Origin: Trigonopsis variabilis
Lineage: Eukaryota > Ascomycota > Trigonopsidomycetes > Trigonopsidales > Trigonopsidaceae
DNA: 64,000 nucleotides
Direction: 5' to 3'
Assembly (NCBI GenBank): GCA_003707065.3
Contig: PPXM03000002.1
Span: 1,302,001 to 1,366,000, forward strand
The translations under genes were made by a program, and so were the position numbers. The notes under the pieces were generated by a model that worked only from the letters and a program-made list of their open reading frames with translations, had not been told where the DNA came from and did not search any database. Shown here in pieces: positions 1 to 64,000 of the stretch. Each line of letters begins with the position of its first letter. Position 1 is the first letter of the stretch.

Positions 1-511
1 CTCCTCTACCACGCCTTGCAGTTAGCCGAGGGTAACTCGTTCTCACGACAACAGTCTACTAAATACTCGTAATCGCGGCATTCACGTAATAAAGAAAGCA
101 AATTTCCTACTCGAAAACAAATGCGTAACCGTCTCCTGGTGGATATATAATTAAAGCATGAGGGAACGACAGTATTCTGTATGTTGACAAACGCCAATTG
201 GAGATGTCGGAGAAAGACGCTTCAAACGAAGTGTTCCAGTCTACCCCTCGTTCGTGATATCAAGGGGCTCTTACTAGGCTCACCCTATCAGTTTCGGCTA
301 TCTTTTAGATAAAGCCTGGGTGTGCCCGTTGTCATGCAGCAAGCCAGAGCGTGCGGTGTCGTATCCAATGCGGTATGCTGTTACGACACCGCAAGGCAAC
401 TGGGGTCGTGTGTTGGTTGTCTTTGGTCCCAACTGACGATAAGAATAAACAAGAAGACCGAGGGCTAATCTTGTGATTGACATCTGAAGCTCGATTGGAT
501 AGGCTTTTAAA
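1..511. other. Left-edge intergenic region upstream of LSB5
   Basis: I can support no gene here. A short reading frame starts at the ATG at 204 and stops at the end of 17 codons. A GT...AG pair would extend it to about 63 residues, but the donor is poor and no clear branch site is present, so I do not call it. The stretch just before 512 presumably holds the LSB5 promoter and leader. Confidence 0.4.
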
Positions 512-1927
512 ATGGGATTCTTATCGGACAGCAAACCGTATACTGCTGTGACGGTAACCGTCGAGAATCTCTGTGGAGACCAGTATGAGGAAGAAGACCT
601 TGACGGTATTTTCGAACTGATCGAAACGATTCGATTAGCTCCTTCAGGCCCGACTGAGGCTGCCCGTGCTATACGCAAGAAGTTAAAGTACGGCACTCCC
701 CATCGTCAATTGAGGGCCTTGACGATTCTGGATGCCTTGATTGAAAATGGAGGTAAACGGTTTAATTCAAGTTTTGTGGACGGACCATTTGTCGATCGGG
801 TTAGCTCCATGGTAACAGATCCTACATTGGATCCTGACGTCCGTAATAAACTCTATCGGCTTTTGAAACAGTGGTATGGTGCTTATGGTAAAGATGCTGG
901 AATTTCTTCTTTGGCTAGGCTGTATCTGCAGATACCAAAGAAGCATGTTCAACGAGCTACGGCCTCCATCGGTTCTCGGCATCAAGCAATGGACAACCCA
1001 GATGATGAATCTCGTTCGAGCTCGAGAGGAGGCGCCCGCCGTCCAAGACGCCGAGAAGATGAGGATGACTACGAAGACGAAGAAAGCGGCTACAGGGCTA
1101 CGCCATCTAGCTCTAATCGTAGCTACCGTGACGATGGTCCACGGTATGAAGGAAGGTCTTCGACTAGAGACAGAGGGAGAGAGGATGACTATCGTGAAGC
1201 CAAAGAAGAAAAGAAACGGGAAAAACGAGAAAGGGCAGCAAAACGAGAAAAGTCTCAACGGTCAAAAGAAGAACGCCGGACAGCAAGAGCGGAAGCAGCC
1301 CGTCTCCGAGCCAGGCAAAACCTGCCCCCATTTGATCTCAATAAAGAGAGGCCCAAGATGCTGCAGATCATGGCTGAAGCCAACACCGCGGCAACGAATT
1401 TACAGAATGCATTAAAAAGAATCGATCGTCAAAATGAGTTGTCGGTTGATGATGAAACGGCTTCTTTGGCGTTTGATAAATGCCGAAGGTTAAGACGCCA
1501 GATATTACGATACATTCAGCTAGTTGAATCGGAGGATTATCTGGGATCGCTCATCCATGCAAATGAAGAGCTGGTTGAGGGTCTCAAGCTTTATGATCGC
1601 TACAGTCGTCCTCCAGGCGACACGGAATCGGAAGGATCCGAGACCAGCGAGGACAGCGACAGTCAGAGCGATAGCGAGAGTGAGAGTGAGACCGAAGAAT
1701 CGGGCTACTTTTCTGAGTCAGAAATATCAAGTACAAGGACAGATTCGCTGACATCTGCCATGTCAAAAACAGTCCTCCATGATGCTCCTGCTGATCGAAG
1801 ACCTCCACCACGACCCCCAGTCGCGAGCAAACCACCGCCTCCTGTTCCGAAGCCTAAGCCGAAAACTCTGCAAGCGGCACCAGTCAAGAAGCAGGTTGAT
1901 CCCTTTGGAGATGAGAATGGGTTTTGA
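512..1927 (+). CDS. LSB5: LSB5-like VHS/GAT-domain protein, endocytosis and actin
   Basis: This 471-residue intronless gene encodes an adaptor that in yeasts links the actin machinery (Las17/Sla1) to endocytosis and ubiquitin sorting. Residues about 10-150 look like a VHS/ENTH superhelix (motifs RALTILDALIENGG and LYRLLKQWYGAYG). A highly charged basic linker follows, then a GAT-like three-helix region at about 275-365. Next come an acidic Ser/Asp/Glu tract, a Pro-rich segment (PPPRPP and PPPPVPKPKPK) suited to SH3 binding, and a C-terminal DPFGDENGF motif. It is longer than S. cerevisiae Lsb5 (about 350 aa) because of the linker. The start is the first in-frame ATG. It converges on the LAMTOR2-like gene with only 63 bp between stops. 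The family is confident. The alternative is another VHS-GAT protein such as a GGA/TOM1 relative, but no GAE ear domain is present. Confidence 0.8.
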   Translation: MGFLSDSKPYTAVTVTVENLCGDQYEEEDLDGIFELIETIRLAPSGPTEAARAIRKKLKYGTPHRQLRALTILDALIENGGKRFNSSFVDGPFVDRVSSMVTDPTLDPDVRNKLYRLLKQWYGAYGKDAGISSLARLYLQIPKKHVQRATASIGSRHQAMDNPDDESRSSSRGGARRPRRREDEDDYEDEESGYRATPSSSNRSYRDDGPRYEGRSSTRDRGREDDYREAKEEKKREKRERAAKREKSQRSKEERRTARAEAARLRARQNLPPFDLNKERPKMLQIMAEANTAATNLQNALKRIDRQNELSVDDETASLAFDKCRRLRRQILRYIQLVESEDYLGSLIHANEELVEGLKLYDRYSRPPGDTESEGSETSEDSDSQSDSESESETEESGYFSESEISSTRTDSLTSAMSKTVLHDAPADRRPPPRPPVASKPPPPVPKPKPKTLQAAPVKKQVDPFGDENGF

Positions 1928-1990
1928 TTAACCTTAGTACATGGACTGATCCGAGATCGTAGAAATGCACGTTAATAATTTACAAACATA

Positions 1991-2458
1991 TTAGTCTGAT
2001 AGTTGATATCCCTCCAACCCCTTTCCTAACGCCTGCGCTAGGTTTCTTGCTGCCACGTATAGGAGATTCAATGGACAAGCAGGAGACCCCGCTACCACAG
2101 CCAAAGTCCCGCGTGAAGGAGGATCTAATGCGGCCACAGCTATCGTTGCATTCTCGGTTATAAAAGTCAATGTATCAATTACTGGAGGGACCTCTTCATC
2201 TTGATTCTGTCCACTTTTGTTCATCGACAAGGCCGTGGCATAGCCGTATGTTTCCCAAGCCGAGGCTGCAAATGAAGCAAATACATTGGCTTTGGTTGTA
2301 GGAATGGGTTCATGTGTTTCACTTGGCTCTCCTAGAGTCGATAACGAAGCTAGAACACTACCATCGGTAGAAATGAGTAGAGAAGTGTGAGGCCCAAGAT
2401 CAGGTGACGATGATAAAGGCTGACCAATTAACGACAAGATATTCTTTGTTTTAAGCAT
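1991..2458 (-). CDS. Roadblock/LC7 protein, LAMTOR2-like (Ragulator/EGO-type subunit)
   Basis: The 155-residue protein has the layout of LAMTOR2: an MLK(T/P)K-type start with an N-terminal helix, a first strand TSLLISTDGSVLAS, a helix ending SAWETYG, then strands LTFITENATIAVAAL and LAVVAGSP. This is the roadblock fold used by the vacuole/lysosome Ragulator scaffold, which anchors Rag GTPases and TORC1. It is longer than human LAMTOR2 (125 aa) through an insert between the first strand and the long helix. The match is to the fold and to sequence memory of LAMTOR2, so another roadblock protein (Slm4/Ego3-like) is possible. It is divergent from glyoxalase I across about 545 bp. Confidence 0.6.
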   Translation of the reverse strand: MLKTKNILSLIGQPLSSSPDLGPHTSLLISTDGSVLASLSTLGEPSETHEPIPTTKANVFASFAASAWETYGYATALSMNKSGQNQDEEVPPVIDTLTFITENATIAVAALDPPSRGTLAVVAGSPACPLNLLYVAARNLAQALGKGLEGYQLSD

Positions 2459-3003
2459 TCAGGAAAAAAAAAAAGAAAGTGAGAGTAAAGGACGCCGAAA
2501 CAAGGTAAGGAGGTCAAGTGAAATCCGTTGTCAGGCAAGTTCCCAGAGCTTGTCGGACGTTCGAGGAAAGGCGACGGACGATAAGACCAACTGGCCTGTG
2601 ACGACGGCAGCAAAACAGCGAGTGAATCAAAAGGACGACTTTTCAGCTCAACAGGCAGCCATTTAGGATAACAACAAGTAATAAGAACAGAAACGTCATG
2701 ATTTATTGAACTACGTAAAAGAGTTTTGTACGGCAGTTCGATCTCATACGTCAGTAAACGTTACACGAGGCTTTGTGAGTTCTGTTATGCGAAGGTCGCA
2801 AAACTCGGGAAAAGCGCTCCTTATAGACAATGCATCAACAAAGAAGACTTATTAAGACCAAGTAATTGTACCGTTATAGTTATTGCTCCCAGTGGTTCAA
2901 TTAATTAGATAGCACACTCCGCACACTGGTATGTCACGTGCGCGCTATCGGTTGCCATTCAGCCAGTACGGTTTAAAACAATATAATCAAAGCGATCGTA
3001 GCG
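2459..3003. promoter_or_regulatory. Divergent promoter region, LAMTOR2-like / glyoxalase I
   Basis: No gene is visible in these 545 bp. A perfect E-box CACGTG lies at 2935-2940, about 70 bp upstream of the first glyoxalase ATG. This is the type of site bound by Cbf1-like or other bHLH factors. The role is inferred. Confidence 0.4.
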
Positions 3004-4079
3004 ATGCGAGCCAGTTTACGTCTGCTCTTTCAACAAGCGAAAATGTCGACAAATCCAGCAATTTATAAGATGAATCATACCATGTTTGTTTTAAGAAATG
3101 AAATATAGCTAAGACTTATAGGTTAAGAGTGAAAGACCCGAAAAGAACGATTGATTTCTATCAAAAGCACTTTGGCATGTCATTGATTAACACTTTACCT
3201 CAACCTGAGGCAAAATTTACACTTTACTTTCTTGCATTTGATCCTGCAAGCTCAGAAAATCACGGACGGCCTTGGACTGATCGGTAAGGATACTACGTAA
3301 GAATGAGGCTGACAGGATGAAGAGAGGGATTGTTGGAACTGACTCATAATTGGGGCACCGAAAGTGATTGTAATTACACAATTAATAATGGAAATCAAGA
3401 ACCTCACCGAGGGTTTGGTCACATCTGCTTTTCGGTGGATAATATTCAAGTGACGTGTGATTATCTGGAAAAGAGCGGAGTCAGGTTCCAGAAGAAACTG
3501 ACAGATGGCCGTCAGAAAGATATTGCATTTGCGTTGGATCCTGATGGATATTGGATTGAATTGATCTCCAATAAGGTTATTACTCCAACAGAAGGCAAGA
3601 CTGATTCGAGTACTTATCGGTTCAACCACTCGATGATTCGGGTCAAAGATCCAGAGGCATCTCTAAACTTTTACCAAAAAGTTCTTGGAATGACGCTACT
3701 TCGAACTTCAGAGCATCCAGGTGCAAAGTTCACTCTTTACTTCTTGGGTTACAACCGTGATCCCAAGTTCGTCTCGAACTCTGGTGAAGGAGTCTCTGCT
3801 CGAGAGGGAATTATCGAGCTAACTCATAACTGGGGGACCGAAAAGGATCCTAATTTCAAGTATCATAATGGCAATGATGAGCCTCAAGGATTTGGTCATT
3901 TTGCTATTGTGGTGGATGATTTGAAAGCCGCTTGTGACCGGTTCGATAGTTTGAATGTGAATTGGAAAAAGCGCCTTACTGATGGTCGAATGAAAACTGT
4001 CGCTTTCATTCTCGATCCCGATAATTACTGGATCGAGGTCCTTCAAAATCAGGCTTTAGGAACCCAAGGTAAAATCTGA
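3004..4079 (+). CDS. GLO1: Glyoxalase I, two-domain (lactoylglutathione lyase)
   Basis: This enzyme isomerises the hemithioacetal of methylglyoxal and glutathione to S-lactoylglutathione. Proposed exons are 3004(or 3043)-3083, 3122-3283 and 3323-4079, with introns of 38 and 39 bp. The second acceptor was chosen because it restores the frame into the REG-LLELTHN strand. Starting at 3043 gives 319 aa, close to yeast Glo1 (326 aa), with two fused VOC modules. Each module shows the metal ligands in order: NHT/NHS histidine, (L/I)ELTHN glutamate, GFGH histidine and YWIE glutamate. A second in-frame ATG 39 bp upstream adds a basic, hydrophobic 13-residue lead starting MRASLRLLF that resembles a mitochondrial presequence. 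Both starts are plausible; the downstream AAAATG context is stronger. Confidence in function is high; exon edges are by eye. Confidence 0.92.
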
Positions 4080-4337
4080 ACCTTTCTAAACTGGTACGTT
4101 TATCCTATCATTGTATTTTTGATGTGCTCCCTGAGCAAGATTTGATCTCGAGAGTTTTTTTTTTTTGATTCAAAATCAGACAACGGTGTATGCAGAATAT
4201 TTTTTCCTTCCTCGGCACATAGTTTTCTTTCCAATCATCTAGCTTACCCCGACACAAATGATATAGTGAAGTTCTCCTAATTTCTAGTAGTATGATATAT
4301 ATTTATACATTATATTTAGAACTTGCCACAGCTTTCA

Positions 4338-4835
4338 CTAAGCCTTTTTAAACTTCAGCGATATACTGTTCACACAATGCCTTTCATCGGTAGGAGTAGG
4401 AAACTTTTCTCCTTTGAAGATGTGACCTAAGTGGCCTCCGCATCTTGAACAGGTCATCTCTGTCCTATCCATTCCGTAACTAGAGTCATGGTGTAACTTA
4501 ATTGATCCAGGTATTGCCTCATAAAAGGCTGGCCATCCACAGCCGCTATCGAATTTGGTCTCGCTTTTGTAGAGGGGCTGTCCACATCCTGCGCACTCAT
4601 AGATACCCTTATTAAATGTATGATCATATTCTCCCGTATAAGGTCGTTCAGTAGCTTTCTGGCGGAGAATACGAAATTGCTCCGGACTCAACCTAGCCTG
4701 CCATCCTTGTTCGGTTTTAGGCAGCGAGTCGTTACTCATGATGATAGAGCGAGTAGTAAAGCGTCGAAAAGCAATGGAATGCAGCCTCTGAATAATTCGA
4801 ATAGATTGGCGATTACTATAAAGGTACTGAAACAT
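4338..4835 (-). CDS. MXR2: Peptide-methionine (R)-S-oxide reductase, MsrB
   Basis: It repairs methionine-R-sulfoxide in proteins using thioredoxin. The 165 residues show the two structural zinc CxxC pairs (C81/C84 and C129/C132), the GCGWPAF loop, and the catalytic cysteine C154 in RHCVNS. The first 32 residues are rich in Arg, Ser and hydrophobic residues and lack acids, which fits a mitochondrial presequence as in yeast Mxr2. A second Met at residue 33 (MSNDSLP) begins exactly at the usual bacterial-type MsrB start, so a shorter cytosolic form is possible. The gene is divergent from the Dbf4 gene. Confidence 0.95.
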   Translation of the reverse strand: MFQYLYSNRQSIRIIQRLHSIAFRRFTTRSIIMSNDSLPKTEQGWQARLSPEQFRILRQKATERPYTGEYDHTFNKGIYECAGCGQPLYKSETKFDSGCGWPAFYEAIPGSIKLHHDSSYGMDRTEMTCSRCGGHLGHIFKGEKFPTPTDERHCVNSISLKFKKA

Positions 4836-4889
4836 AAATATATGATCTAGACAGAATCAAGATCGATAAAGGACTTAGTAATCCTTGTA

Positions 4890-4895
4890 ACGCGT
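4890..4895. promoter_or_regulatory. MluI cell-cycle box (ACGCGT) upstream of Dbf4/Dfp1
   Basis: A perfect palindromic ACGCGT lies about 235 bp before the Dbf4 ATG. This is the MBF target sequence, and S-phase kinase regulators are classic MBF targets in yeasts, so the placement is meaningful. A CACGTG E-box follows at 4930-4935, in the same divergent promoter shared with MsrB. Use by MBF is inferred. Confidence 0.55.
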
Positions 4896-5129
4896 CATAC
4901 GTCTAGGCGAAGATAAGCTATGACGAAAACACGTGCGGAAGTCACCGTCGAGAAGAGGAACGACTCTAACAGAGTCATGAATAATACATTCTGTTTACAA
5001 TTTCTTGCTGAATCGATAAATTAGAAGTCTACTAAGAGTAAATTCTAGCTAAGAATCCATTTTTAATATTAAGTTGAAAACCGTTACCGGACGTAACAAG
5101 TTGATAAAAATCATAGCGTTACAGTGGGA

Positions 5130-6837
5130 ATGGATTACTATTCCCACTACGATCTGTCTCTGTTCCAGGAATCAACAAACAACGCGCTTGTCAAAACAGT
5201 AGTTCTCAGACGACCCAGTCTGATCGACACGATGACCTCTCCCTTAGCCAGAAAAGGTCATGGTCATGGCAGTGGTCTAGATCTCTCAGGTCCTGTCACT
5301 CTGGGGAAATCTGTTCACCCTGGGTCTTTAGCCCTTGGTTCCTCTCGTCGCCAACTCGATTTTTCGGGAGCCGTGAATGGATCAAGGACAGCAACGTCTA
5401 CGGTGTTGAAAGGAGATGCTGATGAGTCCAAAATTATGACACGACACGATTATGTTCACAACCGAGCTCGAGAAATGGGCATGAGCTCAGATCAGTTCCG
5501 TCAGTGGCAGCGTCAATGGCGCCAGCTCATGACTTCTTCAGTTTTTTACTTCGACTTGGATGACCAAACTTCAATCGATCATTATAGTAAGATGGTAGCA
5601 GGCTATGGAGCTTCTGTTGTGCGCTTCTTTGATTTGACAGTTACCAATGTGGTCACAAGTCGTCCCATTGAGCGGCATATCTGCTATGGTCCTCGAGATG
5701 TCATCACAAGAGCGAGACAGGCAGGAAGCAGAGTATGGTCCACTGACAGTAAGTCAATTTTTCAGCTGCCCTCGTATGCTAACGTTTCAAGAACTGGTTC
5801 GTTTCATAAACAATCTGAGTGATTCTACTACTAAACCCATTATCGGTGTGGCTACTCAACCTCGTATTAGCAGTCTTTTACGTGATGAGAAGATTTTTGG
5901 ACCTTCTGACCGAGACCCTTACGCTCCGAGGGAGAATTTTCATACCTTTAAGGGCCCATATATTTATATTTGGGACTGTACATGTCGTTATCGACCTATT
6001 GTTATTCGTGAATATTGTAAAGTCTCCAATCCTGAGCTAGGAGATTGGCCTCAGTTTCGCCATAGCAATCGATGTCCTTTTCTCATCGACGATAGTGACT
6101 CTTCAGATGAACGAAAGAAACGGCGACGACGACGGAAAGCTGAAGCCCAAGCTGAGGACCGAAGGAAGAGTCGGAAAATTGATCTGGAAGATGATGGTCC
6201 TAGCGCGACTAGAAACGTCCTGGCATCTCGTCAGCTTGACAATAGCCAAATGCCGGTCATTTCGCAAGCTAAGGTGGAAAAATTAAATAGATCAGAGACC
6301 CAAATGATTAGAATCAATGGTAATAATAAAGAAAACGGTGGAATAGAGGAATGCGTCGCGTCTGGTGTCAGCGGGCCCCATGAGATCGTCGCAACTGGCA
6401 TTAACATGTCAGCAACCACATCGGCAGTACGATCATTTGTGGCTGGTGATGGACGTGGCAATGGTCTGGGTGCTTCTAATACCCAAGTGACTTCCAAACA
6501 GGTGGATAGTCTAGAGCGCAAAGTCATTGAACGTCAACGTGAGAAATCAAAGGCCATGCCAGTACCTCAAGTCAGGGTGACTCGAAAGGCAGTGGCTCAG
6601 AAGGAAATGAACCCGGGATACTGTGAAAACTGTCGAGACAGGTTTGATGACTTCGACGACCACGTCCAGTCCCGAAAGCATCTTCGCTTTGCTCATGACT
6701 CTAGGAACTTTTACGATCTGGATAATTTGTTGACTCAGATGTTTGAATGGCAAGAGAGTAAGCTCAATGATATACGCAAGAATAATCCTTATGCTAAGCA
6801 TCTGGACTCTGTGAGACCTGCGAATCCTTTTTACTGA
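5130..6837 (+). CDS. DFP1: Dbf4/Dfp1, regulatory subunit of the Cdc7 (Hsk1) kinase
   Basis: It activates the DDK kinase that licenses MCM helicases at replication origins. Two exons, 5130-5748 and 5792-6837, flank a 43 bp intron with a perfect TGCTAAC branch site and give 554 aa. The intron changes frame, so the two halves otherwise look like separate frames. Motif N (BRCT-like) covers about residues 140-175. Motif M, with KGPYIYIWD and YRPIVIREY, lies near 245-280. The C-terminal DBF zinc finger near 485-520 has CENC followed by HVQSRKHLRFAH. The first real ATG after an in-frame stop at 5094 is 5130. It sits at the edge of a 9 bp inverted repeat (5123-5131 / 5140-5148). Confidence 0.92.
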
Positions 6838-9800
6838 GTTGGTTTGGGATAGTTCATGCAGTGCAGGCTGGAGTGCAGGCTTGAGAGAAGGGGGTTGCAT
6901 TAGAGATAAGCTTCTGGCAAGATGTTGAGCTATGGAGCCTGGTTGTTTGTACGATTTGTTCATTTTGTTTTTAATACACATGATCGTAAGTTGAAATTTT
7001 GTCTCTTCAAGAGCGAGCTATTTTTTGCTTTTCATTCTGAGGTCATGTCTTTGCTGGCATAAATAACGCACCATTTCAGTCAGGAAGGATATCTGAGAGG
7101 TAAAATAGACTCTGACGTGAGAACGAGATTACCCTATAGCATAATGAGGGCCCTTACAGTAAGAAAGACGACTCAGCAGGCGGGGCAACTTAAGCTTCCA
7201 AAAAAAATGTATACATATAGATCACAATAGTATACGTGCCGGTAAGACTATAGCATAGGCTGTCAGTTCAGATACAGATATAGTTTTGAGGGTTTGCATA
7301 CACACCCTAGGACTGCGTAGAATATGGAATGATTACAGCTTCTCCCTAATTGCCAGGAACCGCCTGGAGAAGTTGATTGACGCGAGCAGACGTGTACGTG
7401 ATATTAAAATGTAGAAGGATAGGCGATTCAAAGTATGGGCCATCACTTCTGAAATAATGACCGTGGCGACTAATTATCCTGTCTGCGGGTTGTCATAAAG
7501 TGGTGAAATGCACTCAATCGTTTGACTTTAGCAACGCTCTCGGTGCAAAAACAGCGCTTTGATCTGAGCAGATTTTGACAGTTTTGGAGTAAAAGAAGAA
7601 ACAGCACAAGTGTGAGGTCTAACTGAATATGCCTAATATACCTTATCGGATTCAGTCAGATGCTTACGGCCCTAATATAGACCGCTCAGCTAGCGCCGAT
7701 ATCAACTTATGCGCAGCAGCAGCGACTGGTTATTTTCCATATTTCACCTCTGACTGAGTTTATATTTGCTATAAGCGTCAATACCCTCAAATACCGGAGC
7801 AGGATATGCAATACGTTTGCTGCTTTGAGTCCGTCTCTCTGCATACATCAACATCATGTCCTTTGAAAGGAAGAGCACAAGCTGAGATTAGATGTATGCA
7901 GTGCAGGAGATATCTGATTCAGCCCGTTTATTAGAACAGTCACTGGATCTATAAACAGCATGCATTTTGCGGATCAGGATACCAAGGATCAGATACCAGA
8001 CATTACGTGAATGACAAGGATGGAGTTGAGGCTGTGAAGCTTGATTCTGAAAACTTTGAATCAAAACAAATACCAGAAGAGAGAATGCCATAGTTTCATG
8101 ACCCCTGAGAGCTTATACCCTATTTTTGTCATCGATGAGAAATGGCTCCCAAAACAAGATCAGCTCCATACCCTTGAGAGCTATGTATTTAATACCTCAG
8201 TATCATACCTCTGGGCAGACTTTTCAAGCTTCTGCGTCTTCAGAGCATCAACCTTAATTCTTCTCAGCCGTTGAATGCTTTATTCTTATACCTTTATCTA
8301 ATCTCCATGACGTTGTCATAAGATAAGACGTTTGATATGCGAGTATACTCGAATGATATAGGCTGAGTGAAAGTCCGCATTTTAAAGAAAGAGATGGCTA
8401 AATATGAGAAGATCTGATGAACAATAATAAACTCTTGAGAATAAATTTTCTCATATTTAGCCATCTCTTTCTTTAAAATGCGGACTTTTACTCAACTTAT
8501 ATCATTCGAGTATACTCGCATATCAAACGTCTTATCTTATGACAACGTCATGGAGATTAGATAAAGGTATAAGAATAAAGCAATCAGTGACTGGGAAGAA
8601 CTAAGTATCATTCGAGTATGACCGGAATTGGCCAACTCTCCACTTGACCAAGATAACAGAGCGATACATCTTGTTGGCGAACGCATCAAGACTCTAAACA
8701 ATCTTACTGCTTCTGTCAACATGGGAAAGGGGTGGGCAGCATGGACAAGATATTTAACTTTGTCTCGTCCATGCAGGCGGTGGAAATGAAATTTCAACCG
8801 CCGGATATCGCTTCTTGGAATCTTGGTCAAGGCGAGGAAGTTGTAATCAGAGACACATTGTTACACAAAAAGTGAATCCGAGACCCTGAAATTATCATAT
8901 GAGGTTAAAACAAGATATTGTAAGAAGTTCAAGATGCCTAAAGGTATAACAATGAAGGCTCGCAGGTTGGGACAGAATCTGTTACCGATGGTTGACAACT
9001 GCTACAAGGCATATTCCCCACAGAAGTTAACAGCCCACAAAGGGTCGACACGACAGGAAGAGCACCAAAGCAGCCACGAAATAGGGGAATCAAAAATAGC
9101 CATCAGCCTCCACTTTGATACCTATCGCTGGTTTGCACTGGGTACAAACGTGACAGATGATGCTCAACATATCAGATGAGGATCATCTGTGCCTACAACA
9201 CACTGGTTATCGACGATGCTATCCTCTGGGTCTGCAATATAGCAGACCTTATAGTGGATCTTCGTGATATCTTCCTCTTGATCCTTCATATTGATATAAC
9301 TGAAATTGTCGTCAAATAGCTCGCCTCGATCTCGGGGAGTTTATCATTACCATAGTCACAAAAAAGAGTCCCCGTGTTATTCAATAAAAGCTTCAATCGA
9401 GCTGTAAATTGATGATACCATTGAAGAGAGGATTATGGTGGAGCAGCCCGACAGCTGAGCTTCTGATTTCTTTACAGGAATTTTCCATTATAAATCTGTG
9501 TCAAGAGAATGTATGCAGTTGAGAAAGTTCTGTGGATAAAGGTGTATATATGCGTGCTATAGCGAAAACCGTCAGCCAATGTAGGCGGCTCTCCTTAATA
9601 GCCTCCAAATACAACTAATTGGCTTGAAGCGATTCCCCTCCGATTGACATTCTTCGATATTTGCATGCCATATAGTGAAAACATAAAATAACTATTTTAG
9701 TAATTCACTCCAATAGTATAATCTGCAGAGAAGGATCCAATAGTGCCTCTAACCTCATGTATTCTCCAAAAAAAAAAACTAGTATCTTAAGCCTGGCAGC

Positions 9801-10550
9801 ATTCCGCGTGCTACCTCGTACATTTCAGAGGCATACACAATGATATAGAGCAACAATGCTAAACTATTCAAAATAATAGTTGATACAGCTGATTTGCTGC
9901 TGCAGCGTTGTGGTATTGACCATTTTGTGGATACTACTACACTGTTAGCAGATATTGCTATATTACGAGAATAGCATATAAATCTTATCAATCAGCTCAT
10001 CAACGATAAGTCTTGACGGCGACGAAGCGGTACGGAGAGAAATACGCGCTTTGAGAGTAGGCAAAAAGATATAGAACCTTTTATCCACCTAGAATAAATG
10101 TTTAAAAAATGTACTGCCTGGAGCACTCAAGACAAACGACAGACCATCGGACCGAAATCCAACAGACCCACTAAGTCTCGGTATTATGCGTCCACGGCAA
10201 AATCAGTCGAAGGGGCAGGGAACGGAAGGAGACCCATGGTCAAAAAAGACAACGATAACCCTCAACTGCGTGACCTTTGCTGCTTAAAACAAAGTCGTCA
10301 CAGCCCCTAAAAAATAGTATCTATATATAATATTAGATTAGACATAAACACTACTGATGATGTAAAGAGAAAAAAATTTGCCCATTGGCCCTTTTATGGG
10401 CTGTATCGTGACGTAATATTCTCAGTCTAGAATGTACGCCGATCGGTCAGGGTAGAGGTCTTGCAATCTGTCTAGGGCGCTTGACATCTTAACGGAATAG
10501 AATCTTACGCTTACCTTTCGAGACATACATTAATAGATAACCATTATTCC
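6838..10550. other. 3.7 kb gene desert
   Basis: No intact gene is recognisable. The stretch is AT-rich, with only short open frames that lack family resemblance. It holds the foldback at 8276-8582. Two stretches read like broken coding DNA: plus strand about 8630-8790 (a frame with RAIHLVGERIKTLNNLTAS), and minus strand about 9175-9335 (a frame with FSYINMKDQEEDITK). I recognise neither. A CRE-like TGACGTAA occurs near 10410. Confidence 0.5.
8276..8582. repeat. Long inverted repeat (foldback), 135 bp arms
   Basis: The left arm 8276-8410 and right arm 8448-8582 are reverse complements, with about three differences clustered near 8355-8365. They are separated by a 37 bp loop (8411-8447). The outer ends are TGCTTTATTC and GAATAAAGCA. 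I see no target-site duplication, no coding sequence and no matching copy elsewhere in the window. It could be a foldback or MITE-like element, or template for a long hairpin RNA. A 13 bp piece (ATCATTCGAGTAT) recurs once just outside the right arm near 8608. Confidence 0.9.
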
Positions 10551-11836
10551 CTACTCATCATCATCTTCAATGATCCTCCGGCGCTTAACTTTTGAATCAT
10601 CAGTTGCTTGAGTTTGACTGTCTTCTCGTTGTCTGTAGAGCTCAGAGCCTCTCTGCTTAAGTTCTTGGAGCCTCCTAGCTCTTGCACGCTCTTCCTCTTC
10701 GTCCACATCTTCCCGAGCATCGCTTTCTTCTTGTTCGGATCTAGCCTCGTCATACTCTTCATCTTCCTCCTCATCCTCATCTTGTCCTTCTATTTCGTTG
10801 TCAGACACAACAAATCCATCATCCTCATATGAACCTCCAGCGGCGTCGCGGGACTCGTAATGAGACTGATAAGAGCCTCCGGCGGATCGTCGAGCCAGAG
10901 GATATTCGTCTTCTCCTTCTAACTCTCGCCGTCGTTTTTGTTCCAGTTTTCGTCGTGCCTTCATTTTGGATTCTTCTGCACGCTCTGCATCTCGCTTTAA
11001 CTTTTCAGGGTCTTCTACGGTCGCAAAATTATGAATACCGGCCGCTTTGACTCGCCGTTTAACCAAATTGGCCGCCAGTCGACGATGAGAGAGTGACTGG
11101 GTCGAGGAAGGCACAATAGACAGCGTATCAGTCAACACTGAAGCCGTCTGAAGAACTTCCTGCGCAGCATGAGAAATTGTAAGAAAGGTGTTGACCAAAG
11201 GTTTCGTAACAACGTCGAATAGTTCCGAGCCCAATTGCAGCGACATAGATCCATCTGACCATTTAATAAATCTAGCGTTCGATTGCTTTGAACGACCTGT
11301 ATATCCATTTGTCTCAGGTGCCGCTGAATACCTCCACCTGATTGTGTTCTCCACTGCACTTTGCCCTGCGTCCTGATCCAATTCCGTCGTCGCCAGATAT
11401 GTTTCGGGGTCAAAAGCTTCTGGTTCGATATGCAGAAATGGGGGAACTCGGGCACTGTAGACGCGATCAGATGTCGCATACGATGTTTTGCATCGAGGAA
11501 GAGACATATCAATGGCTCGCAATTCCCGTACTGGTTCTAACTCAGGCCTATCCTTAGTTAGTCGGCCTTCTTGGCATGCTGGGACATTGCTACTTACTTA
11601 TCTTCTTCTTTCTCTCCAAAGAGGTCTTCCTCTTCTTCTTCTTCATCTCGTTCAATAAAGCCGTCGTCCGAAACATTATCTTCAATATCTTGTTTAAGTG
11701 CCCGACCGTGGCCCGATCCTTCTTCATCATCACCAAATAAATCATCGACCTGCTCAGAATCATCTTGATCTACCTGGGGCGCAGCAAATTCCTCATCGTC
11801 CGAGTCTTGAACCGACCTCTTTACTTTTCGATTCAT
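10551..11836 (-). CDS. LEO1: LEO1, subunit of the Paf1 transcription-elongation complex
   Basis: It is part of the Paf1 complex that travels with RNA polymerase II and promotes H2B ubiquitination and H3K4/K36 methylation. Exons are 11598-11836 and 10551-11547, with a 50 bp intron containing a GACTAAC branch site, giving 411 aa. The N-terminus is strongly acidic with DLFGDD and DLFGE repeats, typical of Leo1. The core (PELEPVREL, NTIRWRY, NARFIKWSDGSMSLQLGSELFDV) is the Leo1 domain that pairs with Paf1. A basic helix and an acidic tail complete the family layout. The start is the ATG at 11836; the frame is open further upstream but with no AUG. Confidence 0.93.
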
Positions 11837-12176
11837 GGATGAATTAGACCAGAGGTGGTGGGACGTAACGGCAAGCCTGCTCGCGTCTAGCAACGAAAGC
11901 TGACAATATAGGAGACCAAGAAAACAGGAGGCATTTGATTCAAAGATATGAATAATGCCTCATTTAAACAATACGTGTATAACGGCTTTTCTGATAGAGC
12001 TTGTGTTTGGCTAGTGACCTTACACGAGTCATAAAGCGGTTCCTGTGTTAGTTTTAGTATCATAGCATCTAAGTTCGAGTTGCTGCAGTGAGGATGCCAT
12101 CTTAATAAAACATGAGGAGCAGAGTGCTGTTTACGATGCAGATTGACTACCAGTAATTTTAGACTATACAATACAC
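11837..12176. other. Intergenic region, LEO1 upstream / uL1 downstream
   Basis: These 340 bp lie between two same-strand genes and must hold the LEO1 promoter and the uL1 3' end. No further gene or clear motif is seen. Confidence 0.4.
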
Positions 12177-12827
12177 CTAGTAGATGCGGAAAGGAGGGCC
12201 CATGGTAGACTTGATGGTGAGAGAGCCAACGTTTTGCCAGTTCTTCTTAAGAAGAGAGACAAGGAAGTTGGAAGCAATCATGATCTGAGTCACAAGTTGG
12301 TCTTCACCCATCTCGACGTGTCCGACAGCGACGCCCAAGCAGAGAACCTTCTTAAGCTGGAACTTGACAGTAGACTTGACCTCGTTGATCCGGGAGTAAA
12401 GATCATCAGAGTGGGAGACAGGGGTAGGGAATTTACCGGCCTTGGAAAGCTGAGGACCAAGAAGACGGGGAACCTGTTTGATCAGAGCTTCGGAAGCAAT
12501 GAACGCATTGTATTTCTTAGCCAACTTCTTGATCAACTTCTTGTTCTTGTTGAGTTTCTTGAGATCTTCAACGGACATGGCATCGACACCAATGTGCTTA
12601 GCTCGGTCGACGTCGTGAGCATCACCAAAAACGCAAATGGTCATGTTGGGACGAGGAACCTGAGGGAGCTTGATGGTACCAGAGAAACGTTTGTCTCGTT
12701 GAGGATCGTAGTTCTTGAGACCAACTTGGAGTTCAACAGTCTCCAAGAAGTTTCGCTTCTTTTTTTCAGATTGAGCAAGGAGGTCCTTCACGTTTCCGCG
12801 GACGCCAGACACGGTGATTTTCGACAT
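12177..12827 (-). CDS. RPL1: Large-subunit ribosomal protein uL1 (L10a/L1)
   Basis: This is the L1-stalk protein of the 60S subunit. The 216-residue intronless ORF has the full eukaryotic length and motifs: [54 protein letters not shown] and a C-terminal [10 protein letters not shown]. Codons are strongly biased (AAG, GTC, TTG, AAC), which fits a highly expressed gene. The ATG at 12827 follows a short AT-rich leader, and a CACGTG lies about 100 bp upstream at 12927-12932. A very long open frame on the opposite strand is a by-product of this codon bias. Confidence 0.98.
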
Positions 12828-13150
12828 TTTTTATTGCGTCTACCAAAGATTTGGTTATCCGTGACAAGTAGAGTAAGTGTTGCGTCGACTGTCACATTAT
12901 ATTGCTTACCCTCGCAGCGGTCACATCACGTGTATATCAGCCTGTCTGTCTGGCCAGCGCTTCAAGTCGGGGTAGCAGAGCACTCACAAATACTGTTAAG
13001 CGTATATGGCAACCATGTTATATCTTCATTGAGAAGACAGCAAACCTACATCGTTTATAGTAGAGAGTCTAGACTTAGTTCTCAATCACTCTGGTCGAAT
13101 TATTTCGCTCTGTCCTCATTCTCGTTTTTCGATCTCTTCTCCTTCCCCAT
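12828..13150. other. uL1 promoter / THYN1 3' region
   Basis: These 323 bp hold a CACGTG at 12927-12932 and a CTGTCACA near 12890, one base off the fission-yeast HomolD core used in ribosomal-protein promoters. No gene is visible. Confidence 0.35.
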
Positions 13151-13885
13151 TCACATCCCGTGCTGCTCTTGCTTTACATCGTTTTCTCCAAAATTCTCCT
13201 CCTTATTTTTCTGTTTATCCCCGTTCTTGTCCTCTCCCTCTTCTTTCTTCACGTTTTCGTCCTCGAGCTTTTTAATTTCATCACCCACTCCAGATAAAGT
13301 CAATAAATAGTCCCATTGCTCATCCGTAACACCTATTATAGACGGTCTTGCCCTTTTCGCAAGAGTAAAATCCGCCAATGGGCCTTCTTCTTGGGCAAGG
13401 CTTTTGATTTTATGGAGAGATAATATATGTGGAAACTTCTTAACATACTCCACCTGTACCCACATCCATCGTGGATTCTCTTTGTCACTCTTAGGATCAT
13501 AATAGGTACTCTTCTTATCAAACGCTGTCTCGTCCGGTTCAGCTTCATGGCTAATTCTCATGACTCCCGCAATTCCTGGATTTGAACAGTTCGAATAGTA
13601 AAAGAAGCATAGCTGGCCAGTCTTCATCTGCATCATATAATTTCTCGCCTCGAAATTCCTCACTCCATCCCACCATGCTTTTGACTCGGGCTCATTCTTT
13701 AGATCATCCATACTAAATTTCACATCGTGACCATTCACTATTCGAGATTCAGGTTCAGCTTTCAACAACCAGTGCCGATAGTTGGCTTTGAGGCTCTTAG
13801 GTACCTTTTTCCCTTCATCTTTACGCTGTGCCTTCACTCGTTCACTTTGTCTCTTTTCAATTGATTCTTTCTTTGCCTTAGGCAT
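13151..13885 (-). CDS. EVE-domain protein, THYN1-like
   Basis: The 244-residue protein has a Lys/Arg-rich lead and then an EVE (PUA-like) domain at about 37-190: HWLLKAEPESR, WDGVRNFEARNYM, GQLCFFYYSNC, GIAGVMRI and WMWVQVEYV. The tail is Lys/Glu-rich. THYN1-type EVE proteins are nuclear and thought to recognise modified bases (5-hydroxymethyl- or 5-methylcytosine), but the fungal role is not established. A same-strand 42-codon frame starting at 14006 stops at 13878-13880 and so overlaps this ATG by a few bases. Confidence 0.88.
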   Translation of the reverse strand: MPKAKKESIEKRQSERVKAQRKDEGKKVPKSLKANYRHWLLKAEPESRIVNGHDVKFSMDDLKNEPESKAWWDGVRNFEARNYMMQMKTGQLCFFYYSNCSNPGIAGVMRISHEAEPDETAFDKKSTYYDPKSDKENPRWMWVQVEYVKKFPHILSLHKIKSLAQEEGPLADFTLAKRARPSIIGVTDEQWDYLLTLSGVGDEIKKLEDENVKKEEGEDKNGDKQKNKEENFGENDVKQEQHGM

Positions 13886-14780
13886 TGTCGTCAGGTTTGC
13901 TTAACGGTGTCGCTTCGCTGGTGATGCAATCTTCGCATGTGGGGGAGGTGTTCAACGGCTCTCTCAAAACGGCAATCGTATCTACTAATGGACTAAAAGG
14001 CTGCATTGCGCTGCCGAGGTACCTGGTCTTCTGATCTTCTATTTGCTTATATCTTGTAGAATAAGGTATAGATAGCGCACAGAACAAAGGAAATGAATGT
14101 TTGTACAACCGCACAGCAGATCTTCCTAGCTTCAAAACGATAATGTCGCTCAAATAACAAGACAACCCGAAGTTCAAGGATATCGTTTTGTTAATTGTTG
14201 TAAAATGACGATGAGAATATAGCATCTGATTTCTAAAAATGTCTATGAAGCTGGATGTGACAGAACTTCCTGAGGTATTTCAGGCTGTCTTTGTTTCTAG
14301 TCATCGCTGCATCATTGCGTGACTATAAAGTCGAGTCTCATATCATTTCCATTCATATTCTCACTGCTCCTACTGCTCTTGACGTTCACTTGCTTTAGTT
14401 CTATAATCCATGAAAGTCTTTCTCGTATAAGTGCACGCCTATATCAATCTTGTCGGAAATTCTATTGGTTGAGTAGTCCAAGAGACTTTACTCCTGCCGT
14501 GGGAATGCCTGGGGAAGGGCCTTCTTTTTTTCCCTTGAGCACACATGTGTTTCCTTTATTTGGTTTTCCGCCATTGGCTTTGTTAAATACCATGCTAATT
14601 TAGGGAAAAAAATAAATGCTTTCTCTAGTGACCAACCACATTTGGACAGTTTGTTCTACTTGGCCTATGTCTACTCAGGCTAGTCGATCCAAAGAAACTC
14701 ATTCAACTACAGTAACTAATGGATTATATGTACTACAGCTCAATCACTAAAATATAATTAAAATTGCACGACCCTTCTAT
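13886..14780. other. Intergenic region upstream of THYN1, downstream of ACC1
   Basis: A minus-strand frame from the ATG at 14006 runs 42 codons with ordinary codon use (starting MQPFSPLVD) and ends inside the THYN1 start. It may be an upstream ORF in the THYN1 leader or the last exon of an unrecognised small gene. No other gene is seen; 14226-14780 is AT-rich without motifs I can name. Confidence 0.35.
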
Positions 14781-17700
14781 CTACTTCCGTAATGCCTCAA
14801 TGAGCGCAGCTTTTTCTTGAGCACTCAACAAATGCATGTTCTCTAACAAGCCCTTGACCGTGTCTTCTCGACTCGTACGTATACATGTAGCAAGTTTCTG
14901 AGACACACATCCGGCCTTGTACTTGCCAATATGAGTCGAAATTTCCTTTTGGTGGGTCTCCAACCACTCAGCTACAGCACGATCATCGTTAAGATCGATG
15001 CCACTGGTAGGGAGCCATGATCGTAATCGAGCAACCAATTCAACGCGACTAACGGAAGGATTAATGATAGAAAGCTGTTTATAGATAAATTCCTCTGAAA
15101 GGCGACGGCAAGCTCGCCAGAAAAAGTATCTTCTGGAATTCTTCCATTCCAAGACTTCACGAACAACACCTTTAGCCTTGAGGCGGCCGGCCCGATCATG
15201 AAGATCAGCAAATTGAACACTAATCTGTTGATACATGGGAAGCAGGAGCTGCTCTCGTTGGCTGATTCGCAATTTCAGCTCTGCTGCTTCTTCGGAATTC
15301 GGTTCAGCTGCAGCAAATTTCCGCTTGAGGTCTCCATATGCTTCATCCAACCTTTCCATAGTAGCCAAAAGCTTATCTCGACGGTACTTGATTCCAACCA
15401 TTCCATCTGGCTCGAGAACACCGGCGCGAGAATCTTTATCTGCATACATTTCAATCATATCCGAATTGATCGTAGTATCAACCACAACCCAAGATCCTCC
15501 GCGGAGTTCACCATGAGGAGGAATATAGATGAAGATCGGCTGTTTATATTGAGTTAAGGCATCGACGATATAAGCACCGTATTTGAGAACTTCGTTGTAC
15601 ATGTCCCGTTGACCACCAGAGAAACCTCTCCAGTTGGCCAGGATCATCAACGGTAATTGCTCACCGTGGTTGAAATCTTGAATGGCTTGAGCGGTCTTAA
15701 AGGCGGAATTGGGATACCAAACCTGTCCTGCTTCAGAGATTAGCTGCTCGGTGGATTCAGGATTAGCCGGATCAGCAGGGATGATATTTTCGATGGCTCG
15801 TACTTCAACTCCAATGACACCAAAAGGAATACCGCCTAAGCGAGCGCGACCAACGACGACACCTCGGGCCCACCCGCTGAGAGTCTCCTGGAAAGAGTTT
15901 CGATCAAACAAGCCTGCCTCAAAGCCATCGTCGCTCTCATGACCAGCAATCAGCCACCGGACATCGTAGGGTTGGTTTTTGACCGGCAGAAAATCAACAT
16001 CACGATCCCAGGGATCGTTAGTCACCAGATAAGGCAACGTTCCATCTCGGCGATCGGGAACATATGACATCCATTGAACGATCTTCTTGACACCGTCATA
16101 GTCATCATTTGCGGTCAGATGTGAAACCCCATTCTTGTACATTATTTGAGTACCACCCAACTGAAGGTTGGAAGAATAAACCTCTCGACCAAGTAGCTTG
16201 TTGATAGCTGCAGCTCCTGTAAGTATAATCGGTTGCCCTTCGACTTGGACCGATCGTTGACCCAACCGAACAAGATAAGCTCCAATACCGACAGACCGGC
16301 AAGTCGCCAAAGTGATGGTAAATATATCATTATAAGCCTTAGACGTGGCTCCAGCAATCAAGCCAGATCCTCGGAGACATTCTGCTCCAAGCCCATCTTT
16401 GGCACCAATTATTGTAACCAACTTGTATCGTTCTTCGCCTTCATCAACGATTTTTTCAGTGATGACTGTTTTGGGGTCCACTCGTTCCAAAGCTTTAGAA
16501 GTCAAGTACAAATAACGGAAACCTTTACTGGAATCGGAAGCATCATTCCATGCAACAGAGAACAACGGAATAAGCTCCTCGGCAATACCCAATCGAGCAC
16601 CAGAGTTGGCAGAAAGATAAACTCGAGGAATTCCACGCTCTCGTGCTAGTTCTGTGACTTTGTTGAAATAAGCATCCTCAGAGGGACCAAAGGATCCAAT
16701 CTGGAACGTAATATCATTAGCGATCACGATAAATTCCCGTCCTCGAGGAAACTCCGGGGTCTTGGCATAAACAACCCACGCAACCATACCGCAACTATTA
16801 GCTCCAGGAGCACGAACGACTTCAGTCAACTCTTTGGCTTCGTTCACGATAAGTTCGCGAACTTTGAACATGTCATTCGGCACCTGTGTCTTGGGCACTC
16901 CACTGTTGACCCAACTATCAAGAATAGCCTGGTTAAACAATTCAGGGAAATCATAGACATAAGTAGTTCCCATGACATGAGCCTTATAACGTTTGGGTTG
17001 AAGCCATTCTTTAGTAGGATAAGGAGTATTGATCGGACGAAGATGCATACTGCCAGGCGATCGTGCGTCCATGGATTTGAAGATCCATTCGCCTTTCTCA
17101 TTTTGGATCTCGGTATAAAGTTCGCATTGGACAACAAAGCCCGAAACTGGAAAAAGTTAGTACTAAATCACTTCTTTATCTTACCATTGTTGATGATGAC
17201 TCTCAAAGGATGGAAGCATCCAATAGAATCTTGATACATAATTCGAATCTCGGCTCCTGTCACTCGTAGTCGCCACAAGCGTCGTCCAAAGCGTTCCAAG
17301 AAGCCTCCCAGTGCAGCCTCTACTTCCTCAGGGCTCAAAGGAAAAACGGCCGTGAAATTTATAAAGATATGGTTCATATCGGAGTTCTCAACGCCAATGA
17401 TCTCTAAGGCATCCAAAATGTCGGTCATCAATCGATCAGTCTCCGAAATCAGATACTCCGATGTCGGGATCTCATCTCTGATCCGGCCTGGACGGACAAT
17501 AGCTCGAACGAAGAATCGAGCATCCGAAGGAAGATCCTTACCAACAGCTCGATATACATGGACGTTGCGATTCTCGGTAAAAATAGGCTTGACGTTGAAA
17601 TTGGATAATCTTCCGAGCTCTAGTTGGTAAGCAAGAGCTGGTTCTATATGTCGAATGGTCTCATCTTCTAGATATTCAGGAGCCCGATAGTTATAGTAAT

Positions 17701-20700
17701 AAGGGTAAGATCCATCCTTGTGACCACAACAGAAAGTGATCCGTCTCACTGAGTGAGCCTTGAAGTCATCTCGATACTCATCAATCACTTCCTTGAAGCG
17801 GGTCATCAATTCTTTATCGTCATCTGGCGTATCACCAATAACAACATTAATGACATTACTATAAGTCTTTGGCTGTTCAGGACGACGAGCAGCAGCGGCG
17901 GCATTAACGGAGAGTCTCAGTCCATCTGGAGAATTAGGTCGACCCATTAAATCAAGGGTCGAGCTCAAGGCATCCTCGATGTCGTTGATTGTAGCTGCTG
18001 GGACGATGAGACCAGTTCGAATAGGTTCCTGATCGCTCGAGATGCCGCTCATAAATGTAAGATCAGAGACAGACAAGGTATGGCGGACTGAATCCTTGGC
18101 AGGGCTGACTGATAATACCGCTGAGGAATATGATGGATCTGCAGCAGGACGCAATTGGAATTTCCAGGTCAAGCAAGGAGGACTATCAAACTCATGGTGA
18201 TATTCAATTCCCAAGACTGCGTAAGCTCGGTAGGCTCGTCGAACATAGAGCTCTAAAGCAGCCATTACAATATAAGGATCTGAGGTGGTAAAGAACTGAG
18301 TCAAAACATCGAAAACAGGATAGCGGGAATCAACCACATCTTTCAACAAAGCAAAATCAGGCGTGTGACGAGAAACGCCAACATCACCATAGGACGTTTG
18401 CACAACGGCCGATCGAAGAATTAGCTCTAATTGCTCCCGTCGTTCTTGAAGAGAGGGCAAAGCGCACTGGATAAGTATTTCTCGAGCGTGAAGAGCAATT
18501 TTCGCACATCCTCGAGAATCCAAGTCGGCCAGACGCTTCAAGGAAGACTGAAGAAATGTAGTAATGACGGTGGGATCGACAACGGGAGGCTTATAGAGAT
18601 CCAAGATGGCTTTGACAAGGTTATTTTTGGCAGCAACCCGACTGTGCGACAATACCAGAATAGCTGCAGAATTCATATCATCCTTGTATTGATCTCGAAG
18701 ATGGAGGATGACATCTTCTTCTCGAACGTTGGAACCTGAGAAAAGTCCTTCAACGGCAGAATATTTATCAAGAAGAGACGCAATGACAGTCAATTCATGG
18801 CCTTCTAATCCATTGATATAAGATTTAGCAACTTCAAGAAGAGGAGCAACAGTAGCTTCGTAAACGGCTAAATCAACAGCAGGTAGAGATTCACCAAACT
18901 TTTGAATTGTAGAGACAACGACTCTGGCAGGGAACTCTGCACCTCTCTTCTTTGCTTTAGAAACAAGCTCTTCTAACTTAGTATCTAATTTGGCTGGAAT
19001 TCGACTATGGAGAGATGAGAAAATCGCATTCCACTGTCCATAAGGAAGTTCAGGGTTCTTCAAGACCTTTATCAAATTGCGTAGTGCCTCCTTGGACAAA
19101 ATGGCACTATCATATCCATCCAACACATTATTCAAAATCTGAAGAGCACTGTCGTACATTTGAGGAAGTTTGCTGCCTTTATTCTCAGGAGGGCCAAAGT
19201 CTGGTAACTGGCCTTCAAAGGGATGAGCATGTTTGACCTTGCTGGGGTCATCTAGTGACAAGATACCAAGGATATCACCAGCTTCTAAGGTTGCCCCGGG
19301 TTGTTTAATTAATTGGACCGTGCCATCATCCTGAGCAACAAGAGGCATATACATCTTCATAACCTCAACTTCTGCAAATGCTTGACCAGCTTTGACATGC
19401 TCACCATTTTCGACCAAAAACTTTACAAGCTTACCGGGTGAAGGAGTTCGAAGTTGGGTAGGATCATTTTCCTGCTCCAGCAAGCAAGTCTTGGAATCAA
19501 CTGATAACCGAGTGGCACCAACTTCTTCTTTATAATAGATGTTGTGACTCTTTCCACCAAGCAAAATCAATAGCCCGCCATCAGCAAGCTCTCGGATGCC
19601 GACTTGGCATTTCGATCCATTGATAAACACAATATAACTTTCCGGTCCGGAGCGGCCAACGGTGAATTTATATTTCACTCCTTCATAAATGAAATCAACG
19701 GGGATTAAAGTCTTGAGAATGTCTTTCGATAGTACTTGCCCCTTTTCGAGCGACTGTGTATATTCCCGGAAAGATTCGGCCGATGCTAAGTGAGCCTTAG
19801 TCACAGCACCACAAACAACAGCAAGGAGAGGATCAGGTCGCTCAGCTGTCAATCTATTAGAAATTAGCTCGTCTAACCATCCAGTGGTGATAGTATTGTC
19901 TTCAAATGCAGGCGTTTCGAGCAGTTTGATCAAGTACTCGACAGTGGTGCGGAAGTCGCCTCTGATGGATAGTTCCTTGAGTGCAACGACCATATGCTTT
20001 CGACTGGCACTTCGGCTTTCACCAAATGCAAAGATATGTCCGAATTGAGAATCTGAAAAAGAATGAATGCCACCTTGGTTTCCTACTGAAAAGTAACCCC
20101 AGACGTTGGAGCTCGACCGGAAGTTAAGTTCAGTCATTCGTCCACTAGAAGGTTTGAAGCCTTCACCGGGATCCTCTGAAGTAATTCGACAAGCTGTAGT
20201 GTGGCCTTTGGGCACTGGCCGTCGCTGAGTTTTGAGAGACTCGGGATTAGAGAAATCGAAATCAATCTCTGTAGCAGTCTTAGGATCAACACCATAAAAC
20301 AAGCGAATATCTTTGATTCGATGGAGAGGAATACCCATAGCAATCTGCAATTGAGCAGCAGGGAGGTTCACTCCAGTAACCATCTCAGTGGTAGGATGCT
20401 CGACTTGTAAACGGGGATTCAATTCTAAAAAGTAAAATTTATCATCTGAGTGAGAGTAGAGATACTCGACAGTGCCAGCTGAGACGTAACCGACGAGCCT
20501 TCCAAGCCTCACCGCTGCCTTCTCCATAGCTCCAAACGTATCAGGACTGGCAATTGTCACCGGAGCCTCTTCAATGATTTTTTGATGACGGCGTTGGACC
20601 GAGCAATCACGGCCAAAGAGAGAGATGTTATTGCCATACTGATCTGCCAATAGTTGGACTTCCAAATGGCGTGCAGCAGGGGCTAACTTCATGATAAAGA

Positions 20701-21574
20701 TGGGTGACCCAGGCACCTCGCTTTCCACTTGATGATATTTATCGACAAATTCAGATTCGAGCTCAACTTTTCGGATACCCTTACCACCGCCACCTTCAGA
20801 GGCTTTGATCATGATGGGAAAGCCAATTTCCAGCGCTTTTTGTAGACCTTCTTTGGCAGACTGCGTGCAACCTTTGACATAAACGTCGTCGGCAACGCTG
20901 ACAAGGCCGTCCTTGTCGAGAACGACTTGATCAACACCTGTTCCTGACCAAGGGATACATGGCACTTGAGCATGTTGAGCAACAATGGTAGAAGAAATCT
21001 TATCGCCCAATGACCTCATTGCTGACCCAGGAGGTCCGATAAACACAATTTTTTTGGGAGAGGCAGCCAAGGACTCAGGAAGCTTGGGGTTTTCTGAAGC
21101 ATGTCCCCTAGAAAGAAGTTAGTAAGATAATCGCTTCTGATACATACCAGCCGGCCCACACGGCATGAACATCCATTCGTTCGGCAATATCAACGATCAG
21201 GTCAACATTGGCATAATTATTATTATTGGTGCCGCCAGGAACCTCCACGTATTGATCTGCCATACGGATATAGTCAGCGTTTGCCTTTAGATCTTCAGGA
21301 GTAGCCATGACCGTAAACGAAATGGCCCGTTCGTCGCCAAAAGTCTCATAGGCCCATTTTCTAACACTTCGAATCTCTTTAACAGCAGCGATACCATTGT
21401 TGGCAATTAAGACCTATTCCGTGTTAGAATCTTCTTTAACGCCAGGATACCTACCGAGGTGATCACTGTATGTCCACCAGAGGCAGCGACGAAGTCCTTG
21501 ACCGCTGAACTAGGAGCGACATCAAGGGAGTTTAGTCCATAGAAATGAGACGGTAAAGATTTACTCGCACTCAT
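14781..21574 (-). CDS. ACC1: Acetyl-CoA carboxylase (multidomain, biotin-dependent)
   Basis: It makes malonyl-CoA, the first committed step of fatty-acid synthesis. Four exons (21455-21574, 21148-21413, 17185-21107, 14781-17146) with introns of 41, 40 and 38 bp give 2224 aa, matching yeast Acc1 (2233). Order: biotin carboxylase ([37 protein letters not shown]); biotin carrier with the EVMKM lysine near residue 730; the central regulatory region; carboxyltransferase ([36 protein letters not shown]). The first AUG is 21574. The frame stays open upstream to a stop at 21719-21721 and encodes a basic, hydroxylated stretch without AUG that resembles a mitochondrial presequence. A CACGTG lies at 21799-21804. 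Confidence 0.97.
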
Positions 21575-22844
21575 TGTATGCGATTTGAATGATCGCCTAG
21601 AGTTCCAAAGAGTAAAGTTATTACAGTACTCGCGTCCCAGGGATTCAATAAAAGATGACTTGAAAGACTTGGAAAATACAGTCTTGAAGGGTAGATGTCG
21701 AGTAAACAATAGCGTCTTTCACAAACACAACCACTCTAGAACGATTAGTCCGAAAGATCAATTAAGAGATCAACCACTGGACAAGACAATAAGACTGCCA
21801 CGTGCGACTTGATCCGGTTAAGTTACCCTCAGTGATCTGTGATTGCTTATAAAGCTTTAAAAACTAAACGCAACAACTCTGAATTGGTTAGTTGATGAAC
21901 GCTAAGAACTATTCTAGGTCCAGATTTGGATGCACGGTTCTTGTACAAGGCACTCCGTTGCCCCAAGCGATTTGTTGTGTGGCTCAAATTAACTTAGCAC
22001 TGGCTGTCACCGTCCCCCTTGGGATTACCGGTATCTACCACTCTGGAAAGATCTTTGCCTTGTTTTACGGTCCTCTCTTGTCTCTTCGCAGGAGCCTGAC
22101 CTTCATGCTCTGCTAATTGGACTGCGGTGATTGTTGTTTATGAGATTAAGTGATCTTGCTGGGGTAGCGCAACCGGGTTGTAAGTTAATTTTTTTGTTGG
22201 CTCCTTAACCCCTCGGACAAAAGCTCCAAGCGATCCGGGGTTCTCCAGTGCAAATTTCGTCACCACAACCCTTTTCTCCGCCCTCTCATGCCTCTCGTGT
22301 TCCAGGCTCACCTTGTAAGATTCTCTAGCTGATTTTTGTGATCGGAGCATCAGGATAGTCAACTGACCTCGTATGGCCTCCTCTCATGTGTTTTTCTGGT
22401 CCTCCTATTTAATCGGTTCTAACGGCTCCTGACTTCTTTCCGTGCTTTCTGGATCGTATTCGCTCAACAACTCCCAACAAAACACCGCTACTCGGATCTG
22501 TTGTCGTTCGGTCCTCCATGGTGAACAATTCTGACGAGCGTGACTGTAGGGCCAATCAAGGATGAACTAATGCCCGTTAATCACACTTGGAGATTTGTTT
22601 CCATCTCTATTAGATAGATAATGATGAGCGATAACGCAGCCCGTATCGAGTGTTGTGTCACATTAATTGGCGCTCACAGGAATGCAAGGCCGATCTAGGA
22701 AGGACCGGAGAAGATCAGTCAAAGATGAGCGAGCATCTCAAATGACGGGTGAAGATGAAAAGGCTACGATTCGTTTAGATAATGACTAATGTATAACCAA
22801 TCAGTTTAGTAAAGCACATGAACAACCCTGTAAGACAAATCCCA
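21575..22844. other. Intergenic region, ACC1 upstream / H4 downstream
   Basis: The ACC1-proximal 145 bp is an open AUG-less extension of the ACC1 frame. The CACGTG at 21799-21804 is a candidate ACC1 promoter element. A plus-strand 73-codon frame lies at 21895-22116. From 22117 to 22844 I see nothing I can support. Confidence 0.4.
21895..22116 (+). CDS. Possible small ORF, 73 aa, unrecognised
   Basis: A frame from the ATG at 21895 encodes 73 residues with one hydrophobic stretch (LALAVTVPLGITGIYHSG), enough for a single membrane pass. A TATAAAG lies about 45 bp upstream at roughly 21848. I recognise no family. Length and composition are within what chance could give, so this is a weak call. 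Confidence 0.2.
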   Translation: MNAKNYSRSRFGCTVLVQGTPLPQAICCVAQINLALAVTVPLGITGIYHSGKIFALFYGPLLSLRRSLTFMLC

Positions 22845-23366
<522 letters not shown>

Positions 23367-23505
23367 TATTTACTTAAAGAAATAAACTTAAAAGTTTGTG
23401 GAATATAAGATCAGTAAGTCTGCTTTGTCTTGGTGGCAAAGAAAGACAGATGTTGTGAGGAAGAAGAAAGGGCGTGGACGTCTACTATTTATGTTTGCCA
23501 CTGAA

Positions 23506-23741
23506 AATCCAATCAGCAATCCTTGGCAACCATTGGAATGCAAGATTCCGGTAATATCCTTGCCGTTGCCATGGTGCTTAGGGTTATGTTACTCTAACGA
23601 GGTTTGACCCTTAAATATGCGCTGTGTTGTGCCTCAAATTGACCTTGGTTATTGCATGGCAACGGTAGCTTGGTTTTGAGTGGGTTTAATGCTTGTGCGC
23701 GCTATGCAACGCGGTAGACCTCATCAATTTTTGGTTGCCAT
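23506..23741. promoter_or_regulatory. H4 promoter motif cluster
   Basis: About 140-375 bp upstream of the H4 ATG are: an AACCCTAA box on the minus strand (23578-23585), like the fission-yeast histone AACCCT element; CCAAT-type sequences near 23506 and 23531; and four copies of GTTGCCA(T)/(A)TGGCAAC at about 23524, 23565, 23656 and 23734. The last resemble RFX-type sites. The motifs are seen directly; function is inferred. Confidence 0.5.
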
Positions 23742-24851
23742 AGGGACGCCCGCTTCTGCTCGGTACGCTTGTATTTGAGATCGCCAATATAATTGTCAAG
23801 AAAGAGCCTTCTCTTATCTGCGACTGTCGTCCTTTCCAATATATCTGAATATGGAACTCATAGCTATATAAAAGATCGTCTGCCTCTTGTGTAACTGTCA
23901 ATCGTCAGTAGGAAATTGATGGCTTTACGAATGAAACGAGGATTCATGGTAGTAAATAGACGCTATTAAAGCGTTATCATGAGATGCGCGTGTTTTAAAT
24001 ACAGCGTAAAAAAAAGAATGAAAGGAAGCGATATATACTGGCGTGAGCCGTTTCTCACCTTCAGTGAGAGGGCATACTGGTTTAGAAAAAAGTTTAGAGA
24101 AAACACGTTTTCTCTGTGAGAGATTCTACATTAGATGCCTCATTTTCTCTGTATTCGACTGTCTCTAAATCAAACCAGAAACTGCTTTTCTTGGTCTTTG
24201 TTTCTAATTATTCTGACAAAGACTACACGCTGTCAATACAATACGACTAGGCAACACTATTGAAGGATTGCATGTCAAACTGGTACGACAACTCTAGCTA
24301 GCTCTTCTGCTCTTTAATTTCTTTCTCGCAGGAAGCCTCTCATATCTCCACAGCATTATTAAAGACAATCCCTGATGCCCACGTTTCAAGTGTAGCTGCT
24401 TGGCCTTGCGTGATTGCCCGATAACCGTTAACATCCCAGCAATCGCCACATAGGTATGTATGTCCACGACCTCTACGGACCGGTACAGGGTTGCTTTGCA
24501 CATTCTTTGAGCAACATTTTTCACAATCCTGGCGACTTTATTAGAAGAAGTCACATCAAAAAATTTGCATAGATGAACTGTATCTTGAGTGGTCCGTCTC
24601 GGCGATGACGTCGACGACGGTCACCATCGGCTATAAAGAGATTCAGTCACGTAATTGTAATGATAGACAGTCGCTATCTATAGAGCGGGAGCCATAAGGT
24701 CCATAATAGAGCACCTCCCCATGATACTATCAGCTATCTGAACCACTCTAATTATCAATAGGAATAGCATCTTGGAGTGGATGAGACGGGTGCCGATCGG
24801 TTGGTTGCAAGAGGAGGGGATATTGGGGGCCTTCGAGCTAGAAGACACTAA

Positions 24852-24893
24852 TCTTTTTCGTCATCCGATGCTAACATCAGATGACGAAAAAGA
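24852..24893. repeat. Short stem-loop, 19 bp arms, 4 nt loop
   Basis: Arms 24852-24870 and 24875-24893 pair with one mismatch around a CTAA loop. The sequence is TCTTTTTCGTCATC... opposite ...GATGACGAAAAAGA. It lies alone in non-coding DNA, so it may be a transcript-end structure or a small-element remnant. Confidence 0.75.
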
Positions 24894-25958
24894 ATAGTAA
24901 TAGAACTACAACGTATATTATCAACAAGGAGAGTTTAGTAACCGGTTTCTTACGAATTTGAACCACATCACTACCGCGGTTAAAAAAGCTGAAAACAGAA
25001 AATCACTAGTGGTCTTTGTACCTTGGCAGATAGATACAAGTCACATTAGATAAGCTCCGTTTAAGTCCAGCAATGATAGGTTCGGAGCATATACGCGACA
25101 CATCATTCATCATTTTGGATCATAATTCGCCCTAGCAGATCTTTGTGAAACATCCGCAAAGAGATATGTCTTAATCCCGCTGTTCTGGATGACTTGCCCC
25201 CAAAAAGATATTTATTAGCTGGCCCTAGGTAGGCAGAGCATATTATCTCTGTTTCTCATCATATAGGTCACCAGCAAGCTCTTTTTTTTTTTTTAAATTA
25301 TATCTTAAAGACTCTTGACCAAAGTCCGCTCGTAAACTTGGCGATGTCTCACAATATCCATATCCATCGCGAGGGACTATAGCGGGTTACGTTATCGCTA
25401 TTGTCCTTTTGGCCTCTCGTCCTCTTATGTCCCTGGGAAGATCAAAAAGCTTGTCTCGGAAGCGTTACGTCTTTATCTGCTAGTCGCTTCGACTTGTCGC
25501 ATCTTTGGTTATGTGGCAAGCACGGCATACTAAAAGTTGAGATAGCGTATCACGCTTAAAGAGGCATCAGTAATGACTTGGAGAAGACAAGATTGTAAGA
25601 GAAAGACCATGCCAAAGTACTTACATCGTAGAACTCGTATCGTACACTGGTTCAAAAATTCCCGAACGACTCCGAAGGAAAAGTCAAGAAAATAAAGCTT
25701 CGGCGATAAGTTGAGGCATCTTAGTAGAAAGCGGCCAACTTTCCTTCGACAATGTAGAGACAAGAGCAGATTGGCCAATTAGAATGCAAAGCGCTTTTTG
25801 TCCCCGCATCTGTCGGTGCGCTCTATATCGGCCTTGGGAGATATCGAAATGTATACTAATTTGGGAGATTCGATAACGTTAACCGCGGAAGAGTTTCGAG
25901 ATGACAGAACTTTAAATAAACCTTCTCGAGTTCCAAAAAAAAGTAAACTCTTGGAATC

Positions 25959-27722
25959 ATGAAATTCTTCTATCAGCCTGATAGAGAATTATTAATGCCT
26001 GATGGCACTCCAGTTCCTGGAACAGAAGTCTTGGTTGATATTGACAGACATGAGGCGGACCATATTTTGGAAGGAAAGAATAATGTTATTCTTGTTCCTC
26101 AGCCATCAAGACATCCAGATGACCCTCTGAACTGGTCACCTTTGCGGAAATGGACAACATGGGCTCTGGTAGTTTATTATTCCTTGATGCAAGGTGCTAA
26201 TACTGCATCTCAGAACTCGTCATTAAGCCAGATCGGTGACTCATTGGGTTTCGAGATCGATGTCATGGCCAATGGTAACGGATATCTGTTCTTGTTTGCT
26301 GGTATAGGTTGCTTATTCTTTCAACCTTTTGCTCTTGCCTTTGGGCGTCGTCCTATTTTCCTTTGGTCTTTAATTTTCGGTGGAGTTGTCGGGTGTATCT
26401 GGTGGAATTATGTCGGTGAAGGTAACGAAGGAAATTTCTATGGTAATCGAATGATCTCTGGTCTTTTCACATCTCCTGTTGAGAGCTTGCCTGAGGTCGT
26501 GGCAGCTGACCTGTTCTTTATCCACCAGCGTGGCCGAGCTCTATCCATGTATTTCGCTGGATTAGTCCTCTTCTCTTTCTTGGGTCCTTTAGCAGGCGCT
26601 TTCGTGCGTGGTTCTATGGGCTGGCATTGGATCAATAACTTTTTGGCCATTTTCTCTGCTGCCGGTGCAGTTGCAATTTTCTTCTTCATGGAAGAGACTT
26701 ACTGGGAGCGAGATACTCAAAATCCGGTAGTGCTGGAGGCGGAATTAGAAGCTATTGAGTCCAAGAAACAATTAAGTGAAAAGGGCGAAAACGGTGAAGC
26801 TGGCGAGAAATCAAATCTTGATATAGAGAATGAGGCGGAATTTGATGGAGCAAAAAAAATAGAAGGTGAGGCTGACAAGCCTTATGCCGAGTCTGCTGAT
26901 GCTATAACTCAGGCTGGTCGGATCGATCATTCACTCCCTCGTCGGACCATATTGGAACGATTTCCTGTCTTCTACTTCCGCAAAAAGGGTCATGTTCGTG
27001 ATCAATGGAAGGTTTTCTATCACGCTTTTATCAATAACTTCCTTGTCTTCTTTACTCTCTGGCCTGCTTTCTGCGCCGGTATCCTAGTGGCCTCGGGTCT
27101 AGCCTGGTATATGGTCTTGGCGAACACCGTATCGACCGTGTTGTCTTCTCCTCCTTACAACTTTGGTTCCACTGGTCTCGGTCTTATCTATATCGCCCCC
27201 AGTATTTCCACTATCCTCTGTCTTTGGTGGGGTGGTGACCTCTCTGACTGGGTTTGCCTCAAACTTGCTCGTCTAAATGGAGGTATCCGAGAACCTGAAT
27301 TCAGATTCTATGTTGGAATCTTTCCCGTCATCCTTTCGCCCTTAGGGCTTTGGCTCTATGGCGTTGGCGCTGCGAAGGGTATACATTGGGTTGGTATCGC
27401 TTTTGGTTACGCTTTCACAGTCGTGGGAAGTAGTATGTCTCAGTCAATCGGATATGCTTATGTGTTTGATTGCTACCCAAAGCTCGGTGCTGAGACCATG
27501 GTCACAATTATCATTCTTCGAAACGTCATCGGTGGCTTTGCCTTCAGTTATGCGATCACTCCTTGGATAAACACCGATGGAATGCAAAATACCTTCGTGA
27601 TCTTGGGTATCTTGTCGATGGTCTTTTGGCTCCTCACTATCCCTCTCATCTTCTGGGGCAAGCAATTGAGACGCAAGACAAACAAGTGGTACCTGCGATT
27701 ATCAAAGCATTCTGTTCATTGA
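25959..27722 (+). CDS. MFS transporter, DHA1/HOL1-like
   Basis: This 587-residue membrane protein has the fungal signature HPDDPLNWSPLRKW before TM1, twelve predicted hydrophobic segments, the A-motif-like GRRPIFL after TM2, and a long acidic cytoplasmic loop (about residues 255-330) between the two halves. This layout matches fungal DHA1 drug:H+ antiporters close to yeast Hol1, which carries polyamines and cations. The substrate cannot be read from sequence. The gene is intronless. It converges on the adenine deaminase gene with 265 bp between stops. Confidence 0.8.
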   Translation: MKFFYQPDRELLMPDGTPVPGTEVLVDIDRHEADHILEGKNNVILVPQPSRHPDDPLNWSPLRKWTTWALVVYYSLMQGANTASQNSSLSQIGDSLGFEIDVMANGNGYLFLFAGIGCLFFQPFALAFGRRPIFLWSLIFGGVVGCIWWNYVGEGNEGNFYGNRMISGLFTSPVESLPEVVAADLFFIHQRGRALSMYFAGLVLFSFLGPLAGAFVRGSMGWHWINNFLAIFSAAGAVAIFFFMEETYWERDTQNPVVLEAELEAIESKKQLSEKGENGEAGEKSNLDIENEAEFDGAKKIEGEADKPYAESADAITQAGRIDHSLPRRTILERFPVFYFRKKGHVRDQWKVFYHAFINNFLVFFTLWPAFCAGILVASGLAWYMVLANTVSTVLSSPPYNFGSTGLGLIYIAPSISTILCLWWGGDLSDWVCLKLARLNGGIREPEFRFYVGIFPVILSPLGLWLYGVGAAKGIHWVGIAFGYAFTVVGSSMSQSIGYAYVFDCYPKLGAETMVTIIILRNVIGGFAFSYAITPWINTDGMQNTFVILGILSMVFWLLTIPLIFWGKQLRRKTNKWYLRLSKHSVH

Positions 27723-27987
27723 TTTTTTTTTAGTATGTAATTTCTTGATTATAGAATTCCTGGTATACATTGTTATGTAAAAGGAAAAAAGCTGCCGCCA
27801 ACCTATAAGGGGCGCGCAGTTTTCTACCTGCAGCATTGCCGATCTTCTGTTGCTGCAAGAGTCGATCGAGATCGAGAGAAAAATATAAAAGAACAAAAAA
27901 CTCGCGCAAGCTAGAGAAACTTACATAGGCAATTAATTATAATACAAGGATTTTCTCTTAAGTGATAAAATGTCGAGTGGAAGGTTT

Positions 27988-29078
27988 TCAGATAGGAATG
28001 CGGTACTTGAGAGCAAGGCCTGATAGTTCATCGAGCAGTTCACGGCGACGCGAGTCAGATATCCAAGAGGCATTGATAGCATTCCTTGTCAACTGTAAGA
28101 GCATGGAATCATCAAAAAAGTCACCATGCGCACGCTTGAAATGATGATCAAGTTGATGGAAATTATCATCTATATACCCACGAAAGTAGGCAGGATCATC
28201 GGAATTAATAGTTATCGCACATCCTCTTCTCAAAAGGGAGATCAAAGGCAACTCGGTAAGATTAGAGACCACTTTTAGAGAAACATTCGACAGCGGACAG
28301 ACCGTCAAGGGAATTTGGTGGGTGGCTAGATAATCAACGAGCTCATCATCTTCTGAGCTTCGTATTCCATGATCTATACGTTCAACACCACACAAATGTA
28401 AAGCTTCCCAAACATACTCAGGAGGACCCTCCTCGCCAGCATGGGCAGTTAGGCGAAATCCTAGTTCTTTAGCCCTGACGAATGCATCTTTGAATAACCT
28501 AGGTGGACGGCCAGACTCGCTAGAACATAATCCGATGCCAGAGATCCAGGATCTAAGATTGGCATCCAATTTCCCAGCTGATTCAACAATATCCAAAGCC
28601 CCCTGAGGATCAAGGTGACGAACAATGCAAAGGATCAGTGAGGAGCTGACCCCATACTTCTCCTGAGCTTCGTTGCACGCCTCTGCCAACCCTTCCACAA
28701 TAGTCGATAAAGGAACACCTCGGATGACATGCTGCTGAGCGTCAAAAGATAACTCAGCATGTCTGACATTAGCCTTGATGGCACGATCAAAGTATGCTCG
28801 AGCTAGGTCTCGAAAGTCTTGCTTAGTCTTCAAGACACTATGTCCATGGTAATAAAGATCAAGAAAGGACTGAAGATTGGAGAAATCGTAAGCTTGTCTT
28901 AACTCCTCTACAGAAGAGAACGGAATCTCGATTTCATTTCGTCTTGCAAGCTCAAATAAGAGTTCAGGCTCCAACGTCCCTGGGAAATTAGTGTGACATA
29001 GCAACTGGTACGCTCACCTTCAATGTGGAGATGGAGCTCTGCTTTAGGAAGATCTTTCAAAAGTCCAGCGCGAGACAT
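27988..29078 (-). CDS. AAH1: Adenine deaminase (Aah1 type)
   Basis: It converts adenine to hypoxanthine in purine salvage. Exons 29018-29078 and 27988-28979, with a 38 bp intron that splits the glycine codon of HIEG, give 350 aa, like yeast Aah1 (347). Visible are the metal-binding HLH of ELHLHIEGTLEPE, the catalytic HAGEEGPPEYVWEAL, RIDHGI and NSDDPAYF. The features FLDLYYHG and LILCIVRHL place it in the fungal adenine- rather than adenosine-deaminase branch. The start is the ATG at 29078, just before the conserved LLKDLPKAELHLH. Confidence 0.92.
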
Positions 29079-29519
29079 AGTACAAGAATACTTCGATGTC
29101 AAATCTTTTTCATCTGATTCAGCCTCGGAAACTCCCGAAAGAGATAAAAGACGTTGCCGTTTACGTGCGGCGATGAAGTACAGGAGAGCACGTACATTAC
29201 TGGCACAATTGGTCGTTCCTGCCTAAGTGGCACGTACGTAAGGTCTCTTCATCTACCGATGCATTGGACAAAGCTTAAGTAAAAAGTATTTATCGTATAA
29301 CGCATAAGGCTGTAAAATATCATATCATTAAGTAAGTATGGTAAAGCCATATTTCGGACCTTCTCACGCACTCAGTGGACAGGCAAATCGATGACAGTAA
29401 TTACAAATCACGAGTGAAAGACATAAGTCAAAATGTATTAAATATCCTACTTTCATAACTGTCGATTGTTCATCCCACATTCATAGCAAAGTGGTCCTCA
29501 GATTATCCAAGGAGACTTT
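29079..29519. other. Intergenic region, AAH1 upstream / LGD1 downstream
   Basis: These 441 bp hold the AAH1 promoter and the LGD1 3' end. I see no gene and no strong motif. Confidence 0.4.
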
Positions 29520-31091
29520 TTACTCATCATAAGGTACTTCACCTTTCAAATTAGAGACATTATCAAGAATGGATTTGGCCTCGGGAGAGTTCCAAAAAGA
29601 ACCCTTTGGATAGCCGTATTCTTTCCAAGCTCTGGGCTTAACTTGGACTGAATATCCTGGCTCAAGAGGGGTTACAACATGGCCGTTCTTATGTAAGGAA
29701 GGATACAGGAAAAATTCATGAAGATGGTCGACGTACTCCAATAGAGATTTCCTTCCAGAGACAACAATATAATCCACAGTCGATATATGTTGAGTGTACT
29801 CCGGAAGACCGACACCACCGGAGTGAGGGACAACGGGGACGTCAAACCTGAAATGTCAGCCACATCTTTGGCCTTAGAAAACTTACTTCTTGGCCAATAG
29901 TAACACAGCCATCCACTCGTTAACACCGCCTAGTCGACAGGAATCGACCTGGCAATAGTCGATGGCATGAGCCTGCAAAAATTGCTTGAACATCACACGA
30001 TTCTGGCACATCTCACCAGTTGCAACTTTAACTCCATGAGGTCCAAGGGCCTCTTTTATTCTTAAATGACCAAGGACATCATCGGGGCTAGTAGGCTCTT
30101 CAATAAACCTGAGAGATCAGAATCGTTCATTAAATAACTCACCATGGTTTAAACTGAGATAATTTCTTGACCCAATCAATGGCCTCATCGACTGACCAGA
30201 CCTGGTTGGCATCAATCATGATAGTATATTTGTCATCATATCCCAAAACCTCTCTAACCAGTTTTAATCGTCGGATGTCGTCCTCAACAGATCCGCCAAC
30301 CTTGAATTTAAACTTTGTAAATCCTTGATCCACTGCTTCTTTGATAAGGCTCTTCATCTTCTCATCATCGTAACCCAACCACCCAGCGGAGGTCGTATAG
30401 ATGGGAACTGCTGTATTATTGATAGCCTCCTTTATTCTCTCTTGTTTGCTCTGTGCGTTCTCTTCTAGAAGGGCAACAGCTTCTTGAGGGCTAAGTACGT
30501 CGGAGATATATCGGAAGTCAATACATCGAACATATTCTTCGGGACTCATGTCGGCAATGATTTTCCAGACAGGCTTCTTAAGAACTTTTCCCCACAAGTC
30601 CCAGAGAGCATTAACAACAGCTGCTAACGCAAGGTGGACAACACCTTTCTAAGAACGTTAGATGCCTTATGTCTCAGATGAGAAACACGTACCTCTGGTC
30701 CCAGCCAACGGATTTGACAGTCTTGGACTAAATATCTCCAAGTCTTGCCAAAGTTTTCCGTCAATTCTTCAATTGTTTTACCTCGGACCCGTTCAGCGAT
30801 ATATTTAATCGCTTGACAAACGACATCTGTTCCGCGGCCGATAGTAAAAGTCTAAAAGTTAAAACCGGTTGATAAATCTTCTAGTACTTACCATTCCATG
30901 ACCTTCGAGATCAGAATCGGTCACTAAAATCACATAAGCAGCCGAATAGTCTCCCGATTCATTCATTGCATCCGAGCCATCTCCGGACAAAGAAGTCTAT
31001 ATTGATTAATTCAGGGCACAGGAACAATGCCTTAACTCACAGGAAAACGGATATCTTTAGTAGCATAGCCAGTGATTGTACAGCCAGTCAT
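29520..31091 (-). CDS. LGD1: L-galactonate dehydratase (enolase superfamily)
   Basis: Step 2 of fungal D-galacturonate breakdown: L-galactonate to 2-keto-3-deoxy-L-galactonate. Six exons (31041-31091, 30892-30996, 30693-30851, 30143-30648, 29887-30108, 29520-29847) with five introns of 34-44 bp give 456 aa. The protein tracks Trichoderma LGD1/Aspergillus GaaB almost block by block: [44 protein letters not shown]. Superfamily catalytic features are the KxK of [34 protein letters not shown] and [12 protein letters not shown]. The family also contains L-fuconate dehydratase (ENOSF1), so a 6-deoxy substrate is the main alternative. It is divergent from the MFS gene and sits next to an LGA1-like aldolase cluster. 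Confidence 0.93.
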
Positions 31092-31700
31092 GTTGAAATT
31101 GAGGAAGAATTGCTGATTCTATGATACATAAATGGTTTACTTATGGATAATTGTTACCTTTCTTCCCCATGTTTTCCTGTCACTTGCTCTTTCCCCCACC
31201 GATAAACGGCGTGGGGGTCAAGTGTCCGGTTGGCCAGTCATCCCCGCATCGGTACCTTCCTAAACCGGTAGGCTCGTTTTCCATCTCTAGCTTCCCCAGC
31301 TTTCTCCCTTTCTTGGCTCCGAGTGTCACGGAAAATTGAGCGCCAAAATGAGAACCAAAACGTGGGACGAAAAAGGTGAGCCATGACAGAATTGATCCAA
31401 AGCCCTAATCTCTGGCCCCCCCGTGAGATAGGAAAGCACATTCGTGGGGGGCCTCATCACGGAAAGATGATCCTAGCGGATTCCTAGTTTGGATCGTATC
31501 AAATTAGGCTAGAAAATATTATAAATCTTTTGAAGAGTAGTTTTAGTTATCGCTGTCACGGGTAACTAGGTTCCTATCATCAAGATCTATCAGTGATTGC
31601 TTGGTAAGTCCGGTCGACCCCGCATCGCTCATAGTGGAAGGAACACCTAGAAAATTATATAAAGGTACGCGACCATGTGGGATGAGACAAGCTGTCAGAC
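31092..31700. promoter_or_regulatory. Divergent promoter of LGD1 and the Dal5-type transporter
   Basis: A 7 bp inverted repeat CCCCCAC / GTGGGGG (31193-31199 and 31211-31217) encloses an everted CCG-N5-CGG triplet pair (31199-31209) of the Zn2Cys6-factor type. A second pair, GGCCCCCC (31414-31421) and GGGGGGCC (31446-31453), lies nearer the transporter; GTGGGG is at 31444-31449. The GTGGGG cores fit the Mig1/CreA consensus SYGGRG. Confidence 0.55.
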
Positions 31701-33194
31701 ATGTCTCTTAAACAAGACGAAGAATTTGTTGAACGAATTGAAAGCGATGATTTGAAATTGCAGGATACTCAGGACGCGCAGTCTGTCAATGTGGAAGCGG
31801 TCTCTGATGAGGAATGGCGAAGGTTACTTTGGAAGATTGATCTTCGAGTCCTCCCCTATCTTACAGTCTGTTATGCGTTCTTCTATATTGATAAAACGAC
31901 TCTCTCTTACGCGGCAATTTTTGGAATTAAAGATGATTTGAATCTTCAAGGAACTCAGTACTCCTGGCTCTCATCTATCTTTTACTTTGGTTACCTGGCA
32001 TGGGCCTTTCCTACCAACTACTTCTTGTTAAAGCTTCCCGTTGCTAAATATCTTGGATTCAATATCTTTCTTTGGGGCGTTTTCCTTATGATTCAAGCTG
32101 CTTGTAACTCATTCGGCGCTCTTGCTGCTGTCCGAGCTCTAGGGGGAGCTGCTGAAGCTTGTGCCGATCCTGCTTTTTTGTTAGTCACCGGCATGTGGTA
32201 TACTCGACGTGAACAACCGATTCGAATCGGCATGTGGTATACTGCAAACGGACTGGGTATCGCATTTGGTGGTCTAATAGGATATGGCATTGGCAACATC
32301 AAAGGAAGCCTGCCTAGTTGGAAGTACGAGTTCCTTATTATTGGGGCTGCTTGTGCTCTTTGGGGAATTGTTATCATGTTGTTCTTGCCTGATAACCCAG
32401 TCAATAATCGATTCTTTACTGAAAGAGAAAAGAAACTTGTCATGGAGCGCATTCGAGAGAACCAAACTGGCATTGAAACTAAAGTCTGGAAATGGTCTCA
32501 AGCCAAGGAAGCTTTTACTGATTACAAAATTTACTGCTTCTTCTTACTCGCTTTGGTCAGCAACATCCCTAACGGAGGTATCTCTAATTTTGGTACTCTT
32601 ATCATTCAAGGATTCGGCTTCTCAACCCTAGTGACAACTCTATTACAGATTCCCAATGGTGCTATAGTATCAATATCCATCTTGATCGCCGTTTTCCTGA
32701 ATGATCGCTTCACCGTTAGATACAAGAAAAATCTCCGTGTGTTTTTCTTGGTCTTGTTCATGCTACCGAATATCTGTGGATCTTTTGGCCTTTACTTCGT
32801 TGCTGAGAAACACAGAGTTGGTCGGTTAATCTGTTATTACCTGACCGGCCCTTATAATGCAGCCTTTGTCTTGATGCTCTCCCTTACGACCAGTAACATT
32901 GCAGGTCATACAAAGAAATCAATCAATAATGCAGTCATGTTCTTGGGCTATTGCGTTGGAAATATTGCTGGTCCATTTTTCTATAAGACTTCCCAGGCTC
33001 CCCGTTACCCGTTAGGTATGGGATCTATGATCTTTGCCAACTTGGCTGAAATAATTCTGGCTATTTCGTTGGCCCTATTTATGAAGAGAAAGAACACGAT
33101 TCGCGACCAAAAACAAGGAGGCGAAATTAATTATGATCACGCTTTTGACGATCTTACTGACAACGAGAATCCCAATTTCCGTTATGTATATTAG
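31701..33194 (+). CDS. MFS transporter, anion:cation symporter (Dal5/Tna1) family
   Basis: The intronless 497-residue protein has the Dal5-family lead (EEWRRLLWKIDLRVLPYL), then YAFFYIDKTTLSYAAIFGIKDDL and SWLSSIFYFGYLAW, which are signatures of the ACS family. Twelve hydrophobic segments are visible. Members import organic anions such as allantoate, nicotinate and pantothenate; bacterial relatives carry hexuronates and aldonates. Placed head-to-head with L-galactonate dehydratase, an acidic sugar or sugar acid is the likeliest substrate, but this is inference from position. Confidence 0.85.
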   Translation: MSLKQDEEFVERIESDDLKLQDTQDAQSVNVEAVSDEEWRRLLWKIDLRVLPYLTVCYAFFYIDKTTLSYAAIFGIKDDLNLQGTQYSWLSSIFYFGYLAWAFPTNYFLLKLPVAKYLGFNIFLWGVFLMIQAACNSFGALAAVRALGGAAEACADPAFLLVTGMWYTRREQPIRIGMWYTANGLGIAFGGLIGYGIGNIKGSLPSWKYEFLIIGAACALWGIVIMLFLPDNPVNNRFFTEREKKLVMERIRENQTGIETKVWKWSQAKEAFTDYKIYCFFLLALVSNIPNGGISNFGTLIIQGFGFSTLVTTLLQIPNGAIVSISILIAVFLNDRFTVRYKKNLRVFFLVLFMLPNICGSFGLYFVAEKHRVGRLICYYLTGPYNAAFVLMLSLTTSNIAGHTKKSINNAVMFLGYCVGNIAGPFFYKTSQAPRYPLGMGSMIFANLAEIILAISLALFMKRKNTIRDQKQGGEINYDHAFDDLTDNENPNFRYVY

Positions 33195-33839
33195 GGCTTT
33201 TTCCTAACTGATGATATGATGTGCTATGATGAGCTTTGATGCCTTGCTTTTTTGTTGATATTAGTTAAAACTTTTGGTGATTAATTATGCGCAGTAGACT
33301 GAAATATCGCTTGGTCTTGTATCTCGCTAAGCTCTCGCGTGTTGCTCCGGGAAAGCTTGAAGTAAATGGTGATAGTGTTACTACAGAACAGATAAGCCAA
33401 GACGAAAAAAACACGGCTATTGTCAGCTTTGAAAAATCCTAATAAGAGATGAATAATATAAGTGGACACTAGTCACGAGTGGGACCTTGTTGAAACTTTT
33501 AGCGACGACTATAGGCCAACAAGAAGAGGAGACCTCCTCCGGCAATCCTCCTCGATTTCATTTTATGACAAATAGTATTGATTTATTTTTGGTCTCTTGA
33601 TATTGACTGATCTGTCAACCGGATCCGCATTGGAATCGATGGACCCCCACGTTTACATCCCCACATTTTCGCTCGCTCTGATGCGGCTTGACTCCGGACC
33701 CCGGACCCTCAAGGACGAGCATCCCTGAGTGGGGAGAAATTAGATCCCCCATCTTCTGATACCCCGAATCAGGCAACGTCAGTCCACTTCAGATATATTT
33801 TCTATCTTATACGCCAGGGCGATCCTTTCTCTAGAGGTT
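33195..33839. promoter_or_regulatory. Promoter region of the hydroxyacid oxidase
   Basis: Three Mig1/CreA-type sites lie in the 200 bp before the ATG: CCCCAC at 33645-33650 and 33659-33664, and GTGGGG at 33729-33734. CGG-containing steps (CCGGACCCCGGACC) lie around 33692. No gene is seen in 33195-33600. Confidence 0.5.
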
Positions 33840-35007
33840 ATGTTTTCCTTAAAGGATTTTGAGACAGCGGCACTGGCAAAGGTCGACAGTCAGACTCGCG
33901 GATACTGGCAAGGAGGAGCTGGATCACTTGAAACTGTGAAAGATAATCTAAAAGCATTTCAGAATTACAGGCTCCGTCCTCGAGTGATGCGAGATGTCTC
34001 AAGCGTCAACATTCGGCCGGATCAGGATGTCTTTGGAGTACGACCTGCTATACCGTGTGGAATTGCTCCGGCAGCCTGGCAAGGCCTTGCAACTTCTAAA
34101 GCTGAACTGGCCACCGCTGGAGCCGCCAAAGAAAGAGGGTGGGTCATGGGTTTGTCTTCATACTCGAATGAGAGGTTAGAGAGCGTCAAGGACATAGGAG
34201 GTGATAACGCGGTGGCCTTCCAGCTATACATTTTTCAGAACCGCAAAGTTACCGAAAACCTAGTCCGTCGAGCAGAGAGTAAGAAGTGTCAAGAATATAG
34301 AAGCTAACTTTCTAGAGGCGGGATATAAAGTGATTGCTCTTACCGTGGATACTCCCTATCTGGGTAACAGGATAAACGAAGCTCAGAATGACTTTACAAT
34401 GCCTGCCCACCTAAAAGCTGGGAACTTGGATGGCGATGGATTGGTCGACCTTGCCTCAGTGAGAAATCAAGCGCTTCAAGGGACTCAATCTGGTGGTAAT
34501 ATTGTGGACGCAAGTATCAACTGGGAGAGAGATATTGCGTGGCTTAAGAGTATCACTTCTCTCAAGATCTTTGCTAAGGGTCTCTTACATCCTGCTGATG
34601 TCGATGCCGCTATTTCTGCCGGCGTTGATGGAATCTGGGTCTCCAATCACGGTGGCAGACAGCTCGATTTTGAGCAGCCAACGTTAGACGCGTTACCTGG
34701 TATTGTCGCAGAAGTTCGGGGGCGCGTACCAGTGCATTTTGATGGAGGGATCCGATGTGGAAGTGACATTTTTGTTGCACTGGCTTTGGGAGCAGACTTT
34801 GTGTGGATGGGAAGACCGACTTTATGGGGCCTGGCTGTTGGAGGCCAAAGTGGCCTTGAAAAGCTCTTGAGCTTATTAGAGAGTGAATTCCGTCTTACCA
34901 TGGCACTATGCGGATGCAGATCCGTGTCGGATATCTCGCCTGATATGCTCGTCTTAAAAGATGGGCATGGTCGATATACCCAGGCAGTTGAGCGGGCAAG
35001 ACTGTGA
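33840..35007 (+). CDS. FMN-dependent (S)-2-hydroxyacid oxidase, peroxisomal
   Basis: Exons 33840-34278 and 34316-35007 around a 37 bp intron (branch AGCTAAC) give 376 aa. This is the single-domain glycolate/lactate-oxidase type, without a cytochrome b2 domain. Aligned with plant glycolate oxidase it keeps the active-site Tyr in TRGYWQGGAG, the QLYIFQNR tyrosine, the FMN lysine in KIFAKG, the catalytic His and Arg in VSNHGGRQLD, and the FMN phosphate loop DGGIRCGSDI...GRP. The last three residues, ARL, fit a PTS1 peroxisomal signal, as expected for an H2O2-producing oxidase. It lies inside the galacturonate-type cluster, but no such step is in the known route. L-lactate, glycolate or L-glycerate are reasonable substrates. 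Confidence 0.88.
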
Positions 35008-35262
35008 GTTAAGTGGGCCTGAACTCGGTTCTGGGGGGTCTAGGGACACAACGGTGTCGCCCAAATAGGGAATAGATGGGGGGTCGGCCTATCTTCTAGT
35101 GGGATGATGCAGAGTGGGGGCCCGACCCCCCCCTTTTACTGCCCGTTTTGTGGGGAACTATGAGTGATAACCAATCAAATTAGCTAATAGATATGATAGT
35201 CCTTATAATATGTGGGGAAATTGTCGTAACGTGACTTTAGGTCTTTATATTTAAGTAGAAAG
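35008..35262. promoter_or_regulatory. Promoter of the keto-deoxy sugar acid aldolase
   Basis: Three GTGGGG cores (35114-35119, 35150-35155, 35212-35217) lie within 150 bp of the ATG. A longer G/C-run pair (GGGGGGTCGGCC at about 35078 and GGCCCGACCCCCCC at about 35119) forms an imperfect inverted repeat. The sites fit the Mig1/CreA consensus. Confidence 0.5.
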
Positions 35263-36249
35263 ATGCCCGAACTGGATAATCCAGCCATGACTTTAGAAAT
35301 TGTGCCCAACAGCGTCCAAGCTGGCGTTTACGTTCCTACTGTGACTTTCTTCAAAGCCGATGGCAGCATTGACACCGATGAACAAGTCAAATATTCAGTT
35401 TGGCTTGCTAATGCGGGTATCACTGGTCTCGTCATCTTTGGCTCAACTGGTCAAGCTGTCTATACCACTTTGGAAGAAAGAATCAAGACCATCAAGGCCG
35501 TCATTCAAGGCCTTGAACAGGCGGGATTCAAGAATTATCCTATTTTAGCCGGCATTGCTCAGGAGAACGCGAAGGTTGCCGTTGAAGAATTAAAAGCTTT
35601 GGCCGCTGCTGGAGCCCCTTTCTCTCTTGTCCTTGCTCCCCACTATTTTGCAGGTTCAAGTACTCAAGAAGGTGTTTGCCGATGGTATGAAGAGGTTGCT
35701 TCTGCTTCTCCTATTCCCATCATGATTTACTACTACCCCGGCGTTAGCAATAACCTCGACATCTCCATTGCTTCGTTTGAGCGGCTGGCTGCTCATAAGA
35801 ACATTGTCGGATGCAAATTGTCACACGGTAATGTTCCCCATCACATTCTCTTGAGCGAGAACAACCCCGTTGTCGCCGGTAATGATTTCTTGACTATGAC
35901 TGGATTTGGGCAACAGTTACTCGCTGCTTTGGCCGTCGGTTGCCCTGCCACCATCGACGCCCTTGCCGGCGTATTCCCAAAGGTTTGCTTGGCCATTGTC
36001 AAAGCTTTCAATTCGGGAGATGTTAAGAAGGCCGCTCAGCTACAGTATCTCTTTACTCGAGGTATTGAGATCACAGCCAAGTATGGTCCCACCGGAATCA
36101 AGACTTCATTAAGGAAGAGTTGGGGATTTGGACCCAAATCCGGACCCCGATATCCTTTACTCGAATCAATTCCTGACGCCGATAATGAGTGGGAAGCAAA
36201 CTGGAAAGATGTCTACGGTGCTCTTAAGAAATTGGAAAATGAGCTCTAG
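35263..36249 (+). CDS. LGA1: 2-keto-3-deoxy-L-galactonate aldolase (DHDPS/NAL family)
   Basis: Step 3 of fungal galacturonate breakdown: cleaves 2-keto-3-deoxy-L-galactonate to pyruvate and L-glyceraldehyde. The 328-residue intronless protein is a class I aldolase barrel: AGVYVPTVTFF start, LVIFGSTGQA loop, the catalytic Tyr region PIMIYYYPGVSNN, and the Schiff-base lysine in NIVGCKLSHGN. The same landmarks occur in Trichoderma LGA1/Aspergillus GaaC (YPGVSNN and NIVGTKISHG). It is about 40 residues longer than bacterial DHDPS, mainly at the two ends. Other fungal DHDPS-family proteins of unknown substrate exist, so the assignment leans on neighbouring LGD1. Confidence 0.82.
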   Translation: MPELDNPAMTLEIVPNSVQAGVYVPTVTFFKADGSIDTDEQVKYSVWLANAGITGLVIFGSTGQAVYTTLEERIKTIKAVIQGLEQAGFKNYPILAGIAQENAKVAVEELKALAAAGAPFSLVLAPHYFAGSSTQEGVCRWYEEVASASPIPIMIYYYPGVSNNLDISIASFERLAAHKNIVGCKLSHGNVPHHILLSENNPVVAGNDFLTMTGFGQQLLAALAVGCPATIDALAGVFPKVCLAIVKAFNSGDVKKAAQLQYLFTRGIEITAKYGPTGIKTSLRKSWGFGPKSGPRYPLLESIPDADNEWEANWKDVYGALKKLENEL

Positions 36250-36654
36250 AAAATAATTGACAATAATATAATGAGTAAATGGTATTTTTATTCCTCTAGA
36301 CTCTGTGATTACTGTTATAATGCGAAGCCATCCTTCGTCACAATGCCGTACCATCAAAATTCAGTTCAATGATCACACCTTTAAAAGGGTTCAACTTGCC
36401 GCAGGCGCTGTTTCCAAACACGTGGCTCTCACGCTTTGGAGTAATTGACCTCAATAAATTGCCCATTGTACTCATATACCAAAGTTGCTCATATTTTGTC
36501 TTTATTTCGGTTTGGAAACATCCAGAAACGACGGCCAATTATGTCTAGGCTAGGTAGTCACGTCAGTAAAGAGAACCCCCACGTCATAGGTTGTGGTGGT
36601 AACCCTGAGGGGAGAGGAGTCTATAAAAGGACTTGAGAGTCATTCTAACCCCCA
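36250..36654. promoter_or_regulatory. Promoter region of the aldo-keto reductase
   Basis: A CCCCAC core (36577-36582) is followed by ACGTCA; another ACGTCA half-CRE lies near 36560 and a CACGTG near 36420. A TATAAAAGG box (about 36621) sits about 30 bp before the ATG. Confidence 0.5.
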
Positions 36655-37575
36655 ATGTCCCCATCCTATCCTACTTACAAACTCGGCAACGGTGATCCAA
36701 TTCCAGGGCTCGGCCTCGGTACTTGGCTTTCTGCTCCTGGTGAGGTTGCCAATGCCGTCGAAATTGCCTTGAAAAACGGCTATCGACACATTGATGGTGC
36801 CGCAATCTATGAAAATGAAACCGAGGTTGGCGAAGGCATCAAGCGATCTGGTGTTCCCCGCTCGGAGATCTTTGTTACGACGAAGTTATGGAATAACAGC
36901 CACCGCGCTGAAGAGGTCGAGAAGGCCTTAGATCTTTCGCTCAAGAAACTCGGTCTTGACTACGTCGACTTATACTTGATTCACTGGCCTTCTGCTTTTA
37001 AGCCAGGTGGAGCATTGATCCCCAAGGATGCCAATGGCAAAGTTGAACTGGACGATGTTCCTGTGAAGGAAACCTGGCAAGCTCTTGAGAAGCTGGTCGG
37101 ACCTGATAAGAAGGCTCGAGCAATTGGTTTGTCTAATTTCAGTATTAGACAATTAGAAGAGGTCTACAGTTACGCCAAACACAAGCCCGATGCTCATCAA
37201 ATCGAACTTCACCCTTATATTTATGACGCTGAACTGGTCGATTGGCACAAGAAGCACGGCTTACTCATCGAAGCCTACTCTCCCTTCGGAAATCTTAACC
37301 CCATCTATGGTAACAAGATTCCCAAATTGATTGAGAATGCTACTGTTGTCAAGGTCGCCAAGGCTCACGGAGCGACATCTAACCAGGTTCTTGTCTCTTG
37401 GGCTATTGCTCATGGCTTCGTTGTTCTTCCCAAGTCTGTGCATGAGAAGAGAATCATTGAGAACTCAAAGATTATCGAATTAAAGCCTGAAGAAGTCAAG
37501 GAACTGGATTCCATTGCTGGCCCTTATAGATTCAATGATCCTTCTGAGGACTGGGGCTACAAGTTCTTCGTTTAA
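36655..37575 (+). CDS. Aldo-keto reductase, GLD1/GCY1-like
   Basis: This 306-residue NADPH-dependent reductase has the AKR tetrad: Asp and Tyr in HIDGAAIYENE, Lys in VTTKLW, His in LIHWP. It also has GLSNFSI and the cofactor segment VLPKSVHEKRI. It resembles fungal glycerol dehydrogenase/L-glyceraldehyde reductase (GLD1, GaaD-like) more than D-galacturonate reductase (GAR1). In the cluster it would therefore reduce L-glyceraldehyde to glycerol (step 4). It is strongly codon-biased and has a TATA box, which suggests high induced expression. AKR specificity is hard to read from sequence, and it could instead serve step 1. Confidence 0.85.
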   Translation: MSPSYPTYKLGNGDPIPGLGLGTWLSAPGEVANAVEIALKNGYRHIDGAAIYENETEVGEGIKRSGVPRSEIFVTTKLWNNSHRAEEVEKALDLSLKKLGLDYVDLYLIHWPSAFKPGGALIPKDANGKVELDDVPVKETWQALEKLVGPDKKARAIGLSNFSIRQLEEVYSYAKHKPDAHQIELHPYIYDAELVDWHKKHGLLIEAYSPFGNLNPIYGNKIPKLIENATVVKVAKAHGATSNQVLVSWAIAHGFVVLPKSVHEKRIIENSKIIELKPEEVKELDSIAGPYRFNDPSEDWGYKFFV

Positions 37576-37823
37576 AAGTATATATGATGAACTAGATAGT
37601 TTTAGCATTTTTTGGTAGTCCTTATCGTAGATTGCTGCCGTTCTCTCGAAGGGCGTCACACACATTTGTTCGAACGTTCCTTGTCGAGTACTCTGATAGA
37701 CGTGAAAGAGATTTTACTAAGGCCTCTCTCTACGCTTTCTCTCTGTTGGCAGCTATGTCTTTTTTGCTATCGTGAATATTGATTACGTGTAACGGACGGC
37801 GATAGGTATCCCGAGCGGCGAAG

Positions 37824-39727
37824 ATGAGCGGAGAAACCCACATCGCCATGAATGAAAAGGCGACAGTGATAGGTTCGAAAAGTCCTCTAGCATGGAAGGC
37901 AGACGCTAGTTCTTCATATTATAGAGGTCTCCCTCGAGTGATCTTGGGTCGTTTGATTGCTGTGGCTCTTGCGCTTTTTGTTATCTGTAGGCTCGATAAT
38001 GTTATAGAGGCTGACATATAGGCCAATTTACAGTTACGGAGAATAATGGAGCAGGCTATGGGCCAGATTTGCCTCCTCCAGGACTATCGAATGTGACTAT
38101 AGCATCCAATGGAGCGGTAGCATGCGACGTTCCTTACTGTTCTTCTCTTGGTGTGGATATTTTACGAAAAGGAGGAAATGCTGTAGATGCAGCAATCGCG
38201 ACTTCTTTCTGCATTGGCGTCGTGAATATCTTTAGCAGTGGCATAGGAGGTGGAGGCTTTATGGTGGTCCGTCCGTCTCCTGAAGACTATGAACACCAAT
38301 CGCTGGCCATTAATTTCCGAGAAATGGCTCCCAAGGCTGCTTTTAAACATATGTATGATAAGGAACCTACCGCCAGTCAAATCGGAGGACTTGCTGTTGG
38401 TGTCCCTGGAGAAGTCATGGGTTTATATCGAGCCCACGAAATTTATGGCAAACTGCCTTGGAAGGATCTGATCAGACCATCCATAGATCTGGCTCGGAAT
38501 GGATTTGAGGTTTCAGAAGTGCTTGAAGTATATCTCTCATTCATCCCCCAATTATTTACTGAACTGAATACTAATGGAGGATGGGACTTTCTTTACAACA
38601 AAGAACAAGACAGACAAGTAATAAAGGGGGAGGTCATTTATCAACCTGAGCTGGCCGTGACATTAGAAGAAATTGCAAACCATGGCCCTGAAGCTTTCTA
38701 TCACGGGCGTATTGCCGAAAAGCTGGTATCCACGATTCAAGACTATGGAGGCATAATGACTCTAGAGGACTTTAATTCTTACTATGTTGTCGTGGAAGAA
38801 CCGATAAAAGCCTGGTTCCACGGTCGAGAGATTCTAACGACCAATGCTCCTTCTAGCGGGCCAGCTTTGGTTTTTGGTTTAAATATTATAGAAGGGCTAG
38901 ATTTAAGAGGAGAAACGGACCCGCTGTCAAGCCATTATATCATCGAATCAATGAAATGGCTAAGTGCGGGTCGGACAGAACTGGGAGATCCTCATCCTGA
39001 TGACCCCGATAATGATGCTCGTGTCGCAGAAATAATGTCCAAGGAATGGGCAGCTCATGTCAGAGGAAACATTTCTGCTAATCATACGAATCCTTGGCAA
39101 TCTTATGGACCCGCGTTCGAGCCCAATGAGCCTCATGGAACTGCCCATTTGAGTACCCTTGATTCAGATGGTATGGCTGTTAGCTTGACCACTACTGTGA
39201 ACTTATTATTTGGGTGTGGTGTCCGTGACCCTACTACTGGTATCGTGCTGAATTCTCAAATGGATGATTTCGCTCAGCCATTTAGACCGAATGCTTATGA
39301 ACTAGCGCCATCAATATTTAATTTTGTTAGACCTGGGAAGCGGCCGCTATCATCCACTGCTCCCACGATCGTATCATTTAATGATCGGACAGAGCTTGTG
39401 CTTGGAGCAGCCGGAGGTTCAAGGATCGTGACGACCATTTTTGAAGCTCTTGTACGGATATACAGACACAGACTACGGTTAATAGACGCAATCTATCTTC
39501 CTAGACTTCATCATCAGCTTTTGCCCGACACAGTCTTTTATGAGAGCGACGTTCCTGATCGAATACTAGAAGGCCTAAGGACTCGAGGACATAATACAAC
39601 ATGGCAGGGACTCGGGCGCTCGGTTATGAATGGGATCCATCAGCTTCAAGGAAGGCCTCAGGGTAAACGAGAGATCCATGCGGTTTCGGACTGGTGGAGG
39701 AAACGAGGACAAGCTGCAGGATATTAG
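37824..39727 (+). CDS. ECM38: Gamma-glutamyltransferase
   Basis: It starts glutathione turnover in the vacuole or at the cell surface. Exons 37824-37986 and 38034-39727 with a 47 bp intron give 618 aa. An N-terminal hydrophobic signal-anchor (VILGRLIAVALALFVI) is interrupted by the intron. The large subunit begins at ASNGAVACDVPYCSSLGVDILRKGG-type sequence. The small-subunit nucleophile is the Thr of HGTAHLSTLD, and the later GSRIVTTIFE helix is conserved. The donor was chosen to rejoin the frame at FTENNGAGYG. It converges on TRS20, with 25 bp between the stops. Confidence 0.93.
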
Positions 39728-39752
39728 AATTTGGACCATATCTGCAGCGAGA

Positions 39753-40270
39753 TTAAAGATATTTTCTAGCTATAGCTGTTATTCGTTGGGCAAAGATTGG
39801 ACTGTCAATAGGAGAATTTGTCGAATAGAATGGAGACATGAGAGTTTTGACATAGAGATCGTAAATTTCTTGAAAGACTTGGCGGATAGCTTCCTCGTTC
39901 TTCGATTCATGAAGTAAAAGAAATTTGATGTCTATATGGGGTTAGATGCACTTGCGAGATATACGTACTTCCGGGAGAAATAAAGGCTGAGATGAGATAG
40001 TTGTAGAACTGGTCGATTTGTTTAAGATAAAGTGCATTATCGGTCCATTGGTTTTCTTCGACCAAATCCAATGAAGAATGAAGAACAAACGGATTCAATT
40101 GTTTCATTTCTGGCGGAAACTAGAGAATGAGATTCCAGCTCAACACTATTTAGACAACACTATTTAGACTTTACCTTTGCTATTCCATCGCCGCCCTGTT
40201 TAAAAGTCCCAAATTCATATTGAAATAAAGGAGTGTCATGAGCTCCGATGATGACAAAATAATATGACAT
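39753..40270 (-). CDS. TRS20: Sedlin/TRAPPC2, TRAPP vesicle-tethering subunit
   Basis: It is a core subunit of the TRAPP complexes in ER-Golgi traffic. Three exons (40175-40270, 39969-40119, 39753-39931) with introns of 55 and 37 bp give 141 aa, the normal sedlin length. Key matches: MSYYFVIIGAHDTPLFQYEF, LNPFVLHSSLDLVEENQW, LKQIDQFYNYLISAF, KFLLLHESK, YDLYVKTLMSPFY and NSPIDSPIFAQR. No single exon is long enough to stand out as an ORF, so the gene is visible only after splicing. Intron 1 contains a perfect tandem 14 bp duplication. It is divergent from TIM23 across 155 bp. Confidence 0.93.
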
Positions 40271-40425
40271 GGAATAGACACTATCGACGGGTAGAACAGA
40301 GACTCCTTGGATGGCTACAATAATTGGTATTTGGAATTAGAAAGGCGCCGTTTCTAATCGGTTGGGAGCTCCGTACTAATGGGCCCGATGTTGTTACCGT
40401 TGGCAAACAAAATTTTCTCCACCCA

Positions 40426-41091
40426 ATGTTCGGTGGACTTTTCGTGGGCAGCAAAAAGCAAGGAGAATCAGAGCGATCGACGACGTCAGATGATCATGGA
40501 AATGCTCCTTCAGTCAGTGATTTCATGGGTCAGTATGGAAATGACAGTTCCGACATTTCCAAGCTCCACCCTTTGGCTGGTCTAGGCAAGGTGGAGTTTT
40601 TGAACCTTGAAGATGAACAACTCGATACTTTACCCGGATCCCAAGGAGCTTTGCCTAGTCGTGGATGGAGTGACGATTTGTATTATGGAACAGGAACTAC
40701 GTATCTTGCAGGTAAGTTTGCCCATAGAACGAGGTATTAACTGTGGCTAGGTCTCGGATTAGGAGGAGCTTATGGACTTGTGGAAGGATTAAGGACAGTT
40801 CCAGAGAATTCTCCGGCCAAGCTGAAATTGAACGGTGTTTTGAACTGCATCACTAGAAGAGGCCCTTTTGTCGGAAATAACGCTGGTGTTCTTGCTATTG
40901 GATATAATGTTATCGATACTTTAATTGATCAAGCTAGAGGACGTCATGACGATTGGAATTCGATTGGTGCAGGTGTTTTGACTGGAGCGCTATTTAGATC
41001 TACTCGAGGGTTGAAGCCAATGGCGATTTCTGCTGGATTGATGGGTTTGGCTGCGACGACATGGTGTGGTTTGAAGCGAGCCTTGATCTAA
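40426..41091 (+). CDS. TIM23: TIM23, mitochondrial inner-membrane import channel
   Basis: It is the pore subunit of the presequence translocase. Exons 40426-40711 and 40751-41091 with a 39 bp intron give 208 aa. The intermembrane-space part has LHPLAGLGKVEFLNLEDEQL and PSRGWSDDLYYGTG, as in yeast. The four-helix membrane part has GLGLGGAYG, NGVLN, RRGPFVGNNAGVLAIGYN, the SIGAGVLTGALF glycine-rich helix and the RGLKPM loop. The first in-frame ATG is 40426. The frame is open upstream but AUG-less. Confidence 0.95.
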
Positions 41092-41321
41092 TTGGCAAAG
41101 GTTCTTTCCTTGTATATAATGTGAATGACTTCTATGGTTTAATGTAGAAGACAAGGTAGTCGGTCAAGACGTAAACCAACCATAGAGTTTGGTCCGTTCA
41201 TATATGGAAACCCATATATCTGAATCGATAGGGCCAAAGAGGACCTGAGAAGGTTTTTTAGCATCGAACAAAACTCTACAGGTACTCATCTTCACTGAAA
41301 CATACCTACTTACAACGATTA

Positions 41322-41840
41322 TTAACCTTGTTTTGCTGCTCTTTTCTGTTGGCGCTTGGATAGAATCGGCTGTTCTTCTTGTTCTTGGGTCATCCCCTTT
41401 TTGAAGTTGACTATTAGCGAGACTATCTTGTATGTTGCAAACAGTGGAATGGCACTCCAAAGCCACCAAGACGCATTACCAAATAAAATACTCGAGAATG
41501 AACAGATCCATGTCACGTAGATGATATCCCATAGATATTCGGTGAGTCCTTTTTGGTTTAGATCATCTCCAGGACTGATCAATCGATGATAAATATCGTA
41601 CTTGGGTCGTCCTGAAAGTAAGTCAGACTAAGCTTAATCTCTCTTACCGATTCTTTCAAGTTGATACTCGATCAACCAACTTGGGATCGAGAGAATATAG
41701 AATGGCTTTAGCCTTGAAGGCCGACTAAGAACCAAATGAAATATAATGACTAAACCGTTCAACACAATTGAAAGTAAATGTAAATTCTTAAGTGCGCTGG
41801 TGTTTGACGCGGCCTGTTTTTTTTGCGATGCGTTGGCCAT
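41322..41840 (-). CDS. SND2: SND2/TMEM208, ER targeting membrane protein
   Basis: It takes part in the SRP-independent (SND) route for inserting membrane proteins into the ER. Exons 41648-41840 and 41322-41611 with a 36 bp intron give 160 aa. The protein has an N-terminal NASQKK lead, three or four hydrophobic helices (LHLLSIVLNGLVIIFHLVL, YLWDIIYVTWICSFSSILF, WWLWSAIPLFATYKIVSLI), the DUF788 central segment PGDDLNQKGLTEY, and a basic KRQQKRAAK tail. All match TMEM208/Snd2. Confidence 0.88.
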
Positions 41841-42129
41841 GCTGATGATCTTTAGCAGGGATAATGGTCCAGAGTGTTACTAGGCCAAGCCGCTAGAGGA
41901 AAAGAACAGCAAGTCAAGGAGGCAGGTGAGGACCGAAGTCTCGGTTTTATATAGGGCGATGAATGAACTAGACATCCTGCTTGCTCGCATATCTGCGCGG
42001 TCGGTCAGGTCATCTTCTCTAAAACTACTCATACTGGCTAGACAGCGTTGCAATCCACTACAATGACCGGATCAATTCACCTACAGTCCTAACGCCCCTT
42101 CTTAAACCTAGGAGCTGCGAGCTCCATGG

Positions 42130-43218
42130 ATGACCTATCTTGATTTAGACGATGCCGAGTCTGCAAAATTCCTCACCGAGGGAGCTGCAAATGTTATATT
42201 TTATTTCCCTCGCTTTCATGGGTATCTGATCCGGTTCCATAAATACCACAAAGACTCTCCTTCGATTGCCAATAACGTGAGTCATTACCAATCAAGGATT
42301 GCGCCATTGGCTCGGAAACACCAATTGTCGTCGTATATTCTCGATTATGTACCTGTTTCCGTCTCTGCCCGTCTCATCGAGTCTCTTAACCGTCAACTGG
42401 AGAGATTAGAACAACTGGGCAAACGCTATGAGTCCAGAAGAGGTCAATATCTTGATACAAATGAAAATAATGCGCTCTTGGTAGAGTCTTTGGTTCCTGG
42501 TCATCTCCATGGAGTTATCCATGGCGCTATCGATACCATGGACACGGAGGCAGGATATCCTCTACAGCGTCTTGTGATCGATGATACAACGCAAGTGTTC
42601 GGTTTAGAATTCAAGCCAAAATGGCTCCTACAGTCTCCCACAGCACCTGATTCATCCTCTCTTTGCCGTACTTGTGCTCTGAGCCAGCTTAAAGGCAGAA
42701 GTGGAAAGCGCTTTTGCCCGCTGGCATTGCTGTCATCGAATAAGCACTACCAAAAAAGATCACTGAGTGCTCTTTGTACACCAAAGTCTTGGAATACAGA
42801 ATCTTATGCCCCCCACGAAGAACATTATATACCTTGTGATGAGATTGTTGGTCTCTTTGAAAAATGCTTGATTCAGTCTCGTTCTGTCTGGGAGAGGATT
42901 GCTGCGATACAGACGATTGATAAGACTGGAGTACTTAATAGTGATCCTGATTCCTTTGAGGATCTTGAGATGGCCATGATATGGAGAGACTGTAGTGCGT
43001 TCATCATGATTGTAAAGAGTACCAGTGTGCCTGCTGGATTTGAAGCATTGGATGTAGGTTTTGCTTATAGTCTTAGAATCAACGATCTTGATTTGAAACC
43101 TCACAAGTTTGAACATTGGTTTCAAGTGGAGACTGAGCTGATTAATGGTGGTTTTTACAAGAAGGCAGATAGCTTCTGTTGCTTTAGCCAAACGAAAGAT
43201 AAAATACAAGGAATATAA
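42130..43218 (+). CDS. IPK1: Inositol-pentakisphosphate 2-kinase
   Basis: It makes IP6 (phytate) from IP5, needed for mRNA export and signalling. The 362-residue intronless protein shows LTEGAANVIFYF near the N-terminus (the EGxxN nucleotide motif), the LEFKPKWL substrate-binding motif, zinc-binding-type cysteines CRTCAL...KRFCPLAL, and the late IWRDCSAFI motif. All are typical of Ins_P5_2-kin. The ATG at 42130 is immediately preceded by an overlapping out-of-frame ATG at 42126 that encodes only five codons (42126-42143), a likely inhibitory uORF. Confidence 0.88.
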   Translation: MTYLDLDDAESAKFLTEGAANVIFYFPRFHGYLIRFHKYHKDSPSIANNVSHYQSRIAPLARKHQLSSYILDYVPVSVSARLIESLNRQLERLEQLGKRYESRRGQYLDTNENNALLVESLVPGHLHGVIHGAIDTMDTEAGYPLQRLVIDDTTQVFGLEFKPKWLLQSPTAPDSSSLCRTCALSQLKGRSGKRFCPLALLSSNKHYQKRSLSALCTPKSWNTESYAPHEEHYIPCDEIVGLFEKCLIQSRSVWERIAAIQTIDKTGVLNSDPDSFEDLEMAMIWRDCSAFIMIVKSTSVPAGFEALDVGFAYSLRINDLDLKPHKFEHWFQVETELINGGFYKKADSFCCFSQTKDKIQGI

Positions 43219-43285
43219 GATTAAAAACTATTTTCTACTTCACACAGGAACGGTTGAAAACATGAGGAATGGGAGAATTTTAACG

Positions 43286-44452
43286 CTAAGCTCTCGCGGT
43301 CATTCGGCTTCGTTGCTTTCTGAGCTCTTTGGCCTTTTTCTTGGACTCTGCTTTTCTTTGTTCTTCAGGGCTTAACTTTGATAGTTTGCTCTGGGCCTTG
43401 CGTCGCTCTTCAGCCTTTTTCTCGGCCCGCTTCTCGGCCTCAGCCTCTTCAGCAGCCTTAGTGATCTTCTTGACAGCCTCTTCTCGAGTCGCCTTGATCT
43501 TACGAGTCACTTCGGGCCGAAAACGTGCTTTGTCACGGCACGTCTTTTCAATCCATCGCAAGGTCTCGTCGACCAGCGTGCTAATCGCCTCCTGATCACG
43601 GCTGGAACCAGGGTTAATCGACAGGTAGACAACTTTGTCTGGTCGAGTTTGTGCAACAGTCTCGGGCTGGTTTTTGGGCTGATCGGTAATGACCAAGAAG
43701 TTAAACGCCGACTCGGGAATCTTTGATAGAGCGTCCGCCAAAGCTGGCGTCAGCAGAGTGTCGGTAATTTCAGCCGATTCCGACATGACTGCAAGATAAG
43801 GAGGAAGATGCTTTGAGTCGGAGGTCTTAGTCAGCGAGAAAAAGTAATAATCGTTGCGAACGGCTTGCATTTGGTTCTTGGCCACAACTCCAAACACAAA
43901 GTTGTCAAATCCGGGAGGCACATCTGCGCCGTCAGCAGGTTTGATTGTGTACTCGATACTGTCTTTAGGCCAAAGCTTTCTGCTATCGACAAAGAAGCTG
44001 ATCACGTACTCGAGAATGAGGGTCAAAACCGATTGTCGACTTTTGAGGTCGATTTGTACCTTTAGCCAGTCAATAAAATCATTTCCCGAGGCCCAGCAAA
44101 CCCAGCGGTTTTGTAATTGCATATCAAATTCAGGACCTTTCTTGCCTTTCGGAGTAACCCCGATCTCATAAAAGTGTTTCTCCAAGACAGGTCGAGTGGA
44201 TCGCAGCCATCCGTATGCTCGGCTCTTATTCATTGAAAATCCAGCAGCATGAGCAATCACAGTCAAAACGAGAAAAGCAGAGACCCACAGCTCGATTGTC
44301 CAGTTGTAGTGCGTGACCTTGTCGATGATCTGATCCTTAATGCCAAGTTCGACAACAGGAGAAGCATCCGTTGATGCTGCCGTATAGGACTCAAAGTCAT
44401 CTTCAGCTCCAACCAGTTGAAGAGCACCCAGGATCAATAAGGCCGCCGACAT
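43286..44452 (-). CDS. CCDC47-like ER membrane protein (PAT complex family)
   Basis: The 388-residue protein has a cleavable signal (about 1-16), a luminal acidic stretch, one transmembrane helix (about 55-75, WVSAFLVLTVIAHAAGF), a DUF1682 cytosolic domain (KHFYEIGV, WASGNDFIDWLKVQIDL, NFLVITDQPKNQPE) and a long basic coiled tail (KKITKAAEEAEAEKRAEK...RKQRSRM). This is the layout of CCDC47, the ER calcium-binding protein that works with ribosome-bound translocon partners in multipass-protein biogenesis. It is intronless. Confidence 0.88.
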   Translation of the reverse strand: MSAALLILGALQLVGAEDDFESYTAASTDASPVVELGIKDQIIDKVTHYNWTIELWVSAFLVLTVIAHAAGFSMNKSRAYGWLRSTRPVLEKHFYEIGVTPKGKKGPEFDMQLQNRWVCWASGNDFIDWLKVQIDLKSRQSVLTLILEYVISFFVDSRKLWPKDSIEYTIKPADGADVPPGFDNFVFGVVAKNQMQAVRNDYYFFSLTKTSDSKHLPPYLAVMSESAEITDTLLTPALADALSKIPESAFNFLVITDQPKNQPETVAQTRPDKVVYLSINPGSSRDQEAISTLVDETLRWIEKTCRDKARFRPEVTRKIKATREEAVKKITKAAEEAEAEKRAEKKAEERRKAQSKLSKLSPEEQRKAESKKKAKELRKQRSRMTARA

Positions 44453-45235
44453 GTTTGGACGAGATGGTATGAAAGAGCTGGTTTAGTAAGGCGCAGCGTA
44501 AGTAACTGATCGGGGAGGTAACAACGGAGCCTGCCCGCCTTTGGGTTATCTTCGCCCATCATGCTCCACACTGCGCCGCCCGATAACCTGGTCGGTTGAA
44601 AGAGTGATTATTCTTCCTGCAGCGTTGCAATCTAGCCTAGTTACATATTCTACTGTTTCATTCAAGCTTAATAATAACGGACAGATGCTTAAGCTGCGCC
44701 ATTCACACAAGAACCAGAATGACAGAGCTCTGTCTTGAGTGCCCTGGGCACCAAGGGCTTGGGTATAAGGCACAAAATGGTGAAATGAGCAGTTTACAAC
44801 AAAAAGCTAAAAGCTCCTCATGCGGCACTCTAATGAACAGCTTCTCGTTTTTTCTTTTTCAAACTCCGAACAGCTAGACTACGAGAACGTGTGTGTAAAG
44901 CATACGCGAATCCAGTATGCAGTGCCGGTTTATTCTTGTCTGTCAACTGCAAGTGAAGTTCATAGTTCGCACGCCCAAATGACCGGCTGGTTATTACCGT
45001 TCCCTCCCGGTTGACGTAATTACAACAAATAAACGTACAGCAGATATATAAGATTATTACTCATCAATACAACATAGGAACATTTCGATACACTGCAAAT
45101 AGTCCAGTTGTGACTTTTTAGACTTTCCTCATACCACGACGGCCTTTTTTATGACAGCCGAGGCAGTTGTGCTCGTCACTTTTATTCCCAACATAACCGT
45201 TACTTGCCCTAACCGTTGACCTAAGATGCTTCACT
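44453..45235. other. Divergent intergenic region, CCDC47-like / CCDC97-like
   Basis: These 783 bp carry the two divergent promoters. Only short AUG-poor frames are seen; no gene or strong motif is recognised. Confidence 0.4.
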
Positions 45236-45877
45236 ATGGTGTCGCCTTTAGTTCGTAATCGACGACTATTTTACTTTGAATCTAATAAAGATGCCTATCT
45301 TAGTGAGGCTTCGGCTCAATTGGCTTTAAATGAGCCTGCTTTATATGGCAAACTGATCAGATCCTTTATGACTCCAGAAGAACGGCAAGAAGATAGCCTC
45401 AGTCGAGGATGGACAGAAATTTTGTTAGAAGAAGACCGGTTGCGACAATCAAATTCAACGGCAATTCCCGATCTCGACCGTTTCAAATCGCTGAGCCCGT
45501 CTCATGACAGCGTGAACGAAGACATTCCTTCGACCACGGAAAAGGCAGATTTTTATTTGCCTCGTGAAGACGAAGGCGTGATTGAGCAGCCTGATCTTGG
45601 TGATGGATTTATGCCTTTAGATCGACAATCTGAAGCCACTCAGATGGACGAAGGTCAGCGGAAACAAATGGCAGCAGAGGAATGGCTCTCGATCTTGCAA
45701 AACAGGTTTCTGGCTGGAAAAGATCCCGATTTTGATTATAGTCTGATCGACAGTAATCCCGAGTGGGACGATGTCAAAATCATAGAACAAGACATAGCCG
45801 ATCGCTACTTTGACGAAGAGACGGAGACCGAGGCTGACCCTGATTCGGCATGGGAAACTGGCGTCCAGGATTTCTAG
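45236..45877 (+). CDS. CCDC97-like protein (DUF2052)
   Basis: The 213-residue acidic protein has an N-terminal segment RNRRLFYF...YLSEASAQLALNEPALYGKLI and a C-terminal domain EEWLSILQNRFLAGKDPDFDYSLIDSN...DIADRYFDEE, which is the CCDC97 C-terminal signature. Metazoan CCDC97 is found with SF3b-containing spliceosomal material. The fungal function is not established. It is intronless; the first ATG is 45236. Confidence 0.75.
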   Translation: MVSPLVRNRRLFYFESNKDAYLSEASAQLALNEPALYGKLIRSFMTPEERQEDSLSRGWTEILLEEDRLRQSNSTAIPDLDRFKSLSPSHDSVNEDIPSTTEKADFYLPREDEGVIEQPDLGDGFMPLDRQSEATQMDEGQRKQMAAEEWLSILQNRFLAGKDPDFDYSLIDSNPEWDDVKIIEQDIADRYFDEETETEADPDSAWETGVQDF

Positions 45878-46489
45878 TATATACAAAAAAATGACACTAT
45901 TATGTCTTACGTACTCTCCCTTGTCCTCATCATAAGGAGTGAGAAAGGAATGCTCAAACCCAAGATCAAATAATCTTACATTGATACCACTTCCTCATGC
46001 AAAAAGGAAAACAAAGAAACGAACAACCACGAAGCGAACCGTAAAGACATCTTGATCTGAACACCCAATAACGGGTCTCGGAGAAAACTTCACCCGTAAG
46101 CTAGGATCTACCTAGAATAATGTACATCAAAATTGACCTTCTTATAATTCATTAAAAAACTCAAAACGACAACTCTGTAAGATAAGACTACTCTAGATCT
46201 TAGTTATGAGCATGCAGCAAGAGCAAACATCCATGTCATGATTAAAACAATATCAAAAATGCGATAAATGATAAGTGGGACTCCCGGTCCGACGATAACG
46301 AGCGACATGCCCTGTATAAAGATAGCCAAGAGACAACCCAGAAACCCTTCTTCCAAATCGTACACAATAAGACGACTCCTCGGTACGTCTTTTCAAAACC
46401 TATAAATGCATGCACACGTGCGTCTCATGCTGATCATATCGAAGCCTATTTCGCCCCTCCACAGATGCAACAGCCTCTTCCTCCACAAT
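45878..46489. other. Convergent 3' intergenic region
   Basis: These 612 bp between two converging stop codons are presumably 3' untranslated sequence of the CCDC97-like and WHI3-like genes. No ORF of note and no RNA gene are seen. Confidence 0.4.
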
Positions 46490-48523
46490 TCAGTTACTTT
46501 CGCCTTCAACCGAGGATGCAATAGCTTCAGATCTGTCAGCGACCGTTTCAGCAGAATGAGACGCAATGGGTGAAGCACTCGCCATCGAAGCAAAAGAAGC
46601 CGATGTACTTCGAGATCCATTAGGCTGAGTCGGGATACCTGCACTATTTATAACGTTCGGGTGCTGGCCAAGGTGAGTATTCTGCCCAGCCGTACCTTGG
46701 CCTTTCATGTATCCCATCGGCATTTGGGGAACACCGCCCTGGACACCACTCTTGTTATACATTGGCGAACTACCACCCATAGCCATATGTCCATGTACAT
46801 TGTAGCTTCCGCCGCTGGTAGCACCCCCATGTCCATGACCACCGGTGTTGCCATTATTGGAATTAGTATTGCCGTTGTTCGACCGCACACCAAGAGGATT
46901 TTTCGAAAAGGATAATCGTATACCGCCTTTGACGCTATTAGATAAGCCACGCCCGTATAACTCCGTGAGCGCCCTTGTAGCATAAGCGACATCTTCAAAC
47001 TCAACAAAACACATTGGACCATTAACTTTAGTTCGAAAGCATAGGCGTTTGTATCCTCTTTGCTTTGAAAATAGAGCCTTCAATTCTTCCTCGGATGTAT
47101 TCATTGGCAAGTTACCAACGTACAAGGTATTACATGGAGGGTTCTGATCAGCAGGGTTAGCAGGGGGTAAGATACGGCCACCGTTCTGAAGAGCTTGAAT
47201 AGAAGAAGTCGAAGAAGACATCGAATTGTTCGACCCAGGAGCACCGGGGGCTGCAGGTGCTCCAGTTCCTCCAGTTGTGCCAGAGGCCCCCGAAGGTCCT
47301 AAAGGAAAATGATGTCCTGATGTAGGAGAGTGGCTATGACTAGTAGAAGATTGGGGTCCAGAAGGGATATGCTGACTTGAAGGGTGGCTATGGATACTTG
47401 ATGTACTGATAGATAGATTAGAGAAAGCCCTGTTGAATGATGGCATCTTGTCATTCCACTGACCCCCCCCATTATTAAATACTTGACTAGACGAGCTCGA
47501 AACCGGTCCTCCAGGAGTGATGCTTCCCGATTGAGGACCAACAGTGCTCCCAGATGAGTTTGATCCTCGAGAGAGCCAGCCGACAGGATCTTTAACAATA
47601 TCATCATACTCTTCATCTTCACCTTTCGAAGATTCCAACAGAATAGACTTACCACTAACACGAGGCGCACCAGCTCCTGATAGAGAAGCCGAACGCTGTC
47701 CACTTGCCAAAGAAGGCATAGACAACGGAGAATCTTGGAAAGCACTTCTTGGAGACGTAGGTGAGAACATGTCCGGGAAGTAATCAGATGTAGAGGACAT
47801 ACTAGCAGAATGTTCAAAGTTAAAGCGAGAGCCAAATTTAGTTGACGAAGATGAAGAAGTTGAAGAAGAAAGAGGTCCTGGATGATGAGCCGCCGCGGCT
47901 CCAGGTTGAGGATATCCATTAGCAGGAGGATTACCTATAGGCGTTTGGATATTGCTACCGGTTCCCGAAAAGGATCTCTCTTGGCTATTGAAGGAGAAAG
48001 AACGCCGTAGAACCTCACATTTCAAGGGTGAATGGCAAGTATTTGGCGAGTTTGGGTGAGAAAATATATCAATTCTTCCGTCAAGAATGGTCTGAGCATC
48101 CACAGCGGCCTTCCAAGACTTGAAATAGGCGCGGGCTACTACCGAGGGGCTCACATCATCACCTGGCGAGATAGGGACGATCTCACTATAGAGATAATCA
48201 CGAGCAAATATGAATAAAAGGTTTAGATCACGTAGAGTCACATCCCGCGGCACGTTGTGAACAGCTATGGAAGTGATTGAATCTTCGAGGATTGGAGAGA
48301 TAGGTCGAAAAGATGGCACCTCGGTTATATAAGAGGATCCCGAAGTTGACAAGTTATTATTAGATGCAGCAGTTGATCCAGACGTAGGATTGACAATCGG
48401 AGCGACAGCTATTGAAACGGGTGGTACAGAGGACTGAATAGCGTTGGGAGCCCACGGGGCGAATGAACCTCCAAAAGCACTAGGTGTAGGGGGCAATGAC
48501 GAGAATCCGTAAGACGAAGACAT
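46490..48523 (-). CDS. WHI3: WHI3-like RNA-binding protein
   Basis: The 677-residue protein has a C-terminal RRM (about 468-545) with [28 protein letters not shown] and the characteristic Whi3 closing strand [14 protein letters not shown]. An N-terminal RRM-like domain ([21 protein letters not shown]) starts near residue 86. The middle and tail are Ser/Gly/Asn/Pro-rich low complexity, as in condensate-forming Whi3 proteins that hold back G1 cyclin mRNA and mark nuclear territories. It is intronless. A 1.96 kb non-coding stretch upstream may mean a long leader. Confidence 0.8.
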
Positions 48524-50485
48524 TAGATGAAGCTATAGGGAATTTCGTAAAAGTCAATGGGAGCTGTCAAAGTCCCCGAAGGACAGACGCGTTTAGAAGC
48601 GATACAATTGAGCTGAAGAAGTTCAATCAAAAAAGGTTGCTTGTACCTCTAATAATAGGTAAGGTTTTCCTATTCTCAGGAGAAAAGGCCGAACAAGACC
48701 AATATAAATTGTCCCGCTCAAAATCCACACGCGTCTCGGTATATACTCTACAGAGCAACGATGGGCGTGACACGCACGGGACTGCGGCTGACCAATCAAA
48801 CGGATGTGCGGCTGAAAACTCGATTAGGGAAAACACTCAACACACACAGGAGGTAATCTTGCGGCCGAGAAGAAAATGGACAACAAACTGAGCCCAGACA
48901 GAAAGATGAAAGAGAAATCCAATGTATTATGAAGAGGGCTTGATAATATGAGAAAAGGCTTATACCTGGCCAAGCCCGGCTGCCGAAATCAAAAGCACGA
49001 TATACTGAGGGCAGATGATGGAATAGAAGGAAATAGACTAGACCGTAAGGGATTCAGAGTATCGTGTAGAGACAATTGAGCTCTGGAATTAAAGTCTAAT
49101 ATAACGGAACGAGACTGAAGAGTTAGAGAGGTAATCATGAGGATGCAGGAAAAGAACAAGGAACAAAATATCGTCTGAGAGTCTTCATGTATAACACATA
49201 GGAATACTATAGAAGTAGAATAACGTTATGAGCTTGCATGAAACAGAAGTAGTCATGCAGGTATCTAGGAAACACAAGATCGATAGCTTCCACACATCAT
49301 GAAAGAAGAAAGAACGTTTAACAGATATAATTAATACGATGACATTGAATATATTCTAGTTAGATATAGATGCTATTGCGTTGACCATCATCAAAGGTAT
49401 CATTTGATCTCCGTCGTTGGGAGAATTAATCCGGGCGCAGTAATAGACGATGACAAAATCTGCCAAGACACGAAAAACAAATAATCATTAAAAGCAAAAG
49501 AAGCCTACAAACCTTCTAAAGAAAATAAGTTGATTTTTTGACGATTCGGAAGCCGATAAGAATGCAATTAAGTTGGGTGGCGATGAGATGGCGGGTTCAA
49601 GAGTTGCTATCGCAAAAGCTGTTACAGCGACATAATTGTAACACCATGCGACAAATGTGGCATAATTAAGCTAGCACCCGATAAGCCCCAGACCGTTTGA
49701 GACAGATTTTACATGAGCTTGGTTTCCAAACTTTCTCATCAGAATATAACTCCATATAATTCAGTATGATGCCCGAGTTGTTTGAGAGTAGTGCAACCGT
49801 CTAACTTGGGTGCATTGTATAAATTTTCTTCTTGCCACTTCTATTTCACTGGCGTTCTGCTCTTGAGTAGCTAGACAATGATATGACTCTTGTCTACCGC
49901 AACTTGACTAATTTTGAGTCAATTGCATGCAAGACACAGAAGAGATGTCCGTCATGATGCAATATTCGTTTTCGAGATGATGTGCACCAATCTACTATTG
50001 GGACTTCTATCTCATGTCCCTAGACAGAAACTCTTTTCTTCCTGCACATATCCCTTACCGAACTTAGTGTGAGTGCGTTGTCCGGCATTTGTAACCCATG
50101 ATTGTACGGACGCAAAGAAGATCTGGAAACTTTGCCTAAATTTAGTTAGGGTCACCCTCTCGTTGTTCTCATGGCATTGCCGTTACCTCCTGCCCAAAAA
50201 TGAGTCAAAGCTACAACTCCTATTTATAGGGAAACTTTTAGCTGTCCTAGAAATTTATTATTTCATCGATCTAGGTAATACACCAATTTGAAGAGACCTC
50301 TCTTCTCACTTGATCATTGCGAAATTGTTAGAACTGCCATGATGGCAAGGCTCGTCCGGGTAACACCCGTTCTGAATTTTATCCGATAGCCAGGATGACT
50401 ATTATAATTTGCTCCCATATTCCGATCTAGCCTTGTCTATTTAAGAAGCCGCCTCCCAGAATTTCCAAGTCATTCAATTGGAACT
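48524..50485. other. 2 kb intergenic region upstream of WHI3-like gene
   Basis: No gene is recognised here. It may contain a long WHI3 promoter or leader on the left and the promoter of the small gene at 50486 on the right, with a TATTTAA box near 50440. Short frames present lack family resemblance. Confidence 0.4.
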
Positions 50486-50756
50486 ATGTCATCAATCAAT
50501 CAGTCATATCAGAGTACTCCTGCTTTATCGAGATCATCTTCCTACGACTGGGAATCATCATCTCGCCTACCCAGTCCGAGCACCTTGTCCTTCCCCTACA
50601 CGACTCGATTGTATGCTCCCGGTAAGGTCTATAGTCAAATATATTTCTAACCATCAAGGACAAGAGGATTCTGCTAAAGTTATCGAGACTATCCCTGAGA
50701 ATTTACATTTTCAACCTCTTGGTGGACCGGTGTCGAAGAAGTGTTATCGCGACTAA
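50486..50756 (+). CDS. Small two-exon gene, 77 aa, unrecognised
   Basis: Exon 1 (50486-50621) and exon 2 (50659-50756) flank a 37 bp intron with donor GTAAGG, branch TTCTAACC and acceptor CAAG. This is exactly the intron style of the certain genes in this window. Splicing joins codons cleanly (G|GA) to give 77 residues. The first half is rich in Ser, Pro and Tyr (ALSRSSSYDWESSS); the second half is more regular (SAKVIETIPENLHFQPLGG). A TATTTAA lies about 45 bp upstream. I recognise no family. The Ser-rich half contains RSSS/LSRS-type sites that kinases could use. The gene model is good; the function is unknown. Confidence 0.6.
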
Positions 50757-51919
50757 AGTAACATCTTGGACCTCCCTAATTACTTTCATCCATCATGAGT
50801 CTTGATTAGAGAATCAAGACTATTCTTTGTTCCGAGTTTCTCAACCAGTTATTCTCAGGTTTCCTCTTTGACCTGCCTTACCTTTCCATGAAAAGCAGGC
50901 TTTCGCGGAGTTTAGTGTTGTTTCAGTAAAAGTTTCTTGTCTGTATGCTCATTTTATGTAGTTTGAATCTTCCATATTTCACCTATATTATTTCGTTCTA
51001 GATCTGTCGCAAAAAATTTCGGCTTTTGCGCGGTGAAACTATTAGCCCCTCATTCAATGTGACCGGATCTGGAGGCCCCACAAATGAGTGGGGCGTCCAG
51101 TCCAGTGGCTATTTATCCGTACCTCCATAGTACTTGACATTTGATCTGTAAATCTTGGCCTCAAGGCCTTAAATTCTCCATCTGTTCAAGGATTAACAGC
51201 TATTCAGACGTTGAGGGACTAACTTCATTGCTATCTCAATTAGCCGTGTCTTAATATGGGCTTCAATTGCTTTTGTACAGTGTCATATAGAGCCTGATAA
51301 GGAATATTCACTCTATAAAACAAGCTTTATAAAATATCCGATTGTGAAAGCTTGCATTGATCACAGTGATGTTATGTCCTCACCCTGGGCCCACTTTTAC
51401 CAATAAGACAAGATCGATTAAGCCCTTAACTAGATCTTTCTACTGTTTTTAAATGTCGGATGACATCGTCGATCTAATGACAGTTTTTGATTCGCGGATA
51501 TACCAAAGACATATATATAAGAGCGTCTGTCAGAGAATGTTTGAAAATGAAAAGTAGCCAAAAGCTGAATATACACCGGCATAAAGCAAAAAAAATGGAG
51601 TGAAAAGAAGGAGACGTGACTAGCGCTGGATTCTTGGCCGGCCCCAAATACACTTTATCTCTAATAAATCAAGCTGGAAGGATTGAACAACGTGGAAAAT
51701 AACACACAAGAACATAAGGTTTCTAACCATAGCACGAGAAGAATATAAGACAGCTATGGTTTAATAGGAGAATTTAGTATGCTATCATTTTATTCGCTGT
51801 TATGCTAGCTGTCTGGTGTTGGGTTCAATAATTCCTTTGTAACACTGATGAACTGGAACAGATGACCGCTACAGCTGACTTTGCCATTGCAATTACAGTC
51901 TAAAACTTCGGCCTATACA
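50757..51919. other. Intergenic region and MTG1 leader
   Basis: No further gene is visible. A 20 bp perfect inverted repeat GCCCCAC-N6-GTGGGGC lies at 51075-51094, with an AGCCCCT stress-type element about 35 bp before it. Two short upstream ORFs precede MTG1: 51848-51865 (5 codons) and 51862-51903 (13 codons). Confidence 0.45.
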
Positions 51920-53011
51920 ATGGCCTCACTTTTAAAAGCAGCTTCTGAGCTGTTTTCTAATATTGCTATTCCTCGAAGTTATTTTATTGGACACCACCGG
52001 AAGGCCCTTTTGGAAATGAACGACATGCTACGAAATATTGACCTTGTGGTGGAGGTACGGGATGCGCGAGCTCCGATCTCGACTAAGAACGTCGCCTTTG
52101 ACTATGCACTGAAAACGATCCGACGGATAGTTGCATATACTCATCGAGATTTAAGCACGTTAGATATGAGAGATCTGGAGGGTCTACACTCCAAACGGGA
52201 ACGGTTTTTACTCATGGATGGGCGTAACACTACAGACTGTCGGCAATTATTAGACATCATTGAGAAGGAGTCAAGCATGATCGAGCCGTTACCGTTAATG
52301 GGAGTAAAGATGCTTGTTGTTGGAATGCCAAACTTGGGCAAAAGTACCCTTCTGAATACTTTGCGGCTGGTTGGCACTGGTAAAGACAACAAAGTTGTCT
52401 CGACTGGCGCCCAACCAGGGGTGACTCGGAAGATCGGATCTATGATTCGACTGGCTCAATTCCCGGTGCCGTCCCATAATGAATATCCATTCGGACGCCC
52501 CGACAAGCTTGAAGGTTTCGGGGACGAGGACAATCCGGCGATGTATGATCTCTTCATGTACGACTGCCCTGGGGTCTTCCATCCCCATCGGATCACCCCA
52601 GAGAGAATGCTAACATTATCATTATTAGGCTGTGTTAAAAAGAACCTCGTTGATCAATACCATCAAGCAGCATATCTACTCTATTCTTTAAATAAACGAG
52701 ATCCTTCAGGTTCATTATACAAAAAATGGTGCCCAGAGCCAACTATTGATTTAGAGGCTTTTTTGGAGAAAGCCGCCCGCTATACCAATCGGCTCACCAA
52801 GCGAGGAGCGGTTGATACCGATGGATTCATGCGAATGTGGTTAGACCGATGGCAGACGGGGAAAGAGGGAGGAGTAATATATGATGATATTGATAAGCAA
52901 AGCATGGAGAAATGGATCCAGGAAGAACGAGAATTATTTTCTCCAAGCAGATGGAATGACTGGCGTTCTTCTCACAAGAAAAACGGAAAGAGGACGAAAG
53001 GAAGGATCTGA
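51920..53011 (+). CDS. MTG1: MTG1, mitochondrial ribosome-assembly GTPase
   Basis: This circularly permuted GTPase acts in mitoribosome large-subunit assembly at the inner membrane. The 363 residues begin with an amphipathic lead (MASLLKAASELFSN), then SYFIGHHRKALLEM and VVEVRDARAPISTKN. The G4-position motif comes first as AYTHRD (yeast has YTRKD), then the P-loop GMPNLGKST, GAQPGVTR, and DCPGVF as G3, followed by the family tail. The first in-frame ATG is 51920. The open frame extends upstream only through a non-AUG stretch. Confidence 0.9.
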   Translation: MASLLKAASELFSNIAIPRSYFIGHHRKALLEMNDMLRNIDLVVEVRDARAPISTKNVAFDYALKTIRRIVAYTHRDLSTLDMRDLEGLHSKRERFLLMDGRNTTDCRQLLDIIEKESSMIEPLPLMGVKMLVVGMPNLGKSTLLNTLRLVGTGKDNKVVSTGAQPGVTRKIGSMIRLAQFPVPSHNEYPFGRPDKLEGFGDEDNPAMYDLFMYDCPGVFHPHRITPERMLTLSLLGCVKKNLVDQYHQAAYLLYSLNKRDPSGSLYKKWCPEPTIDLEAFLEKAARYTNRLTKRGAVDTDGFMRMWLDRWQTGKEGGVIYDDIDKQSMEKWIQEERELFSPSRWNDWRSSHKKNGKRTKGRI

Positions 53012-53074
53012 AGAATTGGATCTGTTCCTCTTAATAGATATTGCACAAACCGCTTTCTGCTCATTTATGTATCA

Positions 53075-53950
53075 CTATAACTGATACTGTTGGGCAATTT
53101 TTTCCTTACGCCGTTCCACGAGATACGCTTCAACCTCCTGTCGCGATGGAATATGACCCAAAGTGATAGGCTCGAAAGGCTGGTTTCCTCGAGTAATTGC
53201 TTCGCTCATTTCTTGCACGAAATCTTTCTCTCGCTCCTTTTCGAAGTCGAGTAATTCATTCCCTTCAAGTTCTGGATCTTCGTCTCGATAGCCATAATAA
53301 TCAGCATCAACATCTCGCGGATATCCATTGATTCTTCCAGTTGTAACCTCATCTTCTTCATCACTATATTCTCCCTGGGCATGTCGTCGTCTTCGTTGAA
53401 CATCCTTTTCTTGTTGCTGAAATAGTTCCTTTACTCCTGGTAATTCTCTCGCTCGACCGAAATATTTATAGCCTTTTTGAGCCGGCAACTCGTTGCCCTT
53501 GTCCATATAATCCGCACCGCCGAAACGCTTTAGCTGTTAGTCCTATGATCTTAGTACGGTGTTCTCACCAGATAATTAGGCCCCCCCAAGTTCTTTATCT
53601 GCATTTCCCAAGCTGTTTTCTCCCGAAATAATTTGTTTATTTCGTCATTCAAGTCTCGTATTTGATAATCAGATAAAGAAACTGTTATATATTAGCCACT
53701 TCCCAAATCCTTGGTTCTTACCATCTTGAATTTTGACCACTTTTCTTCCAATTTCTTGAACCACTTGAGATCTCCATTTCTCACATGATTCTACATCTTT
53801 GATCTCATTCACTGCTCTTGGTCTTCTAGCCCGACCTATCACTTGTATCAGTAAAAACTCTATCAATTCTTTCTTCTTACCCCGATCCAAGGCCTTTTTA
53901 TCTGTAAATCTATGGATCGCAGCCTGGGTCCTTTCTGAGCTTCTAGACAT
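53075..53950 (-). CDS. ISY1: ISY1, spliceosome (NTC) subunit
   Basis: It is a component of the Prp19-associated complex that stabilises the catalytic spliceosome. Four exons (53881-53950, 53722-53835, 53569-53681, 53075-53533) with introns of 45, 40 and 35 bp give 251 aa. Matches: [81 protein letters not shown], and YYGYRDED. Intron 1 is 45 bp with no in-frame stop, so an unspliced message would still read through. Removing it restores the family spacing between HRF and EKWR. Confidence 0.92.
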
Positions 53951-54093
53951 GCTGCAATAATCAATCTGAATAAGACTAGAGATGGTTGCTGCTGTGAACT
54001 GGCCCAGCGCTACTCATATCTGCTGTTATCCTATAAAGCAAGCATCCACGCCGGTCATCTGAAAACTACCTAGTTTGTACTTTTAGATCCATA

Positions 54094-54988
54094 ATGGATA
54101 CTATAGATAATGAACTGGATTCATTCTTGAGTGTGGTATGATTTTGGTTGCTTATGTACTTTCTAACTCTAGCAGAAAAGAAGTGGTAGTTTTTCTAATG
54201 GACGACGGCGATCCCATCACGATAGGGTCGAGAAGGTTTGAGAAATTAATACATATCAATTTCTTACAAAAGAAAAAACTGCACGTCAATCCTATGAGAC
54301 TGTCCAAATGGAGCCATGATCAATTTGTCGACAAAGACTTTGACTCCTTCCTTCAGAATCGACGGCAGGCACAAGCGTCTATTGAAGAGGCTGAAGAACC
54401 GTATGAAATTGGCGACTTCTCTTGTCTAATCTGTAGATCGCGTCCTAGTGGCGTCCGAGTGAAAGTTTCAAATCTTCATTATGAGTTGATGGAGGACGAT
54501 CTCAGGGTGCGCCACTATAACTATCGTAGCGACTAACTTGTTAGGATCTTTTCTCTCGGGTTGGAACTTGTAATCTTGTCCGAATGATATTTGATAGGAG
54601 TGGGCGTTCGCTAGGAATAGCTTATGTCACCATGGCATCGCTATCAGAAGCTCAAAAAGCAATTGAAAAGTTCAATGGTCAGAAAGCTGCAGGACAGCCT
54701 ATTGAAGTCGAGCTGGATGAGCAAGAGTCAAAACCAAGGGAGGACAGGGGCTACCGCGACCGCGACTCCTATTCAAGATCCGAACGGCTTGATAATCATC
54801 GCTCTCATCTTTATTCAACTCGGCGCTTGAGGGGCCCACGACCTTTACACGGTCGAAATCGTGGTCACGAATCTAGCAAGACTGCTGAAGAGCTTGACGC
54901 AGAAATGGACGATTACTGGGCGGCAGCTAAACCAAAATCAAGTCAGTCTAAACCAGGACCTTCAGAGGATACTGATATGGCCCTTTAG
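54094..54988 (+). CDS. ALYREF/Yra1/Mlo3-like mRNA export adaptor
   Basis: It links spliced mRNA to the Sub2 helicase and Mex67 export receptor. Four exons (54094-54135, 54173-54235, 54273-54506, 54545-54988) with introns of 37-38 bp give 260 aa. An N-terminal short acidic UBM-like motif (DNELDSFL) is followed by an Arg-rich segment. A single RRM (about 97-170) has VRVKVSNLHYELMEDDLRDLF and GIAYVTMASLSEAQKAIEKFNG. An RG/RD-rich stretch and a C-terminal TAEELDAEMDDYW, the ALY C-box, complete the layout. The second donor is the less common GTTTGA, so exon 2/3 edges are less sure than the rest. Confidence 0.83.
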
Positions 54989-55050
54989 TGTGTAACATAT
55001 TACATTAATGAAAGGATATTATTGTTTTCTTTTTTTGTCTAAAGCGCCTT

Positions 55051-57328
55051 TTATACACTCGCTCGATCTCGTATTTCAGCAATTAAGTCAGTCACTCTCT
55101 TTTCATCGCTCTCAACTTCAGTCAATACTTGAGCTTGGCCTTCAGTGTTTACACCAATGATCACCAAAGAACCAAAGCCGACCAACGCTCGGTAGCGCGC
55201 TTCTGGTTCAGTGTCGGAGACTAGAAAATGCTCGATTACCTCGGAAAGATGGTCACCAGATAAGATTGGCTTTAGCTTTGCAGGAGTCTGCACAATAGAG
55301 ACACTTAGATTTAGTAGAAAAGTGCCAAAAGCTATGGATAGCGCTTTTGTGGGCTGCTGAGGCCAAGCTGCTTGCATTTTTGAGAGGACGTCTGTTCGTC
55401 GACTGAAAACGTTCAACATTGCAATTCGACCAACGTGGTTGCTCATGCAATTAGCAAATACTCTGACTGCTAACATTAAATTGTTGGGGTATTCAGCAGA
55501 CACCACACCTGGTGTGTCTAACAATAAGTCCAAGAGGGTTTCTGGTATAGAATCTAGATTAGCAATTACCAGGCGGATTAAATCCAAAGCAGGAAGCTTT
55601 TTTGCTGGAGGCCACTTCTCAACAATACTCATAGCAGGGCCAATAAGAGCAGCAGCTCCCTCTTTGGTGTGACTGAAAGCAATTCTAGTCTTTATCAAAT
55701 GTATATCCACGGTTTGAAGCCGGAGCTCAGGGTCAACGAGATCATTGAATTCTAAAATTTTCCGTTGAACATTTGAAATGTTCCCTTGTGATAGGTTGAG
55801 ATAAGATTGCTGCGGCAAAATGTGAATGGGACCAGATGGTTGGGGACGAGCTTGAGGAGGAGGGGCAGATCCAGGAGTATACCTTGATGATGAATAAGGA
55901 TCCTGAGCTGTAGATTGATCGAAAGAAACAATCTGAGTATTTGAGATTATAAACCGTGCAGTCTGGTCCATATATGACATTGGAAGCTCGTTTGTCTCCA
56001 GAAACCGTCGAGCGGCCTCATAAGGGTTTTCGGTTGCATTGAATGGTAGTTTCAACGGAGGTTTTCCGTCTTCGACATCGACATCAAAGACATAATCCCA
56101 TTCCTTGCCCTGATATTCTTGTTTTCGTTGGCTTGAAGCACCTTCGACAACAGTTCCGATAAGTTCCCATTTTCCCAGATCCCATTTATAGGCTTCCACC
56201 TCACCTTTTGTGTTCTTTATCATCTTTATCTGGCCTTCGTTTGACCCTTTGCTCTTCAATGCTTCTGGACCGGGCAGACCTTCTTTATTTATAGACTTCG
56301 AGCCCATTTCAGCCACATTTATAGCTTGACTTGAAACTTGCTCTTCAAACCTGGTCAGTTCATCTACACTAGCGACTCTGGTAGGATCTGCTGTAAAAAC
56401 ACGGACGATGCCATCGGACCCTCCTACAGCTATATCACCATTTTCATCACAGGCGGCCAATGCCCAGATTGAGATACAAGGTAAGGTGATGACTTGGATG
56501 CATTCACCGTTTTTCCAAACCCGAACAGTGCGATCCTCTCCCGAAGAGACCAGTTCACCTGTAGGAAGAACGTTGATTGAATAGACGAAACTACTATGGC
56601 CAGTCAATTGGGAAACGAGATCACCTTTCAAAGTCCAGATAAATATCGAGCCGTCATTTGAACAACTTGCAAAGCCAATTTCGGGAACTAGACAAAGACC
56701 TCTGATAGCGTCCCGGTGACCGGTAAAGGTGTGAACTAATTGACCATTCCTCCATAATTTAATAGTCTTGTCAGCAGCCCCAGTGAGCACTTCTTCGGAT
56801 GAAACTATACAAACTGCCCAAATCGATGCGGTATGGCCCTTCAGCTCGTATAAAAGCTGATTATTCTTCCATATACGGGCCGTTCTGCTGTCAGCGAGTC
56901 TAATTAACGAGCATCCCACAAACCTATCCCATGATCCACTGGCAATGAGCCCGTGGCCCGCATCCAAGGCGCAAATGTTACTCTCATGACCCAATAAAAG
57001 GAAATCAGCCTCTTGGCTGGTTGTCCTTAACGAGATCACCGAAACAATTTTGTCTTGACCTCCGAACACAATATAATCTCACAATTAGAACTCTCAAAGA
57101 CGAAAACAAAAAAATACCTTGATTTTTATCGGCGTCTCTATAGTACGTGATGGCATTAACAAACCCGCTTCCTGAATAAAGAATGCGACCTTTCCACTGC
57201 TCGGCTTGCTCCCAGACTCGGACAGTTCCATCCCGGGAAACAGATCCAATCAATGAGCAATTAGGAAAAACAACACCTTTGACATCTTGTTCGTGTCCAC
57301 GGAGTACACGAGAGAGTTTGAATGGCAT
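55051..57328 (-). CDS. DOA1: DOA1/UFD3/PLAA, Cdc48 ubiquitin adaptor
   Basis: It binds Cdc48 and ubiquitin and keeps ubiquitin pools up. Exons 57118-57328, 56924-57077 and 55051-56887 give 733 aa. A seven-blade WD40 propeller covers about 1-290 (RDGTVRVWEQ, ADKTIKLWRNGQ, EDRTVRVWKNGE). The PFU ubiquitin-binding domain follows (YKWDLGKWELIGTVV, EWDYVFDVDVEDG), and the C-terminal PUL domain is Armadillo-like (about 500-730). The 36 bp second intron (56888-56923, donor GTTTGT, CTGAC branch) is stop-free and a multiple of three. Removing it restores the WD repeat to GSWDSRTARIW. Confidence 0.93.
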
Positions 57329-58133
57329 TTTGATGGCAGAAATGGTCTGATGGCGTGGGGTAACGACGTGGCCTTTCTTTCAGATTAGGACCTGTCTTGG
57401 TTGTAATCTTGCGCTGACCAACACGCACTCTCAATTGGACCGGTATTTGCTTTTAAGAGAAAACTATTTCAGGGTTGTACTAGTAGGATTTGCTCTTTAC
57501 CGGTATGTCATATGTAATTACGGGCAGCATGACTAGTCGTGGTGAAACCCATATGTCCACACGATTCTCGCAACATGACCACCATGTTCTGATTACTTAA
57601 TGGATTGAGGGACTAGGTTAGATTGGACGCCCTTTTTATAATAATATGATGTTGCTAGGATAGCATGGCTTCCGAAACCGGTTCGGTAGAGACGTTTCAA
57701 ACGGAATCAGTGAGCGTAGAATAGACAGCTGCAAAAGCATGAATGGCCCAAGCAATACTCTTGTACACTATCCTTAAAGATTTATTATGTCATTGATTCT
57801 AAATTCTCTTCAAGTGGAATATTGACTAACGATAGCTAATACCACTAGTATTACTACTGCCATCAATGTTACTTCAAGAACTCAGAAAAGCTTAGTACGA
57901 GAATAACATAACTCAAAGTGAACAAAGAAGAATAAGTATAACGCATTAGCTCTATCTCGAATCAATAATATCTCATACTCTAATAAAGTGAAGGGGTCTT
58001 TTCCTCCCTGGGAGCTGACAACAATTAACCTTCCTAATTGAGAAACTTCTCGCTACGCTCCAGCGAACTGCCACTTTGGGTTTAGGAAGATCGTTGAAAT
58101 AAGAACGGCAAGAGGCTTATAATTTTACTAGAC
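57329..58133. other. Divergent intergenic region, DOA1 / MFS
   Basis: These 805 bp contain the two divergent promoters. I see no ORF of note, repeat or RNA gene. Confidence 0.4.
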
Positions 58134-59639
58134 ATGAATAGGGCTATGGCATTGATATCTTTTCCGTTGGGCCAGGGGAAGCTTGGGAGGTTCAGAGAGT
58201 CGACGCCTTTGATTGTTTCAGCAATATGGACAGCCTTGTTCACCGATATCTTTCTCTATGGGTTATTGATGCCAGTGACTCCCTATGCACTGGAATACCG
58301 GATGGGTGTTGCTCATGATCAGGTTCAAAGTAAAACATCGGCTGCTTTGACTGTCTATGCTGCTGGTCTCATTGGCGGCAGTCCTATCTTTGGATGGATT
58401 TCCGACAAATTCCCTCACCGACGATTCATGATGTTCATTGGAATCGGCGCTTTAATTGGAGCGACATTTTTGATTACTTTTGCTCCTACTGCGGGTGCGT
58501 TTATCGCTGGTCGATTTCTTCAGGGTCTTAGTGGCTCTTGCTGCTGGGTTGTAGGTATGGCCATTATCATCGATAGCGTGGAAGAAGAGAAGGTCGGTCA
58601 GTATCTTGGCTTGGTATCGACTGCAATCAGTATTGGAGCGGTTCTAGGACCTTTAATAGGAGGTGTGCTCTACTCGCGATCGGGCTACTATGCGACTTGT
58701 GGCATGGGTTTTGGGATTCTAGGATTGGATCTATTCTTCCGAATCTTCATGAGAGAAAAGAGTCTCCGTAAAGATAGAATGACAGGTGATAATGACAAGT
58801 CGATCTCCGATCCCGTTGAGAAGGACTGTCACCAATCTTCAGAAGTCCCGGAAGCTGTTGAAGGTTCTATTTCGCCTCAGCCTTTACGGCTAAGATGGAA
58901 AGGAATAGCTGTACCTGCCATCTTCTACTTGTTGAAATATCCAAGAATGTGGACTGCTCTCTTTACTGCCTTTGTTCAAGCTTGGGTCATGGGAATGGCT
59001 GACTCTACCCTGGCCATTCATTTGAATGACATCTTCGGATTCAACGCCCTCTCTTCAGGCTTAACCTTTCTATGTCTAGCCATTCCTATGCTTCTTTCTC
59101 CCATTGTGGGAGTATGGAATGACCGTCACGGTGGGCGGCTGCCTTCAACCATCGGGTTCTCTATCCTTGTCCTCTCCCTTTGCTTGTTGATGATTCCTAA
59201 TCACAGAGGTATTCGCCAGGTAGTCATGCTTTGTGCTTTCTTCTCTCTTGGTGGCTTAGGTATGGCGTTTTCTATTACAACTACTATGATCGAAATAAAC
59301 GAGGTCGTTGCCGAGGTACAACGTCGCCGGCCATATGTATTTGGTCGAGGAGGAGGTGTAGCTCAAGCTTACGGTCTATACAACATGACTTACTCTCTTG
59401 GGGCTCTAATCAGCCCACTGGTGTCCGGCGCATTGGTCGATAACTTCGGATGGAATAAATGTGCTTTAGGTACAGCAATTGTTTGTGCAATTGCTATCGT
59501 TCCTACTGCGATATTCACTAATGGGAACATTTTCACTCAGATGCGAAGAAAGCAGAAGGAGGAAGAGGATCTATTGGATCATTCTGACGAGCCAATCGAG
59601 GCTGAAGATTCTGAAGTTACGGGTAAAGTGACCGAATAG
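58134..59639 (+). CDS. MFS transporter, DHA1 / vesicular-amine-transporter-like
   Basis: The intronless 501-residue protein has twelve hydrophobic segments. It shows the DHA1 landmarks: DIFLYGLLMPVTPYAL in TM1, GWISDKFPHRRFMM (motif A) after TM2, GRFLQGLSGSCCWVVGMAII in TM4, and motif-C-like AISIGAVLGPLIGGVL in TM5. This is the VMAT-like group of fungal MFS proteins, probably proton antiporters for amines or drugs. The substrate is unknown. A cytoplasmic charged loop lies at about 215-255, and the C-terminal tail is acidic. Confidence 0.82.
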   Translation: MNRAMALISFPLGQGKLGRFRESTPLIVSAIWTALFTDIFLYGLLMPVTPYALEYRMGVAHDQVQSKTSAALTVYAAGLIGGSPIFGWISDKFPHRRFMMFIGIGALIGATFLITFAPTAGAFIAGRFLQGLSGSCCWVVGMAIIIDSVEEEKVGQYLGLVSTAISIGAVLGPLIGGVLYSRSGYYATCGMGFGILGLDLFFRIFMREKSLRKDRMTGDNDKSISDPVEKDCHQSSEVPEAVEGSISPQPLRLRWKGIAVPAIFYLLKYPRMWTALFTAFVQAWVMGMADSTLAIHLNDIFGFNALSSGLTFLCLAIPMLLSPIVGVWNDRHGGRLPSTIGFSILVLSLCLLMIPNHRGIRQVVMLCAFFSLGGLGMAFSITTTMIEINEVVAEVQRRRPYVFGRGGGVAQAYGLYNMTYSLGALISPLVSGALVDNFGWNKCALGTAIVCAIAIVPTAIFTNGNIFTQMRRKQKEEEDLLDHSDEPIEAEDSEVTGKVTE

Positions 59640-59853
59640 ATGCTTGCCTTCCTTGATCGGAAGTGGTTCTTGATTGGGCGAGTCTTCACATTGGTTTTAT
59701 GGAAGAGGAATGTTCTTTTTGAGTGTGTGTGGGTGGGGCGAGGGGCATGTATCATAATGGTTAAAATAAACTTCACTGCTTGTATGAACGTGACTGGATA
59801 GCATAGAAGATGCAATTGTTTGTTTTTATGCGAACCCAACGGACATCACAAGA

Positions 59854-61002
59854 TCAGTATTTCCAAAGCCCATATTCTCCTTCGGTAGTCTTCCATAACC
59901 GGACAGTTCCATCTTCGCTTCCTGTAGCTAACAATTTCCCATTGGGTGAGAAGGAGATGGAGTGCACGGGACCATGGTGGCTTTTAAGAATTTCCAAAGG
60001 GCTATTTTTACCTTGTTTGATATCTTTCATATCGTAAATTCTGGCCCAGGTATCTTGAGATGTGCCAACAGCCATCAATGACTTGTCTTTATTAATGCAA
60101 GCACAGGATACAGTAATGCCAAGGTCGAACTTATCGGAAACTGTTTTCGATTTAGTGTCAATCAGCAGAGCATAGTTATCAACGCCTCCGACTAAGTGGT
60201 TATCACAAAGTCGAAACTGTCCCAAATGAGTCCCGACGTGTTCACTAGCCTCCATCGACAAAGTGAACTGTGCATCCCCCTTTTGTACTATCTGGATCCA
60301 ACCGATCGCTCCTTTGGAGCAGTTGAGAAACGCCTTTTCTGGATTTAACCAAAAAACACCTTTCGCAAACCCCAGATTGTCTGGAACGATCCATGAAGCT
60401 ATAGGCTTTATCTCACGATCCACTGGCCCAGATTTATCCTTCATTGCATCATCAATATATGGCGCAATATCCCATATTTGTAACTTAGAATCTTGACTAG
60501 CCGTTATGACAAATCTATCTAGCAAAGGATGGAAACTAGCCGATCGGACGATATGATCATGAGGCAAAGTCACCAGCAGTCGTCCCGTATGACTTTCCCA
60601 GATGTTTCTACCCGTTAGTCGACTCTCTATATGGTTGAATAGCCCTCTTACACAGAGAAATCTCCACTGCAGGTTGCAATTAGCAGAGCTGATCGATTAA
60701 AAACGCACGACCATGTGGCTCCTTTGTGGCCGATGAATGATCCGAGCCTAATAAAGTTAGACGCCACAAGAATTCAATCCCATTCACATACCAGTCACCA
60801 GTCACTCCATCGCGTATCATTGGAATGCCATCTGAGCGCTTAGTCCGACTTCAATTAAAGCCTAGTTACCTTTACATGCACTTATCAACAGCGACGTTTG
60901 ATCTTTTAGGAGATGCGAAAATTCCAAGTAAGGAACAGGTCGGCTATGCCCAATACAGGTCAATGGAGACGTCTTATTAACTGCCACCGTAGTCGACACC
61001 AT
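59854..61002 (-). CDS. STRAP/Unrip-like WD40 protein
   Basis: STRAP family proteins are seven-blade WD40 scaffolds tied to SMN/Gemin snRNP assembly and to eIF-type translation factors in animals. Four exons (60870-61002, 60792-60831, 60652-60747, 59854-60607) with introns of 38, 44 and 44 bp give 340 aa (human STRAP 350). The N-terminal third appears only after splicing three short exons: SPLTCIGHSRPVPYLEFS, ISACKDGIPMIRDGVTGDW, SFIGHKGATWSCVFN. The closing LATGSEDGTVRLWKTTEGEYGLWKY is the STRAP signature. Confidence 0.9.
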
Positions 61003-61313
61003 ATCGGACGGCCGTCCCTAGTCTAGATTCGCTCGGTGTCAGCAGAAGAATGCTTGACAACCATTGTTTTTTTTTTCTCGCTTTGGTTTCCAGAGTTAGC
61101 GACTCATAAACCTTTAAGCAACATGGCTATTTATTATACATCGTCTATACTAATCTCATATTCATGTAAATAATAAGCGATCAAACAGAAGCCACCCTTC
61201 CTTCCCTTTGACACAATGTTCTATACACGACAGTATCACAATTCGAGACGCCAAGTTGAGAATAATTATATACAGATCAATTACTCTTGCAAATCTCGTC
61301 TGTGAAATATCCC
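61003..61313. other. Intergenic region, STRAP upstream
   Basis: These 311 bp contain a T-run near 61067 and AT-rich sequence. They are presumably the STRAP promoter plus the 3' end of the secreted-protein gene. No gene is seen. Confidence 0.4.
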
Positions 61314-62726
61314 TCACTCGCTGGTAAACTTATGTTCATTTGCGTGCAGTGAGGTGTACACTCGATCGAGCAGTTTTCGATCTTGCTTTAAAGTCCCATC
61401 AATCAGCATCCATGTCTCTGGCGAGATTGATGTCACGTTATTCAAGGGAATTAACTGATTGATAGCCTTTCTGGCTGAACTGGCTTGGTTTCGAATGAAA
61501 GCCAAACTTGCAGTAGTCTGCTTTTCAATTATTGACTTGAGCAATGATAGTTGCTGATCAAGTTCACGTCCTACAGCGCGCACTGCTTTGGAAATCCTGT
61601 CGATAAAGGCATCTATAAACTGTTGCCCTTCTTCGGGAGAAGCAAGAAATTTATCGACTGTCAAGAAAATGGCTACTTCTGTATACTGTGTAATCGATTC
61701 TCGCACCAAATCAATGAAATTTCTTGCCTGTTGGCCGTTCTGAGTCACGGAGTCCACAATATGCAAGGATATGTTTGCCGTCTGCCTGGCGAGAACATGC
61801 TGAACTTCATCAAGAGATGAAAGAGCAAATCTGCTGTCGAGATCGGAACTATAAGTCTCTATCAATGATCGGATAGAACTGACGTCCTCGGTGACAAGCG
61901 CAACTGACTGGATGGACATCGTCGTGGCATACTGCTTTAATTCCACCATGAAAGATCTAACCTCCTCGATCAGGTCATTGACCTGAGCCCAGACAGGTTG
62001 AAACTGTTGCCGCACAGAGGCTTCACGAGAGAGCCGGAGAGATTTAGTGTATACATCGTATTCATCAGGAGGAGGTATAGAGGTATTATACAATGCATTA
62101 CTAATCCCTCTCATAGCTTCTCTTAAGATGTTGCCATATTCCTGTCGAACAATGTCTCTCCTATCGTTCGGTAAAGATCCAACATCAGCGTCTGCCCGCG
62201 CAAAACGATGAATGAAGCGGTCGTTTTTTCCCCGACAAAAGATATCATCGATAATATTCGTATCCGAGCAATACACTGACATAAACCTCGGCAAGGTCCA
62301 CAAGAGATTAGCGGAATCTTCTCCATGAGGGACAACGAGACAGTGTCTGCCTAAAACACGATCCGCATTCATTCCACAGATGATGTGATGCTGAGATTCT
62401 TTATAGCTCTCTAAATGAATCAAAGCAGGGACAGAAGCCGTGACAAAGGATATAGGTGACTTTAGCATGGTATCAGAGGAAGACACGAAAATATATGACG
62501 ATCCACTATCTGGCCACCTGGTCACACTTGACAAGACTTTGATACTCGGAATAGTCATATATTTATCCAATCCGACATCTATGGCTCTGAAGCTCAAGAT
62601 TTCATCGTCAAATCCAGTGAGAAGGTTATTTAGGATGTGCATTTTTGAGAAGGTAAATGTGAATGCCGTCGCAAATCCATGACAGGCAGACAGTAATGCA
62701 ATAAGCGACAGAGCTAGTCGAACCAT
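61314..62726 (-). CDS. Secreted or ER-luminal helical protein, unrecognised
   Basis: The 470-residue intronless ORF begins with a clear signal peptide (MVRLALSLIALLSACHGFATA). The N-terminal half (to about 230) is mixed and holds four or five cysteines. The second half is predominantly helical with heptad-like patches (VWAQVNDLIEEVRSFMVELK, ISKAVRAVGRELDQQLSLL). Several N-x-S/T sites are present. No membrane anchor follows the signal and there is no C-terminal HDEL. I recognise no family. It could be a cell-surface, wall or ER-luminal protein. Length and codon use leave little doubt that it is real. Confidence 0.75.
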   Translation of the reverse strand: MVRLALSLIALLSACHGFATAFTFTFSKMHILNNLLTGFDDEILSFRAIDVGLDKYMTIPSIKVLSSVTRWPDSGSSYIFVSSSDTMLKSPISFVTASVPALIHLESYKESQHHIICGMNADRVLGRHCLVVPHGEDSANLLWTLPRFMSVYCSDTNIIDDIFCRGKNDRFIHRFARADADVGSLPNDRRDIVRQEYGNILREAMRGISNALYNTSIPPPDEYDVYTKSLRLSREASVRQQFQPVWAQVNDLIEEVRSFMVELKQYATTMSIQSVALVTEDVSSIRSLIETYSSDLDSRFALSSLDEVQHVLARQTANISLHIVDSVTQNGQQARNFIDLVRESITQYTEVAIFLTVDKFLASPEEGQQFIDAFIDRISKAVRAVGRELDQQLSLLKSIIEKQTTASLAFIRNQASSARKAINQLIPLNNVTSISPETWMLIDGTLKQDRKLLDRVYTSLHANEHKFTSE

Positions 62727-63190
62727 TTAAACGACAAGATATGGTTGTAATCTTTGTTATAATAGCAGCAGGCTTCCTTCCAGGCAACGGCACAAACAGG
62801 ATTCATTCTTTATCATATTCTTCCTATCTCAGGATATCATGAGCACTAAACAGGACTATATGGGTATCTGCTTGTCACAAGATCATATAGTTTTGCAAAA
62901 AGTGAATTCCCATACAACAGCTAGGAGGAAAGACTCTCATCAAGTAGCTCGGTAGATAATTATTCACTCGCAGATTCTCGCATCTTTTAATCCAGACAGC
63001 ATATAATTATAGAATATTAAGCAGATACCTCTCATTTGCTCATGTCAAGCTGGCCTAGATTTAGTGACTTTGCAGGCTGTCAGAGAAGTTGATTAGCATC
63101 GTGTTACAGACTTTAACCTAAACATCTAGCCTCACTTCGTCAAAATTCTGGACTCTTTCTTCTGCAATCCATACTTAACATATATTTATC
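62727..63190. other. Divergent intergenic region
   Basis: These 464 bp separate two divergent genes. Nothing beyond promoter-type AT-rich sequence is seen. Confidence 0.4.
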
Positions 63191-64000
63191 ATGTACCGTC
63201 GGGCGAATTATAGAGGAAATATTTATGGGACGGCCAAATTATCAAATACCATTGACCATGACGAGCCTGTCAAAGGTTGGAAGCGCGCTCTTGTCTATCC
63301 CTCGGTTTTTCAAGGTCCCAGTCATAATAACCAAGCCGCTATGACACAAGAGAACGATAAAAAGGATAACGATGAAGATGAACAAACCGAAGACAAGTTT
63401 GCTAACCGATTCATGGTTCCCCAATGGATCCCCGTTGAAAGTGAAGATGAGGAAGAAATTGAGGATGGGGATGAGGATGATTATTTGAAGTTCACTAAAG
63501 AGGAACCTCAGAAACCAGTAGCACCACCACCATCGAGTGCGGAGCAGCTTACTGCTGCAGATATCAGAGGTGCAGTGGGCGGAGAAGACATCCCGGGTAT
63601 AGTATCTCAAGATTTTTCCCGCGATATACCTCAAGATAAAATGGAAGGCGTCGTTTTAGATGGTCAAGTGACAGCGTTAGAGGGGCAGCCAGAGGCGAAA
63701 CCGGGTCAGAATGAAACCACGAACCAGGAAGCCGCAAACCGTCCCGATATCCCAAAAGAGACGACAGAGTCAGTACCAACAGAACCTGAAAAGGTCTTAC
63801 AGGGTGAGTCTCCTGCTAAAGAAGCCGAATCATTTAAAGAGACACAATTACGTGATGAAGATATAGAAATGAATGATGCCGGCGTAAGCGCAGATTCTGA
63901 TAAGAAGACTAGTCCTAAAGATCTTAAAGCTGAAAATGATGTGCATGAAGATCAGCCCTCTGCTGCTTCAAATGAGGAATTCAATGGTAGTGCAATTCCT
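63191..64000 (+). CDS. Acidic, mostly disordered protein (partial, runs off the window)
   Basis: From the ATG at 63191 the frame is open for 270 codons to the window end. A short ordered-looking lead (YRRANYRGNIYGTAKLSNT, then KGWKRALVYPSVFQGP) is followed by long Glu/Asp/Pro/Lys-rich sequence (ESEDEEEIEDGDEDD). Such composition is common in nuclear scaffold and chromatin proteins, but I do not recognise the family and the C-terminus is missing. Confidence 0.7.
   Translation, partial: MYRRANYRGNIYGTAKLSNTIDHDEPVKGWKRALVYPSVFQGPSHNNQAAMTQENDKKDNDEDEQTEDKFANRFMVPQWIPVESEDEEEIEDGDEDDYLKFTKEEPQKPVAPPPSSAEQLTAADIRGAVGGEDIPGIVSQDFSRDIPQDKMEGVVLDGQVTALEGQPEAKPGQNETTNQEAANRPDIPKETTESVPTEPEKVLQGESPAKEAESFKETQLRDEDIEMNDAGVSADSDKKTSPKDLKAENDVHEDQPSAASNEEFNGSAIP

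Follow-up and report, generated by a model that had tools for sequence, protein, structure and literature searches.

In fungi the breakdown of D-galacturonate and that of L-fucose appear to use a common dehydratase and a common aldolase; the fate of the aldehyde and the carriers of the acids are less settled. The D-galacturonate pathway comprises GAR1 or GaaA, LGD1/GaaB, LGA1/GaaC and GLD1/GaaD, and the L-fucose pathway of Trichoderma reesei, in the available part of its description, is based upon FUR1, FDH1, LGD1 and LGA1 (PMC12370193). The same part of that paper describes LGD1-type dehydratases as promiscuous, reports that both D-galacturonate and L-fucose induce T. reesei lgd1 and lga1, and, by citation, credits A. 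niger GaaB with a tenfold higher activity on L-fuconate. This agrees with the proposal of an earlier, sequence-only reading of the present DNA that L-fuconate is usable by the same dehydratase and aldolase pair. The homologues of LGD1 and LGA1 are linked in Rhodosporidium toruloides (PMC6918025), so that the statement in that reading that LGD1, LGA1 and GLD1 are often dispersed holds with this exception. The locus described here lies in a stretch of 64,000 nucleotides of Trigonopsis variabilis DNA (the window).

Organization of the gene block

The block occupies positions 29520-37575 and comprises five genes (Table 1), the frames of which are all intact as judged from spliced models and Pfam. 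Gene order and coordinates match those given in the sequence-only reading. The Pfam domains across the block are MR_MLE_C and MR_MLE_N, MFS_1, FMN_dh (382.7 bits), DHDPS and Aldo_ket_red. The dehydratase gene has six exons, with five GT-AG introns of 34-44 nt, and encodes 456 aa; the oxidase gene has a single intron of 37 nt (34279-34315). ATG-started open reading frames between the genes do not exceed 67 aa, as anticipated from the claim that no other genes lie between them, and the longest other one in 29014-38014 (excluding the five genes and their pieces) is 126 aa, located antisense within the transporter. No match to Rfam was found in 27000-40000 at gathering thresholds. The flanking genes are of different kinds, encoding by Pfam an adenosine deaminase and a gamma-glutamyltranspeptidase (GGT). 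A second MFS gene is located nearby, at 25959. A uL1 frame of the window gives its best scores with 60S-type uL1 chains, which we read as a sign of fungal origin.

Table 1. Genes and promoters of the block, with window coordinates
Feature	Position	Strand	Basis or motif content
Dehydratase, LGD1/GaaB/ENOSF1 clade of the enolase superfamily (L-galactonate/L-fuconate type)	31091-29520	-	Spliced model, Pfam, PDB matches
Divergent promoter common to dehydratase and transporter	31092..31700		CCCCCAC x3, either strand: 31193, 31211, 31444
MFS transporter, 497 aa	31701..33194	+	Pfam, NCBIfam; Dal5-like is the label of the sequence-only reading
Oxidase promoter	33195..33839		CCCCAC at 33645 (inside ACCCCCACG), 33659, 33729
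FMN-dependent (S)-2-hydroxyacid oxidase, 376 aa, -ARL end (PTS1-like)	33840..35007	+	Spliced model, Pfam
Aldolase promoter	35008..35262		CCCCAC at 35114, 35150, 35212
DHDPS-family aldolase, LGA1/GaaC-like, 328 aa	35263..36249	+	Pfam; putative role from family and neighbours
Aldo-keto reductase promoter	36250..36654		CCCCAC at 36577, inside ACCCCCACG
Aldo-keto reductase, 306 aa, GAR1-like or GLD1-like	36655..37575	+	Pfam, 4gac match

The block has the dehydratase, aldolase and aldo-keto reductase families in common with the fungal D-galacturonate pathway. It differs in that its five genes lie together, adding a galactonate/Dal5-type transporter and an FMN oxidase, and in that the dehydratase is placed head-to-head with the transporter rather than with the aldolase. 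With the T. reesei L-fucose pathway, as far as the available text describes it (PMC12370193), it shares the dehydratase and the aldolase. A pathway of that type would yield L-lactaldehyde, and an (S)-2-hydroxyacid oxidase could finish the corresponding acid. In contrast, a short-chain dehydrogenase, a fucosidase and a Zn2Cys6 regulator are absent by Pfam from the ten window proteins scanned. Likewise, none of the eight genes scanned in 25959-39724 is an L-fucose dehydrogenase, a fucosidase or a fucose permease, the MFS gene at 25959 standing outside the permease comparison.

The dehydratase and the aldolase

The dehydratase clearly belongs with the fuconate dehydratases, scoring 460-527 bits within that clade and 113 bits with the next family. 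Its PDB matches are 4ip4 (527 bits), 4a35 (mitochondrial enolase superfamily member 1, 503 bits) and 1yey (L-fuconate dehydratase, 463 bits). What we take to be the catalytic KxK, the metal-binding D/E/E and the H are all retained, and segments including VPHSGG align with the solved enzymes. A search of viral contigs with the dehydratase gave two pattern matches, neither of which was confirmed.

Among solved structures the aldolase has its best relative in 3qfe (128 bits), a putative member of the DHDPS family. GCKLSHG and IYYYPGV of the aldolase align with GVKLTCA and IYNFPGV of 3qfe, placing within the DHDPS fold a lysine and a tyrosine that presumably serve as the Schiff-base and active-site residues respectively. 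From its family and neighbours it is a putative LGA1/GaaC-like 2-keto-3-deoxy-sugar-acid aldolase.

The aldo-keto reductase and the transporter

The aldo-keto reductase is 44% identical to 4gac (AKR1A type) over 285 positions, and 4gac ranks first in the PDB search both for the whole protein and for its C-terminal third, a ranking that does not discriminate GAR1 from GLD1. In an alignment made without GAR1 or GLD1 sequences, Lys260 and Arg266 fall close to where the available text puts the NADPH-phosphate pair of TrGar1 and AnGar1. Such a pair is common to aldo-keto reductases in general. The accessible parts of two papers relate that AKR1A1 served as the template for a model of T. reesei Gar1, and that yeast Gcy1, an aldo-keto reductase with its highest kcat on DL-glyceraldehyde, is 47% identical to T. 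reesei Gar1 and reduces D-galacturonate (PMC7642425, PMC8622349). Because GAR1 is itself an aldo-keto reductase relative and Gcy1 reduces D-galacturonate, the enzyme of the block cannot be fixed as GLD1; from its sequence it may act at either step 1 or step 4. For the same reason the view that no step-1 reductase (GAR1) is visible is not established.

The best NCBIfam model for the transporter, among the four listed, is the D-galactonate transporter TIGR00893, at 207.4 bits, which is below the cut-off of 395. This assignment bears on an alternative in which the transporter imports an aldonate (L-galactonate, L-fuconate or D-arabonate) directly, making a step-1 enzyme unnecessary, and the aldo-keto reductase reduces the aldehyde. 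A similar transporter (21-26% identity) lies divergently beside the dehydratase in nine of 80 bacterial loci, as would suit aldonate uptake. Perhaps related is an annotated allantoate permease of Neurospora crassa, NCU02653, which belongs to the most pectin-specific expression cluster and to the PDR-1 core regulon, and which a published screen of transporters passed over. The galacturonate carriers of ascomycetes and of R. toruloides have been described as sugar porters. Direct aldonate uptake is nevertheless improbable, given the score below the cut-off and an aldo-keto reductase that may itself be a uronate reductase. In addition, TIGR00893-like transporters carry many other acids.

A promoter element shared by the block

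The sequence CCCCAC is present in all four promoters of the block (three, three, three and one copies), giving 10 in 1,914 bp. Elsewhere in the window there are six in 23,076 bp of unmasked sequence, a control obtained by removing frames picked by eye from the lists of open reading frames, so that unannotated exons are still inside it. None of 2000 dinucleotide shuffles reached a count of 10 (mean 1.08), and some hexamer present in all four promoters reached 10 in 3 of 300 shuffle sets. The window has three copies of the 9-mer ACCCCCACG, all within the promoters of the block, one being that of the oxidase. Among the neighbouring genes, those for adenosine deaminase, GGT and the MFS protein have no CCCCAC upstream. 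Outside the block, a single CCCCCAC lies upstream of an unrelated EVE-type gene, at 13939, and there is a further stretch with CCCCAC at 59733.

In reverse the element reads GTGGGG, which fits the CreA site SYGGRG as given in the available text of two papers (PMC5795998, PMC5847190). The CreA-type pattern SYGGGG, chosen post hoc after the hexamer, occurs 15 times in the 1,914 bp of promoters, compared with 14 times in the 23,076 bp. No inducer motif common to the four promoters emerged from those tried, which were CCNCCAAT, CCNCCAA, two GGCTAA-like patterns and Gal4-like dyads. The GaaR-type CCNCCAA has one match across the four, at 36649, overlapping the start codon of the aldo-keto reductase, so that the promoters lack the common element expected of a GaaR-regulated cluster. 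A search for spaced dyads in the promoters added nothing clear to the CCCCAC core. The shared element supports the grouping of all five genes as one unit. We conclude that they are probably a co-regulated cluster, and probably glucose-repressible judging from the predicted CreA-type sites.

The FMN-dependent oxidase

The oxidase has an FMN_dh domain without cytochrome b5 by Pfam. It is 42% identical to HAO1 over 349 positions, and the two have in common seven residues that we take to be those of the active site (Y22, Y130, D158, R165, K234, H258 and R261, from the alignment). The protein terminates in -ARL, presumably a PTS1 tripeptide, and so is apparently located in the peroxisome. The earlier identification of a peroxisomal-type (S)-2-hydroxyacid oxidase is thus borne out. 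At the positions associated with specificity it has A78, Y108 and G206, the third adjoining an alignment gap and therefore less sure. This differs from the T/W/V of peroxisomal glycolate and hydroxyacid oxidases (HAO1, plant glycolate oxidase), and the M/L or V/F pattern of cyanobacterial and algal L-lactate oxidases is likewise not matched. Searching viral contigs with the oxidase gave no matches.

The known pathways of galacturonate or fucose type have no assigned job for this enzyme. It is possible, if unlikely, that the other four genes form a D-galacturonate/L-galactonate cluster within which the oxidase is a bystander. The codon bias of its gene is low (0.387, compared with 0.493-0.585 for the other four), resembling that of the flanking GGT and ranking 17th of the 20 frames measured against a small reference (the uL1 and H4 frames, 319 codons), where the dehydratase and transporter are mid-high, 7th and 8th. 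Its specificity residues lie off both published patterns, and in the paper on galacturonate use by R. toruloides (PMC6918025) the main text has none of the words 'FMN', 'lactate' and 'oxidase'. The gene is, however, situated between those of the transporter and the aldolase, and its promoter has three CCCCAC elements, one inside the 9-mer confined to the block. The low codon bias also argues against a main-flux step. Among the papers covered by our term searches we found none joining an FMN oxidase with fungal sugar-acid use, and none linking 'lga1' with 'glycolate oxidase'; precedent may exist, as a study of galacturonate-induced genes in A. niger has 'FMN-dependent' once.

For an oxidase that belongs to the cluster, L-lactate is the most likely substrate, a choice we make tentatively, and L-glycerate is a doubtful second. 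It is very improbable that the enzyme acts on the sugar acid itself, as a peroxisomal aldonate 2-oxidase forming a 2-keto-aldonate in parallel with dehydration. That reading follows from the smaller residues at the three specificity positions compared with glycolate oxidases (T to A, W to Y and V to G), and from L-galactonate, L-fuconate and D-arabonate all being (S)-2-hydroxyacids. We know of no member of the FMN (S)-2-hydroxyacid oxidase family with aldonate 2-oxidase activity.

In a route from D-arabonate, dehydration and cleavage would lead to glycolaldehyde and pyruvate; the oxidase would then act as a glycolate oxidase upon the resulting glycolate. LGD1 is reported to be active on D-arabonate in the available part of one paper (PMC12370193), and a bacterial pentose route yields glycolate (PMC6336799). 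We consider this route very improbable, since the oxidase has A/Y/G in place of T/W/V and the five genes include neither a pentose nor an aldehyde dehydrogenase.

Comparison with bacterial loci

An FMN enzyme lies near an LGD1-like dehydratase in three of the 80 bacterial loci. This rarity favours a bystander oxidase; the proximity itself hints weakly at a route from fucose to lactate. NCBIfam annotation covered chosen open reading frames of three loci (L046, L018 and L072; L027 was left out). In L046 (Mycoplana dimorpha) the gene immediately after the dehydratase encodes an FMN enzyme of the L-lactate dehydrogenase subfamily, and in L018 (Pseudoxanthomonas helianthi) a related enzyme near the dehydratase adjoins a FucP-type permease. 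Both resemble the block in having an FMN (S)-2-hydroxyacid enzyme close to an LGD1-like dehydratase; these LldD-like enzymes have 32% identity with the window oxidase, and unlike the block neither locus has a match to the DHDPS-type aldolase. The aldolase is found near the bacterial dehydratase in one locus of the 80, as is the aldo-keto reductase, so that we saw nothing in bacteria that corresponds to the block as a whole. Some missed neighbours may reflect short flanks, as 63 of the 80 loci are at least 15 kb.

DISCUSSION

The families and active-site residues of the five genes support the view of the locus as a sugar-acid catabolic block; its substrate and the step of the aldo-keto reductase are inferred. 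On balance we favour a fungal gene cluster under common control, probably repressed by glucose, that serves the breakdown of a galacto-configured sugar acid (the trunk of D-galacturonate and/or L-fucose breakdown), with the oxidase as a low-flux accessory. The transporter would import an organic acid, and the dehydratase would convert an L-aldonate (L-galactonate or L-fuconate) to a 2-keto-3-deoxy acid, which the aldolase would cleave to pyruvate and L-glyceraldehyde or L-lactaldehyde. The aldo-keto reductase would reduce either the uronate to the aldonate (step 1) or the aldehyde to the alcohol (step 4).

The oxidase would be peroxisomal, switched along with the other four genes, and would take the (S)-2-hydroxyacid formed when the aldehyde is oxidized, by an enzyme encoded elsewhere, rather than reduced. 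The five genes of the block include no aldehyde dehydrogenase or sugar dehydrogenase. The oxidative branches proposed earlier, from glyceraldehyde to glycerate or from lactaldehyde to lactate, are thus not established, since each needs an aldehyde dehydrogenase. Conversion of L-lactaldehyde to L-lactate during rhamnose use is described for A. nidulans in the available text of one paper (PMC9699597).

Five genes with a common promoter element provide a short list of candidates, and raise a role for a peroxisomal 2-hydroxyacid oxidase in the use of sugar acids. The galactonate/Dal5-type transporter of the block is a candidate carrier of these acids.

Organization of the block

Five complete genes are read between 29520 and 37575 when the DNA is spliced and translated (Table). 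The dehydratase lies on the minus strand, and the transporter, FMN oxidase, DHDPS-type aldolase and aldo-keto reductase (AKR) follow on the plus strand, with the dehydratase and transporter diverging from a common 609-bp promoter. The block coordinates of the sequence-only reading agree exactly with the spliced and translated gene models, and its family calls for all five genes are borne out by Pfam. All introns are very short: those of the dehydratase span 34–44 nt and that of the oxidase 37 nt. The oxidase terminates in -ARL, and the other four proteins in PYDE, RYVY, ENEL and KFFV. The window also contains a two-domain glyoxalase gene, ∼25 kb away. Three members of the Neurospora crassa PDR-1 core regulon are of kinds present in the window too: a glyoxalase, a putative gamma-glutamyltransferase and an allantoate permease (PMC5469009).

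Table. Genes and sites in and around the block, with codon adaptation (rank among 20 frames)
Feature	Position	Strand	Codon adaptation (rank)	Remark
Glyoxalase, two-domain	3321-4079			
CCCCCAC	13939			Upstream of EVE-type gene
Adenosine deaminase	27988 onwards	-		Flank; Pfam
Dehydratase	29520-31091	-	0.499 (7th)	
Transporter	31701-33194	+	0.493 (8th)	
FMN oxidase	33840-35007	+	0.387 (17th)	
Aldolase	35263-36249	+	0.532 (4th)	
AKR	36655-37575	+	0.585 (3rd)	
Gamma-glutamyltranspeptidase (GGT)	37824-39727	+	0.373	Flank, directly 3′ of AKR; Pfam
CCCCAC within block genes	30590; 35638			

A motif common to the promoters

The hexamer CCCCAC occurs 10 times in the four promoters of the block (3, 3, 3 and 1 copies; 1,914 bp in total) and 10 times elsewhere in the 64-kb window, two of these within block genes. 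Dinucleotide shuffles of the promoters contain a mean of 1.08 copies, and 10 was reached in 0 of 2000. To allow for the choice of hexamer, any hexamer shared by all four promoters was counted: one with at least 10 copies arose in 3 of 300 shuffle sets, and some heptamer with at least six copies in 2 of 300, giving a family-wise chance of about 0.01. A first control set of 13 regions (20,188 bp) has four copies, and a fuller control comprising all window sequence outside frames picked from ORF lists (23,076 bp) has six. The longer CCCCCAC is found six times in the promoters versus once in the fuller control, at 13939, with no further copy in the unmasked remainder of the window. The 9-mer ACCCCCACG has three copies in the window, one each in the dehydratase/transporter, oxidase and AKR promoters. 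None of the neighbouring adenosine deaminase, GGT and MFS genes has CCCCAC in its upstream region, and the codon bias of GGT is low.

Reversed, CCCCAC reads GTGGGG and conforms to SYGGRG, the CreA site (PMC5795998). SYGGGG, a pattern picked after the hexamer had been seen, occurs 15 times in the 1,914 bp of promoter versus 14 in the 23,076-bp control. In Aspergillus niger, 124 of the genes that rise on gaaR overexpression could be screened, and each is reported to have at least one SYGGRG site (PMC5847190). Single sites are thus common in that set, and the evidence in the block lies in the clustering of sites, not their presence. Judged from these promoters, the five genes are likely to be jointly glucose-repressed.

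Codon adaptation, with the window's uL1 and H4 frames as reference, cuts against reading the five genes as a unit. The oxidase value is close to that of GGT, and its 95% bootstrap interval (0.347–0.430) does not overlap those of the other four block genes; the oxidase is thus probably not a high-flux step, or is a later addition to the block.

The dehydratase, aldolase and AKR

Among solved structures the dehydratase matches 4ip4 (527 bits), mitochondrial enolase superfamily member 1 (ENOSF1, 4a35, 503 bits) and the L-fuconate dehydratase 1yey (463 bits), after which the next best falls to 113 bits. It retains the motifs bearing what we take to be the catalytic residues, and the ENOSF1/L-fuconate dehydratase clade is presumably that of the fungal L-galactonate dehydratases. 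The sequence is compatible with L-galactonate, L-fuconate or D-arabonate as substrate; for A. niger GaaB, activity on L-fuconate is cited as tenfold that on L-galactonate (PMC12370193).

The aldolase has the family lysine and tyrosine. Its nearest solved relative, at 128 bits, is the putative DHDPS-family protein 3qfe, and 4-hydroxy-2-oxoglutarate aldolase comes next; the GSNGEF of the latter is GSTGQA in the block aldolase, which thus has Gln in place of Glu. Its assignment as LGA1, the aldolase of the fungal D-galacturonate pathway, is putative, based on family and neighbours; LGD1 (dehydratase) and LGA1 homologues are linked with a common promoter in Rhodosporidium toruloides (PMC6918025).

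The AKR shares 44% identity with the AKR1A-type protein 4gac across 285 positions. The earlier statement that GAR1, the step-1 reductase, is missing is not established, because Trichoderma reesei Gar1 was modelled on AKR1A1 (PMC7642425), and yeast Gcy1, an AKR that reaches its own highest kcat with DL-glyceraldehyde, also reduces D-galacturonate and shares 47% identity with Gar1 (PMC8622349). On its sequence the AKR may be GAR1, GLD1 (step 4) or both.

The transporter and oxidase

Of the NCBIfam models, TIGR00893 (D-galactonate transporter group) scores best against the transporter, with 207 bits, below the cut-off of 395. This is consistent with its description as Dal5-type, Dal5 presumably being a member of that family. 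In N. crassa the annotated allantoate permease NCU02653 belongs to the PDR-1 core regulon and to the expression cluster most specific to pectin (PMC3933009, PMC5469009).

The oxidase is 42% identical to HAO1 (148 identities over 349 positions). Seven residues that we take to be those of the active site are retained, and Pfam finds no cytochrome b5 domain. The presence of such a set points strongly, though not absolutely, to S-2-hydroxyacid oxidase activity (PMC8491902). The specificity residues are T/W/V in glycolate oxidases and M/L or V/F in lactate oxidases (PMC7020209); the block oxidase has A78, Y108 and G206 at these positions, G206 being less sure because of an adjacent alignment gap. 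A bacterial L-lactate oxidase chain compared with the oxidase likewise has tyrosine in place of the W. The triad argues against an ordinary glycolate oxidase. It names no substrate, because PMC7020209 excluded fungal proteins on account of their accelerated evolution, and because in PMC11238220 a single fungal enzyme was assayed and had a broad range, with top activity on glycolate.

Bacterial loci

Prokaryotic genomes were scanned with the dehydratase, and 80 of 100 relatives (49–57% identity) were kept and their neighbours sought by tblastn (E up to 1e-8). The galactonate-type transporter adjoins the LGD1-like dehydratase in nine of the 80 loci (21–26% identity; L059, L064, L067, L068, L070, L071, L072, L079 and L080, all Streptomyces or Pseudonocardia, L072 also by NCBIfam), head-to-head in all nine, as in the window. 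The aldolase and AKR types are each near the dehydratase in one of 80. An FMN enzyme is near it in three (L018, L027 and L046; 31–32% identity), so linkage exists in bacteria and is rare. In Mycoplana dimorpha (L046) the FMN gene is directly 3′ of the dehydratase and scores above the L-lactate dehydrogenase subfamily cut-off (443.6 versus 376), with a weak fuconolactonase match on the opposite side (89.9 versus a cut-off of 400). In Pseudoxanthomonas helianthi (L018) a FucP-type permease above its own cut-off (318.3 versus 280.4) is followed by the FMN gene, below the subfamily cut-off (289.7), ∼7 kb from the dehydratase. These linkages support a fucose-to-lactate role by analogy alone, because a known bacterial dehydrogenase/hydrolase route takes 2-keto-3-deoxyfuconate to lactate without an aldolase (PMC6336799).

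Proposed pathway

The transporter would import the acid, the AKR would reduce uronate or aldehyde, and dehydration by the dehydratase would be followed by aldol cleavage to pyruvate and L-glyceraldehyde or L-lactaldehyde; we consider this trunk route fairly probable. The oxidase would clear the (S)-2-hydroxyacid that arises if an enzyme encoded outside the block oxidises the aldehyde; Aspergillus nidulans oxidises L-lactaldehyde derived from rhamnose (PMC9699597). Taken jointly, the trunk route and a co-regulated accessory role for the oxidase are slightly favoured, and L-lactate as the oxidase substrate is a tentative suggestion. The fuller promoter control left all three estimates unchanged.

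Every gene family is already known, as is the dehydratase–aldolase pairing. The five-gene arrangement, with its galactonate-type transporter and putatively peroxisomal oxidase, is a variant for which no description was found in the literature searched; PMC5488244, on galacturonate-induced A. niger genes, mentions 'FMN-dependent' once and may contain a precedent.
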